64,000 nucleotides of DNA, taken from assembly GCF_005886805.2 (NCBI RefSeq), contig NZ_CP045429.1, forward strand, positions 3,070,501 to 3,134,500, given 5' to 3'. This document shows, piece after piece, positions 1 through 64,000 of this stretch. The position numbers and the translations under genes are program-made. The stretch is from Pseudoalteromonas rubra. Lineage in GTDB: Bacteria; Pseudomonadota; Gammaproteobacteria; Enterobacterales; Alteromonadaceae. The notes beneath the pieces were generated by a model. The model did no database searches and was not told the DNA's origin. It worked only from the letters and a program-made list of their open reading frames with translations. Position 1 is the first letter of the stretch; each line of letters begins with the position of its first letter.

Positions 1-535
1 GGCCATCTCGTTGTTGTTCACCATCGTCACACTGAGGCTTGATGTATAGCTGACGATCACGGTACACAATGCGATCGCCCGGCAAGCCAATGATACGCTT
101 GATAAAGTCAATGCGCTCATCCAGTGGGAATTTAAACACCGCGATATCACCTCGCTGAGGGTCATCTATTTCAACCAATTGGCTGCGCCAGACCGGATCT
201 TTAATGCCATACGCGTACTTTTGCACCAGGATAAAATCACCATCCAACAATGTCGGCATCATAGAGCCAGACGGGATCTGGAAGGGTTCAAAAATAAATG
301 AGCGGAACACTGTTATCGCCGCAATCATAGGAAAGATTGATTTGGCGCTTTCAGTGATGGCAGGCACTGGTGCTATCTGCTCAATTGTTTCTTCATCGAG
401 CGGCTGCTCAGACGCGCCTTGAGCTAATGCGATTCGCTCTTTACGCTTGGGCGCATACAACAAGTGATCGATTAACCAAATCAAGCCCGAACCGAGCGTC
501 AATAACACCAAAAATACTGAAAAATAACCTGCCAT
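1..535 (-). CDS. lepB: Signal peptidase I (leader peptidase), 3' end cut by window
   Basis: Type I signal peptidase, which removes Sec/Tat signal peptides at the outer face of the inner membrane. The ATG is at 535 and the frame stays open to base 1, giving about 178 residues; the C-terminal part of the catalytic domain lies outside. A hydrophobic N-terminal segment (residues 3-22) is followed by a charged loop (APKRKER), then the catalytic region. The nucleophile motif PSGSMMPT has Ser91. The general-base Lys135 lies in RGDIAVFKFP. The segment GLPGDR, the next conserved box, follows. This Ser/Lys dyad and spacing match E. coli LepB. It starts 11 bp downstream of the lepA stop on the same strand, so the two are probably one lepA-lepB operon. 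Identification is firm; only the truncation limits it. Confidence 0.96.
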   Translation of the reverse strand, partial: MAGYFSVFLVLLTLGSGLIWLIDHLLYAPKRKERIALAQGASEQPLDEETIEQIAPVPAITESAKSIFPMIAAITVFRSFIFEPFQIPSGSMMPTLLDGDFILVQKYAYGIKDPVWRSQLVEIDDPQRGDIAVFKFPLDERIDFIKRIIGLPGDRIVYRDRQLYIKPQCDDGEQQRDG

Positions 536-546
536 AATAATTCCTG

Positions 547-2334
547 TTACTTACCTACTTTAAGAATCGCGAGGAAAGCATCCTGTGGCACTTCAACATT
601 GCCCAGCTGCTTCATGCGTTTCTTACCTTCTTTTTGCTTTTGCAGTAGTTTCTTCTTACGACTGACATCACCACCATAACACTTCGCGATGACGTTTTTA
701 CGTAACTGTTTCACAGTGGTTCGTGCAATCACATGGTTGCCGATTGCAGCCTGGATAGCAATATCAAACATCTGACGCGGGATCAGCTCACGCAATGCGT
801 CTGCCAATTGGCGTCCACGACCTTGAGAATTCTCACGGTGTGCAATAATCGCCAGGGCATCAACCCGGTCACCGTTGATCAGAATGTCCACACGGACCAT
901 GTCCGACGTCTGGAAACGCTTAAAGTTGTAGTCAAGAGAAGCAAACCCTCGGCTGGTCGACTTAAGCTTATCAAAGAAGTCCATGACCACTTCAGCCATT
1001 GGCAATTCATACGTCACGGCAACCTGCTTACCGTGGTAGCTCATTTTGGTCTGTACGCCACGCTTTTCAACACACAGAGTAATGACGTTACCCAAGTATT
1101 CCTGCGGCACCAGAATATTCGCTTCTACAATCGGCTCGCGAATTTCGATGATGTCATTCACCGGTGGCAAGTCTGATGGGTTATCAATCTGGATCACCCC
1201 ATCTTTCGTTTCCACTTCGTATACAACCGTTGGTGCCGTCGTGATGAGATCCATGTCATATTCACGTTCCAGACGTTCCTGAATAATCTCCATGTGAAGC
1301 ATGCCAAGGAAGCCACAACGGAAACCAAAACCCAGTGCAGTTGAGTTCTCAGGCTCGAAGAACAAAGATGCGTCATTCAGGCTCAACTTATTCAGTGCAT
1401 CACGGAAGTTTTCATAGTCATCAGACGAAATAGGGAACATACCCGCATAGACCTGAGGTTTAACCCGCTTAAAGCCAGGTAAACGCTCCTCAGCTGGTTC
1501 CTTAGTTAGGGTAATTGTATCCCCCACTGGAGCACCATGGATGTCTTTAATACCGGCAATCACAAAGCCTACTTCACCCGTTTTCAGGACACCCGTTTCT
1601 GTTTGTTTTGGTGTGAAAATACCGACTTTATCAGCAATGTGCGTCTGATCTGTCGACATAATCTTAATCTTGTCACCACGGCGTAACTCACCGTGCTTAA
1701 TACGTACCAATGACACAACGCCCTGGTAAGAGTCAAACCAGGAGTCGATGATCAATGCCTGGAGAGGTTGCTCTGGCTCACCCTCGGGTGGCGGCACGTC
1801 ACGTACGATCATTTCCAGTACCTCATCGATACCGATACCTGTTTTAGCACTACACTGTACTGCTTCAAGCGCTTCAATACCGACGATTTCTTCAATCTCT
1901 TCAGCAACGCGCAATGGATCAGCCTGCGGCAAGTCGATTTTATTCAACACCGGCAGCACTTCAAGGTCCATTTCAATCGCGGTATAACAGTTAGCCAAAG
2001 TCTGAGCTTCAACACCCTGACCAGCATCTACAACCAACAAGGCGCCCTCACAGGCAGCCAGTGAACGGGATACTTCGTAGCTGAAATCTACGTGTCCAGG
2101 CGTATCGATAAAATTGAGCTGATACGTCTCGCCGTCATTGGCCTTATAATTTAGCGTTACGCTCTGCGCTTTAATGGTGATCCCACGCTCTCGCTCAAGG
2201 TCCATCGAATCCAGCACCTGCTGCTGCATCTCGCGATCTGTTAAGCCGCCGCATACCTGGATTAAGCGGTCCGAAAGGGTCGATTTCCCGTGATCGATGT
2301 GGGCAATAATTGAAAAGTTACGGATGTGCTTCAT
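547..2334 (-). CDS. lepA: Elongation factor 4 (LepA), ribosome back-translocating GTPase
   Basis: EF4/LepA is a translational GTPase that acts on stalled ribosomes and sits upstream of lepB in many proteobacteria. The 595 residues match the family length (about 600). G-domain motifs are intact: P-loop AHIDHGKST (11-19), DTPGH (77-81) and NKID (131-134). These are followed by EF-G-like domains II, III and V and the LepA-specific C-terminal domain ([47 protein letters not shown], split here for length). The start [19 protein letters not shown] is the canonical N-terminus. No frameshift or missing motif was seen. It lies about 60 bp downstream of rseC on the same strand, so read-through from the sigma-E operon is possible but not shown. 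Confidence 0.98.
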
Positions 2335-2392
2335 ATACTGGATTCTAAACTTCTGTTTTTCACAAATAGAGATTAAACGCCGATTTTACAAT

Positions 2393-2851
2393 TTATTTGG
2401 CGCAATCACCATCTATTTGCGTTAGGGGAAGGCTAATTGGATAAATTTTTATCACTTTGATGTCGTGACGCAGTGCTTTTGTGCGCTGTTTTGCGATTTG
2501 AAAGCCAACGAGTCCACCCATTACGGTGGCCAGTATTTGCCAAAGCTCACCAGCCTGCAAAAAAAGATGTGTGATAAACATGGCAGCAAACGCCATTGCC
2601 AGCGGTAACAGATACACCCAGAGAGCATTTTCGACCACTTTGCTGTCATCCAATGTCAGGGTCATTTTTTGTCCAACCTGAACTGGCTCCTCACAGGCAA
2701 TGGGTAAGGCTTTTTTATGGCTACCAAACAGCTTACTAAAAATCTGTGAGCCGCATTTACCGTTGCAACCCGCACACGCTGGTTTTTCCTCTGCAACAAG
2801 CCAAACGGTACCAGGCTCGACACGTGACACCGTGAGTGTTTGTTCTATCAT
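2393..2851 (-). CDS. rseC: SoxR-reducing / sigma-E regulatory protein RseC
   Basis: RseC family inner-membrane protein (152 aa). In E. coli, RseC modulates sigma-E modestly and takes part in reducing SoxR. The N-terminal domain carries a Cys cluster, C26, C29 and C33 (CAGCNGKCG), of the type that could bind a metal or Fe-S cluster. Two membrane-spanning segments follow, roughly residues 77-95 and 102-118, and then a basic cytoplasmic tail. It is the last gene of the rpoE-rseA-rseB-rseC operon and its start overlaps the rseB stop by 4 bp (ATGA), which suggests translational coupling. Family assignment rests on the Cys motif, topology and operon position. The biochemical role is established only for relatives. 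Confidence 0.93.
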   Translation of the reverse strand: MIEQTLTVSRVEPGTVWLVAEEKPACAGCNGKCGSQIFSKLFGSHKKALPIACEEPVQVGQKMTLTLDDSKVVENALWVYLLPLAMAFAAMFITHLFLQAGELWQILATVMGGLVGFQIAKQRTKALRHDIKVIKIYPISLPLTQIDGDCAK

Positions 2852-3801
2852 AACGGTCGCGTTACCGACTCTGCAATTGCTTTGGCCGTCATAGTGGGGA
2901 TCTTCCCAACTACGGACACATCAAACGCACCAGAGTTGTGAACATAAACCGTGGTTGCACCAGAGCTGAGCGCACCGCTGGCTCTTTGTCCCGACAAAGG
3001 CCTCTGCACAAACACAGAAAATTCAACAAGCCCGTCAGAAAACAAAAAGTAATCGGCCAGTTCGTTATTTAAATCAAGCTTATGTCGGTCTGACTTGAGC
3101 AGTTTAAAGCCTTCAGGCAACCAACCTATACGCCAATTATTTTGCAGTTTTTGGGTGTTTTCTGTCTCTGCCAGAGAAGCCAGCGGCATTGGAAAATCTT
3201 TGCTACTTAACTCTATCAAAGGCTGTGCAGGTTGTTCCGTTACACTGATATGAGTGAGCTGTAATTGCTCCAGCACTTCACCCTGCTGTGTCACATACGC
3301 AGCTTTAAGCAACAACGCAGACTGAATATCGATCCACAACCAATAGTTGTATTTATGTTCATCTTTAGAAACCAGACGAACGAGCTGCGCGGCCCTGTCG
3401 GCGATACGCTCTTTACCGCCAAGTACAAAATCATAGCTGTTTGACAGGCTGCCTATCTCGCCAAACAAAATTTCAGGAATAGGACCCGCAATGGCGTCCG
3501 TTTCGATAGAATAAGGTTGGGTTTGTGGTTCAAAGTAGGTGACTTTATTATCAACCCGCACCACTTCAAGGCCAGCACCATTTTGTCGGCTAAGAATTTC
3601 CAGTTCGCTGTCTTCCACTTTACCATGGAGCCAGCGGTAAGGTTCCATACCTTTGCCTTTTACCACCACAAATGATGCATCAAAGTTACGCTCCTGAATA
3701 GCAGAAGACATATCTGTGAGCAGCTGTTTTGCATTAATGATATCGCTGGCAACAACCTGGGCACTCAGACCCACTCCCAGTAGTAACGCAAGCCACTTCA
3801 T
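2848..3801 (-). CDS. rseB: Periplasmic sigma-E regulator RseB (MucB)
   Basis: RseB/MucB (317 aa) binds the periplasmic part of the anti-sigma factor RseA, protects it from DegS, and releases it on sensing lipoprotein/LPS intermediates. A cleavable signal peptide is visible (MKWLALLLGVGLSAQVVA, then SDI). Next comes the lipid-binding-like N-terminal domain (about 25-210), then the smaller C-terminal domain containing LPEGFKLL and VYVHNSGAFDVSVVGK. The start codon directly abuts the rseA stop (no gap), and the 3' end overlaps rseC by 4 bp, so it is a central gene of the sigma-E operon. Length and architecture match the family. Confidence 0.95.
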   Translation of the reverse strand: MKWLALLLGVGLSAQVVASDIINAKQLLTDMSSAIQERNFDASFVVVKGKGMEPYRWLHGKVEDSELEILSRQNGAGLEVVRVDNKVTYFEPQTQPYSIETDAIAGPIPEILFGEIGSLSNSYDFVLGGKERIADRAAQLVRLVSKDEHKYNYWLWIDIQSALLLKAAYVTQQGEVLEQLQLTHISVTEQPAQPLIELSSKDFPMPLASLAETENTQKLQNNWRIGWLPEGFKLLKSDRHKLDLNNELADYFLFSDGLVEFSVFVQRPLSGQRASGALSSGATTVYVHNSGAFDVSVVGKIPTMTAKAIAESVTRPL

Positions 3802-4401
3802 CTACTTTTCTTGTTCCTCTTTTTCTTCCTGTGCTTGTTGAGCCAATGCATGTGCCATTCTGGACTGGCGCTGATGCTCTAGTACCAGTGCACCAATACG
3901 TTGCTGTTGTAACTCTCTTAAGCCTTTTTCTGCACTTTCCAGCGCAGGTTCGGACGAGAGGCTCACTGGCGACACAGACCCGGTGACTGGGGTCGATTGT
4001 AACACAGGAAAATCACCGTTGGCTTGTTCCTGTGGTGCATAATTACTGACGCCCAAAACGGCAACTAAAGAAACACTCGCTGCAATCGCTACTTGTGCAA
4101 GAGGCTTACGCCAATTAGACAACGCAACGACATTATCTTCCTGACGTACTTTTTGCGGCTCTTGTTGTGGAGCCTGTTCGCCATAAGTAACCTCATCTGC
4201 CAGCGCATCAGCCATGCTGGCTGTGATATCTATACAAGGTGCCTGATTTTGCTGGCTACGCATCGCATCACCTATCAGCGCGTAACGAGCAAACTTATCT
4301 GCATCGAACTGTGCCTGACTGGCATTATCCAGTGCCTGCTCGGCATCAAAAATACTGGATGTTACTTGCCCGTCTTTGACATTAAAGTTTGATTGCGTCA
4401 T
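3802..4401 (-). CDS. rseA: Anti-sigma-E factor RseA
   Basis: Single-pass inner-membrane anti-sigma factor (199 aa) that sequesters RpoE until DegS/RseP cleave it. The N-terminal cytoplasmic region (1-100) contains ARYALIGDAMRSQ, typical of the sigma-binding domain. The hydrophobic segment at about 101-119 is the membrane helix, and the C-terminal region (120-199) is periplasmic and Gln/Glu-rich. The first 35 residues are poorly conserved: the usual 'LSALMDGE' opening of enterobacterial RseA is replaced by DGQVTSSIFDAEQALDN. It overlaps rpoE by 4 bp. Identification depends mainly on locus, topology and partial similarity, and is strong in this context. Confidence 0.92.
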   Translation of the reverse strand: MTQSNFNVKDGQVTSSIFDAEQALDNASQAQFDADKFARYALIGDAMRSQQNQAPCIDITASMADALADEVTYGEQAPQQEPQKVRQEDNVVALSNWRKPLAQVAIAASVSLVAVLGVSNYAPQEQANGDFPVLQSTPVTGSVSPVSLSSEPALESAEKGLRELQQQRIGALVLEHQRQSRMAHALAQQAQEEKEEQEK

Positions 4402-4982
4402 CTACTATTACCTATGAGTGGGTTAATATTATTGTCAATGGCCTCACGTGCTCGAAAAATCCTCGATCTGACAGTGCCTACCGGACAATCCATCACAACG
4501 GCGATTTCTTCATAGCTCATGCCCTCGATCTCGCGTAGCGTGATCGCGGTTTTAAGATCATCGGGTAGCGATTCAATGGTTCTGAAAATTACCGCTTTGA
4601 TCTCATCACTTAGCAATAAGCTCTCCGGAGAAGCATTAGACCTTAATTGCTCTGCTCCGTCATAAAACTCTGCTTCCTCAGCATCAACATCATTGGCAGG
4701 CGGCTTACGCCCCTGTGCCACCAGATAGTTCTTCGAGCAATTAACCGCTATTCGGTACAGCCAAGTGTAGAATGCGCTGTCACCCCGAAAATTGGGTAAA
4801 GCCCGATACGCCTTAATGAAGGCCTCTTGTGCTACATCGGCCACATCGCCCGAATTGGATACGTAGCGCGAGATCAATGCTGCAACTTTGTTCTGATATT
4901 TGGCAACCAACAAATTGAACGCATTTTTATCTCCTTGCTGAACACGCCGAACTATCTCTAAATCTAAATCCTGCTCGCTCAT
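4398..4982 (-). CDS. rpoE: RNA polymerase sigma factor RpoE (sigma-E, ECF family)
   Basis: Envelope-stress ECF sigma factor (194 aa; E. coli RpoE is 191). Region 2 spans about 24-92 and includes DVAQEAFIKAYRALPNF and FYTWLYRIAVN. An acidic linker (about 95-112) is followed by region 4, with its helix-turn-helix at 155-178 (MSYEEIAVVMDCPVGTVRSR). It heads the rpoE-rseA-rseB-rseC operon. A near-consensus sigma-E promoter at 5060-5086 predicts autoregulation, as in E. coli. A GAGGAG ribosome-binding site lies about 12 bp before the ATG. nadB diverges from the same intergenic region, the arrangement found in E. coli. Confidence 0.97.
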   Translation of the reverse strand: MSEQDLDLEIVRRVQQGDKNAFNLLVAKYQNKVAALISRYVSNSGDVADVAQEAFIKAYRALPNFRGDSAFYTWLYRIAVNCSKNYLVAQGRKPPANDVDAEEAEFYDGAEQLRSNASPESLLLSDEIKAVIFRTIESLPDDLKTAITLREIEGMSYEEIAVVMDCPVGTVRSRIFRAREAIDNNINPLIGNSR

Positions 4983-5059
4983 TCGAGCCGGTACTCCTCT
5001 TTGTTATTACTTGTTTTTCACACACATTGTCGCGCATTGTTGCCATCTTTTACAGCTAC

Positions 5060-5086
5060 TCTGACTAAGTGCTGAATAAAAAGTTC
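5060..5086 (-). promoter_or_regulatory. Sigma-E-type promoter of the rpoE operon
   Basis: On the minus strand, GAACTT (5086-5081) is followed by exactly 16 bases and TCAGA (5064-5060). This matches the sigma-E consensus (GGAACTT, 16 bp, TCnnA) and sits about 80 bp upstream of the rpoE start, where the E. coli autoregulated P2 promoter lies. The element was seen directly; activity is inferred. Confidence 0.8.
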
Positions 5087-5240
5087 TGTTTTTTTGATAT
5101 TTTTTTTAAAATACCCCGTATTGTCACGTCATAAACGTATTCGGTGTTGAATATGTCAGCTAGCAGCCTTACTGGGCTAAGCATAGCAGAATTATCAAAA
5201 CACGCAGAATAACAGGTTTAATTAGCTAAGACCCACTAAC

Positions 5241-6866
5241 ATGAAAGAACAAGTTCAACACCAAACAGATGTCATTATCGTCGGCAGCGGCGCAGCCGGA
5301 TTAAGTCTGGCCTTATCGCTTGCAAATACATGCCGCGTCACTGTGCTCAGTAAAGGCGAGTTGCGTGAAGGTTCAACCCTCTACGCACAAGGTGGCATAG
5401 CTGCGGTCTTTGATAAGAAGAATGACAGCATAGAATCACACGTTGATGACACTCTGGCCGCTGGTGCAGGCCTCTGTGACAGAGAAGCAGTGCATTACAC
5501 GGCTTCCAATGCCAAGCAATGCCTCAAGTGGTTAATTGAGCAAGGCGTGCCATTTGATATGGAGTTTGATAGTAAAGGACGGGAGCGTTTCCACCTCACC
5601 CGAGAAGGGGGACACAGTCACCGCCGTATACTACACGCCGCTGATGCTACCGGCAAAGCAGTACAATCTACCTTGATTGAGCGAGTTCAGGAACATCCAA
5701 ATATTCTGTTACTGGAACAATACAACGCAATCGACTTGATCACTCAGGGCACCTCAGATCAAAAAGTCGTTCATGGCTTATACGTCTTTAACCGCCGTGC
5801 CAACCGAGTCGAAACGGTCACTGCCAAATTTGTTGCTCTGGCAACCGGTGGCGCGAGCAAAGTGTATCTTTATACTTCTAACCCGGACGTATCCAGTGGG
5901 GATGGTATCGCCATGGCGTGGCGCGCCGGCTGCCGTGTAGCAAACATGGAATTCAATCAGTTTCACCCAACCAGCCTGTACCACCCTGAGCTGCAGAATT
6001 TCCTGATCACAGAAGCAATGCGTGGAGAAGGCGCTCTGCTGAGACGCCCTGATGGCACTCGCTTTATGCCTGATTTTGATGATCGGGAAGAGTTAGCACC
6101 ACGTGATGTTGTCGCTCGCGCTATCGACTACGAGATGAAGCGCCTGGGTGCCAATTGCGTCTATCTGGATATCTCTCACAAAGACAAAGACTTTATCATA
6201 GAGCACTTCCCGACTATTTATGCTAAATGTTTGAGCGTCGGTCTGGATATTACCAAAGAACCGATCCCGGTCGTCCCGGCGGCACATTACACCTGTGGCG
6301 GAGTCATGACAGACTTTAACGGCCTGACCGACATCAGCAATTTATACGCCATCGGCGAAGTAGCCTATACCGGGCTTCACGGCGCCAACCGCATGGCAAG
6401 TAACTCATTGCTTGAGTGTATTGTATTTGCCCATGCCGCAGCCAAAGACATACTCGCTAAAATAGAGAATCAGCCAGAACCACCCGAATTGCCGGAATGG
6501 GATGAAAGTCAGGTCAGTGATTCAGATGAAGAAGTCGTGATCACCCATAACTGGCATGAGCTCAGACTATTTATGTGGGACTATGTAGGCATTGTTCGTT
6601 CAACTAAGCGACTGGAGCGAGCACTTCGTCGGGTTGAATTATTACAGCAAGAGATTCAGGAGTATTATTCTCACTTCAGGGTCAGCAATAACCTGCTCGA
6701 ACTGCGTAATTTGGTTCAGGTGGCTGAGCTGATCATTCGCAGTGCGCTGGCCAGAAAGGAAAGCCGAGGGTTGCACTATACGCTGGACTTCCCAGACAGT
6801 GCTGAGACCACAGAACCAACTATCCTGACCTCAGAAGAGGCAAAACGCGAGTCTGAGTCCAATTGA
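5241..6866 (+). CDS. nadB: L-aspartate oxidase
   Basis: FAD enzyme that oxidises L-aspartate to iminoaspartate, the first step of de novo NAD synthesis (with NadA). It has 541 aa, the usual length. The N-terminal FAD-binding motif is GxGxxG at 15-20 ([13 protein letters not shown]). Conserved family blocks are [68 protein letters not shown] and [21 protein letters not shown]. The C-terminal helical domain ends after LHYTLDFP. It is divergent from rpoE, the conserved gammaproteobacterial layout. The C-terminal 20 residues are Glu/Ser-rich and variable. No NrtR or NadR site was identified. Confidence 0.97.
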
Positions 6867-6901
6867 TACCCGTATGCTGAGCCACTTCGCTTGGTAATAC
6901 C

Positions 6902-7318
6902 TCACACCATCAAAAACACCTGGCGACATAATTGTCGCCAGTACTCTTCCTGCATAGCGTGACGCATAATTCCGATATGCCGGGTACCTTTATCTGTCTG
7001 AACGGTCAACAGCAACGAACAGTGGCAGTATAGACGCACAGACTTGAGTTGTCCCTGCCAACGCTGTTGCTCGGCCGAAACGATGAGTGTGCCTTGTTCT
7101 GGTAATATCCCCAGTTGGCCTGACAGTACGAAATAGTGTTTCATCGTATGCCTGGCAAAGCGATACCCCAGAAAACATGTTGCCAAATGCCACCACCAAA
7201 GTGTTGGCGTCACGATAACCAAAACGGCCAATAGGCAACAAAAAAAGACCACAATTACTTTGTGGTCAGGTGTGTTTTGCTGGAAATAAAAACTAAGCGC
7301 GGACCCGGTCAAGAACAA
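6902..7318 (-). CDS. ygfX: YgfX (CptA)-like inner-membrane protein
   Basis: Small membrane protein (138 aa) with two adjacent hydrophobic helices near the N-terminus (about 20-34 and 38-53, containing WWWHLATCFLGYRFA). A soluble beta-rich C-terminal domain follows. This layout and its position behind sdhE/ygfY match YgfX, proposed in E. coli to act as a toxin affecting MreB/FtsZ with YgfY as partner. That role is debated, because YgfY is now known as the flavinylation factor SdhE. The start overlaps the sdhE 3' end by 26 bp, implying coupling. It converges on nadB, 35 bp away. Confidence 0.72.
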   Translation of the reverse strand: MFLTGSALSFYFQQNTPDHKVIVVFFCCLLAVLVIVTPTLWWWHLATCFLGYRFARHTMKHYFVLSGQLGILPEQGTLIVSAEQQRWQGQLKSVRLYCHCSLLLTVQTDKGTRHIGIMRHAMQEEYWRQLCRQVFLMV

Positions 7319-7553
7319 ACTTTACCATAGTGTCCAGCTCCGGATATGGACAGGCTTCATGGCCCATAAACCAGGCAAATAAATCGGGGTCTTCTACTTC
7401 CAGTAAACGTTGAAACACCAACTTATCTTGTTCAGATAACTGGTCGTACGCTTCATCAACGAAAGGCTCCAGCAAAATATCCAACTCCAGCATGCCACGG
7501 CGACATGCCCATTTTGTACGAGCCTTTGAATACAACTCAGCCATAATTTCCAC
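7293..7553 (-). CDS. sdhE: FAD assembly factor SdhE (YgfY/CptB)
   Basis: Small five-helix protein (86 aa) that promotes covalent attachment of FAD to succinate dehydrogenase and fumarate reductase. The diagnostic RGxxE motif is present (WACRRGMLELDILLEPF, about 14-30), along with the conserved tail (DPDLFAWFMGHEACPYPELDTMV). It is the first gene of a two-gene unit with ygfX, which overlaps its 3' end by 26 bp, and it diverges from ygfZ. Length and motifs match E. coli SdhE closely. Confidence 0.93.
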   Translation of the reverse strand: MEIMAELYSKARTKWACRRGMLELDILLEPFVDEAYDQLSEQDKLVFQRLLEVEDPDLFAWFMGHEACPYPELDTMVKFVLDRVRA

Positions 7554-7705
7554 ATACCCTTAAATTTTATTGTGTCACAGTGATTATAACGTATCCTGCG
7601 GTGCGCGTTAACTGTGTGAAGAAACAATAATCGCGCCCTTCGCGCCTATCTCAGTCGCAAGATTTGCGGTAATATTAGGTAAATTCTTCAACAAGGATCA
7701 ATAAG

Positions 7706-8623
7706 ATGGCACAAGCAAATGCATATCCTCTTAGTTTACAATTGATCTCTGTAAGCGGCGCCGATAAGTTAAGTTACCTGCATGGCCAGGTCACCCAGGA
7801 TCTTAATCTGCTGACGGATGATAACTTCCTTTGGGCCGGGCATTGCAGCCCGAAAGGTAAATTGTGGGCAACCCTCAGGCTTAGTAAATTAAACGATGCC
7901 TATCTGCTACTCGGATCTCAGGCTGAGACCGACGCTTCCTGTCGGGAGCTCAAAAAATATGGTGTGTTCGCTAAGGTTGATATTGAAATAACGCACCATC
8001 AGGTGCTTGGTATACTGACTGATGACATGTGCCAAACGTGCGACCTGTTAGGGCTCACCTTTGCTCAAGAATCCAACGCCTGTACATTTGGTGATAATAA
8101 CAAAGCTCTGAAACTAAATGGCCAGCGCCTGTTGCTGATTGTCGAACATGGCTACACATTACCACAAGGTGTTGCACTGCACACTGACCCCACCCCGTTT
8201 GACAGTGCCACAATTTTGGCTGGAGAACCACAACTCGGTGAAACCAGTGTCGATGAATACGTACCTCAGATGGTAAATCTACAAGCGCTGGGCGCGATCA
8301 GCTTTAAGAAAGGCTGCTATACTGGTCAGGAGACGGTGGCCCGGATGCGTTATTTGGGCAAAAATAAACGTGCTCTTTATATTGTAAAGGGCCAGGCCAG
8401 CGCGCATCCACAGGAATCAGAACTTGAGGTCCAACTGGAAGGGGACAACTGGCGTCGGGCAGGCAAAGTGATCCATCAGGCCTACGACAGCGTCAGTCAA
8501 GACTATTATGCGCTGGCAGTGATGGCCAACGACCTGACTGACTCAGCAGTTTTGCGTTGCAAAACGCACCCGGGAGTTGAGCTGAAAATTCAGCCTCTTC
8601 CCTACTCTTTAGAAGATAATTAA
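7706..8623 (+). CDS. ygfZ: Folate-binding Fe-S/tRNA-modification factor YgfZ
   Basis: GcvT-like, tetrahydrofolate-binding protein (305 aa; E. coli YgfZ is about 326) required for some Fe-S enzymes such as MiaB. The family signature K-G-C-Y-T-G-Q-E lies at 202-209, with the essential Cys204, in the context SFKKGCYTGQETVARMRYLGK. The N-terminal block KLSYLHGQVTQDL and the HCSPKGKLWA motif are also typical. It is divergent from sdhE, as in many gammaproteobacteria, and is followed 11 bp later by a SlyD-like isomerase. A good AAGGATC ribosome-binding site precedes the ATG. Confidence 0.94.
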   Translation: MAQANAYPLSLQLISVSGADKLSYLHGQVTQDLNLLTDDNFLWAGHCSPKGKLWATLRLSKLNDAYLLLGSQAETDASCRELKKYGVFAKVDIEITHHQVLGILTDDMCQTCDLLGLTFAQESNACTFGDNNKALKLNGQRLLLIVEHGYTLPQGVALHTDPTPFDSATILAGEPQLGETSVDEYVPQMVNLQALGAISFKKGCYTGQETVARMRYLGKNKRALYIVKGQASAHPQESELEVQLEGDNWRRAGKVIHQAYDSVSQDYYALAVMANDLTDSAVLRCKTHPGVELKIQPLPYSLEDN

Positions 8624-8634
8624 GCGGAAATATT

Positions 8635-9114
8635 ATGAAGATTGCCCCGAATACCGTTGTAAAAATGCACTACGCTGTGTTGGACAATGATGACAACAGC
8701 ATAGACAACACCTTTGATGATGAACCGCTTGAGTTTATCGTGGGTACGGGTTATTTGATTTCAGGCCTGGAAGAGGCACTGATGAGCAAACAGGCTGGAG
8801 ACAAACTCAGCGTGTCTGTTGAGCCACAAAATGGCTATGGCGAACGTCACGATAATTTAATGCAGGCTGTGCCAAAAAGCATGTTCGAGGACATGGAAGT
8901 AGAGGTCGGCATGCAGTTTCGTGCCACCACAGACGACGGTGAACAAACGGTGATCGTGATTGGCGTTGAAGGCGACGATGTCATTGTTGATGGCAACCAT
9001 CCTCTTGCCGGTATCACGTTAAACTTTGATGTGGAAATTCTGGAAGTTCGTGAAGCAACAGCGGAAGAGTTGGCGCATGGTCACGTCCACAGCGAGGGCG
9101 GGTGTGCGCACTAG
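8635..9114 (+). CDS. SlyD-type FKBP peptidyl-prolyl cis-trans isomerase
   Basis: FKBP-family prolyl isomerase/chaperone (159 aa) of the SlyD/FkpB group. The FKBP core is interrupted by an insert-in-flap chaperone domain: the first part has PLEFIVGTGYLISGLEEAL, the IF domain is about 66-128, and the protein returns to the fold at HPLAGITLNFDVEIL. The tail ends in HGHVHSEGGCAH (148-159), a short His/Cys-rich metal-binding end, much shorter than the tail of E. coli SlyD. It could be called slyD, but paralogues exist in this group, so no symbol is given. It follows ygfZ by 11 bp and is probably cotranscribed. A bidirectional terminator lies 20 bp downstream. Confidence 0.9.
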   Translation: MKIAPNTVVKMHYAVLDNDDNSIDNTFDDEPLEFIVGTGYLISGLEEALMSKQAGDKLSVSVEPQNGYGERHDNLMQAVPKSMFEDMEVEVGMQFRATTDDGEQTVIVIGVEGDDVIVDGNHPLAGITLNFDVEILEVREATAEELAHGHVHSEGGCAH

Positions 9115-9134
9115 CACTCACGCACCAACACACT

Positions 9135-9162
9135 AAAAAAGCGCCTATTTGGCGCTTTTTTT
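9135..9162. terminator. Bidirectional rho-independent terminator
   Basis: GCGCC (9141-9145) and GGCGC (9151-9155) form a hairpin with an A-run before it and a T-run after it. It serves the FKBP gene on the plus strand. It also overlaps the last codon and stop of the convergent membrane-protein gene on the minus strand. Confidence 0.85.
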
Positions 9163-9585
9163 GATCTCCTCAAGCGCTGCAAGCACGCCTTCCTGGTCGT
9201 TAGTACCAATACGGTACTGTGAGCCATCCTCAAGCACAAACTCAATGGCTTTGAAGCCATGCGCAGCATACACCCAGCCATCATGCGTGATCTTGACACC
9301 AATGCCATGGCGAAACGAATTAGTCACGGGCGCGAATGACTGCAACTCAGTAACCTTAACCGATTTCTTGAGTATGCCGGGACCAAACCACCAGCTCACG
9401 GTCTGCTGCGCTTTATCTACCTGTACGGTAAGTCCGTAGAACAAGTAACCAATCAGTAGCAAAATACCAATGAACCCATAAAGCAGTGCATTGTGGCCCA
9501 ACAAATAGATTGCCATGGCAACAAAAGTGGCAAACCAGCCCAGAAATGCCCAAATTATCCAAGACCATTGCGTCTTTTTATACAT
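9145..9585 (-). CDS. Hypothetical inner-membrane protein
   Basis: I do not recognise this 146-aa protein. Two hydrophobic helices are visible (about 8-28 and 33-50). After them comes a soluble domain of alternating strands, including VDKAQQTVSWWFGPGIL, VKITHDGWVYAAHGFKAIEFVL and DGSQYRIGTNDQEGVLAAL. This resembles a PH-like/bPH domain fold, but that is an impression from pattern only. The stop codon lies inside the terminator hairpin shared with the FKBP gene. Upstream, 13 bp away, is the DUF481 gene on the same strand, so the DUF440, DUF481 and this gene may form one transcription unit. Confidence 0.7.
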   Translation of the reverse strand: MYKKTQWSWIIWAFLGWFATFVAMAIYLLGHNALLYGFIGILLLIGYLFYGLTVQVDKAQQTVSWWFGPGILKKSVKVTELQSFAPVTNSFRHGIGVKITHDGWVYAAHGFKAIEFVLEDGSQYRIGTNDQEGVLAALEEIKKSAK

Positions 9586-9598
9586 GCACCTACATACC

Positions 9599-10426
9599 TT
9601 AATTAAAACTATAAACGAGTGTCACACCTATTTCGCTATCCACTTTTTCTTTGCCTTCTTCAGGCTGAGAATGATAGCGGTAGGTATAAGCAACTTTCAT
9701 AGAAACACCGCCCATGACCTGACTGATCAACGCTGTTTCTGAAAAAATACGTGCGCCCAGACCCGACATGGATCTTTCATAACTGATGTCCTGATTAAAT
9801 CGCGTGCGTTTAGAAACGGTGCGCTCCCACTGCAATGCAGCGCGCAACAGGTGACCACGCTCAACTCTTTCCTGATCAGGCTCTAACTCAGTTTCATCGT
9901 CTCGCCTGTACATAGACAGACCCGGACCAATATCTAAATCAACGGTGTTTTTACGCCCTTCGAAGACACGCTTACCATAACCGGTAACAAAAGTTGTGGT
10001 GTATTCTCGACCATTAAACTTATCCAGTTCATAGTCGCCGTACAGAAACAAAGACGTATTCTTCTGCCCTATTTTATAGTTACCCTGTGCAGAAATGAAA
10101 TAACGGGATGCCGTTTCATCTTCTATGTTCGTGTCTGGGTCAACCTCGCGACGATAAGCGCCATCAAACTTAAACTGGTTACGCCAGTATTTAAAATCCT
10201 GATAGAGATTGCTCTTAAGTTTAAACGCGGTATTACTGGTATTCCCTCGATTGAGCAAAACACCAAACTCAACGTCACCGTACAAAAACTCTCCTTCATG
10301 AAGTGCGTGGATTTCTTCTTCCGACAATTCTCCATATTTATGGAAGTCTTCAAACGGATCGACGGCCAAAGCTTCAGCACTAAGCAATAGCCCAGCACAG
10401 ACAAGGAAAAAGGTGGCGTGTTTCAC
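9599..10426 (-). CDS. DUF481 family outer-membrane beta-barrel protein
   Basis: Secreted beta-barrel protein of the DUF481 (YdiY-like) family. I choose the GTG at 10426 (275 aa). It gives a compact signal peptide (KHATFFLVCAGLLLSAEALA, cleaved before VDPF) and has AAGAGA-like sequence about 10 bp upstream. The upstream ATG at 10465 would add 13 charged residues before the signal peptide and overlap the preceding gene. The mature protein has alternating amphipathic strands with many aromatic girdle residues (GNTSNTAFKLKSNLYQDFKYW; FFLYGDYELDKF-type pairs) and ends in a C-terminal aromatic signature, TLVYSFN. Function is unknown for the family. Confidence 0.85.
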   Translation of the reverse strand: MKHATFFLVCAGLLLSAEALAVDPFEDFHKYGELSEEEIHALHEGEFLYGDVEFGVLLNRGNTSNTAFKLKSNLYQDFKYWRNQFKFDGAYRREVDPDTNIEDETASRYFISAQGNYKIGQKNTSLFLYGDYELDKFNGREYTTTFVTGYGKRVFEGRKNTVDLDIGPGLSMYRRDDETELEPDQERVERGHLLRAALQWERTVSKRTRFNQDISYERSMSGLGARIFSETALISQVMGGVSMKVAYTYRYHSQPEEGKEKVDSEIGVTLVYSFN

Positions 10427-10440
10427 TGCACTGATTTCTC

Positions 10441-10758
10441 TTACTGCTTCCAGACAATGTGACAAAAAGGCGCATCCAGGTCCCGACTGATCAGAATTTT
10501 GGCAAAAATGACATCGCCTTGCGCTTCCTCCAGGCCAACACTCACCTGAATAAAGTGCTCAGCTTCTGCCTCCTGGTCATAAGCAACCAAAGTATGCCAG
10601 CTGTCATCCGGTACACTGTCTTCAATAAAGCCAAATTCTTCACTTTGGCTGTCGAACAACTCAACGTCTTCAGCTGTCAGGTTATCACCGGCCAGCTCAA
10701 GGAAAATATCATAGGCTTGTTGCGTTGCTTCTTCGATAGAACTTAAACGTGCAGACAT
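10441..10758 (-). CDS. yciU: DUF440 family acidic protein (YciU-like, dsDNA-mimic)
   Basis: Small acidic protein (105 aa) of the DUF440/UPF0263 family, whose E. coli/Haemophilus members (YciU, HI1450) are described as double-stranded-DNA mimics. The core TQQAYDIFLELAGDNL aligns with E. coli EQAYDIFLELAADNL, and the end CHIVWKQ aligns with CHIIWRE. The frame is open further upstream, but the ATG at 10758 is the real start. It has GAGGTG 8 bp before it and yields the family length. The DUF481 gene starts 14 bp downstream on the same strand. Confidence 0.9.
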   Translation of the reverse strand: MSARLSSIEEATQQAYDIFLELAGDNLTAEDVELFDSQSEEFGFIEDSVPDDSWHTLVAYDQEAEAEHFIQVSVGLEEAQGDVIFAKILISRDLDAPFCHIVWKQ

Positions 10759-10981
10759 TACATCACCTCGTCTGTCAAAATTGAGGGGTATAGTAGCAAA
10801 TTGCAAATTTACAAGGCTACGGCTTTTAGTTAGTTTTAACAAAAATGTCGCCCAAATGCATGAAAACAGTAAATTGACCTACTCACAGTGCCACCCACAA
10901 CGGTGGTAAGTTTAAAGTAAATACTCTATGCTGGCTCTGCAAAACGAAAAGAATAAGAGTACGAAGCAAAAGGAAAGAGAT

Positions 10982-11776
10982 ATGGTCCAGTTAGAGACAA
11001 TTGACGGCATCGCCTGGGTCACCCTCGCCCGGCCTGAAAAACAAAACGCGTTATCCTTTGAGATGTTCAGGCAACTGGATAACATCATCCACACACTCAA
11101 ACGAGATCGTCAATTGCGCGCTGTTGTGATCCAGGGACAGGGTGCGCATTTTTGCGCTGGCCTGGATGTCAGTGCGGTCATGAAAAAGCCCCGCAACATC
11201 TTCTCACTACTGAGTAAATGGCTGCCAGGTAATGCGAATCTGGTACAGCGCGTTGCGCTGGGCTGGCGCGCCCTACCCGTGCCTGTTTTCGCATTAGTCC
11301 GTGGTAATTGCCTGGGTGGGGGTTTACACATCGCCCTGGGGGCAGACTATCGCATTGTGTCACCCGATGCTCAGTTCGCCATTATGGAAGCGCGCTGGGG
11401 GCTGTGCCCAGACATGAGTACCAGTCTGATGTTGCCTGGTATCGTGCGTCATGATCAAGCGCTCTGGCTGGCTTCCAATCCACAACGTATCGATGCCCAT
11501 AAAGCCTGTGAGCTGGGACTCGTTACGCAAATCAGCGACGATCCACTGGACACGATAAAACAACGACTCGCTCAACTGGCGCACATATCACCGGATGCGC
11601 TGGCTGCTATCAAACATCTATACAATGAAGCGTACCACCCGCCCAGGCGTAAACTATTGTGGCTGGAAACCTGGTATCAGATTAAGCTGCTACTGTCGAA
11701 AAACACCCGTATTGCGATGCACAATGGCCGCCAAACGGAACAAGCCAGGCCCTATCGTCCAAGAGGCAAATGGTAA
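10982..11776 (+). CDS. Crotonase-family enoyl-CoA hydratase/isomerase
   Basis: Crotonase-fold enzyme acting on an acyl-CoA substrate (264 aa). The ATG at 10982 is preferred over one at 10928 because AGGAAAGAG lies directly before it and the protein then begins with the usual first strand (QLETIDGIAWVTLARPEKQNAL). The oxyanion-hole segments are HFCAGLD (57-63) and LGGG (111-114). Glu137 in IMEARWGL occupies the position of one catalytic glutamate. The next loop is CPDMSTS rather than the GAGGTQ of true hydratases, so the chemistry may be isomerase-like or unknown. No other beta-oxidation gene is adjacent. A TTGACC and a small GTGG hairpin lie upstream at 10890-10910. Confidence 0.85.
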   Translation: MVQLETIDGIAWVTLARPEKQNALSFEMFRQLDNIIHTLKRDRQLRAVVIQGQGAHFCAGLDVSAVMKKPRNIFSLLSKWLPGNANLVQRVALGWRALPVPVFALVRGNCLGGGLHIALGADYRIVSPDAQFAIMEARWGLCPDMSTSLMLPGIVRHDQALWLASNPQRIDAHKACELGLVTQISDDPLDTIKQRLAQLAHISPDALAAIKHLYNEAYHPPRRKLLWLETWYQIKLLLSKNTRIAMHNGRQTEQARPYRPRGKW

Positions 11777-11846
11777 TAAGGTCGCATTGTGCGTCACACC
11801 GATTACACCCAAAATAACGCAAGGCTTAATCACAAACGTGTCTATT

Positions 11847-12203
11847 ATGATGATTGCTCTTAGATTTATTGCATCCCTGGCTATTCTGATTGGATGCCTC
11901 TGGGCTGCCAGACTCATCACAGCAACCTTTGCACTGAGCTTGCCCGCCCCTTTGCTGGGGCTTTTGCTCTTATTTGGATTATTGCAAGGCGGCCTTTTAA
12001 GGAGTGAGTATTTACTTCCATCTTGCAACCCTATTTTAAAGTATATGGCCCTGTTTTTTATACCTGCGGGTGTTGGGTTGATAAACTATCTGGCAATATT
12101 CAGCCAATATGCCTGGCTGTTGATAAGTGTGCTCATCCTGGTACCCACACTGGGCTTATTACTAGCAGGCAAACTGGCCAGTCAGGGCAGATTTTATGAT
12201 TAA
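11847..12203 (+). CDS. LrgA/CidA family holin-like membrane protein
   Basis: Small polytopic membrane protein (about 118 aa) with four hydrophobic segments: FIASLAILIGCLWAARLI, PAPLLGLLLLFGLLQGGLL, YMALFFIPAGVGLINYL and AWLLISVLILVPTLGLLLAGK. This is the CidA/LrgA pattern, including the FIPAGVG block. These proteins modulate murein hydrolase export, lysis or metabolite transport together with an LrgB partner. The frame is open far upstream but overlaps the crotonase gene there. I place the start at the tandem ATGs at 11847/11850; a GTG at 11838 is also possible, and neither has a strong ribosome-binding site. It overlaps lrgB by 8 bp. Confidence 0.85.
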   Translation: MMIALRFIASLAILIGCLWAARLITATFALSLPAPLLGLLLLFGLLQGGLLRSEYLLPSCNPILKYMALFFIPAGVGLINYLAIFSQYAWLLISVLILVPTLGLLLAGKLASQGRFYD

Positions 12204-12888
12204 TATGCTAATGGGCTGCACATTCACGCTGGTCTTATTTGCCATCATGCGACGCGTCAATCATCGCTGGCGCTCACCCATGTTCAACCCCGTGCTGCTC
12301 TGTATTGTGCTTATCAGCGCCGCTCTGCTGCTTAGCAACATTGATTATATTGACTACCGTAACGCGACGACACCAATCAGTTTCTTTCTGGAGATAGCCG
12401 TAGTTGCCCTTGCCGTACCGCTCTACCAGCAGCTCCACGCGATAAGACCGTATCTGATACTCATTAGCCTCAGCAGCTTTTTGGGGATCTCCTGTGCAAC
12501 AATAACCGCCTTCATGCTTTGTCAATGGTTTGCGGCACCTGAACCCCTCATGGCGTCATTAATGGCTTTGTCAGTCACTACCCCAATCACGTTGATTGTG
12601 ACGGACACACTGAGCGGCATTCCCGGGGTTGCCGCCATCATGGTGATCCTCATTGGTGTGCTGGGTGGCGTATTTGGCTTAGCACTGCTCACTTTAGCCG
12701 GCGTAACACAACCGCAGGCCAAAGGCGTAGCACTCGGTGTGACCTGTCATGCAATCGGGACAGCCGCGGCAATGGAATATCACCCTGCCGCCGGAGCTTT
12801 TGCCTCCGCAGCAATGATAATCAGTGCCGTGATCACAGCGAGCTGGGTGCCAGTGCTTTTTACGCTGTTACAGGGCATAATCAGCTAA
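12196..12888 (+). CDS. LrgB/CidB family membrane protein
   Basis: Polytopic membrane protein (230 aa) of the LrgB/YohK family, partner of the overlapping LrgA-like gene. Conserved blocks are PISFFLEIAVVALAVPLYQQL, SVTTPITLIVTDTLSGIPGVAA and VALGVTCHAIGTAAAMEYHPAAGAFAS. The last one carries the HAIGTA and E-x(5)GA motifs typical of LrgB. Hydrophobic helices run through the whole protein. The start overlaps the lrgA stop (ATG at 12196, lrgA TAA at 12201). Plant and bacterial homologues have been linked to glycolate or pyruvate transport as well as to lysis control, so the substrate is left open. Confidence 0.93.
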   Translation: MINMLMGCTFTLVLFAIMRRVNHRWRSPMFNPVLLCIVLISAALLLSNIDYIDYRNATTPISFFLEIAVVALAVPLYQQLHAIRPYLILISLSSFLGISCATITAFMLCQWFAAPEPLMASLMALSVTTPITLIVTDTLSGIPGVAAIMVILIGVLGGVFGLALLTLAGVTQPQAKGVALGVTCHAIGTAAAMEYHPAAGAFASAAMIISAVITASWVPVLFTLLQGIIS

Positions 12889-12960
12889 ACTAAAAGAAAC
12901 CCCAATGTCATCAACCGATAAGCGCTCACACATATCATAACGACAAGGCAGGAGCACAGC

Positions 12961-13800
12961 ATGATAGAACAAGAAATTGCACAAATTGAACACTACTACG
13001 TGCTGATCCGAGATTACCTGGTGACCTACAGTATGCAATTAGTTGGTGCTCTGGTGATCTTACTATTCGGTCTATGGCTGGCTAAAAAGCTGGCTAAAGC
13101 TACTGAACGCCTGATGCTCAAACACAATATTGATGTGACACTGACAAACTTCATCAGCAACGTAGTCAAAGTGCTGCTCATTATTATGTTCACTATCATT
13201 GCGCTGGGTAAAATAGGGATCAGTGTGACCCCGTTTGTTGCCGCAATCGGTGCGGCTTCACTGGGGGCTGGCCTGGCAGTTCAGGGCATGTTATCTAACT
13301 ACGGCTCTGGATTAGCCATCATTGCGACCCGACCATTTGTGGTGGGCGATACTATCGCTGTTAAAGGCGTGTGTGGTCAGGTAAAAAGCATTGAGCTAGG
13401 TCATACCATTTTGGTCAATGAGGAAAAGGTCGAAATCACCATCCCCAATAAGCACATCATTGGTGAAATTATGCAAAACTCTTTCGCTCACTCGCTGGTG
13501 AAAGGAGAAATTGGCATCGCTTATAGCGCCAACGCCGAGCAAGCAATTACGATTATAAATGGTATTTTGGCGGACCATGAAGCGGTCGCAGACACCCCAC
13601 AAGCTCAGGTTGGCATTGAAGCATTTGGCGACAGTGCCGTCCTGATCAGCTACCGTTACTGGGTGCCGACCACTCAAATCATCGAACATAAACTGGCTAT
13701 CAACGGAGCCATTTATACCGCAATCCAGACCGCCAACATAGAGATCCCATTTCCACAGCGAGTTGTCACAATCAAAGAGAAGCATACGTCCGCTGATTGA
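12961..13800 (+). CDS. mscS: Small-conductance mechanosensitive channel MscS family
   Basis: Homoheptameric tension-gated channel (279 aa; E. coli MscS is 286). TM1 is about 21-42, TM2 about 62-82 and TM3 about 91-120. The pore helix has the Gly/Ala packing pattern GAASLGAGLAVQGMLSNYGSGL with the following RPF-VGD motif (124-130). The cytoplasmic beta domain (ELGHTILVNEEKVEITIPNKHIIGE) and C-terminal vestibule domain follow. It stands alone, about 70 bp after lrgB on the same strand, with an AGGCAGGAG-like site before the ATG. Confidence 0.94.
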   Translation: MIEQEIAQIEHYYVLIRDYLVTYSMQLVGALVILLFGLWLAKKLAKATERLMLKHNIDVTLTNFISNVVKVLLIIMFTIIALGKIGISVTPFVAAIGAASLGAGLAVQGMLSNYGSGLAIIATRPFVVGDTIAVKGVCGQVKSIELGHTILVNEEKVEITIPNKHIIGEIMQNSFAHSLVKGEIGIAYSANAEQAITIINGILADHEAVADTPQAQVGIEAFGDSAVLISYRYWVPTTQIIEHKLAINGAIYTAIQTANIEIPFPQRVVTIKEKHTSAD

Positions 13801-13873
13801 TCCTGGTTGTTTTTCACTCTATGCTGTCAATGTTTTGTCTACAAAACATACAACATGTAAAACGGAGTGATCT

Positions 13874-16438
13874 ATGAACACAAGAAAGTTAATGAAGATA
13901 TGCTGTGCCGCAGGCCTGCAAATGATTGCAGTACATAGCTGGGCCCAGGGCGATACAGCCAACTATGACTGCAGCGCTCTGGCCGAATGGTCCAGTTCAA
14001 CGGTGTACCGTAAAGGGGATCAGGTGCGTGCTCAGGCTCAAGCTTATGAAGCAAAATGGTTCAATCAAAATGAACTACCCGCGAATAATTCAGATACCTT
14101 TGACGTATGGCGACAACTTGGCCAGTGCATCAGCGGCAACGCCCCGGTGGTTACCCTGGTAAGCCCCCAGGATGGTGCTGTGCTGAACAAAAATGACAGC
14201 GCTGTTTTCTCCGCAAATGCCAGTGATCAGGATGGTGACCTTGCCCAGGTTGAGTTTTTTGTCAACAACATCAGCATCGGTATACTCAGCCAGCCTCCTT
14301 ATCAGCTTACCTGGTCTGCACAGCTGGGTATGCACACAGTGAGCGCAGTGGCAGTAGACGCCAAAGGAAACCTCAGTACACCTGCAACAGCTGGCATTAC
14401 GGTGCGAGATGACAACGGCAATGTACCTCCCGCTCTCACCATTGATACACCGACAAACAACCAAGCATTTAAAGTTGGCGATACCGTTAGCCTTGCCGTG
14501 CAGGCCACTGACACCGATGGCCAGGTTGTGCAGGTCGAAATGTGGCGAGATGCTCAGCGTCTGGCAACGCTCAATACCCCACCTTTTCGCCATGATTTTG
14601 TGACCGTGAGCCCCGGCAACAAACAGCTCAGAGTCATTGCACAAGACGACAAAGGCGCCACCGCTGAAGCCAGTGTGACCATTGAGGTGAGCGCTGCAAG
14701 CTCAGGTGGCTGCACAGGTCTGAGCACTTATCGAGCTGGTCAAGGCTATCAAAGTGGTGAGCTGGTAGCACACAATAATCGCAAATATCGCTGCGACATC
14801 GCTGGCTGGTGCAGCTCCAGTGCTGCATGGGCCTACGAGCCCGGCACAGGTCAACACTGGCAAGACGCCTGGAGCGATATGGGGATCTGTGCGATCGCGC
14901 CCGAGATTAGCTTTAGTCAGCCTAACGATAATGCCACTTTGCTGCGTAACCAGCCGACACAAATTGCTGTCAGTGCCTCCGATGCCGACGGGACTATCTC
15001 GCAGTTAGAGTTATTTGCTGATCAAACCTTACTTGGCAGTACCGCACAAAATACACTGACCGTTGAGTGGACGCCAACCAACACCGGGCCAGTTACACTC
15101 AGTGCTGTTGCAACCGACAACGAGAGCAACCAGAGCCAACAAACTATCCAGGTCACGGTTACCGATCAGCCACTGGTCGTTGATTTAACCGCCCCAACTT
15201 CGGGTACTCAATATGTATTGGGTAATACCATTTCTATCAAAGCCAACGCTCAGGCGCTCAGCGGTCAGATCTCGATGGTCGATTTTTATGCCAACGGGGT
15301 AAAAGTTGGCAGTGATACCCAGGCGCCTTATGAGTTTAACTACGCGCCAGCAACCGTTGGACAACACAGTATCTATGCAACCGCGACCAGCACATCGGGA
15401 GATACAGCAAGCAGCCCGGCTGCCACTGTCACGGTCATTACGCCGCCGGTTGGCAAAACCCATAAACTCATAGGCTACTGGCATAACTTTGTTAATCCGG
15501 CTGGCTGCCCTATTCCATTGGATCAGATCTCCGATGCCTGGGACATCATCGACATTGCCTTTGCAGAAAACGACCGCTCCTCAAACGGCACCGTTCACTT
15601 CAAACCTTTTGAAAAAGACATTCGCTCCAACTGCCCGCCCATTGATCCCGCAAAATTTAAGACCGATATGCAGGCATTACAGGCGCAGGGCAAAATTTTT
15701 GTGCTCAGCCTGGGTGGCGCTGAAGGCACCATTACGCTGAATACAGATGCCGATGAAACGAATTTTGTCAGCAGTCTCACAGCGATTATTCAGGAGTGGG
15801 GATTTGATGGCCTGGATATTGACCTTGAAAGTGGCTCAAACCTGTTGCACGGCTCTCAAATACAGGCCCGTTTACCCAGGGCAATTAAACAGATAGAGCA
15901 GAATATGGGCGGAGACATGGTCTTAACCATGGCACCAGAACACCCCTATGTACATGGGGGCATGATAGCCTACTCCGGTATTTGGGGTGCATACATTCCA
16001 TTGATCAACGAACTCAGAGACACGCTGGATTTGCTACATGTTCAGCTCTACAACAACGGTGGACTGTCTAACCCATACGAGCCAGGCAGCGCACCAGAAG
16101 GCTCAGTCAACATGATGGTCGCCCACGCAAAAATGTTAATTGAAGGATTTGATCTTGCCGATGGCAGTCGCTTTATGCCACTGAGAGACGATCAGGTTGC
16201 CATTGGGCTACCCTCAGGTCCGCAATCGGCCAACTCAGGCCAGGCACCTATTGCCAATATCATTGCGGCATTGGACTGTCTGACCAAAGGTACGCAATGC
16301 GGTACGATTACGCCCAGCCAGCCTTATCCCGCTTTTGGCGGTGTGATGACCTGGTCAATTAACTGGGACAAATTTGATGGTTACAACTTCTCTGTGCCTG
16401 TGGGCAATAAGCTCACAGAAATGAATCAGGGGCTTTAA
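13874..16438 (+). CDS. Secreted multimodular GH18 chitinase
   Basis: Extracellular chitin-degrading enzyme (854 aa). The signal peptide is 1-24 (ends HSWA, then QGDT). A carbohydrate-binding module of CBM5/12 type spans about 32-86 (AEWSSSTVYRKGDQV). Two Ig-like domains follow at about 91-178 and 184-272. A second CBM5/12-like module spans about 278-340 (GCTGLSTYRAGQGYQSGELV; GQHWQDAWSDMGIC). Two more Ig-like domains lie at about 342-431 and 435-520. The GH18 TIM barrel starts near 527 (KLIGYWHNF). The catalytic DxxDxDxE motif is D645-G-L-D648-I-D650-L-E652, with Glu652 as proton donor; SLGG precedes it. It ends shortly after the conserved Trp block MTWSINWD. No secretion or chitin-utilisation genes lie next to it. 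A 13-bp perfect hairpin follows. Confidence 0.95.
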   Translation: MNTRKLMKICCAAGLQMIAVHSWAQGDTANYDCSALAEWSSSTVYRKGDQVRAQAQAYEAKWFNQNELPANNSDTFDVWRQLGQCISGNAPVVTLVSPQDGAVLNKNDSAVFSANASDQDGDLAQVEFFVNNISIGILSQPPYQLTWSAQLGMHTVSAVAVDAKGNLSTPATAGITVRDDNGNVPPALTIDTPTNNQAFKVGDTVSLAVQATDTDGQVVQVEMWRDAQRLATLNTPPFRHDFVTVSPGNKQLRVIAQDDKGATAEASVTIEVSAASSGGCTGLSTYRAGQGYQSGELVAHNNRKYRCDIAGWCSSSAAWAYEPGTGQHWQDAWSDMGICAIAPEISFSQPNDNATLLRNQPTQIAVSASDADGTISQLELFADQTLLGSTAQNTLTVEWTPTNTGPVTLSAVATDNESNQSQQTIQVTVTDQPLVVDLTAPTSGTQYVLGNTISIKANAQALSGQISMVDFYANGVKVGSDTQAPYEFNYAPATVGQHSIYATATSTSGDTASSPAATVTVITPPVGKTHKLIGYWHNFVNPAGCPIPLDQISDAWDIIDIAFAENDRSSNGTVHFKPFEKDIRSNCPPIDPAKFKTDMQALQAQGKIFVLSLGGAEGTITLNTDADETNFVSSLTAIIQEWGFDGLDIDLESGSNLLHGSQIQARLPRAIKQIEQNMGGDMVLTMAPEHPYVHGGMIAYSGIWGAYIPLINELRDTLDLLHVQLYNNGGLSNPYEPGSAPEGSVNMMVAHAKMLIEGFDLADGSRFMPLRDDQVAIGLPSGPQSANSGQAPIANIIAALDCLTKGTQCGTITPSQPYPAFGGVMTWSINWDKFDGYNFSVPVGNKLTEMNQGL

Positions 16439-16449
16439 GTCTTCCTCAA

Positions 16450-16482
16450 CAAGATAAAGGGGAAAATCGCCCCTTTATCTTG
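16450..16482 (+). terminator. 13-bp perfect hairpin after the chitinase gene
   Basis: CAAGATAAAGGGG (16450-16462), a 7-base loop, and its exact complement (16470-16482) lie 12 bp past the chitinase stop. The T-tract after it is weak, so termination efficiency is uncertain. Confidence 0.65.
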
Positions 16483-16509
16483 TCACATACAACCTCCAGA
16501 TAATTTAAT

Positions 16510-16528
16510 AAAAATGATAATTGATATC
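16510..16528. promoter_or_regulatory. Fur-like box upstream of unknown secreted protein
   Basis: The 19 bases match the Fur consensus GATAATGATAATCATTATC at 14 positions, including an intact AATGATAAT half. They merge into a perfect 14-bp palindrome, AATTGATATCAATT (16519-16532). It lies about 160 bp before the gene at 16689. Iron regulation is inferred. Confidence 0.5.
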
Positions 16529-16688
16529 AATTGCATTTTACTGTTAGTTTATTGTTTACTAATTAGATACGCATTAGTAAAACTCTCGACGTTAATTCAT
16601 ACCTCAGAAGGGCTATAAAGTCGAAGTCAGTCTAATGCCATTTCTTAATTAGTTGTTTAACAACCGTAAACTATTACAAGGAATATCA

Positions 16689-17645
16689 ATGAAAACTAAA
16701 CTCTCAGCTATAGTGCTATCTGGCGCTCTGTTGTTATCGGTAGCGCCGCTTTCACAAGCAAAAGTAGTTGATGTCGCTGATTGCGACTTTTATGCAGACA
16801 CCTGGTCATGGCTTGGATCTGGTCTTTATGACTACGCTGAACGTGATACAGTCAGAGTTAAATACAAAAACGACTTGGAAGTATGTAAAGCAGTACCATT
16901 AGGCAAAACGCGCTCAGTACTCAACAAAGTTTATGAAAGAAAGGATGCGCTGATTAATGACGCAAAACAGTCGGCTTTTGAGTCTATTAAAGCAGGTATC
17001 AAAAGTGGTTACAAAGTAGGTAAGCTAAATGCAGATATCACCGGAGATCTGCGTGTTAAAATATCTCCCTCAAATAATGGCAAGGTGACTGCATATGCAG
17101 GCGGTTTCGGGCTTAATAGCTCAGGGGAAGTCAGAGTGAAAGGCATCCCGGGCTGGATAGTCAAAGGTAAGCTCAGACTCACTATAGGCCGCATTGATGC
17201 AACGGCCGATTATAACCTGGCCACAGGCAGAGCAGATAACTTAAATGTCTCACCTCAAAATATTCACATAGATGCCAAACTGAGCTTTCTCGGACTAAGT
17301 ATTCCAGTTCTTAGTGATTATGTAGAAAACAAGGTAGAGAGCAAACTGCGCGCTTCTATCGACAACCTGATTGAAACCAAAGCCAACGCCTTCGACAAAC
17401 AATTTTTTTCATTAGATGAGGCCATCCCCAATGGGGAATTTGTATATCAGGGCAGAGATCTGGGCCAGGAAGCCAAAGATCAACTCTTCGACTTATTATC
17501 TGGCCAGTCTATTGAAGTTGTGATCGGTGGAGGGCCCCAGCAGCAACCAGGAATCCACAAAATTAAAGCGGTACAAGCAAAGTTTGCCGACCGATTGTCT
17601 TTTGAAATAGTACATGAAAGCGTTGATTTTCCATTCCTGCGCTAG
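16689..17645 (+). CDS. Unknown secreted protein, possible iron-regulated
   Basis: I do not recognise this family. The 318-aa protein starts at the ATG at 16689 (AAGGA 8 bp upstream); an upstream in-frame ATG would only lengthen the signal peptide. The signal peptide is 1-24 (ends PLSQA, then KVVD). The mature part has two cysteines, C32 and C66, that could pair. A repetitive beta-rich segment spans about 110-200 (KLNADITGDLRVKISPS; GEVRVKGIPGWIVKGKLRLTIG; NLNVSPQNIHIDAKLSFLGL). An amphipathic helix follows (PVLSDYVENKVESKLRASI). The strand-rich part followed by a long helix faintly recalls lipid-binding TULIP/BPI-like folds; this is only an impression. A Fur-like box lies upstream and a hairpin terminator downstream. 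No neighbour suggests a pathway. Confidence 0.75.
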   Translation: MKTKLSAIVLSGALLLSVAPLSQAKVVDVADCDFYADTWSWLGSGLYDYAERDTVRVKYKNDLEVCKAVPLGKTRSVLNKVYERKDALINDAKQSAFESIKAGIKSGYKVGKLNADITGDLRVKISPSNNGKVTAYAGGFGLNSSGEVRVKGIPGWIVKGKLRLTIGRIDATADYNLATGRADNLNVSPQNIHIDAKLSFLGLSIPVLSDYVENKVESKLRASIDNLIETKANAFDKQFFSLDEAIPNGEFVYQGRDLGQEAKDQLFDLLSGQSIEVVIGGGPQQQPGIHKIKAVQAKFADRLSFEIVHESVDFPFLR

Positions 17646-17668
17646 CACGCCTCTATTAAATACTCATT

Positions 17669-17691
17669 AGGCAGGTATTTCCAACCTGCCT
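17669..17691 (+). terminator. Hairpin terminator after the unknown secreted protein
   Basis: AGGCAGGT (17669-17676) pairs with ACCTGCCT (17684-17691) across a 7-base loop, and a T-rich stretch follows (CACATTTTG). It lies 24 bp after the stop. Confidence 0.65.
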
Positions 17692-17798
17692 CTCACATTT
17701 TGTGTATGCAACCACCCCATCCACAGACTAGTAATAACACTTGATTAACGTTAAGGTGGTGTCCGTATACCTATTTAACACCATTCAAAGGAGATGCT

Positions 17799-18659
17799 AT
17801 GAGTAACAACACGTATACCCCACCAAAAGTGTGGACACACCAGCCTAGCAGCGACAACAAATGGGCCAATATCAATAGCCCGGAATCAGGTGCCCGCCAT
17901 GAGCAAGCACTGCCTGTTGGTACACACCCACTGCAACTCTATTCAATGGGCACACCCAACGGGCAAAAAGTCACCATTATGCTGGAGGAGCTGCTGGCGC
18001 TTGGGATCAGTGAGGCCGAATATGATGCACACATGATCCACATTGGTGAGGGTATGCAGTTTTCTTCAGGCTTTGTAGGCGTCAACCCGAACTCGAAAAT
18101 TCCTGCTTTGGTCGATAAAAGCGGCGAAAATGAAATCAATGTATTTGAATCTGCTTCCATCCTCGTTTACCTGGCCGAGAAATTTGAACAGCTTTTGCCC
18201 GCATCAGGTACAGACAGAATAAACACCTTTAACTGGCTATTTTGGGCACAAGGCTCAGCGCCCTTTGTTGGTGGCGGGTTTGGTCACTTCTATGCCTATG
18301 CAGATGAAAAGCAAGAATACCCCATCAACCGCTTTGCCATGGAAGCAAAACGTCAGCTTGATGTACTGGATAAACACTTGGCAAAAAATACCTATGTGGC
18401 CGGTGAACAATACAGCATTGCCGACATTGCCATCTGGCCCTGGTATGGCAGTCTGGCACTAGGCAGAATGTACGACGCCGGTGAGTTTTTGCAGGTTCAC
18501 CAATATGAGCATGTTGTACGCTGGGCAAAACAATTGGATGCACGTCCTGCCGTACAACGAGGCAGAATCGTCAACCGTACCTTCGGTGAGCCATGGGAGC
18601 AGCTCAGAGAGCGCCACAATGCTGCCGATATTGATGCCGTACTGGCATTAAAATCTTAA
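17799..18659 (+). CDS. yghU: Glutathione-dependent disulfide-bond oxidoreductase YghU (GST family)
   Basis: Nu-class glutathione transferase-like enzyme (286 aa) that reduces disulfides using bound glutathione. It is nearly collinear with E. coli YghU: TYTPPKVWTHQ, HPLQLYSMGTPNGQKVTIML, NPNSKIPAL, FNWLFWAQGSAPFVGGGFGH and ERPAV-type RPAVQRGRIVNRTFGEPW. The N-terminal thioredoxin-like domain spans about 45-130 and the helical C-terminal domain about 135-275. AAAGGAGATGCT before the ATG is a strong ribosome-binding site. It appears to be a single-gene unit, with a 13-bp hairpin directly after the stop. Confidence 0.95.
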   Translation: MSNNTYTPPKVWTHQPSSDNKWANINSPESGARHEQALPVGTHPLQLYSMGTPNGQKVTIMLEELLALGISEAEYDAHMIHIGEGMQFSSGFVGVNPNSKIPALVDKSGENEINVFESASILVYLAEKFEQLLPASGTDRINTFNWLFWAQGSAPFVGGGFGHFYAYADEKQEYPINRFAMEAKRQLDVLDKHLAKNTYVAGEQYSIADIAIWPWYGSLALGRMYDAGEFLQVHQYEHVVRWAKQLDARPAVQRGRIVNRTFGEPWEQLRERHNAADIDAVLALKS

Positions 18660-18660
18660 C

Positions 18661-18691
18661 AAATAAGCGCGTGTCCTCCACGCGCTTATTT
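18661..18691 (+). terminator. Rho-independent terminator of yghU
   Basis: AAATAAGCGCGTG (18661-18673), loop TCCTC, and the exact complement (18679-18691) ending in TTATTTT. It begins 2 bp after the yghU stop. Confidence 0.85.
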
Positions 18692-18778
18692 TCCGGCCTT
18701 ACTCCACCGTTAGCTTCTCAACACCGCACACTTTCTGAGACTCAGTAATACATACTATACATTCAATTAATTTCAAAT

Positions 18779-18797
18779 ATAAATGACAATCATTTCT
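18779..18797. promoter_or_regulatory. Fur-like box upstream of the sodA unit
   Basis: ATAAATGACAATCATTTCT agrees with the Fur 19-mer at 12 positions. The core AATGA-AATCATT is intact and matches the central dyad. It lies 71 bp before the 18869 gene. Fur control of sodA is known in E. coli and Pseudomonas aeruginosa. Confidence 0.55.
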
Positions 18798-18868
18798 ATT
18801 TATGTTTTTATATTCAAAATGTAATACTTGAGTGGTTCATATCCGGTAACCCTTGACGAGGAGTCCTT

Positions 18869-19372
18869 ATGCTGCAAACTAATCCAACGTTGAATAGCGC
18901 GGCTGAGCAGTTAGAGCACGCGCTAGCCCCCTGGCAAAAAGCCATCACCGCAGGTAACTGTGCTTTTGAAGGTCAATCATTCTACAGCGCAAGAGACCAT
19001 TATCAGAGCGCACTGTATCTGGTGAGCAATTTAATTGCCCACTTTACTCACCAGTACGATCAGCAGCTTCAGGAAGATGCACTGATGCATTGTTGCCCGG
19101 CGCTGATTGTCGCCTCACACAACCTGGCTGATTGCTACCTGGCACTGGGGTTACCGCACAAAGCGTGTGAGCAGCTCGTTAGCGTCCATCAACGTATGGT
19201 CCAGTTATGTGACCATGCCAACCCGCAAGTTGGATTAATTGCAATGCGCCATTGTATGCGAACACGAACTGAGTTAATGCACTTTATTACCACCCATAAA
19301 GCCTATAAAAACCTGGTCAGCTGGGCCACTCAGGCACTCAACACTCCCCAATCAGCACACCATTATCATTAA
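18869..19372 (+). CDS. Unknown helical-repeat protein cotranscribed with sodA
   Basis: The family is not firmly recognised. The 167-aa protein is all-helical in appearance. It has a TPR-like pair: YSARDHYQSALYLVSNLIAH and NLADCYLALGLPHKACEQLV (the A-x-x-Y-x-x-L/LG-x-x-x-x-A pattern). It carries several Cys and His residues (MHCCP; MRHCMR), which might sense metal or redox state; that is inference. The ATG has AGGAGT 7 bp before it. sodA starts 16 bp downstream, so the two are one unit behind a Fur-like box. In P. aeruginosa an uncharacterised orfX of similar size lies directly upstream of sodA in the Fur-regulated fumC-orfX-sodA operon. Whether this protein is homologous needs an alignment. 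Confidence 0.8.
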   Translation: MLQTNPTLNSAAEQLEHALAPWQKAITAGNCAFEGQSFYSARDHYQSALYLVSNLIAHFTHQYDQQLQEDALMHCCPALIVASHNLADCYLALGLPHKACEQLVSVHQRMVQLCDHANPQVGLIAMRHCMRTRTELMHFITTHKAYKNLVSWATQALNTPQSAHHYH

Positions 19373-19388
19373 TTTAAAGGAGAGAAGT

Positions 19389-20000
19389 ATGGCATTTACA
19401 CTGCCCGCATTACCTTATGCCTATGATGCGTTAGAACCGCATATTGATAGTAAAACCATGGAGATCCATCACACCCTGCATCACCAGACCTATGTCAACA
19501 AAGCCAATGCTGCGCTTGAAGGCAGTGAGTTTGAAGGTCAATCCACCATCGAATTATTAACCAATATCAAAGATCTCCCGGAAACATTGCGTGGCGCAGT
19601 GCGCGATCACGTCGGTGGCCACAACAATCACTCTTTATTCTGGGAAGTCATGTCACCACAGGGCGGGCAGCTTCATCAGGGAGAGTTGTCCGCAGCCATT
19701 GATAATCACTTTAGCAATTACGACACATTTAAAACGCAATTTACCCAGGCTGCGGTAAGTCGTTTTGGAAGTGGCTGGGCCTGGCTGGTCGTCGATGAGC
19801 AAAAGCGCCTGCAGGTCACCAGCTCCCTCAATCAGGACAGTCCATTTATGGACGGCCTGACACCTATTTTAGGACTCGATGTGTGGGAACATGCCTACTA
19901 TCTCAAATATCAAAACCGTCGACCTGAGTATATTGAGGCTTTTTACAAGGTGATTAACTGGCAGGAAGTAGAACGTCGTTTTCTTGAAGCCGTAAGCTAA
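19389..20000 (+). CDS. sodA: Manganese superoxide dismutase
   Basis: Dismutates superoxide to oxygen and hydrogen peroxide (203 aa). Metal ligands are His27 (MEIHHTLHHQTY), His81 (GGHNNHSLFW), and Asp164 and His168 (LGLDVWEHAYYLKYQNRRPEY). Gly77 together with Gln149 (SLNQDSPF) is the Mn-SOD pattern; Fe-SODs carry the outer-sphere Gln at the Gly77 position. Similarity to E. coli SodA runs end to end (FTLPALPYAYDALEPHID). It follows the helical-repeat gene by 16 bp with an AAAGGAGAG ribosome-binding site. Fur-type control is inferred from the upstream box. Confidence 0.95.
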   Translation: MAFTLPALPYAYDALEPHIDSKTMEIHHTLHHQTYVNKANAALEGSEFEGQSTIELLTNIKDLPETLRGAVRDHVGGHNNHSLFWEVMSPQGGQLHQGELSAAIDNHFSNYDTFKTQFTQAAVSRFGSGWAWLVVDEQKRLQVTSSLNQDSPFMDGLTPILGLDVWEHAYYLKYQNRRPEYIEAFYKVINWQEVERRFLEAVS

Positions 20001-20010
20001 CGTAAAGGAA

Positions 20011-20037
20011 AGCCAGCGACATTGCGCTGGCTTTTTT
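20011..20037. terminator. Terminator between sodA and aroC
   Basis: AGCCAGCG (20011-20018), loop ACATTG, CGCTGGCT (20025-20032) and a T-run to 20037. It serves sodA. The convergent aroC ends 14 bp further on and may use the other strand of the hairpin. Confidence 0.85.
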
Positions 20038-20050
20038 CTCCTGAGCGCCG

Positions 20051-21151
20051 TTACGTGCGCTGCGCAGGAATAGGACCGTGAGATAACTCAACATGTGGAT
20101 TCTGACCACGTTGTCTGAGTAAGTGATCCATTAAGGTGATTGCCATCATTGCTTCTGCAATCGGTATTGCCCGGATCCCGACACACGGATCATGACGTCC
20201 TTTGGTGATCATCTCTACCGATTCATTTTGCGTATTAATACTCTGACCCGGGATCGTAATACTGGAAGTCGGTTTAAGTGCGATGGAAGCAATGATATCC
20301 TGGCCTGTCGAGATACCCGCCAGTACACCACCGGCATGATTACTGGTAAACCCCTCTGGAGTTAGCTCGTCGCGGTGCTCTGAGCCCTTTTGCTCAACCA
20401 CCTCAAAGCCGTCACCGATCTCAACGCCTTTTACGGCATTGATACTCATCAGAGAGTGCGCCAGTTCAGCATCCAGTCTGTCGAATACCGGCTCGCCTAA
20501 GCCAACCGGAACCCCTTTTGCCACCACTTTGACTTTGGCGCCAACCGAATCACCTTGCTTTTTCAGATCCCGCATATATTCGTCCAGTGCGTCCAGTTTG
20601 GTTACATCGGGAAAGAAAAAGGGGTTCTGCTCAACCTGTTGCCAGTCAAACTGCTCAGCTTTAATCGGCCCGAGCTGGGACAGACAGGCATGGATCTCAA
20701 CACCATGCACCTGCTTAAGGTATTTTTTAGCAATGCCACCAGCCGCGACGCGAATGGCTGTTTCTCTGGCCGACGAGCGTCCGCCACCACGGTAGTCGCG
20801 GTGTCCGTATTTATGCCAATAACTGTAATCACCGTGACCAGGACGGAAAACGTCTTTGATTTTGCTGTAGTCTTTGGAGCGCTGATCGGTATTCTCGATT
20901 AACAAACCGATACTGGTACCTGTCGTTTTACCTTCAAACACCCCTGAGAGGATTTTAATTTCATCCCCCTCTCGACGCTGAGTCGTATAGCGGCTTTGTC
21001 CGGGTTTGCGCCTATCCAAATCCACCTGAAGATCGGCTTCATTCAATTCAAGTCCCGCCGGGACACCGTCTACCACACCACCCAGGGCGAGACCATGGCT
21101 TTCACCAAAAGTGGTTACCTTAAATAATTGGCCTATGCTGTTGCCTGCCAT
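20051..21151 (-). CDS. aroC: Chorismate synthase
   Basis: Converts 5-enolpyruvylshikimate-3-phosphate to chorismate, the last step of the shikimate pathway; it needs reduced FMN. It has 366 aa, the usual length. Family blocks are [20 protein letters not shown] (the GESHG motif), [48 protein letters not shown] and [16 protein letters not shown]. It lies 56 bp downstream of prmB on the same strand, an association seen in many gammaproteobacteria. Chorismate feeds pheA and tyrA, which are elsewhere in this window. Confidence 0.97.
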
Positions 21152-21207
21152 TGATTTTCCTCATTCCAAAAAAACACCATCGCGCTTCCCTGCCTACAGG
21201 AAAACAC

Positions 21208-22143
21208 TTAGTCGTTAAAGTAATCCAGTAACTGTTTTTTACTGATCACAAACACGCCCAGTCCACCGCGTTCAAATTCCAGCCAGGTAAATGGCGCGCC
21301 TGGATAAAGCGCTTCCATATGTACCATAGAATTACCCACCTCGACAAATAACAAGCCCTCATCGGTAAGGTGTCCGGCGGCCTCTTGCAACAAAGTCCGG
21401 GTGACATCCAGACCGTCTTCACCCGAAGCCAGACCGAGTTCTGGTTCATGGTGGAACTCCTCCGGGAGGTCCGCCATATCTTCCGCATCAACATAGGGCG
21501 GGTTTGCTACGATCAGATCATATTGCTGCCCAGGTACACCGCTAAACACATCGGACTGAATCGCAAACACCTGCTCCTGTGCCTGATGGTCATGAATGTT
21601 CATTTCGGCCACTGCCAGGGCATCGAAAGAAATATCAACCGCATCCACCTGAGCCTGCTCAAAGGCCTTGGCCAATGCGATTGCAATACACCCCGATCCA
21701 GTACACATATCTAATATACGGGTGACTTTTTCCGGTGACTTTAACCAAGGCGTGAACTGCGCTTCGATCAGCTCTGCAAAAGGCGAACGGGGCACTAACA
21801 CACGCTCATCCACATAAAAAGGCAGTCCTGCGAACCAGGCCTGATTGGTCAGGTAAGCAACCGGAATACGCTCATCGATGCGCAATCTGAGATATTCTAC
21901 CAGCCTGACTTTCTCACTGTGTGTCAGACGCGCGCTAATTAACTCTTTCGGCGCATCAACGGGCAAGTTGAGCAATGGCAGAACCAGGCTGACCGCCTCA
22001 TCCCACGGGTTATCGGTGCCATGACCAAAAAACACGCCATTGCCCGCAAACTGGCTGGCAGTCCAGCGTAACCAATCCTGAATGGTGACTAAATCCTGAT
22101 AGGCTTCTTCAGCCATCGCCTGAGAAATAACAGAGTCGCTCAT
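21208..22143 (-). CDS. prmB: Ribosomal protein L3 N5-glutamine methyltransferase
   Basis: Class I SAM-dependent methyltransferase (311 aa) that methylates a glutamine of ribosomal protein L3. SAM motif I is [12 protein letters not shown] (144-155). The catalytic NPPY motif is N214-P-P-Y217, followed by VDAEDM, which distinguishes PrmB from PrmC. The N-terminal helical region ([16 protein letters not shown]) also fits. It is upstream of aroC on the same strand and divergent from smrB, the standard gammaproteobacterial arrangement. Confidence 0.95.
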
Positions 22144-22228
22144 GAGTTGCTCTCACTACTAAATGCATGGCGGCATTGTAACGGTTTTTACGCTAGGTTT
22201 TTACGCTTTTTTTCTTTAAAATAGTGCT

Positions 22229-22783
22229 ATGAACACAGATAAACCAAACTCACAACTGCCAGAAGATGATTTCGCCTTGTTCCGTGAGGCAATATCAGGT
22301 ACCAGTCAGTTCAAACAAGATACCGTGCAACAAGCCAGACGTCAGACGCGCTTTAAAGGTGAAGTGATCGCCGAGCAAAAAAAGCAGCATCAGGCTGAGT
22401 TCTATTTTTCAGACGAATATGTTCCGGACATAGACACTCATGGCACCGTCAATTATGTTCGCCCGGGTGCGGACAAGTACCTCGCCAAGCAACTGCGCCG
22501 CGGTGATTACGCGCCTGAGCTGATCCTCGACATGCATGGTATGAACAAAGAAACGGCCAAAGATGAGCTGGCTGCGTTGATCCACGCCTGCAAAAAACAG
22601 CATGTCGCTTGTGCTTGCATTGTACATGGCATTGGCGAACGCGTGTTAAAGCACAAAGTGCCGCAATATCTGGTGCAACACCCAGATATATTAGCAATCC
22701 ATCAGGCCCCATTAGAATATGGTGGAAAAGGTGCTGTCCTGATCCTGGTCGATTTACCACAAAATATGGAATTTCGTCGCTAA
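22229..22783 (+). CDS. smrB: Ribosome-rescue endonuclease SmrB
   Basis: Smr-domain protein (184 aa). In E. coli, SmrB cleaves mRNA between collided ribosomes. The Smr domain (about 92-180) has LDMHGMNKETAKDELAAL as its first motif (usually DLHG; here DMHG) and HGIGERVLKHKVPQYL as the second (HGxG). The N-terminal extension contains the basic stretch KQDTVQQARRQTRFKGE. It is divergent from prmB with 85 bp between the starts, conserved synteny for smrB. Confidence 0.93.
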   Translation: MNTDKPNSQLPEDDFALFREAISGTSQFKQDTVQQARRQTRFKGEVIAEQKKQHQAEFYFSDEYVPDIDTHGTVNYVRPGADKYLAKQLRRGDYAPELILDMHGMNKETAKDELAALIHACKKQHVACACIVHGIGERVLKHKVPQYLVQHPDILAIHQAPLEYGGKGAVLILVDLPQNMEFRR

Positions 22784-22999
22784 TGACAAACCGGGCGTGT
22801 GCAGTCAAAGTCACCTCGCCCTGTCGCGCCATCCAGGTTTACCCAATAGACAAACACCGCGACTTCACTTATCATCTCACCCATCACATTGTCGTATAAA
22901 ACCTTTTAACACTCTGCTCACCAAGCTAGCGGCACGGTTGCAAATACGTTATATTGCTAGGTAATCTGACTATTTATTTTCAACATTTGCTGTCATACC

Positions 23000-23800
23000 A
23001 TGAATGAACTTTTAAGCTCAGATCTGAGCATCCTACTTCTGGAGCCGTCCCAGACACAAAGACGGATCATCAGTAACGAACTTCAGGAAGAAGGGATCCG
23101 CAATATCGAGAGCGTGGACACACTTGCTGCCGCCATCGAGAGCCTGAATAACAGCAAGCCCGATCTGGTGATCAGTGCACTGTATCTGCCTGACGGCGAA
23201 GCACTCACCTTATTGCAGCACATCCATACTGAACTGGCTGATCACCAGCTGCCTTTTATGTTGGTATCCAGTGAGACACGCAGAGTGCAGCTGGAAGCGT
23301 TCAAACAATCTGGTGTGGTTGCCATTTTGCCGAAACCTTTCAACAAAACGCACCTGGGCAAAGCCATCAACGCGACACTGGATATTCTCTCTCCAGAAGA
23401 GCTGGAGCTGGACTTGTATGATATCCAGGAGTTGCGGATCCTGGTCGTAGACGACTCACGTCTGGCGCGCAATCACATCCGCCGGGTGCTGAACAACCTG
23501 GGCGCAACTCGGATCAGTGAAGCGGAGCATGGGGCCGAAGCACTCACAATATTAGAAGACACCATGTTTGATCTGATCATTACCGACTTCAATATGCCAG
23601 AAGTGAACGGTCAGGAGCTGGCTGAAGCCATTCGAAATTCCAATGAGCATAATCACGTGCCAATTCTCATGGTGTCCTCTGAGGCCAATGAAACGCATCT
23701 GGCTAATATTGCGCAATCTGGTGTAAACGCCTTATGCGATAAGCCATTCGAACCTCAGGTCGTGAAACAACTGATCTATCAGCTACTTGAGCAAAGTTAA
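23000..23800 (+). CDS. Tandem receiver-domain response regulator without output domain
   Basis: Two CheY-like receiver domains in 266 aa and nothing else. REC1 (about 10-132) is degenerate: the acidic pair is replaced by EP (LLLEPSQTQ) and the phospho-acceptor position is Ala60 (DLVISALYLPDG), although the Lys of PKPF is kept. REC2 (about 145-265) is intact: VVDDS, phospho-acceptor Asp196 (DLIITDFNMPEVNG), and DKPF. REC1 therefore probably acts as a pseudo-receiver for dimerisation or binding, with REC2 receiving phosphate from a histidine kinase elsewhere. No kinase is adjacent. Candidate roles are chemotaxis-like or phosphorelay signalling. A 10-bp hairpin follows the gene. Confidence 0.85.
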   Translation: MNELLSSDLSILLLEPSQTQRRIISNELQEEGIRNIESVDTLAAAIESLNNSKPDLVISALYLPDGEALTLLQHIHTELADHQLPFMLVSSETRRVQLEAFKQSGVVAILPKPFNKTHLGKAINATLDILSPEELELDLYDIQELRILVVDDSRLARNHIRRVLNNLGATRISEAEHGAEALTILEDTMFDLIITDFNMPEVNGQELAEAIRNSNEHNHVPILMVSSEANETHLANIAQSGVNALCDKPFEPQVVKQLIYQLLEQS

Positions 23801-23829
23801 CCATTTATTGGTTAAAACCACCATCCAGA

Positions 23830-23862
23830 CTGGTCAAAAGACTCAACCCAGATTTTGACCAG
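23830..23862 (+). terminator. Hairpin after the dual-receiver gene
   Basis: CTGGTCAAAA (23830-23839) and TTTTGACCAG (23853-23862) form a 10-bp stem with a 13-base loop. No T-run follows, so it could be a terminator without a tail or an operator-like dyad. Confidence 0.4.
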
Positions 23863-23918
23863 CTACTACACAAACATAAAAAAACATAAATTTCATACAC
23901 TTATAAATTTTCTTTAAG

Positions 23919-23935
23919 CTGGCACAACCTTTGTA
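23919..23935 (+). promoter_or_regulatory. Sigma-54-like promoter element
   Basis: CTGGCACAACCTTTGTA closely follows the sigma-54 consensus (TGGCACG, 4 bp, TTGCW). The -24 GG is intact, and the -12 GC is GT with correct spacing. It lies 59 bp before the ATG at 23994. No enhancer-binding regulator is nearby, so this is suggestive only. Confidence 0.4.
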
Positions 23936-23993
23936 ATAGTTAGAACGACTAACACAGTAAAGTCATCGTAACTAACGCAAAAGGAACCAGACA

Positions 23994-24305
23994 ATGAAAA
24001 CTGCAACCCAACTTAGCATTCTTATCCTGACATTTGGTTTGAGCACGAGCGCCATCGCAGCAGGCAATACCAGTGTAACAGCAAGCGTCAATGCTACGAC
24101 TGTAGCCAGCGTCAGCGCAATGTCAGCTATCAATAGCGGAACTACTTCTGCAACTCAGGAAATACTCACTGAAATGAAGTCTCACATCAGCCAGACCATC
24201 AAAGCAAATCTGGTTGAACTGAAAGAAAGCACCAAAGCTGCATTGATTAAATCATTCACGCCAGAGCAAGAAGAAGCACAACAAACATCAGGCAAGGAAC
24301 AGTAA
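23994..24305 (+). CDS. Small secreted Ala/Ser/Thr-rich protein of unknown function
   Basis: Not recognised. It has 103 aa with a clear signal peptide (KTATQLSILILTFGLSTSAIA, cleaved before AGN). A low-complexity stretch of Ala, Ser, Thr, Val and Asn follows (about 23-57), then an amphipathic helical segment (QEILTEMKSHISQTIKANLV; ELKESTKAALIKSF), and an acidic Gln-rich tail. AAAGGAACC lies 8 bp before the ATG. A second, 41-codon gene starts one base after its stop, so the two are translated from one message. A sigma-54-like element lies 59 bp upstream. Confidence 0.75.
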   Translation: MKTATQLSILILTFGLSTSAIAAGNTSVTASVNATTVASVSAMSAINSGTTSATQEILTEMKSHISQTIKANLVELKESTKAALIKSFTPEQEEAQQTSGKEQ

Positions 24306-24306
24306 G

Positions 24307-24432
24307 ATGCTGAATGAAATGACACTATTTAGCCTGCTGGTCACGCCAGTTATCAGTTTAATGCTGGCGTATGGCTCAGTTGAGTTAATCAAACGTCTCA
24401 ATCACAAATGGTCGATAGGACGTGCATCATGA
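24307..24432 (+). CDS. 41-aa single-helix membrane peptide
   Basis: Short open frame that begins 1 bp after the preceding stop (TAAGATG). It encodes MLNEMTLFSLLVTPVISL, MLAYGSVELIKRLNHKW and SIGRAS in order. Residues about 6-22 form one hydrophobic helix, followed by a basic segment (KRLNHK), so the C-terminus is predicted to be cytoplasmic. Tight spacing after the secreted-protein gene and before a strong terminator (24452) supports real coding. No family is recognised. It could be a membrane anchor, a regulator or an accessory to the 103-aa secreted protein. Confidence 0.6.
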   Translation: MLNEMTLFSLLVTPVISLMLAYGSVELIKRLNHKWSIGRAS

Positions 24433-24451
24433 CAAGGCAAAATCGGGGTAT

Positions 24452-24481
24452 AAAAAAACCCGCACAAAGCGGGTTTTTTTC
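24452..24481. terminator. Bidirectional terminator
   Basis: An A-run, CCCGC (24459-24463), loop ACAAA, GCGGG (24469-24473) and a T-run. It serves the 41-aa peptide gene (plus strand) and the peroxiredoxin gene (minus strand). Confidence 0.88.
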
Positions 24482-24499
24482 AGAACAACAAAGTCGAGC

Positions 24500-25105
24500 T
24501 TACAGGTCGCCTTCGTTTTCAGAAAGGAACTTAGCAACACCTTCAGGGCTTGCGTCCATACCTTTTTTGCCTTCAGTCCAACCAGCTGGACATACTTCAC
24601 CGTGCTCTTCGTGGAACGCCAGCGCGTCAACCATGCGCAGCATTTCGTCGATGTTACGGCCCAGAGGCAGATCGTTTACTACCTGGTGACGTACATTACC
24701 TTCAGAATCGATCAGGAATGAACCACGGAAAGCAACGCCAGCTTCTGGGTGCTCAACGTCATATGCCTGACAGATTTCGTGCTTCACGTCAGCAACCAGG
24801 TCATACTTAACCGGACCAATACCGCCTTCGTTTACAGGGGTGTTACGCCATGCGTTGTGAGAGAATTGAGAATCGATTGAAACACCGATCACTTCAACAC
24901 CACGCTTTTGGAATTCTTCGTAACGCTTGTCAAATGCGATTAGCTCAGAAGGACAAACGAAAGTGAAGTCTAGTGGGTAAAAGAAAATAACCGCTTTTTT
25001 ACCTTTAATACGCTCATGTAGATTGTAACCATCTACGATTTCACCGTTACCTAAAACTGCTGCTGCTGTAAAGTCAGGTGCCTTGCGGCCTACTAATACA
25101 CCCAT
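24500..25105 (-). CDS. Typical 2-Cys peroxiredoxin (AhpC/Prx1 type)
   Basis: Thiol peroxidase (201 aa) that reduces hydrogen peroxide and organic peroxides. The peroxidatic Cys51 is in FYPLDFTFVCPSEL and the resolving Cys172 in HGEVCPAGW, followed by a C-terminal extension with GKKGMDASPEGVAKFL. This is the Prx1/AhpC typical 2-Cys arrangement, sensitive to overoxidation when a GG(L/I)G-type loop is present; here the loop is GGIGPVKY. The ATG at 25105 is chosen because GGAG lies 8 bp upstream and the protein then begins with the family start (VLVGRKAPDFTA). No ahpF or OxyR gene is adjacent. Confidence 0.93.
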   Translation of the reverse strand: MGVLVGRKAPDFTAAAVLGNGEIVDGYNLHERIKGKKAVIFFYPLDFTFVCPSELIAFDKRYEEFQKRGVEVIGVSIDSQFSHNAWRNTPVNEGGIGPVKYDLVADVKHEICQAYDVEHPEAGVAFRGSFLIDSEGNVRHQVVNDLPLGRNIDEMLRMVDALAFHEEHGEVCPAGWTEGKKGMDASPEGVAKFLSENEGDL

Positions 25106-25241
25106 TGTTATCTCCAAATAGTTAGTTTGAGTTCCAAAGTTCCACACTCACACAGAGCAACATGGCCAGTAAGGCAATGTTTTTCTGTATCACTGTGAAT
25201 TGTCACTTATTATTGAGGCGTTTTATAAAAAAACAACCCTT

Positions 25242-25255
25242 ATACCAATTGGTAT
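25242..25255. repeat. Perfect palindrome ATACCAATTGGTAT
   Basis: A 14-bp perfect palindrome within the 312-bp gap between the peroxiredoxin start (25105) and the fadR stop. Its halves equal the terminal bases of the dispersed repeat found at 45201 and 54713, as if both ends were fused. The rest of the gap (25106-25373) holds no gene that I can support. Confidence 0.55.
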
Positions 25256-25373
25256 TATTTGGCGCTCAGTTTATGCTGTTCCTTCAAAAGGATACAATCG
25301 AATTATCCGATAGCAGCCATCTAATAAATTGATGGCACAGTGATTAACCATCACCACAGCTATTTTCGGGCAC

Positions 25374-25396
25374 AAAAAAAGCACCCTGCGGTGCTT
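25374..25396 (-). terminator. Rho-independent terminator of fadR
   Basis: On the minus strand, AAGCACC, loop GCAG, GGTGCTT (25396-25379) runs into a T-run. It lies about 20 bp after the fadR stop. Confidence 0.85.
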
Positions 25397-25417
25397 CTTC
25401 ATATAGGTTTTTAACCC

Positions 25418-26131
25418 TTAATCCATGATGTCATCAGGCATGTCGCCACGTAGCTGCTGCCAAATTTCACCTGAGCGATGACCGTATCGACGCATCAGTG
25501 TAATCGCGCCGTCGTGCTCGCCTTTTTCTGCCAGCGCTGTCAAATCAGCATAAAACTCACGAGCAAGTTCGCGGGTGCGCGGATCTGAGAAGTAATGACA
25601 ACCAATCTTTGAATAGAGCCCTTTAAATCCGTTAAGGATCAACACGTAAATTTTATTGTTGCCGGCACTAGCTAGTTGATGATGAACCCGATAGTCATAT
25701 TCAGCAAACGCTTCTGCTGTATCTGCAACTTCAGCATGTTTAGACAAAATGTCGACCACAGATTGAGGGTTGAACTTAATGGCCGCACGAGTATAGATAG
25801 CACTGATGTTGGTACGTGCAGACAGCAACTGATCGGTCAACTCGGGCACTTTGTCTTCATCCAGCCGTGCAAGTGTCTCAAGAATATTTAGTCCTGACGT
25901 TTCCCAGAAATTGTTTACCCGCGTTGGTTTACCATGCTGGATAGTCAGCCAGCCATCACGCGCCAGACGCTGCAATACTTCACGCAAGGTGGTGCGAGTG
26001 ACACCAATAAGCTCTGACAGCTCACGTTCGGCTGGTAAAATGGAGCCGGGAGGAAATTCGCCATTCCAAATTGACTCGACAATATACTCCTCAGCAAAAC
26101 CTGCTGGGCTCTTGGCTTTAAAGATTCTCAT
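25418..26131 (-). CDS. fadR: Fatty acid metabolism transcriptional regulator FadR
   Basis: GntR-family acyl-CoA-responsive regulator (237 aa) that represses fad beta-oxidation genes and activates fab genes. The N-terminal winged helix is almost identical to E. coli Fad[21 protein letters not shown], then [20 protein letters not shown], then [20 protein letters not shown]. The C-terminal acyl-CoA-binding helical domain includes [31 protein letters not shown] and [11 protein letters not shown]. It stands alone. The crotonase gene at 10982 is the only other obvious fatty-acid gene in the window. nhaB, a common FadR neighbour, is not seen. Confidence 0.96.
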
Positions 26132-26166
26132 TTAACACCACTTTTGACAACATAAAGTACGTCGAC

Positions 26167-26203
26167 AAGCCTGTGGTTCTGTGCGTAGCACACCGACAGG
26201 CTT
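26167..26203. other. Hairpin-forming intergenic segment between fadR and the methyltransferase
   Basis: AAGCCTGT (26167-26174) pairs with ACAGGCTT (26196-26203), and within the loop GTGC (26181-26184) pairs with GCAC (26188-26191). This gives a two-tier hairpin with an internal loop. No T-run follows on either strand. The role is unknown; the remaining gap to 26353 holds nothing that I can support. Confidence 0.45.
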
Positions 26204-26353
26204 CTGCAACTCAATAATCCACTGATTGTACCAGATGATTTAGAACTAACAAGGCATATCTGTACCACGGTGCAACCTCAAATAACATCATGAAGAAAAA
26301 GCACGAATAAAGGAACACACCTGGCCAAGTCGCCATACTTTTTTACCGGTACA

Positions 26354-26956
26354 TTAAGGTTTAACGCCAATCCCCTGAACCACAGCAGCCTGCCCAGTAT
26401 GATATTGTCCTTCTACGACCGGGCGCTCTAATTGTTCAAGGTACGCCCACTCCAGCCCAGGTAATTCTTCAGCTAGCTGGGTCGCACTCAGCATGGTTTC
26501 CACATCATTTCCACCCCCCGTCCCTAACCGGATCTGTTCAGGTGCATAAGCTTCCGTTAAAAATACCCCATTGGGTTTAAGCGCTCTTATCACACGCAAA
26601 TGTAATTGCGCGCGCACAGGCCTCGCAAACGGTGCAAATATCGACACTATACTATCCCATTGCTCTGTACCCAGTTCAAACTCAGCCAAATCAGCATGGA
26701 TAAACTGGACCCGCACATTCATCGCCTCTGCCAGCTGCCGCGCTTTCTCTATTCCTTTAATAGAGGCATCAACAGCCGTTACCTCAAAACCCAGCTTTGC
26801 CAGATATACTGCATTACGCCCCTCTCCTTCTGCCAGGCTCAATATACGTTTGCCTCTAAGCTGCTTTACTCTCGCCTTTAAAAAGTCATTCGGCTCTGTG
26901 CCATAAGCATAATCAGATGCAGCAAAGCGAACATCCCACATAGGATCAAAATTCAT
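26354..26956 (-). CDS. Class I SAM-dependent methyltransferase under MerR-type control
   Basis: Methyltransferase of about 200 aa. SAM motif I is ILSLAEGEGRNAVYLAKLG (38-56), with the acidic end of strand 2 at Asp63 (VTAVDAS). Later motifs include FIHADLAEFEL and LKPNGVFLTEAYAPEQ. The EGEGRNAVYLA block resembles TehB and thiopurine-methyltransferase-like detoxification enzymes, so a role in resistance to a toxic ion or small molecule is possible, but the substrate is unknown. The start is taken as the ATG at 26956 with GAGGAG upstream; a GTG lies one codon earlier. It is divergent from a MerR regulator and has that family's characteristic promoter. Confidence 0.85.
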   Translation of the reverse strand: MNFDPMWDVRFAASDYAYGTEPNDFLKARVKQLRGKRILSLAEGEGRNAVYLAKLGFEVTAVDASIKGIEKARQLAEAMNVRVQFIHADLAEFELGTEQWDSIVSIFAPFARPVRAQLHLRVIRALKPNGVFLTEAYAPEQIRLGTGGGNDVETMLSATQLAEELPGLEWAYLEQLERPVVEGQYHTGQAAVVQGIGVKP

Positions 26957-26987
26957 CACGGTCTCCTCTCGTCAAGTGATATAAACC

Positions 26988-27018
26988 ATGCTACAACTTA
27001 AAGTCGACTTTAGGTCAA
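26988..27018 (-). promoter_or_regulatory. MerR-type promoter/operator of the methyltransferase gene
   Basis: On the minus strand, -35 TTGACC (27018-27013), a 19-bp spacer and -10 TAGCAT (26993-26988). The spacer holds the dyad TAAAGTCGACTTTA. An over-long 19-bp spacer with a centred dyad is the hallmark of promoters activated by MerR-family regulators through DNA distortion. The regulator gene starts 49 bp away on the other strand. Confidence 0.75.
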
Positions 27019-27066
27019 GTACTGATAAACACACTTTGCCTTCGATTTCAGATCAAAGAGAAACAC

Positions 27067-27471
27067 ATGGATATTGCCGATGTCGCCAAAGCCTCCGGGC
27101 TAAAACCTTCCACGCTCAGGTATTACGAACAAAAAGGCCTGATCCACAGCGCTGGTCGACACGGGCTGCGCCGCTATTACGACGCCGCAGTGCTGGAGAA
27201 GCTCGCACTCATAAACCTAGGTCGCTATGTCGGTTTATCTCTGGATGAAATCGGACAGATGCTGCTGCCCAAGGGGGTAGACATAGACCGCGCCCTGCTG
27301 CGCCAAAAAACCGCAGAGCTGGATAAACAAATTGCCTCTATGCAAGCCATTCGAGACAGTCTTCACCATGCTGCGCACTGCCCGGCGCCTAATCATCTGG
27401 CCTGTCCGACTTTTCAGCGACTCATGAAATTGGCCGGAAAGCGCCTAAAACCACAAAAAAGTAAGCTTTAA
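27067..27471 (+). CDS. MerR-family transcriptional regulator
   Basis: 134 aa. The N-terminal winged helix-turn-helix is typical: DIADVAKASGLKPSTLRYYE, then QKGLI and GLRRYYDAAVLEKLALINLG. A long dimerisation helix follows (about 74-100), then a short effector region with two cysteines, C105 and C113 (HAAHCPAPNHLACPTFQR). Paired C-terminal Cys residues occur in metal- or redox-sensing members, but the spacing does not match CueR, ZntR or SoxR. The operator in the divergent promoter (26988-27018) points to the methyltransferase as its target. The effector is unknown. Confidence 0.9.
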   Translation: MDIADVAKASGLKPSTLRYYEQKGLIHSAGRHGLRRYYDAAVLEKLALINLGRYVGLSLDEIGQMLLPKGVDIDRALLRQKTAELDKQIASMQAIRDSLHHAAHCPAPNHLACPTFQRLMKLAGKRLKPQKSKL

Positions 27472-27645
27472 CCGCTTTTTTAAATGCTGTGGCCAATCAG
27501 AATTTATAACTAACAATATCAGACAGTTAAATGTTTCACTTGCATATTTTCAGTGTACATTGATGTCAATTCCGGCCAGATTAAGCAAGCCGACGATCTG
27601 AACATGTTAGCGTTCGGCATAATTTAAATTTAGCTGAGCATTACA

Positions 27646-28818
27646 ATGAACCCACCCAGACAAACTTTACTCGACGTCACCAGGGGCACCGCCGTCCTCG
27701 GTATTCTGTTGATGAATATTCGTCTTTTCTCTGAGCCCTATGCCGCTTATTTCTCCCCCCTGGCACACACAGACCAATCTATCAGTGGACATCTCTGGTG
27801 GCAGATACAGTACCTTTTCGCCGATCAGAAATTTATGGCTATTTTTTCCATGCTGTTTGGGGCCAGTACTGCCCTTATTTGCGATAAACAACTGGCCGTG
27901 GGCAAATCACCCTATGGCTACTACCTGAAACGATTGGCCGTTCTGCTGCTCATCGGTCTGATCCATGCCTACCTGATCTGGCATGGTGACATTCTGGTCT
28001 ATTATGCTCTGTGTGGCCTACTCCCCATGTTATTTGTCCGCGTGCCTGCTTTGTTAACGCTGCTCTTTGGATTGCTGATGCTGGCTGCTGGTAGTGCCAA
28101 CAACCTGATGACATTTAATGCACTCAAACACCTGCCAGACCCGGTTTTGTCCGAAGTCGTTGCACAACACTTTGCCCATTCCGTACTCGTCAATCAGGCC
28201 GAACTGGACGCTTTCACTTCAGATTGGTCAGAGCAAGTCAGCATGCGTGCGCAGCTAGCCGCCGAGTTTCACCTCTCGACTTTTCCTGCCTGGGGGATAT
28301 TTCGGGTATCGGGTTTAATGCTAATTGGCCTTGCGCTCTATCGATTCGGATTTATATCGGGCCGCTTGTCTTGTCGCTGCTATCGCAATGTGGCGCTGCT
28401 TACAATCCCGGCTGGCATGATTTTATCTTACACTGGGCTGTGGCTTAACCAACACCAACACTGGCAATTCCCGGAGTTCTTTTTCAAAAATACGCTCTGG
28501 AATTACTGGGGATCCGTACTCACTGCATGCGGCTATATGGCTTTACTGGCGTATATCAGTAAACGAGCATGGCTGAAACCCTGGCAAGATTATATCGCTC
28601 AGGTAGGCCGTATGGCTTTGAGTAATTATTTACTGCAAAGCCTGATGTGCACCCTGTGGTTTTACGGACTAGGCTTTTTTGCTACAACCAGGATGTCAGA
28701 TGCTGTTTTGACCATCATAGTCATCTGGGCTATTCAATTATACGGGTCAAAACGATGGCTAAAACACTATTCATCTGGACCCGTTGAATTACTCTGGCGC
28801 AACCTGTCAGGTCGCTGA
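27646..28818 (+). CDS. DUF418 family multi-pass membrane protein (YeiB-like)
   Basis: 390-aa polytopic membrane protein. The opening block DVTRGTAVLGILLMNIRLFS and FAMIFSMLFG-type segment (FADQKFMAIFSMLFGAS) are the YeiB/DUF418 N-terminal signature. The C-terminal DUF418 domain includes GRMALSNYLLQSLMCTLWFY and GPVELLWRNLSGR, the usual end. Around ten hydrophobic helices are visible. Function is unestablished; a transport or acyltransferase-like role has been suggested for relatives. Its last 52 bp overlap, tail to tail, with the AraC regulator gene on the other strand. Confidence 0.9.
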   Translation: MNPPRQTLLDVTRGTAVLGILLMNIRLFSEPYAAYFSPLAHTDQSISGHLWWQIQYLFADQKFMAIFSMLFGASTALICDKQLAVGKSPYGYYLKRLAVLLLIGLIHAYLIWHGDILVYYALCGLLPMLFVRVPALLTLLFGLLMLAAGSANNLMTFNALKHLPDPVLSEVVAQHFAHSVLVNQAELDAFTSDWSEQVSMRAQLAAEFHLSTFPAWGIFRVSGLMLIGLALYRFGFISGRLSCRCYRNVALLTIPAGMILSYTGLWLNQHQHWQFPEFFFKNTLWNYWGSVLTACGYMALLAYISKRAWLKPWQDYIAQVGRMALSNYLLQSLMCTLWFYGLGFFATTRMSDAVLTIIVIWAIQLYGSKRWLKHYSSGPVELLWRNLSGR

Positions 28819-29873
28819 GACTGAGTACGCCATTTTGCGGGAGTAAGCTGATAGTGCTTTTTAAATGCCGCATAAAATGCAGCCCGGGTACCAAACCCTG
28901 AGCGATACGCAACCTCTTCCACCGAACAGTCTGTGGTTGTGAGCAACTCTGCGGCATGCCTGACACGACACCCATTAATATAATCATGATAGCGACTGCC
29001 AACATGTTCATTTAATAGCTGCGACAGATTGTGCTGATTGAGTCCAACTCGCTCAGCCAATGTGCTTAAGGTGAGCTCACTGTCCAGAAATAGTTGCTCA
29101 TCATTCATCAAAGTATCCAGCTTACGCCCATAATAAGCTGACAGCGCTGGCGTCAATCCCGACTTCTGATATTTTTTGCGTACTGCCAAACGTTGCTGTT
29201 CGGTGTAGATAACCTCAGGTGAACGGATCACATGCCAGGCTATCAGAAGTAAAAACAACTGCAACGCGGTATTGATGAACACTCTGCTATGCGCCACAGA
29301 TAACGCTCCGGTTGAGTGTGAAATATGATAGATAATTTCAAACACCAAGATCAGCATATTGAGATGACACAAAGAGTGAAGCCAGCTGAGTTTGACAGGC
29401 TCAGGGGCGCCAGGTGTCTGGCGGAGTAGTTGTGATGTTTGCTTTAGCCTGAAATAAGCAGCAATGACATAGACTAGTTCCGCTGGCGCTAGCACGAGCA
29501 ATGCTGTTTTATGCGCTATTAGCGGCGCTGTAAGGACTGCCGTTTTAACCAGCACAATGTGCAACAAAAACAAGCCTGCAGGCAAGAAGAGTAAACACCG
29601 CTGTCGCTGACTAGCAGTCTGATTAGGGCTCTGAGAACCCACGTATAGATAAAAAAGCGGACCCAGCATCAGTGCCATTGGCACGATAAAAAGGTGCAAG
29701 GTGTCACTCGTACCACTGGCAATATCCACCAGCTGTACCAGTCCAATTAACGCAAAATAGCTCAACAGATAACGACTGCTTTTGCGTAGTTTGTGCTCCA
29801 AAGACAACAATAAAAACGCAAATAACAGGCAGGTTGTCGCGCTACTTGCCAAAATGAGATCTTGAAATGACAC
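28767..29873 (-). CDS. Membrane-embedded AraC-family transcriptional regulator
   Basis: 368 aa. The N-terminal two thirds contain about seven hydrophobic helices (for example SATTCLLFAFLLLSLEHKL, HLFIVPMALMLGPLFYLYVG and FLPAGLFLLHIVLVKTAVL). The C-terminal AraC domain (about 262-360) holds both helix-turn-helix units: ELTLSTLAERVGLNQHNLSQ and SVEEVAYRSGFGTRAAFYAAF, then the KKHYQLTPAKWR signature. A 7TM-AraC layout implies sensing of a membrane-soluble or periplasmic signal. The gene follows the Nudix gene by 15 bp on the same strand. Its 3' end overlaps the convergent DUF418 gene by 52 bp. Confidence 0.9.
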   Translation of the reverse strand: MSFQDLILASSATTCLLFAFLLLSLEHKLRKSSRYLLSYFALIGLVQLVDIASGTSDTLHLFIVPMALMLGPLFYLYVGSQSPNQTASQRQRCLLFLPAGLFLLHIVLVKTAVLTAPLIAHKTALLVLAPAELVYVIAAYFRLKQTSQLLRQTPGAPEPVKLSWLHSLCHLNMLILVFEIIYHISHSTGALSVAHSRVFINTALQLFLLLIAWHVIRSPEVIYTEQQRLAVRKKYQKSGLTPALSAYYGRKLDTLMNDEQLFLDSELTLSTLAERVGLNQHNLSQLLNEHVGSRYHDYINGCRVRHAAELLTTTDCSVEEVAYRSGFGTRAAFYAAFKKHYQLTPAKWRTQSQRPDRLRQSNSTGPDE

Positions 29874-29888
29874 CTGTCTCTCAGCGTT

Positions 29889-30296
29889 TTAGCTCAGCCC
29901 AGAGGGGTTTTGAGCCAATAGATTCTGCAAAGATAAAAACAAGGGCTGTGGCAAAGTATCGGGTGAAAACCATCGCCACTGCAGACATTTTTCAGGTTCC
30001 AGTAACTGGGCTTCACCCTCTAAGCACTCCCCCAACATAAATAAGGTGATGTAGTGCTTACCTTCGCTCTCAAACACATCATTAGTGTAATCCAACCGCG
30101 TGACCCGGGTCAGTTCAAGCCCGGTTTCTTCCAGTACTTCACGTCGCGCACACTGCTCTATACTCTCCCCCAGCTCAAGATGACCGCCAGGCGTAGCCCA
30201 GGTATGGGCGCCATGTGCCCCAATGCGTTCACCCAGTAAGATTTGCCCCCGGCGTTTAATCACCACGGCTACACCGACCCGCACAACTGACTGCAT
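29889..30296 (-). CDS. Nudix hydrolase (MutT/NUDT15-like)
   Basis: Nucleoside-diphosphate-linked hydrolase of 135 aa. The Nudix box is complete at residues 38-60: G-H-L-E-L-G-E44, then R52-E-V-L-E-E-T-G59-L, with the expected glutamates for metal binding. The upstream block HTWATPGGHLELGES and downstream WRWFSPDTLP resemble NUDT15-type nucleotide triphosphate diphosphatases. The substrate cannot be assigned. It lies 15 bp before the AraC regulator and probably shares its transcript. Confidence 0.92.
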   Translation of the reverse strand: MQSVVRVGVAVVIKRRGQILLGERIGAHGAHTWATPGGHLELGESIEQCARREVLEETGLELTRVTRLDYTNDVFESEGKHYITLFMLGECLEGEAQLLEPEKCLQWRWFSPDTLPQPLFLSLQNLLAQNPSGLS

Positions 30297-30470
30297 TGCT
30301 TATTTTTCCTTTACTATTTGATGCCACAAAAGATAACACATTTGACCTCTGAAACACGCCTGTCCCTGAAACTAATATTACATTCAGCAGTCAAACTGCA
30401 CGACTAGTCTGAAACCAGTTGCCCGGATGCATTGACAAAGCCATAATAATGGGCAAAAAAAGGAACACTT

Positions 30471-30983
30471 ATGTTAAACAAACTTGCTGAATTTTCTCGC
30501 ACCCGGCTAGCCTGGGGCTTATTGTTTTTTTCTGCTTTTGTGCTCGAAGCTATCGCCCTGTATTTCCAGTATGGGATGGGTCTTGAACCCTGCATCATGT
30601 GTATTTATCAGCGTACAGCCACACTGGGTATTGTCGCTGCTGGTTTGATTGGACTGGCTGCTCCGACGAGCCTGCCTGTGAGACTCATTGCGATGATCTG
30701 CTGGGGCGTGTCGGCCATTTGGGGCTGGCTACTGGCAAAAGAGCACATTAGTATGCAAACCACCACAGATCCTTTTGCTTTTACCTGTGACTTTGTGCCT
30801 AATTTCCCAAGCTTTATGCCGCTGCATGAATGGCTCCCGGCCTTCTTCGCTGCAACCGGCGATTGTGGTAATATAGACTGGTTTTTCGCGGGTCTGTCGA
30901 TGCCAGGCTGGATGGAAGTCATATTTGCACTTTACAGCCTCTGTTTCATCGCCTTTGCCGCCGTATTTATTGCTAAAAGATGA
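30471..30983 (+). CDS. dsbB: Disulfide bond formation protein DsbB
   Basis: Four-helix inner-membrane quinone reductase that reoxidises periplasmic DsbA (170 aa). The redox pairs are Cys41/Cys44 (LEPCIMCIYQR) in periplasmic loop 1, and Cys106/Cys132 in loop 2 (FTCDFVP and TGDCGNIDW). Transmembrane segments lie at about 14-32, 48-64, 70-88 and 145-165. AAAAGGAAC precedes the ATG. It is followed 7 bp later by a small membrane protein gene, probably cotranscribed. nhaB, a frequent dsbB neighbour, is absent. Confidence 0.96.
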   Translation: MLNKLAEFSRTRLAWGLLFFSAFVLEAIALYFQYGMGLEPCIMCIYQRTATLGIVAAGLIGLAAPTSLPVRLIAMICWGVSAIWGWLLAKEHISMQTTTDPFAFTCDFVPNFPSFMPLHEWLPAFFAATGDCGNIDWFFAGLSMPGWMEVIFALYSLCFIAFAAVFIAKR

Positions 30984-30990
30984 GAAGTAA

Positions 30991-31293
30991 ATGGTTTTCA
31001 GACTCAGTAAACTTGCCGAATTAAATGACTTTGCACTGCGCGATAAACAACGTATCAAAGCACTGGCTTTGGCCCAGCTGTCGGCATCGCACAAGATTTT
31101 GCTTAATATCGCCAAGCTTTTGCTACTGACGCCACTGTTTATGGCACTGGCGTTTATAGAGGGCTGGCTACTGTTACCTGTGCTACTTGTTTGTGGATTG
31201 GCATACCCTCTGCTCACCGTACCACTGGAAATACAGTTCGCCCGGCCTCATTTGCACCACGCTATTGCAGAGTTTCGTAAAACACACCCCTAA
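30991..31293 (+). CDS. Small membrane protein downstream of dsbB, unknown
   Basis: 100-aa protein with a soluble N-terminus (RLSKLAELNDFALRDKQRIK) and two close hydrophobic segments (ILLNIAKLLLLTPLFMALAF and WLLLPVLLVCGLAYPLLTVP). A short tail follows, with His residues (FARPHLHHAIAEF). It lies 7 bp after dsbB, so it is probably in the same unit. I do not recognise a family with certainty. A hairpin with an A-rich 5' side starts at the stop codon. Confidence 0.75.
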   Translation: MVFRLSKLAELNDFALRDKQRIKALALAQLSASHKILLNIAKLLLLTPLFMALAFIEGWLLLPVLLVCGLAYPLLTVPLEIQFARPHLHHAIAEFRKTHP

Positions 31294-31317
31294 AAAAAGT
31301 GGTGCACCGCACCACTT
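31292..31317 (-). terminator. Terminator of the 52-aa peptide gene
   Basis: On the minus strand, AAGTGGTGC, loop GGT, GCACCACTT (31317-31297) runs into seven T residues. It lies 23 bp after the stop of the small peptide gene at 31340. On the plus strand the same hairpin follows the dsbB-linked gene without a T-run. Confidence 0.82.
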
Positions 31318-31339
31318 AACTACTCGTCAGCCTCTGGCA

Positions 31340-31498
31340 CTATGCGCGGCAATCAGGTCCTTTGCTTAACTCTTCACACCAGACCGTCCAGGGCTTAGTC
31401 GTATATCCGCCCCCAATCTGAGGTGTGTTAGCCTGGTCTAGTACTTTATGTTGTTCATTTAGACGCTTTAGCTTGCAGGTTTTTAATTGTAGTTTCAT
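31340..31498 (-). CDS. 52-aa Cys-containing peptide with TPQIGGG leader-like motif (candidate RiPP precursor)
   Basis: Short gene of 52 codons plus stop. GAAGGAAG lies 8-9 bp before the ATG at 31498, and a strong terminator follows. The protein divides into two parts. The N-terminal leader-like half is Lys/Leu-rich (MKLQLKTCKLKRLNEQHKVL, then DQANTPQIGGG). The C-terminal core of about 21 residues follows the Gly triplet, with two cysteines and two tryptophans (YTTKPWTVWCEELSKGPDCR, then A). A double-Gly-type boundary and a short Cys/Ser/Thr core are the layout of bacteriocin and lanthipeptide-like precursors. From memory, similar 'KL-x-L ... TPQ-V/I-GGG' small proteins occur in Pseudoalteromonas, some auto-labelled class I lanthipeptide. 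No modification enzyme or peptidase-transporter lies in the window. The gene is divergent from a TonB-dependent receptor. Coding status is well supported; function is not. Confidence 0.72.
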   Translation of the reverse strand: MKLQLKTCKLKRLNEQHKVLDQANTPQIGGGYTTKPWTVWCEELSKGPDCRA

Positions 31499-31530
31499 AG
31501 TTTAGCTTCCTTCTGGGTGATTGTTTCATG

Positions 31531-31560
31531 ATCATAAAATCACAAGTACCCTAGTAGCAA
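31531..31560 (-). promoter_or_regulatory. Possible sigma-70 promoter for the 52-aa peptide gene
   Basis: On the minus strand, TTGCTA (31560-31555), an 18-bp spacer and TATGAT (31536-31531). This predicts a short leader of about 25-30 bases before the ATG at 31498. The -35 is weak. Confidence 0.35.
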
Positions 31561-31793
31561 CAAGTGCAAAAAACATACAAATGTTACAAATTAATGCATT
31601 CGACACACTCCATCATATTATTGAAATTTACTGAGCACTCTGCCGACATTCTTCTGCCTAGTTGAGTTTATACACCAGCCCTGCGAGCCACAATTTAGCT
31701 GCTATACTCAATGGCAACGATCCGATAGATAGGGTCATTAGAGCTGGATTATTCTCCAGGGAGTAGGAATAATTGTCATTAATAAGGTACTGA

Positions 31794-34145
31794 ATGAACA
31801 ATAGACTCCCCAGCATCGCGCACTTGTGCGCAAGTTGTGTGCTGTTTAGCTCAATATCCTGGGCTGATACACAGCCCGATAGTGACAACGATGTATTTGC
31901 TTTGTCTATTGATGAGCTGATGGAAGTAACCGTTGAGGCACGAAAAGTCAAAGAGGATGCACTGGCTATACCCGTCTCTATTTCCGTCATGTCTGAACAA
32001 TTTCTGCGCGAACGCAACGTCAATACTTTGCTAGAAGCCGCTTATTTTATTCCCAATATAGATATCACCACGGTCGGCGAAAACTCTGGCTGTACACACT
32101 GTGCCAACATTACCATCCGTGGCATTGGTCAGGTTGACCCGCTTCCCACCGTCGATCCCAGTGTGGGGCTTTATCTAGATGGGGTTTACTATGCACGCTC
32201 CCCAGGGGGAATTTTTGACCTGTATGATGTACGTCAGATAGAAGTACTACGAGGCCCTCAGGGCGCTATTTTCGGTAAAAACACCATAGGCGGCGCTGTC
32301 ACTATCTACACACACGACCCCATCGCAGATACTTTTGCAGATGGCGAAATCACGCTGGGCGCTTTTGAGCGCCGAGATGTACGTATGCGCGCTAACCTTG
32401 AGCTCAACGACTCACTCAGTAGCCGTTTGACATTCACTCACCTCAATCGGGATGGTTTTGTCAGGCGTGACAATGGCGAATTTGAAGGTGGGCAAGATGA
32501 GTGGGCGGTCAGCGCCAAGTTTCGCTACCAGGTGACGCCTGAATTAACGACTCAATTATCTGTGGATCAGCGCAGGATCAATTCAGGCTCCGCCCCATCT
32601 ATCCTTGCAGCTAAAAACGACCAAGCCGACTTGCTAGTGCTATACAACGACTTAGTCACACAAAGTGGCGTTGCTGATCCTTACCCGCCGCTACAGATCT
32701 TCGGTTCAGCACACCAAAGCGCTTCGCGCGGCACAAACTTTAACACACTAGATCAATCCGGTGCTTTGCTCTCAGTCGAATGGCAAACCCCAAAACAGTG
32801 GCAAATAAAGTCCTTGACGGCCTATCGGGAGTTTTACGCAACCTATGGTCGCGATTTTGACAATAACCCGGCTGTCATTGGCGATACGCAGGATTTTCAG
32901 CGTCAGTTTCAGTTCAGCCAGGAACTGAATATCAGCGGCAGTGCCCTGAACGATCAACTCAGTTGGTTAGTCGGCTTATTCCATTTTGATGAACACATCA
33001 ATCATCTGACCGACCTGGTCTTTATCGGTGGGTTATATCAGGCACTGGAAAATGTACAAGGACCATTAGACGGCTCGCCACTGAATAACCCCACCAGCAT
33101 AGGCGGGCCAGGTAACCCGCTCAACATTGGCCTGGACATAGACAGTGGTTTTGACAATGAAGTGGATATTAAAAGTACCGCAATATACACCCATGCCAAA
33201 TACGCACTGACGCGTCACTGGGCTTTTCATTTTGGTGGGCGGCTTACGTTCGAAGATAAGATGCAACAGGTTCAGAGTGACGCAGACAATGCGGGGGTCA
33301 TTTTGATAGACAGAACGCAGCAAACACAGGGGCAAAAAAACGGCGGCCCTATTGAACGAAGTTGGCGAGTGTTTTCTCCGCAAGGCGGATTAGAGTATCA
33401 CTTTAACGACAAACACTTCGTCTATTTGAGTGCATCACGGGGGTTTAAATCAGGTGGATTTAACGGCATTCCGAATTCCCCCACCTCAGCTCAACCATTT
33501 GACCCCGAATACCTGAAGGCTTATGAGCTGGGCTATAAGACCAAATTGCTAGCAGATACTCTTCAACTCAGCGTCGCAGCTTTTGATATGCAGCACAAAG
33601 CCATGCAGCTACGGGGTGGCCAATCGACAGACGCCGGCCTTGAGATCTTTATCGACAATGTCGGAGAGACCAGTATTCGGGGCATTGAAGCCAGCTTTAA
33701 GGCTATACCTGCACACGACTGGCACCTTTCAGGTAACCTATCATACACAGATGCACAATTTGATTCAGTCGGTACAGCCACACAGGTAACAACAGACAGC
33801 ACATTAATGCGCTCACCGCGTTGGACTGCAGCATTGGGATTACGTTACCACTGGCCGATTGCACAACAGCAACCAGTTAAGGTGTCACTCAACTGGGGCT
33901 TTCGAAGCAAAACGTATAACGATGTATATAATACTGAGCTTGGGGCGCAAGGCAGCTTTGCTCTTTTAAACGCGCGGATCAGTCACGCTATCACAGCACA
34001 AATGGAAGTTGCGCTGTTTGTTCGCAACCTCACGGATAAACGCGTGTTAATTGGCGGCAATGACTTTACCGAGGTCTTCGGTGTGTCCGAACATTACCTG
34101 GCCCTTCCCAGAGAGTGGGGTCTCTCCCTGTCTTACCAGTTTTAA
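31794..34145 (+). CDS. TonB-dependent outer-membrane receptor, substrate unknown
   Basis: 783-aa receptor. The signal peptide ends near residue 24 (SSISWA, then DTQ). The plug domain (about 45-165) includes VTVEARKVKEDALAIPVSIS, VGLYLDGVYYAR, and the IEVLRGPQGAIFGKNTIGGA block. The 22-strand barrel follows and ends in the C-terminal aromatic signature SLSYQF. The plug carries an unusual C-T-H-C motif (SGCTHCANITIRGIG). The family resembles TBDRs of marine and sphingomonad bacteria (FKSGGFNG and AYELGYKTKL blocks), not classic siderophore receptors. The ligand cannot be assigned. AAGG lies 8 bp before the ATG. A solute-binding-like gene follows 2 bp after its stop, and the small peptide gene diverges upstream. 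Confidence 0.9.
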   Translation: MNNRLPSIAHLCASCVLFSSISWADTQPDSDNDVFALSIDELMEVTVEARKVKEDALAIPVSISVMSEQFLRERNVNTLLEAAYFIPNIDITTVGENSGCTHCANITIRGIGQVDPLPTVDPSVGLYLDGVYYARSPGGIFDLYDVRQIEVLRGPQGAIFGKNTIGGAVTIYTHDPIADTFADGEITLGAFERRDVRMRANLELNDSLSSRLTFTHLNRDGFVRRDNGEFEGGQDEWAVSAKFRYQVTPELTTQLSVDQRRINSGSAPSILAAKNDQADLLVLYNDLVTQSGVADPYPPLQIFGSAHQSASRGTNFNTLDQSGALLSVEWQTPKQWQIKSLTAYREFYATYGRDFDNNPAVIGDTQDFQRQFQFSQELNISGSALNDQLSWLVGLFHFDEHINHLTDLVFIGGLYQALENVQGPLDGSPLNNPTSIGGPGNPLNIGLDIDSGFDNEVDIKSTAIYTHAKYALTRHWAFHFGGRLTFEDKMQQVQSDADNAGVILIDRTQQTQGQKNGGPIERSWRVFSPQGGLEYHFNDKHFVYLSASRGFKSGGFNGIPNSPTSAQPFDPEYLKAYELGYKTKLLADTLQLSVAAFDMQHKAMQLRGGQSTDAGLEIFIDNVGETSIRGIEASFKAIPAHDWHLSGNLSYTDAQFDSVGTATQVTTDSTLMRSPRWTAALGLRYHWPIAQQQPVKVSLNWGFRSKTYNDVYNTELGAQGSFALLNARISHAITAQMEVALFVRNLTDKRVLIGGNDFTEVFGVSEHYLALPREWGLSLSYQF

Positions 34146-34147
34146 AG

Positions 34148-35068
34148 ATGTACATTATGATGACAATCACGCAGTCTGTTTTACTCATGAGCATGGTGGT
34201 TTTACATACCTGGATTGCATTTTCAGCAAGTGCTCAGATCCAGCTACTTAGCGATGACCCACTCGACATCGAGATGGTGTTTTCACAGCAGCCTCTCGAT
34301 ATTTCTACAGACTCAAACAACCTGGTGCTAAATTACATCTTAAAAACTTCCCCGTCTTATTTCCGCCCGCCTTTGCTACTAGCTCCGGGTACACGCATCG
34401 ATCAATTACTACAAAGCAACCTGCCCTTTTGCGCCCTAAACCGGATAAAAACACGGCAGCGAGCAAAACAGTATTTATTCAGTTTACCCGTACATCTTTA
34501 CCCCAGCCACAGGCTGTACTTTTTACCATTAAATATTGAACTTGCGCCTTTTCTCAACGAACAAGGACAACTAACTGATCTCATTGCCCTACTCAAGGCA
34601 CACCCCAGAACGACCTTGCTCACGGAGGCACAGCGCTCGTATGGCGATTATCTGGATACACAACTGGCCAGGGTTGATAAAGCTCAGCTAATCAGACGTC
34701 CCGGCGGTGACAGTTATAAGGCAACCATCACCATGTTCGAACGAGGGCGGGTGAGTTTTATTCTGACTTACCCGACAACAATTCAACGCTATGCGAGCAA
34801 GCTGACGCTTGAGCAAGTACACAGTATCGAAATAGCAAACAATCCATCATTTGTTCTTGGCCACATTGCCTGCTCTGACACCCCCGAAACCCGGGAATTC
34901 CTTAAAGTTGTCAACGTCGCACTGCAGCACCTGTATCAAACATCGCGTTTTTATGATCTGCATCTGAGGTATTTACCTGAATCAGAGCGTGACTATTTCA
35001 AATCACAACTTGAGCAACAAATCACCAAAGCACAAATAAATAATCAGGAGATTTACCCAAAAAAATAA
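34148..35068 (+). CDS. Periplasmic solute-binding-like protein paired with the TonB receptor
   Basis: About 306 aa, beginning 2 bp after the receptor stop (TAAAGATG). A later ATG at 34160 is equally possible; both precede a signal peptide ending in AFSASA, then QIQ. The mature part has the rhythm of family-3 extracellular solute-binding proteins. These features are a first lobe (PSYFRPPLLLAPGTRIDQLL), a hinge and second lobe (GDYLDTQLARVDKAQLIRRP), and the phrase RVSFILTYPTTIQRYA, equivalent to the 'D-I-x-x-x-Y-x-x-E' region of related uncharacterised proteins. There is no ABC permease or ATPase next to it, so it may sense or scavenge, not feed an importer. Assignment to the fold is by pattern only. 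Confidence 0.7.
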   Translation: MYIMMTITQSVLLMSMVVLHTWIAFSASAQIQLLSDDPLDIEMVFSQQPLDISTDSNNLVLNYILKTSPSYFRPPLLLAPGTRIDQLLQSNLPFCALNRIKTRQRAKQYLFSLPVHLYPSHRLYFLPLNIELAPFLNEQGQLTDLIALLKAHPRTTLLTEAQRSYGDYLDTQLARVDKAQLIRRPGGDSYKATITMFERGRVSFILTYPTTIQRYASKLTLEQVHSIEIANNPSFVLGHIACSDTPETREFLKVVNVALQHLYQTSRFYDLHLRYLPESERDYFKSQLEQQITKAQINNQEIYPKK

Positions 35069-35070
35069 TA

Positions 35071-35092
35071 AAAAGAGCAGCCAAAGCTGCTC
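35071..35092 (-). terminator. Terminator between the solute-binding gene and the ComEA-like gene
   Basis: GAGCAGC (35075-35081), loop CAAA, GCTGCTC (35086-35092). The A-run before it gives a T-run on the minus strand, so it mainly serves the convergent ComEA-like gene. Confidence 0.75.
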
Positions 35093-35123
35093 CTGGAGAT
35101 GACCAGACTAATCTGGAACAACG

Positions 35124-35417
35124 CTAAAATGTCACCTTGCCTTTGAGTTTGGCAAGGATGTTCACACCTATGCCATTCACCCGTAATAATGCGTCCATAT
35201 CCTGGAAGTCCCCTGCTTCTTCACGTGAGCGGACAATTGCTTGTGCTTTTTTCATCCCAATACCAGGCAAACGGGTTAACTCTTCGGCGCTGGCATGGTT
35301 TACATTCACCGTAGCATCAGCAACTTGCTGAGTTGCTGCAGATGTTTGCTCTGGTTGAGCCATAATAGGAAGTGCGGCAGATAACGCCAATGTCGCTAAG
35401 AGTGTTTTGATATTCAT
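35124..35417 (-). CDS. ComEA-family periplasmic helix-hairpin-helix protein
   Basis: 97 aa. The ATG at 35417 has GAGGG 8 bp upstream. The signal peptide is 1-20 (NIKTLLATLALSAALPIMA, then QPE). A Thr/Ala-rich linker follows, then two helix-hairpin-helix units: NVNHASAEELTRLPGIGMKK with AQAIVRSREEAGDF, and MDALLRVNGIGVNILAKLKG. This is the ComEA-like DNA-binding module without a membrane anchor, as in Vibrio and Pseudoalteromonas, where periplasmic ComEA binds incoming DNA during natural transformation. No other competence gene is adjacent. Confidence 0.9.
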   Translation of the reverse strand: MNIKTLLATLALSAALPIMAQPEQTSAATQQVADATVNVNHASAEELTRLPGIGMKKAQAIVRSREEAGDFQDMDALLRVNGIGVNILAKLKGKVTF

Positions 35418-35739
35418 CGTGAGATCCCTCAATTAAAATGTCCATGTCGTCGTGTATGCATCACAATGTACACACACAGTTAAAATAAAGTAAATACAGA
35501 TAAATATGTCAAAATTATGTCTGCTTTTCTTGTTGCTTATTTTTCATCTCACTCTGTTATGCTAATTTTTACAAACTATGCTAATAGCAACCTGGCCTCA
35601 TTCATTGAGTACAAACAGGTTAGCAATATCTGTTTGTTTTTATTAATAAAGCCTACATAAGATAAGTGCTTACTGTGTTGAGCTATTGCACTTGGATCAG
35701 CTATATCGGTACATAACAGCACTTTATCAGTTGTAATTA
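35418..35739. other. Intergenic stretch between the ComEA-like gene and yebG
   Basis: AT-rich, 322 bp. I see no gene with adequate support. A 19-codon hydrophobic frame at 35506 lacks a ribosome-binding site. The promoter and LexA box of yebG lie at its right end. Confidence 0.5.
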
Positions 35740-35771
35740 TTGACAAGACAAGTTACTGTACATAAAAACAG
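35740..35771 (+). promoter_or_regulatory. yebG promoter with LexA (SOS) box
   Basis: -35 TTGACA (35740-35745), 17-bp spacer and -10 TAAAAA (35763-35768). An exact CTGT-N8-ACAG LexA box (35756-35771) covers the -10. It lies 18 bp before the yebG ATG. yebG is an SOS gene in E. coli, so LexA repression is expected. Confidence 0.85.
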
Positions 35772-35789
35772 TGTTCGTGGAGAGTGATC

Positions 35790-36101
35790 ATGGCGGTTAT
35801 CGTTAAGTATGTGGTAGAAAGAAATGGAGTAGAGCGTATGACATTTACCAGCAAAAAAGAGGCTGATGCTTATGATAAAATGCTGGATGTTGCAGAAGCG
35901 CTTGAAGGCATGTTAGAAAAAGTAGATGTTCCACTCAGTGAGCAGCAGGTTGAGTCGCTTGCACTGGAAATTGCCAAACAAAAAGACGATTTTATGGCCA
36001 TCTTAAAAGGGGGTAAAGTGTCAACAAAGAAAGACACTGAAGAGAAACCCGCTAACAAAAAAGGGGATGATGATAAGGTTACGGCCATCAAACAAGCCTA
36101 A
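35790..36101 (+). CDS. yebG: DNA-damage-inducible protein YebG
   Basis: SOS-regulated small protein of unknown molecular role (103 aa). The first 35 residues are close to E. coli YebG (AVIVKYVVERNGVERMTFTS, then KKEADAYDKMLDVAE). The C-terminus is a Lys/Asp/Glu-rich tail (KKDTEEKPANKKGDDDKV). The ATG at 35790 has GGAGAG upstream; a GTG two codons earlier is less likely. The consensus LexA box over its promoter supports SOS control. A long hairpin terminator separates it from the convergent aminotransferase. Confidence 0.94.
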   Translation: MAVIVKYVVERNGVERMTFTSKKEADAYDKMLDVAEALEGMLEKVDVPLSEQQVESLALEIAKQKDDFMAILKGGKVSTKKDTEEKPANKKGDDDKVTAIKQA

Positions 36102-36121
36102 TGTCTTTGACCAAACTTACA

Positions 36122-36155
36122 AAAAAGCCAGCTCTTATAAAAGAGCTGGCTTTTT
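36122..36155. terminator. Bidirectional terminator between yebG and the aminotransferase
   Basis: AAAAAGCCAGCTCTT (36122-36136), loop ATAA and AAGAGCTGGCTTTTT (36141-36155). The stem is perfect, with T-runs on both strands. Confidence 0.9.
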
Positions 36156-36168
36156 AATAGAAACACGC

Positions 36169-37362
36169 TTATTTCAGAACAGCAGCAACGGCATCCGCAA
36201 AGTAATCGATATTCTCTTTGCTCACACCTGCAACGTTTACGCGGCTGGAACCAACAATATAAATTGAATATTCCTCACGTAATCTGTCGATTTGTGCCTT
36301 ATTTATACCCAGGAATGAGAACATTCCATTCTGACTTTCAATGAAAGAGAAGTCCTGTCCCGCATCTTTGGCATTCAGATTGTCTTTAAGCAGGCTACGC
36401 AGGCCATTAATACGGTCACGCATTTCAGCCAGCTCCTGATGCCACTCCTGAGTCAGCTCCTCGCTACCCAGAATAGTGTTCACAATGTCCGCACCGTGTG
36501 CAGGAGGCATTGAGTAGATGCTACGTACAACGCTGAGTAACACGGAGTTGGCCACGTCTGCCACAGCCGTATCCTTAGCAACGAATGAGCATGCTCCGAT
36601 GCGTTCACGGTAAAGACCAAAGTTCTTAGAGCAAGAAGAACAGATAAGCATCTCGTCGACCGTAGCAGCTAGCAGACGCAGACCCTGAGCATCTTCTTCC
36701 AGGCCGCTTCCAAAGCCCTGATACGCAATGTCAACAAGTGGTGTAAAGCCCACATCTTTTGCTAACTCAGCAACGACTTGCCATTGCTCTGCGTTTAAAT
36801 CCATACCACTTGGGTTATGACAGCATGCGTGAAGTAACACGATGTCACCTTTTGGTACCTGCTTTAGCGCTTCAATCATTTCATCGAACAGCAGGCCTTT
36901 GTTTTCATAGTCGTAGTACGGGTATTCTTTAACTGTCAGACCAGCGGCTTCAAACAAGCCAATGTGGTTTGCCCAAGTTGGGTTTGTCACCCATACCGTA
37001 GCATCTGCATTGCAACGCTTAATAAATTCAGCAGCAACACGTAAAGCACCTGTACCACCTGGCGCCTGAGCTGTTCTGATACGATTCGCCAGTAAGGCCG
37101 GGTGTTCATTACCGAGCAACAACTTTTCCATCTTGTCGCAGTAATCCAGGTTACCCGCTAAACCAATGTAAGATTTAGTTGTTTCATTTTCCAGACGAAA
37201 CGCTTCAGCCTTTTTTACCGCCTTCAGAACCGGGGTATGACCCTGTTCGTCTTTATACACCCCAACCCCTAGGTCAATCTTATTTGGGTTAGTATCTTTT
37301 TTATAGGCGGCCATCAGGCCCAGGATTGGATCCGTCGGAAGTGGTTTTAGTTCTGAAAACAT
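36169..37362 (-). CDS. Aromatic/aspartate aminotransferase (AspC/TyrB family)
   Basis: PLP-dependent class I aminotransferase (397 aa) of the Ialpha subgroup. The PLP lysine is Lys246 (CSSCSKNFGLYRERIG). The cofactor-binding Asn183 (CHNPSGMDL), Asp211 (DIAYQGFGSG) and the substrate-binding Arg of GSSRVNVAG near the C-terminus are present. AspC (aspartate) and TyrB (aromatic) cannot be separated from motifs alone, so no symbol is given. It transaminates oxaloacetate or the phenylpyruvate and hydroxyphenylpyruvate made by the PheA and TyrA encoded 7-9 kb away. It appears to be a single-gene unit. Confidence 0.95.
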   Translation of the reverse strand: MFSELKPLPTDPILGLMAAYKKDTNPNKIDLGVGVYKDEQGHTPVLKAVKKAEAFRLENETTKSYIGLAGNLDYCDKMEKLLLGNEHPALLANRIRTAQAPGGTGALRVAAEFIKRCNADATVWVTNPTWANHIGLFEAAGLTVKEYPYYDYENKGLLFDEMIEALKQVPKGDIVLLHACCHNPSGMDLNAEQWQVVAELAKDVGFTPLVDIAYQGFGSGLEEDAQGLRLLAATVDEMLICSSCSKNFGLYRERIGACSFVAKDTAVADVANSVLLSVVRSIYSMPPAHGADIVNTILGSEELTQEWHQELAEMRDRINGLRSLLKDNLNAKDAGQDFSFIESQNGMFSFLGINKAQIDRLREEYSIYIVGSSRVNVAGVSKENIDYFADAVAAVLK

Positions 37363-37467
37363 GGTTCTCTCTTTTCCTAATTAACGTAAACGAGATTTTC
37401 TAACTCGTTTGTCACGGGGTTAACTCTGAGCTCATATTAACATAAGTTGTCGCGAAGACGAGCCCGC

Positions 37468-38127
37468 TTAGCTTGGAAGATACTCAATCGAGCGAAGACA
37501 AGCGGCAACTAAAACTGCCAGCTTGTATTCATCGAAGCACTCCTGCTCAAAAGCTTCTGCATCAATAATCCCCAGACACTCACCCTGTTGATTTAACAGC
37601 GGCAAACACACCTCTGCTTGTACTTTAGGGTCGCAGGTATAATACTCGCCTCCCTGAGCCACATAATCAGGGATGTTATTGATCACACGTGCCTGCTCAG
37701 ACAAATACGTCTGAATGTTGTTTGATGTAGCAGCAAACGTCTCGGTAATCGGAAACAGAGGACGACTGGGTGCACCATAGTAAGCCAGCTTTAACAACTG
37801 CTGTATTCCTTCAGCCGACCGCGCCTGATAAATCCCAAACCAATCCACCCCTGTGGCAGTTTTGACGTATCCAGCAATGGTCTGTAAACGCGATAACTGC
37901 TGTTCGCTTTCATTGTTACGGCTAACATAATCCGTCAGTAAGAAGGGCGCTTCCTGCAAATTACCAAATAGGCTACAACTGCCCCCCTCGCCAAGTTCAG
38001 GGATTTGGTATGACCATATTGCACTAAGGCTATGGGTATCAAGGTATGCATCCAGCTCTGCGAGCTGACCCGCCACTGCGGCTTCGCTGATTGATAAATT
38101 ACAGTGAGAAAGATAGGTAGAAATCAT
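37468..38127 (-). CDS. GAF-domain protein
   Basis: 219 aa from the ATG at 38127 (GGATGG 5 bp upstream). The C-terminal half (about 80-215) is a GAF domain: GVDWFGIYQAR, PSRPLFPITETFAATSNN, EYYTCDPKVQAEVCLPLL and GECLGIIDAEAF. These resemble free-methionine-sulfoxide-reductase-type GAF proteins. The three catalytic Cys of fRMsr are not clearly arranged, so enzymatic activity is doubtful. The N-terminal helical part is unrecognised. It lies about 115 bp downstream of the CrsR-like gene on the same strand and might belong to that signalling unit. Confidence 0.75.
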   Translation of the reverse strand: MISTYLSHCNLSISEAAVAGQLAELDAYLDTHSLSAIWSYQIPELGEGGSCSLFGNLQEAPFLLTDYVSRNNESEQQLSRLQTIAGYVKTATGVDWFGIYQARSAEGIQQLLKLAYYGAPSRPLFPITETFAATSNNIQTYLSEQARVINNIPDYVAQGGEYYTCDPKVQAEVCLPLLNQQGECLGIIDAEAFEQECFDEYKLAVLVAACLRSIEYLPS

Positions 38128-38241
38128 TTGGCCATCCAAACATCTAAATATCCATCAAATTTAACATGGACGAATGAGGTATGCCAGCGTGTTATGAGAA
38201 TTTTTTATTTTCATTAAGAGAAGCAACAGGGCAAAATCATA

Positions 38242-39888
38242 TCATCGAAGCGAATAAACCAACTCCACCTCGTTACCGACCTGATTATACGTCACACTTT
38301 TTGCAATCTCAGAGAGTAACTCGACGCCCCTGCCATGCTCCTGTTGCGATTGATGCAGTGCCGTTGAACTGTGATCGAAACCATTTCCCGAGTCACAGAT
38401 ATTGAAAACTAGGCAAAACTCCTCCGGACAGAAGCGCACATTGATGATGATCAGCGCATCTTTGAGACTTTCCAGTGCTATTGCTCTTTGCTGATAATAT
38501 TCAATAAAGCCATCGTCCTGATTTTTCAAATCCGATTTCAATCCCAATACACCATGGTCGAGCGAATTGTTGTATGCCTCAGAGAGTAATAAGAACACAT
38601 TTGACCTGTGCGCGTGCAGACCTTCTACTTGCGACAAGATATCTACTAACTCCAGAACCGGATCGGTATATCTCATCTGTTGCGCATTCAGCGAAATACT
38701 AATGTTAAATGGTAGAGTTGAATACTCTGGAGGTAGGGCTTCCGTGGAAGTATCAGGCAGACAGTTAATAATTGCGATGCTCAAATCATCCTGCTGCTCT
38801 TTATGCCCACTGTACTCGCGCACTTGCTGAATAATATCCTTCGTCGAGATATCAACTTTGCAACTCAATACATCTATCAGACGCTGCTCACCAAATAATT
38901 CACCATCCGGGGCCTCACTTTCAATAATACCATCCGTTGCCATCACAATACGGGTGCCCACATCCACTTCAAAGTGCAGCGTATTACGCTCAAACTCATC
39001 CTCGTCGAGTATCCCAAGAGACATGTGCTGAGACTCGATGGTTTTAAGTACTTGCCCCTGACCATCTATCAGATAGATGTCCGGAAATCCACCTAACCAG
39101 GCAGACAGGTTTCTCCCGGAACTGCTGATTTCTATAATAGCGGCAGCGCAAAACATATGACCGGGTAGCAGCGTATTCAATGAACTATTAAGCTCTGCTG
39201 CAATATCATTCACCGCCATCCCTTTTTGCACCATAGTGTAAAAAATCTTAGATGCAGGCAACGCCCCCACTGCTGCAGCCAGGCCGTGTCCGGTAAAATC
39301 ACCTAACAAGCAGTAAAAGCCACCAATCGGGCTTTTTGCCATCAGGAACATATCGCCGTTAAACATTGAGGCAGGTGACAGGTGATAGTCACATAAATCC
39401 GCAAAATCTTGCTGCCCAGACAAAGCATTACGGAAAATATGCTCGACGATTTCGTGTTCTCGTTCGATTTGATTGTAGTGGTACTCTAGCTGTTTCTTTT
39501 GCTCATGGGCTTCTTTACTGAGCTTTCTCGTTCTGGCATGCGCACGGATCTTGGCAGACAGCACAATTCTGTCGAACGGTTTATGTATGAAGTCATCTCC
39601 TCCAACATGAAGGCACTTTTCAAAACTGGCGTGATCTTCCAGCGCGGTGATGAATATCACAGGCAAGTATACATCACCTGCATGCTCTTTAATCTTGGGC
39701 GCGGTCTCGAAGCCATCCATTACTGGCATCATTACGTCCAACAAAACAATATCCACATCGTGCTCGTAGAGCAAATTCAACGCTTCCTGACCATTATTCG
39801 CTATCAACACGTCATAGTGTTGGTGCTCAAGCATGGTTTGTAGCAATCGACAATTGAGTGGCTGGTCATCCACAACCAAAATTAACAT
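38242..39888 (-). CDS. Response regulator with PP2C phosphatase and kinase domains (CrsR/HsbR-like)
   Basis: Three-domain partner-switching regulator (548 aa). The receiver domain (1-120) has ILVVDDQP, phospho-acceptor Asp51 (DIVLLDVMMPVMDG) and HKPF. The SpoIIE/PP2C phosphatase domain (about 165-375) includes GDFTGHGLAAAVGALPASK and DGIIESEAPDGELFGE. The C-terminal GHKL anti-sigma kinase-like domain has SEAYNNSLDHGVLGL and FNICDSGNGFDHS. This is the architecture of Shewanella CrsR (controls sigma-S with CrsA) and Pseudomonas HsbR (acts with HsbA, FlgM). It is 18 bp downstream of the STAS gene, its predicted partner. The output sigma factor is not in this window. Confidence 0.9.
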   Translation of the reverse strand: MLILVVDDQPLNCRLLQTMLEHQHYDVLIANNGQEALNLLYEHDVDIVLLDVMMPVMDGFETAPKIKEHAGDVYLPVIFITALEDHASFEKCLHVGGDDFIHKPFDRIVLSAKIRAHARTRKLSKEAHEQKKQLEYHYNQIEREHEIVEHIFRNALSGQQDFADLCDYHLSPASMFNGDMFLMAKSPIGGFYCLLGDFTGHGLAAAVGALPASKIFYTMVQKGMAVNDIAAELNSSLNTLLPGHMFCAAAIIEISSSGRNLSAWLGGFPDIYLIDGQGQVLKTIESQHMSLGILDEDEFERNTLHFEVDVGTRIVMATDGIIESEAPDGELFGEQRLIDVLSCKVDISTKDIIQQVREYSGHKEQQDDLSIAIINCLPDTSTEALPPEYSTLPFNISISLNAQQMRYTDPVLELVDILSQVEGLHAHRSNVFLLLSEAYNNSLDHGVLGLKSDLKNQDDGFIEYYQQRAIALESLKDALIIINVRFCPEEFCLVFNICDSGNGFDHSSTALHQSQQEHGRGVELLSEIAKSVTYNQVGNEVELVYSLR

Positions 39889-39906
39889 GCACGAATCCCT
39901 CGTGAA

Positions 39907-40212
39907 TTAGTCAATATCAAATTTTTTATCGAAGCGTGAAATTTGTAAGATTTTCTTCAGCTGGGGTCTGCAATTACTGATCTGTATACTAGATACCGAA
40001 TCACCCAGGGTCTTCTTCATGTTGAGCAGCATACCTAATGCGGAGCTATCCATGTAGTCAGTGTCGCGAAGATCAACGACCACTTTCTCCGTTTGATTAC
40101 CTACGTCGGCATAGGCCTGACGAAAAGACTGGACCAAGTTGAAATCAAATTTCCCTTTGATTTGAATCGTTAGAGTTTTTCCATCCGCTGAAGCATTTTT
40201 GCTCAGGCTCAT
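39907..40212 (-). CDS. STAS-domain anti-sigma factor antagonist (CrsA/HsbA-like)
   Basis: 101-aa STAS protein. The phosphorylatable serine is Ser56 in YMDSSALGML, the position used in RsbV/SpoIIAA and their relatives. The opening GKTLTIQIKGKFDFNLVQSF is typical. It is the first gene of a two-gene unit, and the phosphatase/kinase regulator follows 18 bp later. By analogy with Crs and Hsb systems, the downstream protein phosphorylates and dephosphorylates it, and the unphosphorylated form binds an anti-sigma factor. The actual target here is unknown. Confidence 0.9.
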   Translation of the reverse strand: MSLSKNASADGKTLTIQIKGKFDFNLVQSFRQAYADVGNQTEKVVVDLRDTDYMDSSALGMLLNMKKTLGDSVSSIQISNCRPQLKKILQISRFDKKFDID

Positions 40213-40357
40213 CGCAAGCTCCTACTTTGGTTAAATTTTGGTATCCATGATGTTGTTTTAAATATAAACCGATAAGTGAAATTAGCCAAAAAATTATCTC
40301 GCTTCATACTGCTTTTTGATACCATAAGGGTATTAAGATTGATACAGGAGAGGCAAA

Positions 40358-40687
40358 ATGTCAGAAAGTCGTTTGGTGTACTCCACCGAGTCTGGCCGGA
40401 TCAAACATACCGAAAGCCAGCAAGAACCAGAAGTGAAATTATTTAAAGACGGCGCGGTGCGAATAGAGCGACAGACAAAAGGCCGCAAAGGAAAAGGCGT
40501 AATGCTGGTTGTGGGTATCGACCCTGCCGAACACGACCTGAAAAAATTAGCAAAAACCCTGAAAAGTAAAATGGGCCAGGGCGGTGCACTCAAAGACAAC
40601 ATCATTGAGATCCAGGGAGATGACCGCGACAAGCTTAAAACCTTGTTAGAAGCGCAGGGCTTTAAGGTTAAAATAGCCGGCGGCTAA
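40358..40687 (+). CDS. yciH: SUI1/eIF1-like translation factor YciH
   Basis: 109-aa member of the SUI1 family, homologous to archaeal/eukaryotic eIF1; E. coli YciH affects initiation fidelity. The family core is VRIERQTKGRKGKGVMLVVG, AKTLKSKMGQGGALKDNIIE and IQGDDRDKLKTLLEAQGF. GGAGAGG precedes the ATG by 7 bp. It is a single gene, divergent from the STAS gene and convergent with the GGDEF-EAL gene, 50 bp away. Confidence 0.94.
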   Translation: MSESRLVYSTESGRIKHTESQQEPEVKLFKDGAVRIERQTKGRKGKGVMLVVGIDPAEHDLKKLAKTLKSKMGQGGALKDNIIEIQGDDRDKLKTLLEAQGFKVKIAGG

Positions 40688-40737
40688 CCTCGGTGCAGTG
40701 CGAAGTCCGCCCCGAGCTGACTTCGCAGACCAATCTT

Positions 40738-43731
40738 CTAGTGCGCCTGTTTACCCTGACCAATATCCGGATGCTGACTTTGCATTAAGATTTCATGTTC
40801 GGTCAAAGGTGCGCTGTAGTAATAACCTTGCACGATAAAACAATTGTTTCTTTGTAAAAAAGCCACTTGCTCCTGAGTTTCTACCCCTTCTGCAATCACT
40901 TTCATGCTGAGCTTTTGCGCCATCGCGATGATAGCCGCAGTGATTTCCATATCATTAGAGTCCTCAGGGATGTCCTTAACAAAGGACCGATCTACTTTGA
41001 GTACGTCAACCGGAAAGCGTTTTAAATAACTCAGTGAAGAGTAGCCAGTGCCAAAATCGTCAATGGACAAAGACACACCGAGTTTTTTCATTTCCAGGAG
41101 CTGCTCGATTGCCGCTTCAACGTCTCCCATTAGCATACTCTCCGTGAGCTCCAGGTGCAGCATCTGAGGTGACAGGCCAGTCTCTTTTAATGTCATTGCA
41201 ATGTTATCAATCAGCTCAGCATCTTTAAACTGACGAGCTGACAGGTTGATTGAAATATCTGCGGTGCGGCCACTGCGGCGTAACCTGGCCGAAAACTGGC
41301 AGGCCTCACGCAATACCCAAGCGCCAAGCTCTACTATCATACCGGTTGCCTCGGCGATGGGTATAAACTTTGTCGGTGCAATGAACCCTTTTTCAGGATG
41401 ATACCAGCGCACCAGTGCTTCGTAGCCGACCACTTGCTCTGTAATGCTGTCAATCTGGGGTTGGTAGCGCAAACTGAACTGTCCTTCCTTAATGGCCTGA
41501 CGCAGCTCGTTTTCGATATACAAACGTTCGTTGGCCGCCGCATCCAACTCCTGCGAGTAAAAATGGAATGTATTTCGCCCTTTCGCTTTGGCCTCATACA
41601 TCGCCAAATCTGCGTGTTTCAGCAACTGCTCTTCTTCTTTGCTATCAAAAGGAGCCAATGTTATGCCAATACTGGCACTGACAATCACTTCATTATTGCC
41701 AAGCCGAATTGGTTTCGCCAATGTTCGCTGAATGGTATGTGCTACGTCCATCGCATTTTCGCGACTCTCAATCCCGCTGAGCAGAACAGCAAACTCATCA
41801 CCACCCAGGCGTGCAATCGTGTCTTCTGCACGCAACCTCTGTTTTAGCCTGTCCGCCACTTCAACCAGTAACCGGTCTCCAGCATCATGACCCAGCGTAT
41901 CATTAATGCGCTTAAATTCGTCGAGATCAAAATAAAACAGTGCAAAGGCATAATGCCCGCGCTCAGCCAGTGCCATCGACTTACGCAGCTGCATACGGAA
42001 AAAAGTACGATTTGCCAGACCAGTCAGGGTATCAAAATAGGCCAGCTCTTCCATTTTCCGCTGGCTCTCTTTAACAAAGGAAATATCCTGAGCCGACGCC
42101 ACATAGCTGGAAATACGTCCATTCTCTTCTCTGATTGGGGAAATACTCAGACTCACCCAGATCTGTTCATCAGAAACGCCTTGCAGCAGTGTATCACCAC
42201 GCCAGTAGTTACGACTGCGAAGGTCAAAGTCTATGTCATCGACAATAATCGCCATCTCTTTCGAAACAATGCCGAGCAAAGGCGCACCAATGAAATGCGC
42301 TTCATTAAAGCCAGTCATCTCCAGCATTTTGGGATTGACATATTCAATCTTGAATCTGTCATTAGTAATTAACACCCCTGTGCCCGAGAACTCTACGGCC
42401 TTACCAAGTCGGTTCGCTTGCTTTTGTGCGGACTCTCTCTCCGACACACGAGTATTAAGCCCATGGATCAATTTACGGGTTTCACCGCTCATATCATTGA
42501 TTGAGGCGTTTAGCATCCCCAGCTCATCATTAGCATCTGGCAATTCTGGGTGATTAAGCTGACCTTTGCCAAACGACACCAGAGTATCCACAGATTGATT
42601 AATGCGCCTGAGGATCAAATGATAGATCACCTGATGCAACAACAGAGAAACAAACAGCCCATAGATGATAAACAAACCAGAGAACTTCCACTTCAGATCA
42701 TGCAATGCAAACAAAGCTGAGTCCCGTTTCTTGTAATAACCGATATACCAATCCAGCTCGGTCAGGTGAACAACGTTCGCTAAATAAGACTCCTGCTGAT
42801 ACCCAAATTCACTTTGCAGACTAGGTAAGTTAACGCGCAACGTATTTTCTATCATTTCCTGAAAAGCAGCAGGTAAAGCAGCTTTGTCTGCCAGTCGATT
42901 ATTATGTGCAATGATGCCCATATTGGGTGCAGATAACACCCGCCCCTGCTTATCAAACACAATGTATGCAGACTCTTCAGTGACTTTCGGGAGTCGCCTC
43001 AGTAATACATCGAGCTCCAAGTCACTCCCCGTAAACCCTCGATAAACGTCGTCAACATACAATGGCACTAGCACACTCACGACCCACTTACTCCAGACTT
43101 CGTCATAATGGCTCCCAGACCAAAGTGCCTGACGAGTGGGGTTAAGCTCTTCGCGCAACAGTGGCAACGCATGAATACTGAAATGACTGTTTCCTTTGCC
43201 GTCTACTAGCAGAGAATTTGGTGGTGAAATCCGCACAAAGTCATCAGTGGTATGAAGATAAAAGTTGAAAAAGTCTTGCAATAGCAAAGGTGACAAAGAG
43301 TTCCAGACGAACTCTGATTCGGTAAGTAATGCCTGAGTCTTTTCGTTCAAGTTTTTGGCTGGTAAGTAGGCCGCAGAAATACCGTTAGCCGCAATACTAT
43401 TGATGCGCTCATCGTGTCGATTTATTTGCACCTGCTGTTCTGATGAAGTTTGTCCGGCTTGCTCTGAAAACAAGGATCTGCTGACCACCATATTGGCTTG
43501 CTGAGCCAGCTTTTTCTTTAGTGTCAGAAACTCAGAGAAGTGCATCAGGGTTTGTTCACTTTGCACTCTCAACTCATGAAATTCTTCATAAACAAGCTGC
43601 TTTTCTTCGGTTTTCAACATTAGAGCAGCAGCAATTGCCCCGGCAATCAAACAAACAGCGGCAGTTAACACCGGAAGTTTGACACTGAGCGAGTTAAAAC
43701 CAAAGCGAGACACAGGTCGTCGATAGCCCAC
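40738..43731 (-). CDS. Cache-PAS-GGDEF-EAL cyclic-di-GMP enzyme
   Basis: 997-aa membrane sensor. The GTG start at 43731 has AAAGG 7 bp upstream. TM1 is about 15-38. A large periplasmic double-Cache-like domain (about 40-345) contains LDWYIGYYKKRDSALF and YVDDVYRGFTGSDLELDVLL. TM2 is about 350-370, followed by a HAMP-like linker and a PAS domain (about 445-560; GTGVLITNDRFKIEYVNPKM). The GGDEF domain has an intact GGDEF at 643-647 and DFLTGLANR-type DTLTGLANR. The EAL domain has YEAL at 770-773, LELTESML and DDFGTGYSSLSYLKRF. Both catalytic motifs look intact, so it could both make and degrade c-di-GMP. The ligand is unknown. Confidence 0.93.
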   Translation of the reverse strand: MGYRRPVSRFGFNSLSVKLPVLTAAVCLIAGAIAAALMLKTEEKQLVYEEFHELRVQSEQTLMHFSEFLTLKKKLAQQANMVVSRSLFSEQAGQTSSEQQVQINRHDERINSIAANGISAAYLPAKNLNEKTQALLTESEFVWNSLSPLLLQDFFNFYLHTTDDFVRISPPNSLLVDGKGNSHFSIHALPLLREELNPTRQALWSGSHYDEVWSKWVVSVLVPLYVDDVYRGFTGSDLELDVLLRRLPKVTEESAYIVFDKQGRVLSAPNMGIIAHNNRLADKAALPAAFQEMIENTLRVNLPSLQSEFGYQQESYLANVVHLTELDWYIGYYKKRDSALFALHDLKWKFSGLFIIYGLFVSLLLHQVIYHLILRRINQSVDTLVSFGKGQLNHPELPDANDELGMLNASINDMSGETRKLIHGLNTRVSERESAQKQANRLGKAVEFSGTGVLITNDRFKIEYVNPKMLEMTGFNEAHFIGAPLLGIVSKEMAIIVDDIDFDLRSRNYWRGDTLLQGVSDEQIWVSLSISPIREENGRISSYVASAQDISFVKESQRKMEELAYFDTLTGLANRTFFRMQLRKSMALAERGHYAFALFYFDLDEFKRINDTLGHDAGDRLLVEVADRLKQRLRAEDTIARLGGDEFAVLLSGIESRENAMDVAHTIQRTLAKPIRLGNNEVIVSASIGITLAPFDSKEEEQLLKHADLAMYEAKAKGRNTFHFYSQELDAAANERLYIENELRQAIKEGQFSLRYQPQIDSITEQVVGYEALVRWYHPEKGFIAPTKFIPIAEATGMIVELGAWVLREACQFSARLRRSGRTADISINLSARQFKDAELIDNIAMTLKETGLSPQMLHLELTESMLMGDVEAAIEQLLEMKKLGVSLSIDDFGTGYSSLSYLKRFPVDVLKVDRSFVKDIPEDSNDMEITAAIIAMAQKLSMKVIAEGVETQEQVAFLQRNNCFIVQGYYYSAPLTEHEILMQSQHPDIGQGKQAH

Positions 43732-43840
43732 GATAAACCTTTTAGCTAGTTATAGTTTTTTCATGATAAGTGCGCAGAATATACCAGATCATGAGTACCC
43801 TCGCCAAACACTTTGCCAGATATGTCTCAATTCGGGCTTG

Positions 43841-43846
43841 TATAAT
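43841..43846 (+). promoter_or_regulatory. -10 element of the pheA promoter
   Basis: Perfect TATAAT about 60 bp before the leader peptide; the -35 is poorly defined. A start near 43853 would give a leader RNA of about 170 bases containing all attenuator segments. Confidence 0.5.
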
Positions 43847-43907
43847 TAAAATGATCTGTGCTAATAATAGCGTTAATTAAATTAAGCACCAAAATTTAGA
43901 CAGATTT

Positions 43908-43958
43908 ATGACTTTAACAACACGCAACTATTTTTTCTTTTTTAGCTTCTTTAGGTGA
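43908..43958 (+). CDS. pheL: Phenylalanine-rich leader peptide PheL
   Basis: A 16-codon frame encodes MTLTTRNYFFFFSFFR and then stops. It has six Phe codons (four in a row, then two), preceded by one Tyr codon. It lies 139 bp before pheA and immediately precedes alternative RNA pairings that end in a terminator, the layout of the E. coli pheL attenuator (which has seven Phe). Ribosome stalling at the Phe codons when charged tRNA-Phe is scarce would free the antiterminator. Confidence 0.9.
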   Translation: MTLTTRNYFFFFSFFR

Positions 43959-44024
43959 AGAGGCTTAACTGTTTGCGTGTAAAGTTCAGATAGCTAAGCC
44001 TCCCACACTGGGAGGCTTTTTTTT
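43920..44024 (+). promoter_or_regulatory. Transcription attenuator of pheA
   Basis: Four pairing segments are visible. Segment 1 ACACGCAA (43920-43927, within pheL) pairs with segment 2 TTGCGTGT (43973-43980). The antiterminator pairs GAGGCTTA (43960-43967) with TAAGCCTC (43995-44002). The terminator pairs AAGCCTCCCA (43996-44005) with TGGGAGGCTT (44009-44018) and runs into eight T residues. The antiterminator and terminator share 43996-44002 and so exclude each other. The mechanism is well known for phe operons; it was not tested here. Confidence 0.88.
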
Positions 44025-44046
44025 GGCAAAATGGGAGTGAGGACCT

Positions 44047-45201
44047 ATGACACAAGATACTTTGGATGCTCTGCGTAAAGACATCAACGAAATTGACTCT
44101 GAGCTGCTTATTCTGCTGGCAAAACGCCGCAGACTAAGCCATAGCGTATTGGAATATAAGATAACCAATAACAAACCGATCCGCGACGAAGCCCGTGAGC
44201 TTGCGCTACTTGAAAAGCTCATCAACTATGGTAAATCTCTTGGTCTGGACCCTTTTTATATTAATAATGTTTTTCAGGTTATCCTGGAAGATTCAGTATT
44301 AAACCAGCAAGCGATGCTACAAAAGAGCCTGAACCCAGAGTCGTTGAGCGATACACATAAAGTAGCTTATCTCGGCGGACAAGGATCATACAGCCAGCTT
44401 GCCTGTCATAAATATTTTAGCCGTCGTCCAGGTACCCTGATCGAACTGGGATGCCAGACATTTTTAGATATCACTCAGTCTGTAGAAAAAGGTCAGGCTG
44501 ATTACGGTATTTTACCCATTGAAAACACTAGCTCTGGCAGTATCAATGAGGTCTTTGATTTGCTCCAGCACGCTCAGGTTTCCATTATTGGTGAGGTGAC
44601 GCACAGTGTGGAACATTGTTTACTGGCGCAAGAAGGCACAACGCTCAAAGACATCAACAAGATCTTTGCTCATCACCAACCCTTCGCGCAATGTAGTCGC
44701 TTCCTGGAAGGGCTTGGCGACCTGACACAAGAAGCGTGCGATTCCACGTCCAGTGCGCTAAAACTGGCAGCCGATACACCGAATAGTGCAGCCATTGGCT
44801 CAGCACAGGCCGGGAAAGGATTTGGCTTGGAAGTGCTCAAAACAGGCCTCGCGAACCAGGCTGAAAATCATAGCCGTTTTATTGTCGTTGCACGCCAGCC
44901 ACTGCAAGTATCGACACAGATCCCGACCAAAACCAGCCTGATCATGGCAACCAAACAAAAAGTCGGCTCGCTAGCCGATGCCCTGATGGTTTTCAAAGAG
45001 CACAACATTAATATGACTAAACTGGAATCACGTCCGGTACCAGGTAACCCCTGGGAGGAAGTCTTTTACGTTGACCTGCAGGCCAATGTCGCCGATAAAC
45101 TGGTTCAAAGTGCTCTGGAGTCGCTAAAAGAGCATACTCAGTTCGTGCGCATTCTCGGCTGCTATCAAAGCGAATCTTTGCAGGCTGTTGAAGTTGTATA
45201 A
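44047..45201 (+). CDS. pheA: Bifunctional chorismate mutase / prephenate dehydratase (P-protein)
   Basis: Makes phenylpyruvate from chorismate (384 aa). The chorismate mutase domain spans about 1-90 (LDALRKDINEIDSELLILLA; ELALLEKLINYGKSL). The prephenate dehydratase domain (about 100-285) has VAYLGGQGSYSQLA, GILPIENTSSGSINEV, HHQPFAQCSRFL and ENHSRFIVVAR. The C-terminal ACT regulatory domain (about 295-380) has the Phe-binding ESRP motif (MTKLESRPVPGNPWEEVFY), so feedback inhibition by Phe is expected. GTGAGG precedes the ATG. Transcription is governed by the upstream attenuator. A dispersed repeat begins in its stop codon. Confidence 0.97.
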   Translation: MTQDTLDALRKDINEIDSELLILLAKRRRLSHSVLEYKITNNKPIRDEARELALLEKLINYGKSLGLDPFYINNVFQVILEDSVLNQQAMLQKSLNPESLSDTHKVAYLGGQGSYSQLACHKYFSRRPGTLIELGCQTFLDITQSVEKGQADYGILPIENTSSGSINEVFDLLQHAQVSIIGEVTHSVEHCLLAQEGTTLKDINKIFAHHQPFAQCSRFLEGLGDLTQEACDSTSSALKLAADTPNSAAIGSAQAGKGFGLEVLKTGLANQAENHSRFIVVARQPLQVSTQIPTKTSLIMATKQKVGSLADALMVFKEHNINMTKLESRPVPGNPWEEVFYVDLQANVADKLVQSALESLKEHTQFVRILGCYQSESLQAVEVV

Positions 45202-45421
45202 TACCAATTTGCTTAATTAAGTATGCTATTTTGAGGCGAGAAAAAAGGGGCGATAACATCGCTCCCGCGTCCTGCTATCGCTGAGGCACCTACGTCCATT
45301 ATAGGCAAGGCGAAAATTTGCGAACTCATACCTTAGTAAAGGTTCTAAATGAGACATTTTTAACGCTGTTAGCGCCCTATTTGCTCCTTTAAATAGACCT
45401 GGTATTAAGTGAAATAAGTAT
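45201..45421. repeat. MITE-like dispersed repeat, copy 1 (about 221 bp)
   Basis: It starts with ATACCAATTTGCTTAATTAA, whose first base is the last base of the pheA TAA stop. It shares long blocks with copy 2 at 54713: CTATTTTGAGGCGAGAAAA, CGATAACA, TTCTAAATGA, TTTTTAACGCTGTTAGCG, AAATAGACC and GTATTAAGTGAAAT. It carries about 55 extra internal bases and a degraded right end (AAATAAGTAT instead of AAATTGGTAT). It has no coding capacity. Confidence 0.85.
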
Positions 45422-45428
45422 AGGTATT

Positions 45429-45452
45429 CAGAGCGAGGTCTGCCTCGCTCTG
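45429..45452. terminator. Hairpin between pheA and tyrA
   Basis: CAGAGCGAGG (45429-45438), loop TCTG, CCTCGCTCTG (45443-45452). It is a perfect 10-bp stem with no T-run on either strand. It lies 11 bp past the tyrA stop and may end either transcript weakly. Confidence 0.5.
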
Positions 45453-45463
45453 ATATGAGGCAA

Positions 45464-46603
45464 TTATGAAATGACCTTGGCGTCGTTGGCCTTATTGAGC
45501 AAACCACGGCTTTGGCGCAAAAAGGTTTGGGCACTGTCCGAGAAATAACCCTTCGCTTCTTCAAAAGCGGCCATTAAGGCGGCTTTGTCCCCAGCCTGCA
45601 ACCTGGTTAGGGTTTGCTCAAACGTATCCTGATAGCTCGCAAGCAACCCTTCGACCTCATCAAATTGGGCCAGCATAATATCGGTATAGAGTTCCCCTGA
45701 TTGCGCGAACAAGCGCCCGACCATCATGAGTTCTAACTGGTAAATTGGTGATGAGCAGCTTCTCAGTTCTTCCAGGGTATGGCATTGCCGGGCCAAAAAC
45801 TGACCATATACAAAAGTAGTCAGGTGGCGCATAACCTGAATAATCTGCATTGCCTGATCGTGTTTTTTAGCAGCCATATTGGCCAAATGACAGCCCCAGA
45901 TCTGTAATTGTTCAAGCAGTCCCTGGTAAACTTCATTCCCACGCCCGTCGCACACCACAACAGTTTGTTTAACCCAGTGTGAAATATCTGGTCCAAACAT
46001 CGGGTGTAATCCGACCACAGGTCCGGGATGCTTTTTCATCATTGCCTGTAGCGGGGCTTGTTTAACCGATGTAATGTCAGCGAGTATACACTCATCAGGC
46101 AGTGCTGGCAGGTCCTGGATCACTTGCTCCAAGGCATTGATGGGGACACTCAACAATACCAATCTAGCGTCTGCAAGGATGCTTGCTTGATCGGCCTGCT
46201 GTGCCTTATCAAGCACCCGTACTTCGTACCCAGAGCGTTGCAACTGGCGAGCAAAAAGTTGGCCCATAGCACCTGCGCCACCAACAATCACCACAGGGGA
46301 TAATTGCGGCGCTGCACATGCCAATTCACTTTGCTGATTTTCATAAGCCTCACGCATCATACGGCGCAAAATGTCTTCAACCAGATCCGGGTTTACCCCT
46401 TTGCGCTCAGCCTGTGCTCGCCGTGCCTCAATCAGGCTTGCTTCCCGTTGCGGTACATGCAGTGGTGCCCCGGAGGCTTGTTTAATTTTCCCTACCTGTT
46501 CAGTGAGCTCACGCCGCTGCGCGAGCAGGTCAACTAACGCGCTGTCACACGCGTCAATTTTTTCCCTGAGCAAGGATAGTTCAGATGTTTGACTCATTCC
46601 CAT
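45464..46603 (-). CDS. tyrA: Bifunctional chorismate mutase / prephenate dehydrogenase (T-protein)
   Basis: Makes 4-hydroxyphenylpyruvate from chorismate (379 aa). The chorismate mutase domain spans about 1-90 (LREKIDACDSALVDLLAQRR). The dehydrogenase domain opens with the NAD-binding motif VVIVGGAGAMGQLFARQLQR, near residue 104. Then come LLSVPINALEQVI, GLHPMFGPD, the catalytic-His region (GPVVGLHPMFGP) and YGQFLARQCHTLEEL. The ATG at 46603 is used; an ATG two codons later is possible. It converges with pheA, the usual gammaproteobacterial order, but here a 221-bp repeat lies between. No aroF-type DAHP synthase gene is next to it. Confidence 0.96.
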   Translation of the reverse strand: MGMSQTSELSLLREKIDACDSALVDLLAQRRELTEQVGKIKQASGAPLHVPQREASLIEARRAQAERKGVNPDLVEDILRRMMREAYENQQSELACAAPQLSPVVIVGGAGAMGQLFARQLQRSGYEVRVLDKAQQADQASILADARLVLLSVPINALEQVIQDLPALPDECILADITSVKQAPLQAMMKKHPGPVVGLHPMFGPDISHWVKQTVVVCDGRGNEVYQGLLEQLQIWGCHLANMAAKKHDQAMQIIQVMRHLTTFVYGQFLARQCHTLEELRSCSSPIYQLELMMVGRLFAQSGELYTDIMLAQFDEVEGLLASYQDTFEQTLTRLQAGDKAALMAAFEEAKGYFSDSAQTFLRQSRGLLNKANDAKVIS

Positions 46604-46704
46604 ACCGTAAACTATTATTTACTTCAGTAAACTAAAAGATACAGCCAGTCTAACAGGAAGCAGGATGATTAGAAAGCAGATTGGAATTATAGGATACAAA
46701 AACC

Positions 46705-46735
46705 AAAACGGGCCACTCAAAGAGTGGCCCGTTTT
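46705..46735 (-). terminator. Terminator of the rpsP-rimM-trmD-rplS operon
   Basis: AAAACGGGCCACTC (46705-46718), loop AAA, GAGTGGCCCGTTTT (46722-46735), followed on the minus strand by T-rich sequence. It lies 24 bp after the rplS stop. Confidence 0.88.
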
Positions 46736-46758
46736 TAAGCATTGGTAAATGCGACGTA

Positions 46759-47118
46759 TTAGTTAAGTTTTTCTTTAATACGTGCAGACTTACCAGAACG
46801 CTCACGCAGATAGTAAAGTTTCGCGCGGCGAACTGCACCACGACGCTTCACTGCAATGCTGCTGACAAGAGGGCTGTGCGTTTGGAATACACGCTCTACA
46901 CCTTCACCGTTCGAGATTTTACGAACTGTGAATGCAGAGTGAAGACCACGATTACGCTTAGCGATTACAACACCTTCAAAGGCCTGTAGACGCTCTTTGT
47001 CACCTTCTTTAACGCGTACCTGAACAACAACTGTGTCACCAGCGCCGAACGCAGGTACGTCTTTTTTAAGCTGCTCTTCTTCAAGCGCTTTAATAATATT
47101 TTGGTTTACTTTTGCCAT
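46759..47118 (-). CDS. rplS: 50S ribosomal protein L19
   Basis: Ribosomal protein at the 30S-50S interface (119 aa). [60 protein letters not shown] and [13 protein letters not shown] are family signatures. The ATG at 47118 gives the standard start; a longer frame with four extra residues is open but not conserved. It is the last gene of the rpsP-rimM-trmD-rplS operon, 33 bp after trmD. Confidence 0.98.
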
Positions 47119-47151
47119 TTTATTTCTCACATTCCTAGGAGTAACTGTCTT

Positions 47152-47916
47152 CTAGCCACAAGCTTCATGTTCTTGCTGAAATTCAGCAAGCAAACGTACT
47201 TGCTCCTCAGTCAGAGCTAGGTTACGCAACAAGTCTGGACGGCGTAACCAAGTTCTACCCAGTGACTGCTTTAAGCGCCACTCGGCTATCGCTTGGTGGT
47301 TTCCACTGAGTAATACAGCAGGCACCTGTTTTCCATCCAACGTTTCTGGCCGAGTATAGTGTGGACAATCTAATAAGCCGTCTGAAAACGAATCTTGTTC
47401 TGCAGACTGGTTGTGTCCCAGCACACCTGGCACCAATCGCGCAACTGCGTCGATCAATGTCATGGCAGGCAGTTCACCCCCACTTAATATAAAATCCCCG
47501 ATGGACCATTCTTCGTCGACATACGACTCGATGATCCGCTCGTCTATACCTTCGTAGCGACCAGCGACTAAAATCAACTTTTCGGATTGAGCCAGCTCGG
47601 CCGCACCTTGTTGATCTAACTTCCGCCCTTGTGGAGACATATAAATTACTTTAGCGCCCTCCCCCGCCGCCTGTTTGGCGTCAAGGATCGCTTGCTTGAG
47701 AGGCTCGACCATCATCAACATCCCCGGACCACCACCATAAGGTCGATCATCAACGGTTCTGTGTTTATCTAGCGCATAGTCTCTCGGGTTCCAGCAGTGA
47801 AAGTCGATCAAACCGTTTTTTACGGCCCGACCGGTTACACCTTGCTGAGTTACCGCGTCAAACATTTCAGGAAAGAGTGAGATCACCCCAACCCATAGTT
47901 TTTGCTGTTCACTCAT
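47152..47916 (-). CDS. trmD: tRNA (guanine-N1-)-methyltransferase TrmD
   Basis: SPOUT-class knotted methyltransferase (254 aa) that makes m1G37 in tRNAs reading CNN and some other codons, preventing frameshifts. Family blocks are [58 protein letters not shown] and the knot region [20 protein letters not shown]. The C-terminal domain has [14 protein letters not shown] and LLSGNH. Its start overlaps the rimM stop by 1 bp, a tight coupling typical of this operon. Confidence 0.98.
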
Positions 47917-48449
47917 TAAAATGCCGGATCCCAGTCTACAGTAATTTCTCGTTCTTCGTGCTTAACCTCAATCACAACAGAATCTGTCAGGAATGGGATT
48001 AAGCGCTCAGACTGACCAAATGCATCTTTTTTGTTTGCTTTCACAACCAAAACGTCATTTGACCCTGTCTCCATCAAGTCATCAACATGACCCAGGTTAT
48101 ACCCTTTTGTCGTAACGACTGTCATACCGATGAGATCTCGCCAATAAAACTCCCCTTCTGGTAATTCGGGAAGCTGCTCTACATCTACCGAGATTTCTGC
48201 ATTGGTCAATGCCATTGCTTCGTCTCTGTCGTTGATGTTCGCAAACTTAGCGATAAAGCCCTTGCTGTGTCGACGCCAGTCGCTCACTTCAAGGGTTTGC
48301 CATTTACCTTGTTGACCTATCAACCATGGGCTGAAATCGAAGATCCCTTGGGGATCATCAGTAAATGAATGCACCTTAAGCCAACCTTTGATGCCATAAG
48401 GAGCACCAAGTTTACCAACAACGATTGTCGAGGTTTTTTCTTGACTCAT
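47916..48449 (-). CDS. rimM: Ribosome maturation factor RimM
   Basis: 16S rRNA processing factor that binds S19 and assists 30S head assembly (177 aa). [20 protein letters not shown] opens the N-terminal beta-barrel domain. The C-terminal PRC-barrel-like domain has [39 protein letters not shown] and [11 protein letters not shown]. It lies 17 bp after rpsP and overlaps trmD by 1 bp. Confidence 0.97.
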
Positions 48450-48466
48450 GGTTACACTTACGCCTA

Positions 48467-48715
48467 TTAAGCCGCTTTACGAGCGTCTTTAACCAGTTTA
48501 GCTACGCGATCAGAAAGACCAGCGCCTTGACCTACCCAGTGATCAACACGGGCAAGGTCTAGACGAAGTTTTTCTTCTTGACCAGCAGCGATTGGGTTAA
48601 AGAAACCTACTTTCTCGATGAAACGACCGTCACGCGAGAAACGGCTATCCGCAACCACGATTTGATAGAATGGACGCTTTTTAGCGCCGCCACGTTGCAA
48701 ACGAATAGTTACCAT
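48467..48715 (-). CDS. rpsP: 30S ribosomal protein S16
   Basis: 82-aa ribosomal protein of standard length. [40 protein letters not shown] and [20 protein letters not shown] are signatures. It heads the rpsP-rimM-trmD-rplS operon. The 5' leader contains a GCTTCCCA/TGGGAAGC hairpin. Confidence 0.98.
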
Positions 48716-48757
48716 ACCGTCCTCTACATAGATTGACTGTTTTCATTAATAAGATTT

Positions 48758-48776
48758 GCTTCCCACTTTGGGAAGC
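48758..48776 (-). promoter_or_regulatory. Hairpin in the rpsP leader
   Basis: GCTTCCCA and TGGGAAGC form an 8-bp stem with a 3-base loop, about 45-60 bp before the rpsP ATG. It could shape the leader RNA or end the divergent upstream segment. The role is unknown. Confidence 0.4.
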
Positions 48777-48937
48777 TGGGGAATTGTACGTCTTTTTTCA
48801 CGCATTGCAAGTGTGAAATCCATTTTATTACCAAATGATGAAGACGCAGTGCAATTGGCTGGAACTAATGCGTTGGTGAGGATGTATTTATAGCGCTAAC
48901 CTCACTACTTAAACCAGCATGAGACTGCAAGCCCGAC

Positions 48938-48974
48938 ATATAGAAGGGTTTTAAACACAAAGACCCTTCTATAT
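48938..48974. terminator. Hairpin after the haem receptor gene
   Basis: ATATAGAAGGGT (48938-48949) and ACCCTTCTATAT (48963-48974) form a 12-bp stem with a 13-base loop, 24 bp past the receptor stop. There is no T-run. Confidence 0.5.
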
Positions 48975-48997
48975 AGTGTTAAGATGTCAGAAGCGTA

Positions 48998-51088
48998 TCA
49001 GAAGGTCACTTTCACTTTAGCCGCCAGATATCGCCCTGGCATGGTGTACTGAGACAAGTCCGTGTCCAAGGCACTGCCCGCGACACGCTCGTACTGCACA
49101 TATTCTTTGTCCAGCAAGTTAAACACGCCCATATTCACTTTCCAGTTGTGCCATTGATAATCAGCGAACACGTCAACGGTAGCCCAGCCAGCCGTTTTAA
49201 TTTTAGTATCGGAAGGCACTTTGTCCATGTTACTGGCAGCGCGCAGCGCGGTGGTCACCGACCAGTTGTCAGAGTCATAACGCGCTTTCACAAATCCATT
49301 AAGGGGACTCAAAGACTCTATATACTCATCGGTTTGTGCGTTTTTCCCATGCAGATAAGTCAGGCCACTGTCTAAGGCAATCTGCTCATCCAGCCACAGA
49401 GTCATATTCGCTTCTATCCCTTTGATTTTAACTTCCTCAATATTTTGATACTGGAATACCTGCTTACTGACATTTGGAATAAAGGTGGGCTCAGTGCGGA
49501 TCAGCTGATTGGCAATAAAATCATCGAAAGTCGAGTGAAATACAGCCACTGAAAACTGGCTGTTATCAAAGTGCCCTCTTAGGCCGAGCTCCAGGCTATC
49601 ACTATATTCTGGATCCAGGTCTGAATTAGGCATGATTTGATAAAATGGCTCAACGCCGTGACTCTGATAAGCCTGGTCATGTGGTGGGATCTTAAACCCT
49701 CTCGCATATTGACCGACCAGATTCAGATTCTCAGTGATGCTGTACACAGCCCCAAGCTTAGGTGAAAACGCAGTTTCATTGATTTTTTCAAAGGCGCCTT
49801 CTGTGTATAGCGCATTGTCTTTTGGCGTCATCCGGTAGCTATCGAGACGCAGCCCGGCATTCACCGTCAGCTTATCGGGGATCACCGCCACATTGTCCTG
49901 CACAAATATCCCCAGCAGCGTAGTATCTGCACCTGGAAAAGCTTTTTGCGCTTCGCGATCTTTCACCAGGTCACCTTGCAGCGTGCGCCGTGATTTATAA
50001 CGAGGGCGCTGCGTTTCATAACGATCAACATCGAAGCCATACACCAGCTGATGCTGCACATTGCTCAGGTTAAGCTGCTTGTCGAGTACCAGGCGGGTGC
50101 CAATAATGGTTTGCTCAAACCGGTAGTCATTATTATCCACATACGGTCCGGCGCGATCTGCACCTGTGCGAACTTGATCACTTGTTTGTTCATAATCACT
50201 AAGGTAAACCTGCGCTTCAAGATTATCGAACAGCTTAGTTGCTGCACTGCTTTTATACAGCGCCGACACCGCCAGACTATCATTAATCTCAGCCGTTTCA
50301 TTGCGCTGTACTGCCAGCACCTGATCGGTTTTCTGTTTATAGTAGTCCAGCGTGATCAATAAACTGGACTGTGTATCCAACGCGAGCTCACCTTTGAGCA
50401 CCGCAGCAGTCGCAGTGTAGTCGGAGTTCGGAAGAGATTCGTCATAGTTATGTGTCTGCTCGCCCTCACGGCGGGTTAGTTGGGCTGATATCGCATGTTC
50501 ACCCAAACGTGTTGCGAATACACCATTGAGACTCTGCTCGTCACTGGCACCATGAAAGCCAGCGCTCAGGTGCGCATAACGGGTGCTGCCTGCCAGGTAG
50601 TCAGTGGGCGACTTAGTGGATATGACGACAATGCCACCCAGTGCGTCGGAGCCATATAATGAAGAGGCAGCCCCTTTGGCGATTTCAATTTGTCTGACAC
50701 CTTCTACATCCAGATAGCCACGCCCAATCAACAGCCCCTGCCCCCCTTGGTATGCATCATTGAGACGACGGCCATCTTTAATATACACGACCCGGTTACC
50801 GCCAATCCCACGTACAGTAATCGCCTGCGCATTGCCCGCACTGCCTTGCGTGCTCATGCCTGTCTGGTAGCGAAGCGCTGTTGCCAGGTCAATACTGGCT
50901 TCCTGTTCCATGGCCTGCTCTGTCACCACGCTGACACTGCCTGTCACATCCGATAGCTTTTGCGCGATCCGCGAACCACTAACGACAATAACCTCAGCGG
51001 ACTTTTCAAATTCATCGGCCTTTGCATCGGTTGTACCAAGAAGCGCCGCCACTATACCAAGCGCAATACTGCTGTGCTTTAGAGTCAT
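48998..51088 (-). CDS. TonB-dependent haem/haemoprotein receptor (HutA/PhuR type)
   Basis: Outer-membrane haem receptor (696 aa). The ATG at 51088 has GAGG upstream and gives a clean signal peptide (TLKHSSIALGIVAALLGTTD, AKA). The plug domain (about 35-145) includes EVIVVSGSRIAQKLSDVTGS and DGRRLNDAYQGGQGLL. The extracellular haem-receptor signature is present in variant form: ARGFKIPPHDQAYQSHGVEP (the FRAP position reads FKIP) and MPNSDLDPEYSDSLELGLRG (NPDL reads NSDL). The C-terminus ends YLAAKVKVTF. It is divergent from the haem ABC operon and shares a Fur-boxed promoter region, so it supplies haem to that importer. Confidence 0.9.
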   Translation of the reverse strand: MTLKHSSIALGIVAALLGTTDAKADEFEKSAEVIVVSGSRIAQKLSDVTGSVSVVTEQAMEQEASIDLATALRYQTGMSTQGSAGNAQAITVRGIGGNRVVYIKDGRRLNDAYQGGQGLLIGRGYLDVEGVRQIEIAKGAASSLYGSDALGGIVVISTKSPTDYLAGSTRYAHLSAGFHGASDEQSLNGVFATRLGEHAISAQLTRREGEQTHNYDESLPNSDYTATAAVLKGELALDTQSSLLITLDYYKQKTDQVLAVQRNETAEINDSLAVSALYKSSAATKLFDNLEAQVYLSDYEQTSDQVRTGADRAGPYVDNNDYRFEQTIIGTRLVLDKQLNLSNVQHQLVYGFDVDRYETQRPRYKSRRTLQGDLVKDREAQKAFPGADTTLLGIFVQDNVAVIPDKLTVNAGLRLDSYRMTPKDNALYTEGAFEKINETAFSPKLGAVYSITENLNLVGQYARGFKIPPHDQAYQSHGVEPFYQIMPNSDLDPEYSDSLELGLRGHFDNSQFSVAVFHSTFDDFIANQLIRTEPTFIPNVSKQVFQYQNIEEVKIKGIEANMTLWLDEQIALDSGLTYLHGKNAQTDEYIESLSPLNGFVKARYDSDNWSVTTALRAASNMDKVPSDTKIKTAGWATVDVFADYQWHNWKVNMGVFNLLDKEYVQYERVAGSALDTDLSQYTMPGRYLAAKVKVTF

Positions 51089-51131
51089 AGAAACCTCATT
51101 CAGAGAATTGATCAGAACTATTTTGCTGTGC

Positions 51132-51175
51132 ACTATAATGTCCCTATAACCCAATTGCAAATGATAATGGTTTTC
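51132..51175 (-). promoter_or_regulatory. Fur box overlapping the promoter of the haem receptor gene
   Basis: On the minus strand, -35 TTGCAA (51160-51155), a 17-bp spacer and -10 TATAGT (51137-51132) form a good sigma-70 promoter. A Fur-like 19-mer (51157-51175) matches the consensus at 14 positions, with an intact AATGATAAT, and covers the -35. The same box lies about 155 bp before hmuT on the other strand, so it may control both directions. Confidence 0.75.
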
Positions 51176-51328
51176 ATTTTTATATTTATATAGATTTAAT
51201 TTGATTCATTCAGTAGAATCAACCCCTCGTGGGGGAGCGACCTCTTTATCAGTGCTCGCCCTGGCATTAAGAAAGTGTGACTTAGGCGTTACTTTCGCTT
51301 AATACCATTGAACTTAACGGGATAAATA

Positions 51329-52147
51329 ATGCGTAAACTTGTATTCTTAATCTTAATACTGACAATCAGTCAGCCACTGCTTGCTACGCAACGGATCGTC
51401 GTCGCTGGCGGTTCATTGACAGACATCGTATTTGCTCTGGGTGCCGGAGAAAATGTCGTAGCTGTTGACACCTCCAGCACGTCACCAGTTGATGCAACTA
51501 AATTACCTAAAGTTGGTTATTACCGGGATCTGGCCGCTGAGGGCGTGCTGTCACAGCACCCCGGACTGATCCTGGCATTGGAAGGCAGTGGCCGACCCGA
51601 AGTATTAACACAGTTACGCAGCACCGGGGTACAGCTGAACCTGTATGACAAACCGAAAACTATCAGCGAACTGTTCAACCTGATAGGTCAGCTTGGCCGA
51701 GATCTGAACCGCCAAAGTCAGGCACAACGGCTGATCACCGGCCTCAAAAAAACCTTACCAGTCAAAGCACCAGCCACATCACTCAGTGCCCTGTTTATCC
51801 TGTCTGCCGGCGATCGGGGTGTGACCGTGGCAGGCCCAGAAACAGTACCCGACCTCTTATTTGGCTATACAGGGATACGTAACCTGGCAACAGCACCCGG
51901 ATATAAGCCCTTTAATCGCGAAGCGATGCTGGTCAGCGCCCCTGATTTTCTGGTTGCACCCAGTCATGTTGTCTACAGCCTCGGTGGACCCGAACAATTT
52001 TGTCAGCAAAGTGCGCTGGCCTTGTTACCGGCCGCACAGCAATGCAAACTGCTGGTCATGGACTCACTGATGTCGATGGGAATGACGACTCGCCTGCCTG
52101 AGGCGATTGCACAACTTGCGACATATCGTGAAAACTCAGCGCTATGA
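51329..52147 (+). CDS. hmuT: Haem ABC transporter, periplasmic binding protein (HmuT-like)
   Basis: Class III (Fe-B12-type) binding protein that carries haem across the periplasm (272 aa). The signal peptide is 1-19 (RKLVFLILILTISQPLLA). QRIVVAGGSLTDIVFALGAG, VAVDTSSTSPVDATKLPKVG, YYRDLAAEGVLSQHPGLILA and DFLVAPSHVVYSLGGPE correspond to the HmuT/PhuT pattern. A conserved haem-ligand Tyr probably lies in the VGYYRD region. It overlaps hmuU by 4 bp and is the first gene of the four-gene unit. Confidence 0.9.
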   Translation: MRKLVFLILILTISQPLLATQRIVVAGGSLTDIVFALGAGENVVAVDTSSTSPVDATKLPKVGYYRDLAAEGVLSQHPGLILALEGSGRPEVLTQLRSTGVQLNLYDKPKTISELFNLIGQLGRDLNRQSQAQRLITGLKKTLPVKAPATSLSALFILSAGDRGVTVAGPETVPDLLFGYTGIRNLATAPGYKPFNREAMLVSAPDFLVAPSHVVYSLGGPEQFCQQSALALLPAAQQCKLLVMDSLMSMGMTTRLPEAIAQLATYRENSAL

Positions 52148-53190
52148 GTCAGACTTTTGCGATTTTAACTGCGCGTCATCACGCTGTCTGGCTGTGGTTA
52201 TGCGGCGCCACACTCATTGCACTGGCCTGGCTGTCTCTCAGTAGTGGACCGGTTGGCTGGGACTGGCGCATCCCGCTGGCGGTCTTCCTCCCTGACTCGG
52301 CGATACAAGGGATCAGTGAATTACACATGACCGTCGTTACCCAAATCCGTCTGCCAAGGTTACTGCTGGCGTTGCTGGTAGGATGTGTCCTGGCCTGTAG
52401 TGGTGCAGCCAGTCAGGCGTTATGCCGCAATCCCCTGGCAGATCCGAGTTTGATGGGAGTCACCGGCGGTGCGGCTGTTGCAGCCATAGCAGTCATTGCA
52501 CTGTCACCCAAGGTTGCTTTTATCGACGAAACAATGGTCGCACCGGCTGCCTTTCTGGGCGCCCTGGCTATCACTTCTTTGTTGTATCGTATAGCCAGTC
52601 ATAATGGTCAGATCCAGATCACAGTATTACTGCTTGCCGGGGTGGCAATCAATGCCGTGGCCATGGCCCTGATAGGATTGTTCAGTTTTTTTGCCGATGA
52701 CACGTCTTTGCGCCTGATGACATACTGGCAGATGGGTGCTCTGGCGGGAGCAAGCTGGTCTGCCATGCAATATGGTGCTCCCCTCATCCTTATTTGCGTC
52801 GTGATGCTATTCATGCGACGCAAGCAGATCAATGCCCTGATGCTGGGAGAACGGGATGCAAGGCACCTGGGTGTTAATGTCCGTCGGTTAAAAAACGAGG
52901 TGATTTTTCTGGTTGCGCTGGGCGTTGGTGGCGCCGTTGCCATGTCCGGCATGATTGGCTTTATTGGTTTGCTGGTACCTCACCTGGCACGCCTGCTGGT
53001 CGGCCCAGATCTGCGGCGTATGCTGCCTTTGAGCATGTTACTGGGCTGCGTAGTATTACTCATCGCAGACTGGCTGGCACGCCTGGTTGTTGCACCTTCA
53101 GAGCTGCCGATTGGTGTGATCACCGCCTTGTTTGGCAGTCCGTTTTTTGTCTATTTACTGATACAACAAAAGCGAGGTAGCCATGCTTGA
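52144..53190 (+). CDS. hmuU: Haem ABC transporter permease (HmuU-like, FecCD family)
   Basis: Inner-membrane permease (348 aa) with about ten helices. FecCD family blocks are IRLPRLLLALLVGCVLACSG, ASQALCRNPLADPSLMGVTG and GGAVAMSGMIGFIGLLVPHL followed by ARLLVG. The GFIGLLVPHLAR segment is the cytoplasmic loop that contacts the ATPase. It overlaps hmuT by 4 bp and hmuV by 8 bp, so the three are tightly coupled. Confidence 0.93.
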   Translation: MSQTFAILTARHHAVWLWLCGATLIALAWLSLSSGPVGWDWRIPLAVFLPDSAIQGISELHMTVVTQIRLPRLLLALLVGCVLACSGAASQALCRNPLADPSLMGVTGGAAVAAIAVIALSPKVAFIDETMVAPAAFLGALAITSLLYRIASHNGQIQITVLLLAGVAINAVAMALIGLFSFFADDTSLRLMTYWQMGALAGASWSAMQYGAPLILICVVMLFMRRKQINALMLGERDARHLGVNVRRLKNEVIFLVALGVGGAVAMSGMIGFIGLLVPHLARLLVGPDLRRMLPLSMLLGCVVLLIADWLARLVVAPSELPIGVITALFGSPFFVYLLIQQKRGSHA

Positions 53191-53980
53191 ATGTCGTAAT
53201 CTGACTGTCACCCGTGCTGGCAAACTGGTACTAACAGACTTGTCGCTAACACTTGAAGCTGGCCAGTTCATCGTGCTATTGGGTGAGAATGGTGCCGGAA
53301 AATCGACTTTGCTCAGTGCAATTTGTGATGATATCCCCTACCAGGGTGCGATCTTATGGCATGGCGAACCACTCAACAAACGCGACGCATTCACACTGGC
53401 CACAGAACGCGCCGTGTTATTGCAGCATAACCGGGTCAATTTTGCTTTTAATACCACCGAGCTTATCGCCATGGGCCGCTACCCTTATCAAGAAAGCACA
53501 GCTGAACAGGCTCGAGTCGTTGATGAACTCATCACACAACTGGCACTAGAAGAGCTCGCCGGACGCGACGTTACCCAATTGTCCGGTGGCGAATTTCAAC
53601 GTACCCAATTTGCCCGCTGTCTGGCGCAACTGAATGCACATGACCCGGCCACCCGTAACAAGCTGATGCTGCTGGATGAGCCCACTTCCGCACTCGATTT
53701 ACACCATCAACACCGGGTGCTGAGTACCGCCCAACGCTTTGCCCAGCAGGGCAATACCGTGATTGCGGTATTGCATGATTTAAACCTGGCTTCGTTGTAT
53801 GCTGACCGGATACTCTTGTTAGATCAAGGCCAGATCCGCAGTGACGGCACACCACAAGACGTACTCAGGCTGGATGTATTACAACCCATTTACCAAACAG
53901 GCATGCAGATTAACCTGCATCCCGGATATAATATACCTATGATATTCTCAGAACCGCTAACAGGAGCTCCCAATGCGTGA
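53183..53980 (+). CDS. hmuV: Haem ABC transporter ATPase (HmuV-like)
   Basis: ATP-binding subunit (265 aa). Walker A is GENGAGKST (34-42), with Q-loop VLLQHNR, signature LSGGEFQRTQFARCL, Walker B LMLLDEPTSALD and H-loop AVLHDLN. YQTGMQINLHPGYNIPMIF near the end resembles other haem/Fe-siderophore ATPases. It overlaps hmuU and hugZ by 8 bp each. Confidence 0.94.
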   Translation: MLECRNLTVTRAGKLVLTDLSLTLEAGQFIVLLGENGAGKSTLLSAICDDIPYQGAILWHGEPLNKRDAFTLATERAVLLQHNRVNFAFNTTELIAMGRYPYQESTAEQARVVDELITQLALEELAGRDVTQLSGGEFQRTQFARCLAQLNAHDPATRNKLMLLDEPTSALDLHHQHRVLSTAQRFAQQGNTVIAVLHDLNLASLYADRILLLDQGQIRSDGTPQDVLRLDVLQPIYQTGMQINLHPGYNIPMIFSEPLTGAPNA

Positions 53981-54713
53981 ACAAGCTGTTTTTGAAGCGC
54001 GCCAGCTACTCAGACATTCTACCGTCTGTGTCATGTCGACACTCTCTAAAAATCTGGCGGGCTACCCGTTTGGCTCGGTCACACCGTTTATGAGTGACGA
54101 TGAGGGTCGGCTGGTTTTTTACATCGCAGGCATTGCACAGCACTCGCGCAACCTGACGGAAGACAGCAGAGTTTGCGCGACAATTTTTGATGCTGCACAA
54201 AGTGGCGATCAAAATGAACATGCCCGTGTCACTATTGTCGGCGACGCCGCCCCGGTACCGGATGAGGAAGCAGCCGATCTACTACTGCGCTATGAGCGTC
54301 ACTTTCCTGAAGCCATCAGCTACCGGCAAGCACATGACTTCAAATTATGGCGTATGGAAATTAAACGCGTGCGCTATATCGCAGGCTTTGGGCAGATTTT
54401 CTGGTTAGAAGCAGACGAATGGACACAGCCAGCTGCGAATTGGGATCTGGCTAGTGAAGCACATATGGTCAAGCATATGAATGACGACCATCAGGATGCC
54501 AATCAGTTGATCCTCAAGTTGGTGCATAATGTTAATGCCGCAGAGGTGACTATGACGACGATCCTCAATGAAGGCTGCTATTTCAGAGCCAATGACAAGC
54601 CTTATTACGTCCCCTTCGAAGCACGCTGTGAAGACGCTACGGCGGTGCGTAAAGCGCTGGTGCGCCTTACCAAAGCCGCCCGCGCACAATTTGATGAAGC
54701 CTTAGAAAGCTAA
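53973..54713 (+). CDS. HugZ/HutZ-like haem utilisation protein
   Basis: 246 aa with an N-terminal split-barrel FMN-binding-like (PNPOx) domain (about 5-150). It includes ARQLLRHSTVCVMSTLSKNL, AGYPFGSVTPFMSDDEGRLV and RVRYIAGFGQIFWLEADEW. A C-terminal DUF2470 domain (about 165-240) follows, with HMVKHMNDDHQDANQLIL; the conserved histidines lie in it. HugZ and HutZ of Helicobacter, Campylobacter and Vibrio are haem oxygenase-like enzymes of this fold. Position as last gene of the haem operon (8-bp overlap with hmuV) supports haem breakdown or handling after import. A dispersed repeat begins in its stop codon. Confidence 0.9.
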   Translation: MREQAVFEARQLLRHSTVCVMSTLSKNLAGYPFGSVTPFMSDDEGRLVFYIAGIAQHSRNLTEDSRVCATIFDAAQSGDQNEHARVTIVGDAAPVPDEEAADLLLRYERHFPEAISYRQAHDFKLWRMEIKRVRYIAGFGQIFWLEADEWTQPAANWDLASEAHMVKHMNDDHQDANQLILKLVHNVNAAEVTMTTILNEGCYFRANDKPYYVPFEARCEDATAVRKALVRLTKAARAQFDEALES

Positions 54714-54874
54714 TACCAATTTGCTTAATTAAGTGGTCTATTTTGAGGCGAGAAAATAGGGTCGATAACAAGGCAAAAATTTTGCTATTTAGTTGTTCTA
54801 AATGAAAAATTTTTAACGCTGTTAGCGTCCTATTTGCTTCTTCAAATAGACCAAGTATTAAGTGAAATTGGTAT
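54713..54874. repeat. MITE-like dispersed repeat, copy 2 (about 162 bp)
   Basis: The ends are imperfect inverted repeats: ATACCAATTTGCTTAATTAA at the left, and at the right TTAAGTGAAATTGGTAT, whose complement starts ATACCAATTTCACTTAA. Inside, GGTCTATTT (near 54734) pairs with AAATAGACC (54844-54852), so the element can fold into a long hairpin. The first base is the last base of the hugZ TAA stop. It is the more intact of two copies and non-coding. Confidence 0.88.
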
Positions 54875-54883
54875 AAGCATTAA

Positions 54884-54919
54884 AAAAGGACAGAGTGATT
54901 TGAATCAGTCTGTCCTTTT
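54884..54919 (-). terminator. Terminator of ffh
   Basis: AAAAGGACAGA (54884-54894) and TCTGTCCTTTT (54909-54919), with an inner TGATT/AATCA pairing. On the minus strand the hairpin is followed by T residues. It lies 18 bp after the ffh stop. Confidence 0.85.
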
Positions 54920-54936
54920 CTCAGTTTGAGTCTGAA

Positions 54937-56316
54937 TTAAAACTTCGGACCGCCGCCACCGAACATGCCTGGTGGCATCATGCCTTTCATATTCTTCATC
55001 ATTTTCATCATGCCGCCCTTACCCTTCATCTTTTTCATCATTTTCTGCATCTGGGTAAACTGCTTAAGCAACTTGTTGATATCCTGAACCTGAGTACCTG
55101 AACCAGCCGCAATCCGCTTCTTACGTGAACCTTTGATGACTTCCGGGCGTGCACGCTCATGTGGTGTCATAGAATTAATAATCGCTTCCATCTGATTAAA
55201 GGTCTTGTCATTCACCTGACCCTTCACGGCGTCTGGTAAGTTAGACATACCAGGTAGTTTATCCAGCATCGACATCATACCACCCATGTTTTTCATCTGG
55301 CGCAGTTGCTCAGCAAAATCTTCGAGCGTGAAGCCATCGCCTTTAAAGACTTTCTCAGCAACTTTAGCTGCTTTGTCTTTATCAACCTTAGATTCAACTT
55401 CTTCAATCAAAGACAGCACATCGCCCATGCCTAGAATACGTGACGCAACACGATCCGGGTGGAATGGCTCCAGCGCATCCGTACGTTCACCCACACCAAT
55501 GAACTTAATGGGTTTGCCAGTGATATGACGAATCGACAAAGCCGCACCGCCGCGCGCATCACCATCTGTCTTAGTCAGGATCACACCTGTCAGTGGCAAA
55601 GCTTCGTCGAATGCCTTTGCTGTATTTGCGGCATCCTGACCCGTCATGGAGTCCACGACAAACAGGGTTTCGATAGGAGAGATAGCTGCGTGAAGATCTT
55701 TGATCTCACCCATCATCTCATTGTCGACGTGCAAACGACCAGCGGTATCCACCAGCACCACGTCAATGAATTTTTTCTTTGCATGTGAAATAGCGTTGGT
55801 CGCGATGTCCACCGGCTTTTGTGAAATATCACTGGGGAAAAATTCAACCTCTACTTCCTGGGCCAGCGTTTCAAGCTGCTTGATTGCCGCAGGGCGGTAT
55901 ACGTCAGCACTGACTACCAGTACAGATTTTTTCTTGCGCTCTTTTAAAAACTTAGCCAGTTTACCCACACTGGTTGTTTTACCCGCACCCTGCAGGCCAG
56001 CCATCATGACGACTGCAGGCGGCTGCGCAGCCAGGTTAAGCTCCTCGTTGGCCTCACCCATGGCTTTTTCGAGTTCTTCACGAACGATCTTGATGAAAAC
56101 CTGGCCTGGGCTAAGGCTCTTAGTCACTTCAACACCAACCGCACGTTCTTTAACCTGCTTCACAAAGTCTCTGACCACAGGCAAAGCTACGTCCGCTTCA
56201 AGCAGTGCCATACGCACTTCACGGAGCGTTTCTTTAATATTATCTTCGGTTAGTCGGCCACGGCCGCTGATGTTTTTAAGCGTTTTTCCTAAGCGTTCTT
56301 GGAGGTTCTCAAACAT
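54937..56316 (-). CDS. ffh: Signal recognition particle protein Ffh
   Basis: GTPase of the bacterial SRP (459 aa), which binds 4.5S RNA and signal sequences and docks with FtsY. The N domain spans about 1-85. The G domain has P-loop GLQGAGKTTSVGKLAKFL, DTAGRLHVD, TKTDGDARGGAALSI and the insertion box VLVVSADVYRPAAIKQLETL. The C-terminal Met-rich M domain starts near residue 325 (MKNMGGMMSMLDKLPGMSNL) and ends in an unusually long Met/Gly/Lys-rich tail (KMMKNMKGMMPPGMFGGGGP). It is divergent from ypjD, as in other gammaproteobacteria. Confidence 0.98.
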   Translation of the reverse strand: MFENLQERLGKTLKNISGRGRLTEDNIKETLREVRMALLEADVALPVVRDFVKQVKERAVGVEVTKSLSPGQVFIKIVREELEKAMGEANEELNLAAQPPAVVMMAGLQGAGKTTSVGKLAKFLKERKKKSVLVVSADVYRPAAIKQLETLAQEVEVEFFPSDISQKPVDIATNAISHAKKKFIDVVLVDTAGRLHVDNEMMGEIKDLHAAISPIETLFVVDSMTGQDAANTAKAFDEALPLTGVILTKTDGDARGGAALSIRHITGKPIKFIGVGERTDALEPFHPDRVASRILGMGDVLSLIEEVESKVDKDKAAKVAEKVFKGDGFTLEDFAEQLRQMKNMGGMMSMLDKLPGMSNLPDAVKGQVNDKTFNQMEAIINSMTPHERARPEVIKGSRKKRIAAGSGTQVQDINKLLKQFTQMQKMMKKMKGKGGMMKMMKNMKGMMPPGMFGGGGPKF

Positions 56317-56478
56317 TTATCGCTTCCAGTATGTCGTAATTGCCCAGCATTATACTGATATGCGCGTCACTAATACAGTATTCAAGTCAGTTAAGAAACT
56401 TTTTCCCTGCCCCTATGCAAGAACCCGAGCTTAAAATACAATAGCCTACAAAAGGAGCATGTAAGTAGAAAGCCATTC

Positions 56479-57285
56479 ATGTTGATCATCAGTTTATCGT
56501 TGTTTGCCAGTCTGTTTTATGTACTTGCCACAGGGCATGTATTGTCGCGCCTATTTCATAAAGAAGGCCCTAGCCAAAAGCTGACCATTATCTTCAGCAC
56601 AGTGGCGATCCTCAGCCACATGCTGGTACTGGTAAACTCCGTGTTTACGCAGGATGGACAAGACCTCAGTACCATCAATGTTGCTCTGCTCACCTGCTGG
56701 GTCATTGTGGTATCAGTAACGACTGTCTCCTTAAAGTTCCCAGCCACTTTATTACTGCCCGTTGTCTATGGGTTCGCGGCGATACTCCTCGTTGCCAGTT
56801 TGTTTGTGCCCCACCACATTGTAATGAAGTCACTGGAAGTCGACATTGGCTTGGTGGTTCATATTTCTCTGTCACTTCTGGCATATTGTGTACTCATCAT
56901 CGCCACGCTATACGCTGTGCAGTTTTATTTCATTGACCGTCGCCTGAAAGAAAAGGATTTGGCTATCATGCACAGCCACCTGCCACCATTAATGCAGGTT
57001 GAATCGCAACTTTATCAGCTGCTTACTGTTGGTACTGCACTGTTAACCCTGGCGCTGTTATCTGGCTTTGTGTTCCTTGAAGGCATGTTTGCTAAAGAGT
57101 TTTTACACAAAACCGTACTGTCACTCATCGCCTGGTGTATGTTCAGTGCTGTCACCATTGGCCATCATCAGTTTGGCTGGCGGGGTAAATCGGTGGTGTT
57201 CGCAGTATTAGGCGCCTCCGGTATCGTTACGTTGGCCTATTTCGGCAGCCGATTTGTTCAAGAAGTGATCTTAGGTAAGTTTTAA
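56479..57285 (+). CDS. ypjD: YpjD-like cytochrome c assembly (CcsA) family membrane protein
   Basis: Eight-helix inner-membrane protein (268 aa) of the CcsA/CcmF superfamily, E. coli YpjD branch. Hydrophobic helices run from LIISLSLFASLFYVLATGHV to VFAVLGASGIVTLAYFGSRF. Conserved features are VDIGLVVHISLSLLAYCVLI, a His-containing block, and TIGHHQFGWRGKSVV near the C-terminus. The molecular role of YpjD is not established. It lies between ffh (divergent) and yfjD, 93 bp ahead of it on the same strand; this ffh-ypjD-yfjD order matches E. coli. Confidence 0.92.
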   Translation: MLIISLSLFASLFYVLATGHVLSRLFHKEGPSQKLTIIFSTVAILSHMLVLVNSVFTQDGQDLSTINVALLTCWVIVVSVTTVSLKFPATLLLPVVYGFAAILLVASLFVPHHIVMKSLEVDIGLVVHISLSLLAYCVLIIATLYAVQFYFIDRRLKEKDLAIMHSHLPPLMQVESQLYQLLTVGTALLTLALLSGFVFLEGMFAKEFLHKTVLSLIAWCMFSAVTIGHHQFGWRGKSVVFAVLGASGIVTLAYFGSRFVQEVILGKF

Positions 57286-57378
57286 TCTAAGTTTTAACTT
57301 AAGTTCATGCTTTTTGACTTGACTCTGAATTCTGGCTAACGCTTAATACTCCTTCGTAAGCAAAAAAGGGATCCTCTG

Positions 57379-58662
57379 TTGGACGACATATCAACCAGCG
57401 CCTTGTTTATTATTCTTGGCGTGCTTGTTCTGCTCTCGGGTTATTTTTCCAGTTCGGAAACCGGGATCATGTCTATTAACCGCTACCGACTGCGCCATTT
57501 GGTAAAAGAAAAACACAAGTCGGCACAGCGCGTAGACGAACTTCTGAAGCGCCCAGACCGCTTAATTGGTCTGATCCTGATCGGTAATAACCTTGTTAAC
57601 ATCGCTGCTTCTGCGGTTGCCACTGTATTGGGTATGCGCCTGCTGGGCGACGCTGGTATTGTTGTTGCCACCTTTGCATTGACTCTGGTTATCTTGATCT
57701 TCGCTGAAGTCACGCCTAAAACGCTGGCAGCGCTATACCCAGAGAAAATCGCATTCCCAAGCTCTGTGATTCTGAAAATTCTGCTAAAAATACTCTTCCC
57801 TGTGGTTGTTACAGTGAACTGGATCACCAATGGTATGTTAAAGCTCATTGGCGTATCGCCGGAACAAATAGAAGAACATAGTCTGAGTAAAGAAGAACTC
57901 AAAACAGTATTAAATGAGTCCGGTGCCATGTTGCCAACCAATCACCAGGACATGATGACTTCTATTCTGGACTTAGATCACGTTACGGTTGAAGACATTA
58001 TGATCCCACGCAGTGAGATCAATGCCATCGACATCAATGACGACTGGAAAGACATTTCTAAACAGCTGACCAATGCGCAACACACTCGGGTGCTGCTATA
58101 TCGGGACCAAATTGATGATGCTGTTGGCTTTATTCACTCACGTGATGCATTACGCTTGTTGACCAAAGAGCAGTTTGATAAACCGTCGCTGTTGCGTGCT
58201 GTACGAGAAATCTACTACATCCCGGAAAGTACCTCACTGAATACTCAACTTTTGAAGTTTCAGCAAAATAAAGAGCGTATCGGTCTGGTGGTTGACGAGT
58301 ACGGTGACATTCAGGGCCTGGTGACACTGGAAGACATCCTCGAAGAGGTTGTGGGTGACTTTACCACAACTAAAACACCTGCCCCAAGTGACGAAGTCGA
58401 TGTACAGAACGATGGCTCGGTCGTGGTTGACGGTGGTGCCAATGTGCGTGACCTCAATAAAGAAATGCACTGGCATTTGCCAACAGAGGGGCCTAAAACA
58501 CTCAGCGGTCTGATTGTTGAACACCTTGAAGATATTCCTCAGACTCAGCTTGGTCTGAAGATAGCAGGCTACCCAATGGAAGTGGTCGAAATTAAGGAAA
58601 ACATGATCAAGGTGGTCAAGGTTTATCCCCAAAAGAAAAGTAAATCTGTCATCGCTGAATAA
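57379..58662 (+). CDS. yfjD: CNNM/CorC-family membrane protein YfjD (CorB-like)
   Basis: 427-aa protein with an N-terminal CNNM transmembrane domain (1-190), a CBS pair and a C-terminal transporter-associated (CorC_HlyC) domain. The start is a TTG at 57379 with AAAGGGA 8 bp upstream; the N-terminus DDISTSALFIILGVLVLLSG then aligns with E. coli YfjD. Further matches are SSETGIMSINRYRLRHL, VLIFAEVTPKTLAALYPEK, IMIPRSEINAIDINDDWKDI and VVDEYGDIQGLVTLEDILEE. CNNM/CorB proteins are linked to Mg2+ export and homeostasis. A strong terminator follows. Confidence 0.93.
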   Translation: MDDISTSALFIILGVLVLLSGYFSSSETGIMSINRYRLRHLVKEKHKSAQRVDELLKRPDRLIGLILIGNNLVNIAASAVATVLGMRLLGDAGIVVATFALTLVILIFAEVTPKTLAALYPEKIAFPSSVILKILLKILFPVVVTVNWITNGMLKLIGVSPEQIEEHSLSKEELKTVLNESGAMLPTNHQDMMTSILDLDHVTVEDIMIPRSEINAIDINDDWKDISKQLTNAQHTRVLLYRDQIDDAVGFIHSRDALRLLTKEQFDKPSLLRAVREIYYIPESTSLNTQLLKFQQNKERIGLVVDEYGDIQGLVTLEDILEEVVGDFTTTKTPAPSDEVDVQNDGSVVVDGGANVRDLNKEMHWHLPTEGPKTLSGLIVEHLEDIPQTQLGLKIAGYPMEVVEIKENMIKVVKVYPQKKSKSVIAE

Positions 58663-58663
58663 T

Positions 58664-58691
58664 AAAAAAAGCCGCAATAGCGGCTTTTTTT
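58664..58691 (+). terminator. Rho-independent terminator of yfjD
   Basis: An A-run, GCCGC (58671-58675), loop AATA, GCGGC (58680-58684) and a T-run to 58691. It begins 2 bp past the yfjD stop. Confidence 0.9.
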
Positions 58692-58724
58692 ATGTCCTAT
58701 TTTTGATTACTAGGAAAACGCATG

Positions 58725-59333
58725 TTAAGAAAACAAACGTTCAAACCAGTTCTTATCTAAGTCTGCTTCGCAGCGCTTGAGCTGAGCGCCATACCGCGAA
58801 GCCCGATGCTTCACTTTATTCGCCACTTGCATCAGCCACTTTTTCTTTTTGTAAGTGCCACGACGATAACCGCCCCACCCTTCATGATAGTTGAGATACT
58901 GTGCATAAGCGTCCCACTTGGAAACGCCATTAATTTTATGCGTTTTATAAACAAACCAGCCCATGAAGTCGATGGCGTCCTCAAAGTCGTCGCGATCTGC
59001 ACCTGAGTTGCCGGTTTCACGAATATAGTCGCTCCAGGTGAGTGTTTTTGCTTGAGAATAGCCATAAGCACTGCTGGCACGACCGATGGGGATCACCCAT
59101 AGAAAGTATTCCATTGGCGGTGCAGCATCATGTCTGAAGGAGCTTTCCTGATACATCATGCTCATCAACACATGTTTGGGCGATCCCCACTTTTCTTGTG
59201 CGTCTTTTGCATCAAAATACCAGTCGTCTTTTTCCTCAAAAATCTTACAAATATCATTCGGCTGCTTCGGAGGTGCCGTCGCACAGCCGGTTAGTGCAGC
59301 CAACAAAGGTAATAAAATTATTTTTTTTCTCAT
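58725..59333 (-). CDS. SLT-type lytic transglycosylase lipoprotein
   Basis: 202 aa from the ATG at 59333. A longer frame upstream only adds a charged N-terminus before the signal peptide. The lipobox is LTGC (KKIILLPLLAALTGCATAPP), giving a lipid-modified Cys near residue 16. The catalytic domain has the SLT Glu-Ser pair in MMYQESSFRHDAAPP. It also has SSAYGYSQAKTLTWSDYIRE (equivalent to GLMQ) and YAQYLNYHEGWGGYRRGTY near the end. It cleaves peptidoglycan glycan strands from the outer membrane by inference. It is an orphan gene, convergent with yfjD. Confidence 0.87.
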   Translation of the reverse strand: MRKKIILLPLLAALTGCATAPPKQPNDICKIFEEKDDWYFDAKDAQEKWGSPKHVLMSMMYQESSFRHDAAPPMEYFLWVIPIGRASSAYGYSQAKTLTWSDYIRETGNSGADRDDFEDAIDFMGWFVYKTHKINGVSKWDAYAQYLNYHEGWGGYRRGTYKKKKWLMQVANKVKHRASRYGAQLKRCEADLDKNWFERLFS

Positions 59334-59425
59334 TTTTTTATGAACTCGTTGAACTTTTCTAAATTGTGCCGGTCTTACTCTCTGAATGCAGCAGTTTAGC
59401 ATTGTTTCATCCCTGAAATTTATTT

Positions 59426-59451
59426 ACGCAGCCTCTCGGCTGCGTTTTTTT
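59426..59451 (+). terminator. Hairpin with T-run overlapping the gshA stop
   Basis: ACGCAGCC (59426-59433), loop TCTC, GGCTGCGT (59438-59445) and a T-run to 59451. The T-run is on the plus strand, although no plus-strand gene lies within 750 bp upstream. On the gshA strand the hairpin is followed only by AAATAAATTT. Confidence 0.6.
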
Positions 59452-61027
59452 ATGCCCTAGAAAAATAATCCCGCAAAAACGCATTAAACGACACGCTATC
59501 GGCGGTAACTACGTCTTGTTCATCTAAAAATGACTGCGTACTCATGGTATCCAGCTTCTCAGCCCCAAAAGTCTGATAGTCATCCGCTGCATGGCTATGC
59601 TTGTATCGCTTTGCCAGCGACAACGCAAGTTCACCGCTGTCCTGATCCTGCTCAACCAGACTCGCAATAATACGGCCTGAGAACGTCAGCTCTGGCTGGG
59701 CTACCCAGGTATGCAACTTAGCAATCACCGGGGCATAGCGCTGTGAACCATGCGCTTCATCCATTAAAGCGGCCACTGCGCTCAATTGTGCAAAAATATC
59801 CTCACCCCATTGCTGTAGCGAGCATGCTTCACCATTTCGCTGTAACATGACCTGCGGATTTCGCCCTTCATTAATCACTTGTTGTAAGTTTGCGTCACAA
59901 GTTTGCTGCTCGTCCCAGCTCAACTCAGGAGAATCTTGAAGTAAACAGTAACTGAGGAAGACATCCAGGAATAGGATCTGGTCAAGGTCTATGCCCGTTT
60001 CGCTGAATGGATTCACATCCAGCGCTCGGATCTCAACGTATTCGATCCCCCCGCGGCTTAATGCCTGAGTTGGCGTTTCACCGGAGCGGCCGTTACGTTT
60101 TGGTCGGATAGGTGAGTAGAATTCGTTCTCAATCTGCAGAATATTCTTATTAAGCTGTTTAGGCGTTTCATGCTGATAATCCGGGATATGATCATATAAA
60201 TCTGAGCGACAACGGATCGCTTTTTGCAGACCGGTAATATACTCGTCCAGACTATTATAAGTAACACGCAGCGAGGACTGCGCACTGTTGGTGTAGCCCA
60301 AATCGCCGAGCCTCAGCGCCGTGCCGTGTTCCAGATACAATGTACCTTGTCCCAACTCCTTGAAAGGCAATTGGCTGTTTTTCCCTTGCAAAAACGAGCT
60401 GCATAAAGCTGGTGACGCGCCAAATAAATAGCTAATAAGCCATAACTCACGCTTAAAATTACGGATCAGGCCGAGGTATTGGGCCGATATGAAATCCTGC
60501 AAAGAACCTGAATCACCTTCTAACTGTTGCAAACTCTGCCATAAGCTATCCGGAAAGGAAATATTGAAATGCACACCCGCAATGGCCTGCATCATACTTC
60601 CGTAACGATTTTTAAGACCTTCCCGGTATAGAGTTTTCATTCGGCCAATATTAGACTGGCCAAACTGAGCCAATACGATGTCGTCTTCTTGTTTGATGTA
60701 GCATGGCATGCTCATTGGCCATAACAGTTCATCGCCCATATGGCTTAGGGTATACTTTTGCAGATCTTTTAACTGAGCGAGTGTTTCTTCGGGAGATTCA
60801 CTCACCGGCGTTATGAATTCTAATAAAGACTCGGAAAAATCAGTTGTGATTGCACCATGGGTCAAAGCATGACCAGCGCCCTTTGGGTGGGGTGTCTTTG
60901 CTATCTCTCCGGATGACTTAATTCTCAGCGCTTCCCGTTCAATCCCGCGCTTAATACCACGCAAAGACTTCAGATGTGCCGGTGTCGCAAGCGCTTTTAA
61001 CTTGCCTTGTAAATTTAATTTGTTCAA
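59450..61027 (-). CDS. gshA: Glutamate-cysteine ligase
   Basis: First and rate-limiting enzyme of glutathione synthesis, E. coli-type (525 aa; E. coli is 518). LRGIKRGIEREALRIKSSGE, GHALTHGAITTDFSESLLEF and ITPVSESPEE cover the N-terminal active-site region. RYGSMMQAIAGVHFNISFPD, LRVTYNSLDEYITGLQKAI and YVEIRALDVNPFSETGID follow. It supplies glutathione used by enzymes such as YghU in this window. It is 400 bp from any other gene on its strand except the transglycosylase gene, 116 bp downstream. Confidence 0.97.
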   Translation of the reverse strand: MNKLNLQGKLKALATPAHLKSLRGIKRGIEREALRIKSSGEIAKTPHPKGAGHALTHGAITTDFSESLLEFITPVSESPEETLAQLKDLQKYTLSHMGDELLWPMSMPCYIKQEDDIVLAQFGQSNIGRMKTLYREGLKNRYGSMMQAIAGVHFNISFPDSLWQSLQQLEGDSGSLQDFISAQYLGLIRNFKRELWLISYLFGASPALCSSFLQGKNSQLPFKELGQGTLYLEHGTALRLGDLGYTNSAQSSLRVTYNSLDEYITGLQKAIRCRSDLYDHIPDYQHETPKQLNKNILQIENEFYSPIRPKRNGRSGETPTQALSRGGIEYVEIRALDVNPFSETGIDLDQILFLDVFLSYCLLQDSPELSWDEQQTCDANLQQVINEGRNPQVMLQRNGEACSLQQWGEDIFAQLSAVAALMDEAHGSQRYAPVIAKLHTWVAQPELTFSGRIIASLVEQDQDSGELALSLAKRYKHSHAADDYQTFGAEKLDTMSTQSFLDEQDVVTADSVSFNAFLRDYFSRA

Positions 61028-61098
61028 AAACTAATACCTCGAAGCCCGGTGCTCAGTAATACACAATGCTACTGTCAATTGGGGCAAATTACGAATAC

Positions 61099-62034
61099 TC
61101 AAGCGGTGATGATCACTTTGCCACAATGAATACCCTGTTCCACGTACTCATGTGCCTGCTGAATGTCGTGTAATTCAAAACTCTGATCAACCACCACCTT
61201 TATCTGGCCAGCTTGTTCTGCATCATACAACCGGGTCAGTTGCGCCTGATCTGCTTCAACCAGTATTCCGCGCCCTGAAACCTGTTGCGCCCGGGCAGTT
61301 TCTAGTACCTGATCTTTGGTGACTGTTGGCACAGTGACTAATTCAGAGCCCACCTGCAGGTTTTTAGTCATACGCTGGCCAAACTCTCCCCCTACCAGAT
61401 CTATCAGGATCCCTTTTCGGGGCTGTGCCAAATAATCCGTAGGCGTGATAGCATGTATATCCAACGCTGCAAACAGCGCATGCTCAATACGACGGCTCAC
61501 CGCAATAGCCTCGAAGCCGCGCAACTTGGCGACTTGCAACACAAGATGACCAACACCGCCTGTTGCAGCATTGACATACACAGGCCGGCCGTCAGGTTCG
61601 AATTCGGCCAGAGCCTGCCATGCAGTCAGCCCTGCCAAACACAGACCGGCCAAACTCGCATCCGCTTTCTGATTAACCTTAATTAACTCGCTGGCTTTGG
61701 CATAAGTATAGGTTGCATAACAACCAGGGTGTGCGGCGAAGCCAACCATACCTATTACCCGATCACCGGGGTGCAAGTCGGTCACATCGTCGCCAACCTG
61801 CACAACTTCACCCAGCACATCGTAGCCTAAGGGTAAGAAGGCGTCGGCGGGTTTTCCGGCTGCTACATAGCCCAGACCACTGCGTGTTTTGATATCGATA
61901 GGATTAACAGACGTTGAAATAACTTTGATTAGCACCTGCTGATTATCAGGTGATGTCAGCGGCAGCTCCTGAGCGCACAGTTCAGTGCTGCCACCAAATT
62001 GAAAGATGCCATACTGGCGAAAGTACTTTTCCAT
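61099..62034 (-). CDS. Medium-chain NADPH:quinone oxidoreductase-like protein
   Basis: 311-aa MDR-superfamily enzyme of the zeta-crystallin/QOR type. The GroES-like N-terminal domain spans about 1-125 (LIKVISTSVNPIDIKTRSGL; LPLGYDVLGEVVQVGDDV; HPGDRVIGMVGF). The Rossmann domain has VYVNAATGGVGHLVLQVAKL. It ends in HEYVEQGIHCGKVIITA. The cysteines needed for structural and catalytic zinc are absent, so it should be zinc-independent. The substrate is unknown. It is a lone gene between gshA and clpB on the same strand. Confidence 0.9.
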   Translation of the reverse strand: MEKYFRQYGIFQFGGSTELCAQELPLTSPDNQQVLIKVISTSVNPIDIKTRSGLGYVAAGKPADAFLPLGYDVLGEVVQVGDDVTDLHPGDRVIGMVGFAAHPGCYATYTYAKASELIKVNQKADASLAGLCLAGLTAWQALAEFEPDGRPVYVNAATGGVGHLVLQVAKLRGFEAIAVSRRIEHALFAALDIHAITPTDYLAQPRKGILIDLVGGEFGQRMTKNLQVGSELVTVPTVTKDQVLETARAQQVSGRGILVEADQAQLTRLYDAEQAGQIKVVVDQSFELHDIQQAHEYVEQGIHCGKVIITA

Positions 62035-62120
62035 GGAAAATGCAGGTTTAGGTGCTGGTAAGATACTCTAACATATAGCAGGAAAAGCCCCAACCTCAGC
62101 ACGTTGAAATTAGGAAACAG

Positions 62121-62143
62121 ACGGGCAGCTCGGCGCTGCCCGT
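62121..62143 (-). terminator. Terminator of clpB
   Basis: ACGGGCAGC (62121-62129), loop TCGGC, GCTGCCCGT (62135-62143); on the minus strand it runs into TCTGTTTCC. It lies 11 bp past the clpB stop. Confidence 0.75.
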
Positions 62144-62153
62144 TGCATGATCC

Positions 62154-64000
62154 TTAACGCGTAAATACAATGTCGTCCGCATTTACATCCACTTTAATCA
62201 CGTCGCCAGCGTCAAAGTCCCCTTGTAATAACTGCTGTGCCAGCGGGTTCTCAATATAGTGCTGCACTGCCCGTTTGAGGGGGCGCGCACCGTATACAGG
62301 GTCAAAGCCACTGGCTGCTATTTTATCCAGTGCGGCATCGGTCAGTTCAAAACCAAACCCTTTTTCATGCAAACGTTGACGCAATTTCGCCAGCTGAATA
62401 TCTGCAATTTGCTTGATATGTTCATTAATCAACGGGTGGAACACCACAGTTTCATCAATCCGGTTTATAAACTCAGGCCTGAACTGAGTAACCAGTACAT
62501 CCATAACACGCTGTTTCAGCGTTGCATAATCATTGCTGCCAGCCTGCTCCTGGATCACATCAGAGCCCAGATTAGAGGTCATAATAATCACAGCATTTTT
62601 AAAATCAACGGTGCGGCCCTGACCATCCGTCAAACGCCCATCGTCCAGCACCTGAAGCAAAATGTTAAAGACATCCGGGTGCGCCTTCTCCACTTCATCA
62701 AGCAATATCACAGAGTAAGGTCGACGGCGAACCGCTTCGGTCAGATAACCGCCCTCTTCATATCCGACATATCCTGGGGGTGCCCCCACCAGCCGTGCGA
62801 CTGAGTGTTTTTCCATGAACTCTGACATATCAATGCGCACCATGGCATCTTCGGTATCAAACATAAAGCCTGCCAGCGCTTTGGTCAGCTCAGTCTTACC
62901 TACCCCGGTTGGGCCCAGGAATAAGAATGACCCAATCGGTCGATTCGGATCGGCCAAACCCGCACGAGAGCGGCGAATGGCATTGGCCACTGCGCTCACG
63001 GCTTCATCCTGACCAATGACCTTTTTATGTAGTTCATCTTCCATCTGCAATAACTTATCACGCTCTCCCTGAAGCATCTTAGCCACCGGAATGCCAGTCC
63101 AGCGCGATAAAATTTCTGCAATTTCATCTTCTCCGACTTGGTTTTTCAGCAGGCTCATTTCCTGCATTTCTGCCTGAGATGCCAGGTCAAGTTTACGCTC
63201 TAATTCAGGAATACGACCATACTGGAGCTCTGACATACGTTGTAAATCACCGGCACGACGTGCGACCTCCAGATCAAGCCTTGCTTGCTCAAGTTCGGCT
63301 TTAATCACCTGCGTGCCCTGCAACGACGCTTTTTCCGCATTCCAGACTTCATCCAGCTCACGGTACTCCGTTTCGAGCTGCTGGATCAGTGCCTGCATTT
63401 CACTTCGTCGCTTCTGACTGGCTTCGTCTTTTTCTTTCGCCAGCGCATTGTCTTCTAATTTTAACTGGATAATACGACGCTCCAGCTTATCCAATTGCTC
63501 TGGCTTAGAATCAATCTGCAAGCGAATTGACGAGCCAGCTTCATCAATCAAGTCAATCGCTTTATCTGGCAGTTGTCTGTCACTGATGTAACGATGCGAC
63601 AACTGCGCAGCGGCCACAATCGCAGGATCGGTAATATCCACAGAGTGGTGCAGTTCATAACGTTCTTTTAAGCCACGTAAAATAGCAATGGTGTCTTCCA
63701 CGCTGGGCTCTGCGACAAACACTTTCTGGAAACGTCGCTCCAACGCGGCGTCTTTTTCAATATACTGACGATACTCATCCAGCGTTGTAGCACCGACACA
63801 GTGCAACTCACCTCGTGCCAGTGCGGGTTTAAGCATATTGCCCGCATCCATGGCACCATCCGTTTTTCCTGCCCCCACCATGGTGTGAATTTCATCGATA
63901 AACAGGATCACCCGGCCTTCTTCTTTGCCCAGCTCATTGAGGACCGACTTAAGGCGCTCTTCAAACTCACCGCGATACTTAGCGCCGGCAACCAGTGCCC
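62154..64000 (-). CDS. clpB: ATP-dependent chaperone ClpB, 5' end cut by window
   Basis: AAA+ disaggregase that works with DnaK to rescue aggregated proteins. About 615 C-terminal residues are present. The frame continues unbroken to base 64000 ([20 protein letters not shown] upstream of [15 protein letters not shown]). The N-domain and NBD1 Walker A lie outside. Seen are NBD1 Walker B, the coiled-coil middle domain ([40 protein letters not shown]), NBD2 Walker [13 protein letters not shown], Walker [12 protein letters not shown], sensor EFINRIDE and the C-terminal domain. The middle domain separates it from ClpA. No sigma-32 promoter can be checked because the 5' end is missing. Confidence 0.97.

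Follow-up and report, generated by a model that had tools for sequence, protein, structure and literature searches.

Class I lanthipeptides are known from the genus Pseudoalteromonas, where LanB and LanC of the P. citrea PciA/B/C system act on PciA in E. coli (PMC9993889) and where P. flavipulchra S16 yields pseudorosins A-C, class I lanthipeptides with PsfB (PMC12819058). Both systems share the genus and the enzyme class of the one described here. As far as their descriptions in the available text allow a comparison, they carry the precursor beside the enzymes, whereas in P. rubra none lies beside the enzymes and about 31 are dispersed. The other relevant systems are the prochlorosins and synechococsins, in which one enzyme serves many scattered precursors (79 putative ones for SyncM; PMC10783134) and which are the model for this arrangement (also PMC11251773). 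From these partial descriptions, they resemble the present system in having one enzyme, scattered precursors, a conserved leader, and diverse Cys-containing cores, and the 31 members and single LanB found here would correspond to the same way of working. However, the prochlorosins (ProcM, SyncM) depend on a class II LanM and Nif11-type leaders, while P. rubra has LanB plus LanC and a leader of ~30 residues without a Pfam match; in addition, 11 of the 30 cores examined in P. rubra have recognisable relatives in other clades. The likeness therefore concerns how the system works and not family membership, since there is neither a LanM nor a Nif11 leader.

A 2020 mining of lanthipeptides (Walker et al.) reached, according to its available text, at most seven genes from LanC (PMC7268733). 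A sequence-only reading of the DNA studied here had put the gene forward as a candidate for an undescribed system; the related class I lanthipeptides of Pseudoalteromonas (PciA, pseudorosins) are already published, but no description of dispersed class I precursors was found among titles and abstract openings. The dispersed class I architecture is thus new as far as the literature search reached, and the chemistry is known. We conclude that the focal gene is very probably an orphan class I lanthipeptide precursor (LanA) modified in trans.

The focal gene and its leader family

The window, i.e., the whole 64,000-nucleotide stretch of P. rubra DNA that we analysed, contains on its minus strand the 52-residue ORF of the earlier reading, with a sequence matching that description (Table 1). 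Seven of the 15 other genomes searched carry an intact copy of the gene, and the same seven form a clade with the source genome on a GlmU tree; the homologous short genes expected in relatives are thus present. The ribosome-binding site and the T-run terminator that had been claimed were both found, with one terminator in 31250-31760 versus a mean of 0.3 (sd 0.6) in shuffles. In contrast, the claimed plausible promoter did not stand up: the two consensus matches on the focal strand are at chance level compared with shuffled DNA (mean 1.1, sd 1.0). The ~110 nt upstream of the gene look conserved by eye in the seven orthologs. The split of the protein at TPQIGGG and the composition of the core, which holds two Cys and two Trp, were given correctly, but the leader Cys is residue 8 instead of residue 10. 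A disulfide arrangement involving this Cys was rejected, because all seven orthologs have Ser, Asn, or Thr in its place. The gene is flanked by dsbB (30471-30983, plus strand) and a TonB-dependent receptor gene (31794-34145, plus strand), for neither of which a link to the peptide was found.

Table 1. Features of the focal precursor gene, with positions in the window.
Feature	Position	Strand	Remarks
Precursor gene (lanA-like orphan), 52 aa + stop	31340..31498	-	ATG start; seven orthologs; 30 further leader-family members in genome
Leader, residues 1-31 (MKLQLKTCKLKRLNEQHKVLDQANTPQIGGG)	31406..31498	-	
Core, residues 32-52 (YTTKPWTVWCEELSKGPDCRA)	31343..31405	-	Predicted mature peptide after a cut behind GGG
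Predicted ring A, Thr38-Cys41 (core Thr7-Cys10)	31376..31387	-	Inferred; pair kept in g14 cores
Predicted ring B, Ser45-Cys50 (core Ser14-Cys19)	31349..31366	-	Inferred; Thr14-Cys19 in g14 cores
Ribosome-binding site AGAAGGAAG	31506..31514	-	7 nt 5' of ATG
Intrinsic terminator	31297..31317	-	9-bp stem, then T-run
Upstream region	31499..31608	-	One weak sigma-70-like match (31560-31531); conservation in seven orthologs by eye

The focal protein looked like a near-orphan because a protein database search alone gave two relatives, both hypothetical proteins of P. rubra. It reached no family in NCBIfam or Pfam (no Pfam match at E <= 10). When the protein was used as a single query against its own genome, 19 of the 20 matches at E <= 10 carried the full leader; profile A1 gave 33 matches at E <= 10, and a second profile, A3, gave 31 members at E <= 1e-4, in line with the earlier expectation of many short genes with a similar leader. 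We read thirty of the members individually. They are encoded by single genes dispersed on both replicons and share the leader pattern MKLxLxKKxLKxL...TP(Q/x)(I/V)AGG, in which the alignment positions K11, L13, T24, and G29 never vary. The leader is followed by cores of 19-40 residues, each different and mostly unrelated to the others, with Cys in 29 of 30. The curated class I leader models lant_leader_L1a (NF038153) and L1b (NF038158) show a weak resemblance: they match three and two of the 30 members at E <= 1, with a bit score of 15.6, far under the cut-off of 27, and the focal protein matches neither. Two further candidates were rejected as members, namely L020, which lacks the start of the leader, and a match at C2:33527 (E 0.366) that spans positions 23-51 only.

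C39 peptidases recognise hydrophobic residues at positions -4, -7, and -12, according to the available text of PMC10885120. In the 30 members, position -4 is Val or Ile in 29, position -7 is Thr in all 30, and position -12 is Leu in 21, a pattern that fits C39 recognition. As expected for a C39 double-glycine substrate, there is a GG-type site with hydrophobic residues at -4 and -12, and the genome encodes a C39 transporter.

The surroundings of the family members were also compared. AAGGA-type sites similar to the focal one precede most paralogs, and no obvious promoter motif was shared by eye among 22 upstream regions. For the 21 members in the fetched stretches, the nearest called ORF of >= 90 aa is 27-1071 bases away. 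No common theme was seen in 30 neighbouring proteins scanned (three of the focal gene and 27 of paralogs, some paralogs only), two of which are sigma-54 response regulators; a functional coupling to the neighbours was rejected on this ground.

The LanB/LanC/LanT hub and the distribution of the leader

The source genome (5.94 Mb, two contigs, estimated 100% complete) yields a single match each to PF04738 and PF03412 and two to PF05147. LanB, LanC, a C39-ABC transporter (LanT), and an HlyD-type protein are encoded side by side at C1:4543397-4551370, which is 1.44 Mb away from the focal gene, so that the suggested search of the remaining genome for LanB, LanC, and C39 recovered all three in one operon. 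LanB is a full-length protein of 1049 aa with fused glutamylation and elimination domains (PF04738, 449.9 bits; TIGR03891, 208.2 bits versus a cut-off of 48.45), and it matches NisB (4wd9, E 2.9e-26) among the solved chains. The free-standing LanC (406 aa; PF05147, 130.3 bits) matches NisC (E 4e-6) and carries GWCYG at 266 and CHGF at 317, whose WCYG and CHG motifs we take to be the zinc ligands. LanT is the only C39 match of the genome, has intact C39 ECG...H...D motifs, and matches the C39 transporter 4ry2. The other PF05147 match falls on a class III LanKC of 907 aa (L056:4033-6756, minus strand; C2 near 175-178 kb; 622 bits versus a cut-off of 575), which adjoins a 610-aa ORF resembling a prolyl oligopeptidase, as named by eye from its sequence. 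No class II LanM was found in the genome, both PF05147 proteins scoring far under the LanM cut-off of 304 (65.9 and 85.4 bits).

The leader-family profile has no match in the 19-kb hub stretch (L055), and the hub itself showed no alternative substrate for LanB. A precursor in the same cluster, which is usual for class I systems but not defining, is therefore absent here and present in relatives. We scanned 49 of 80 related LanB loci, leaving aside 31 (L123, L124, and L126-L154) with best-segment identities of 32-35%. A leader-family ORF (E <= 1e-4) occurs somewhere in the stretch at 34 of the 49 loci. At 20 of them it is part of the operon or adjoins it, no more than about 1.4 kb from lanC or lanB; it lies <= 0.7 kb upstream of lanC in 18 loci and within 1.4 kb of lanB in L108 and L115. 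The loci with a nearby leader-family ORF include those of P. flavipulchra, P. piscicida, P. phenolica, P. denitrificans, Colwellia, and Rheinheimera; the P. flavipulchra LanB (L098, with the ORF upstream of lanC) is 62-63% identical to the hub LanB. Because precursors adjoin lanBC in relatives, the leader is tied to LanB/LanC independently of co-occurrence. The five other rubra-type loci (L075-L077, L094, and L100) have no leader-family ORF, and the comparison suggests that the compact operon may be the older state.

Several other features of the related loci were recorded. The hub adjoins glmU in most of the Pseudoalteromonas loci compared (L055:13127-15889; L075-L104), and the LanT identity in L075-L104 (85-98%) exceeds that of LanC (55-90%) and mostly that of LanB (62-92%). 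L118 (Vibrio sp. Of7-15) and L112 (Alkalimonas amylolytica) have complete LanB-LanC-LanT-HlyD sets with no leader-family ORF within 23 kb; their precursors may have another leader or sit elsewhere. In relatives, some members of the leader family lack Cys in the core. At L078, L080, L085, L093, L097, and L106, from P. luteoviolacea, P. aurantia, and one relative, tandem leader-family arrays with Cys-free or Cys-poor, Thr/Ser-rich cores (NTDTVTQ- and SSDTSVT-like) stand a few kb away from the hub, and a cousin in the source genome (C1:1034658) has the core TDTHSITQVGFINPKNITG; these cores could be dehydrated without rings.

Across 99 Pseudoalteromonas genomes, compared row by row, the leader profile (E <= 1e-4) and PF04738 match the very same 47 genomes, 43 of which have a single PF04738 match. 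The leader counts per positive genome range from 1 to at least 66 (median 21), the top counts being lower bounds because 66 is also the number of candidates scored. Mapped onto a GlmU tree covering these 99 genomes, the label changes only five times, four of them forced, and a sign test on four independent pairs gives p = 0.125; the perfect match within the genus thus rests on few events. At the family level (295 genomes, up to 22 candidates scored per genome), the leader was found in 25 genomes from 11 of the 52 genera, eight of them Pseudoalteromonas again, and all 25 have a hub-type LanB (E < 1e-100). Hence, the leader occurs in 25 of the 26 genomes with a hub-type LanB versus 0 of the 269 others, which comprise 7 with a diverged LanB only and 262 without LanB. 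The exception is G353, which has a hub-type LanB and no leader match among its best candidates (at most 22 per genome).

Ser/Thr and Cys placement and conservation of the cores

For each Cys of the cores, we counted Ser/Thr since the previous Cys with at least one residue between, leaving out the one Cys-free core of the 30. In the 29 cores of the source genome, 87 of the 95 Cys have such an upstream Ser/Thr, compared with 46.5 +- 3.8 in full shuffles and 64.7 +- 3.3 in shuffles with Cys fixed, and 0 of 20000 shuffles reach 87. The result was replicated with members from other genomes, of which 60 were collected, 32 were dropped as redundant or like the source-genome cores, and 28 nonredundant ones were kept: 88 of 101 Cys versus 68.7 +- 3.2, with 0 of 10000 shuffles reaching 88. 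For the pooled set of 196 Cys, Ser/Thr occupies position -3 in 64 cases, against a shuffle mean of 38.8, and position -2 in 10 cases, against 37.0, with 0 of 5000 shuffles as extreme. Lanthionine rings smaller than Ser/Thr-x-x-Cys are rare, and the excess at -3 and deficit at -2 would fit rings of this size or larger. For 18 of the 196 pooled Cys no Ser/Thr is available after the preceding Cys, and for 28 the closest one is the immediate neighbour. An excess of Ser/Thr is also seen downstream of Cys (57 versus 47.8 in the source genome; 64 versus 50.6 in the other genomes), which we read as the residue of the next ring. The precursors accordingly combine a leader with a Ser/Thr/Cys core suited to thioether rings, as in class I systems.

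The core had been expected to vary. This holds between paralogs, but in the orthologs no part is more constrained than the core: over the eight rubra-clade genomes, pN is 0.024 and pS 0.500 in the core (pN/pS 0.05; amino-acid changes at 3 of 21 codons) and 0.073 and 0.478 in the leader. When GGG plus the focal core was searched in 64 LanB-positive genomes, strong matches were found in seven rubra-clade genomes. Three of the four genomes of g14, another genus, match the focal core with E 2.5e-4 to 1.2e-3 and have the leader attached, reading YT(T/S)RPWTWYCEEPTN(I/P)LMC. The focal and g14 cores agree at Thr 7, Cys 10, Ser/Thr 14, and Cys 19 but differ at 15-18 (KGPD versus NILM or NPLM), as two thioether rings would lead one to expect. 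A leader-family protein with YTTRPGTIGCETTTKEC... that has the first ring pair in common with the focal core occurs in five P. piscicida-type genomes (L331-L334 and L337; E 0.024-0.057). Altogether, 26 genomes are positive at E <= 1, and the remainder beyond these groups look like chance.

Conservation is not confined to the focal core, since a comparison with 125 other cores gave relatives at z > 6 for 11 of the 30 cores of the source genome. In ten core pairs, counted after leaving out the 19 cores with z <= 6 and one pair at 96% identity, conservation reaches 32 of 34 positions for Cys, 36 of 47 for Ser/Thr, and 109 of 194 for the other residues, with Ser/Thr scored more leniently in that either residue was accepted.

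Candidate mechanism and its alternatives

The earlier proposal of a RiPP precursor with leader and core and trans-acting enzymes is supported by the shared-leader genes and the remote LanB, LanC, and C39 transporter, and the modification type is most likely that of a class I lanthipeptide. We propose that the genome's only LanB would bind the shared leader and dehydrate Ser/Thr of the core; LanC would then join Cys to the dehydrated residues, the C39 domain of LanT would cut behind GG(G), and LanT-HlyD would export the peptide, presumably via TolC. The predicted product has 21 residues and thioether rings Thr7-Cys10 and Ser14-Cys19, with Thr2 and Thr3 possibly left dehydrated. The same LanB/LanC/LanT hub probably serves about 31 single-gene precursors on both replicons.

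An unmodified or disulfide-bonded double-glycine peptide, similar to class II microcins, would have a leader read only by the C39 transporter, with LanB and LanC left for other substrates. The C39-type positions of the leader, the location of the only C39 protein in the hub, the Cys-free members in relatives, and dsbB beside the focal gene would all suit such a peptide. Nevertheless, we regard it as improbable, given that the Ser/Thr placement relative to Cys is needless in a disulfide peptide, that the hub shows no other LanB substrate, and that the leader follows LanB exactly in 99 genomes, although this comparison scored LanB only and does not separate LanB from LanT. Modification by the class III LanKC on replicon C2 instead of LanB/LanC is harder still to accept: that enzyme is present above its curated cut-off, but leader-family genes stand in or beside lanBC operons at 20 of 49 loci and the leader tracks LanB across genus and family. 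Scarcely any weight falls on the focal gene being a decaying leftover copy whose product has ceased to be made or processed. The missing cis enzymes and chance-level promoter matches could be taken that way, yet the gene is intact in all eight genomes, its core has a pN/pS of 0.05, and a related core occurs in another genus.

Returning to the class I precursor modified in trans, our guess, which is tentative, is that the mature peptide acts on a conserved target outside the cell, as a signal or a narrow-range antagonist. For the family as a whole, we lean towards a trans-acting class I system in which one LanBC-T hub, without a precursor of its own in the rubra-type genomes seen, would serve up to at least 66 separate precursors with many cores conserved across species and genera. 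These precursors would then form a maintained portfolio of separately encoded ring peptides rather than a random library of freely varying cores. Cluster-based mining seeks precursors near the enzymes, and most of these precursors would therefore be missed. If confirmed, a LanB/LanC pair able to handle unrelated cores by the dozen would be the equivalent of ProcM in class I and useful in peptide engineering, and the conserved focal core offers a concrete peptide for asking what purpose such repertoires serve.
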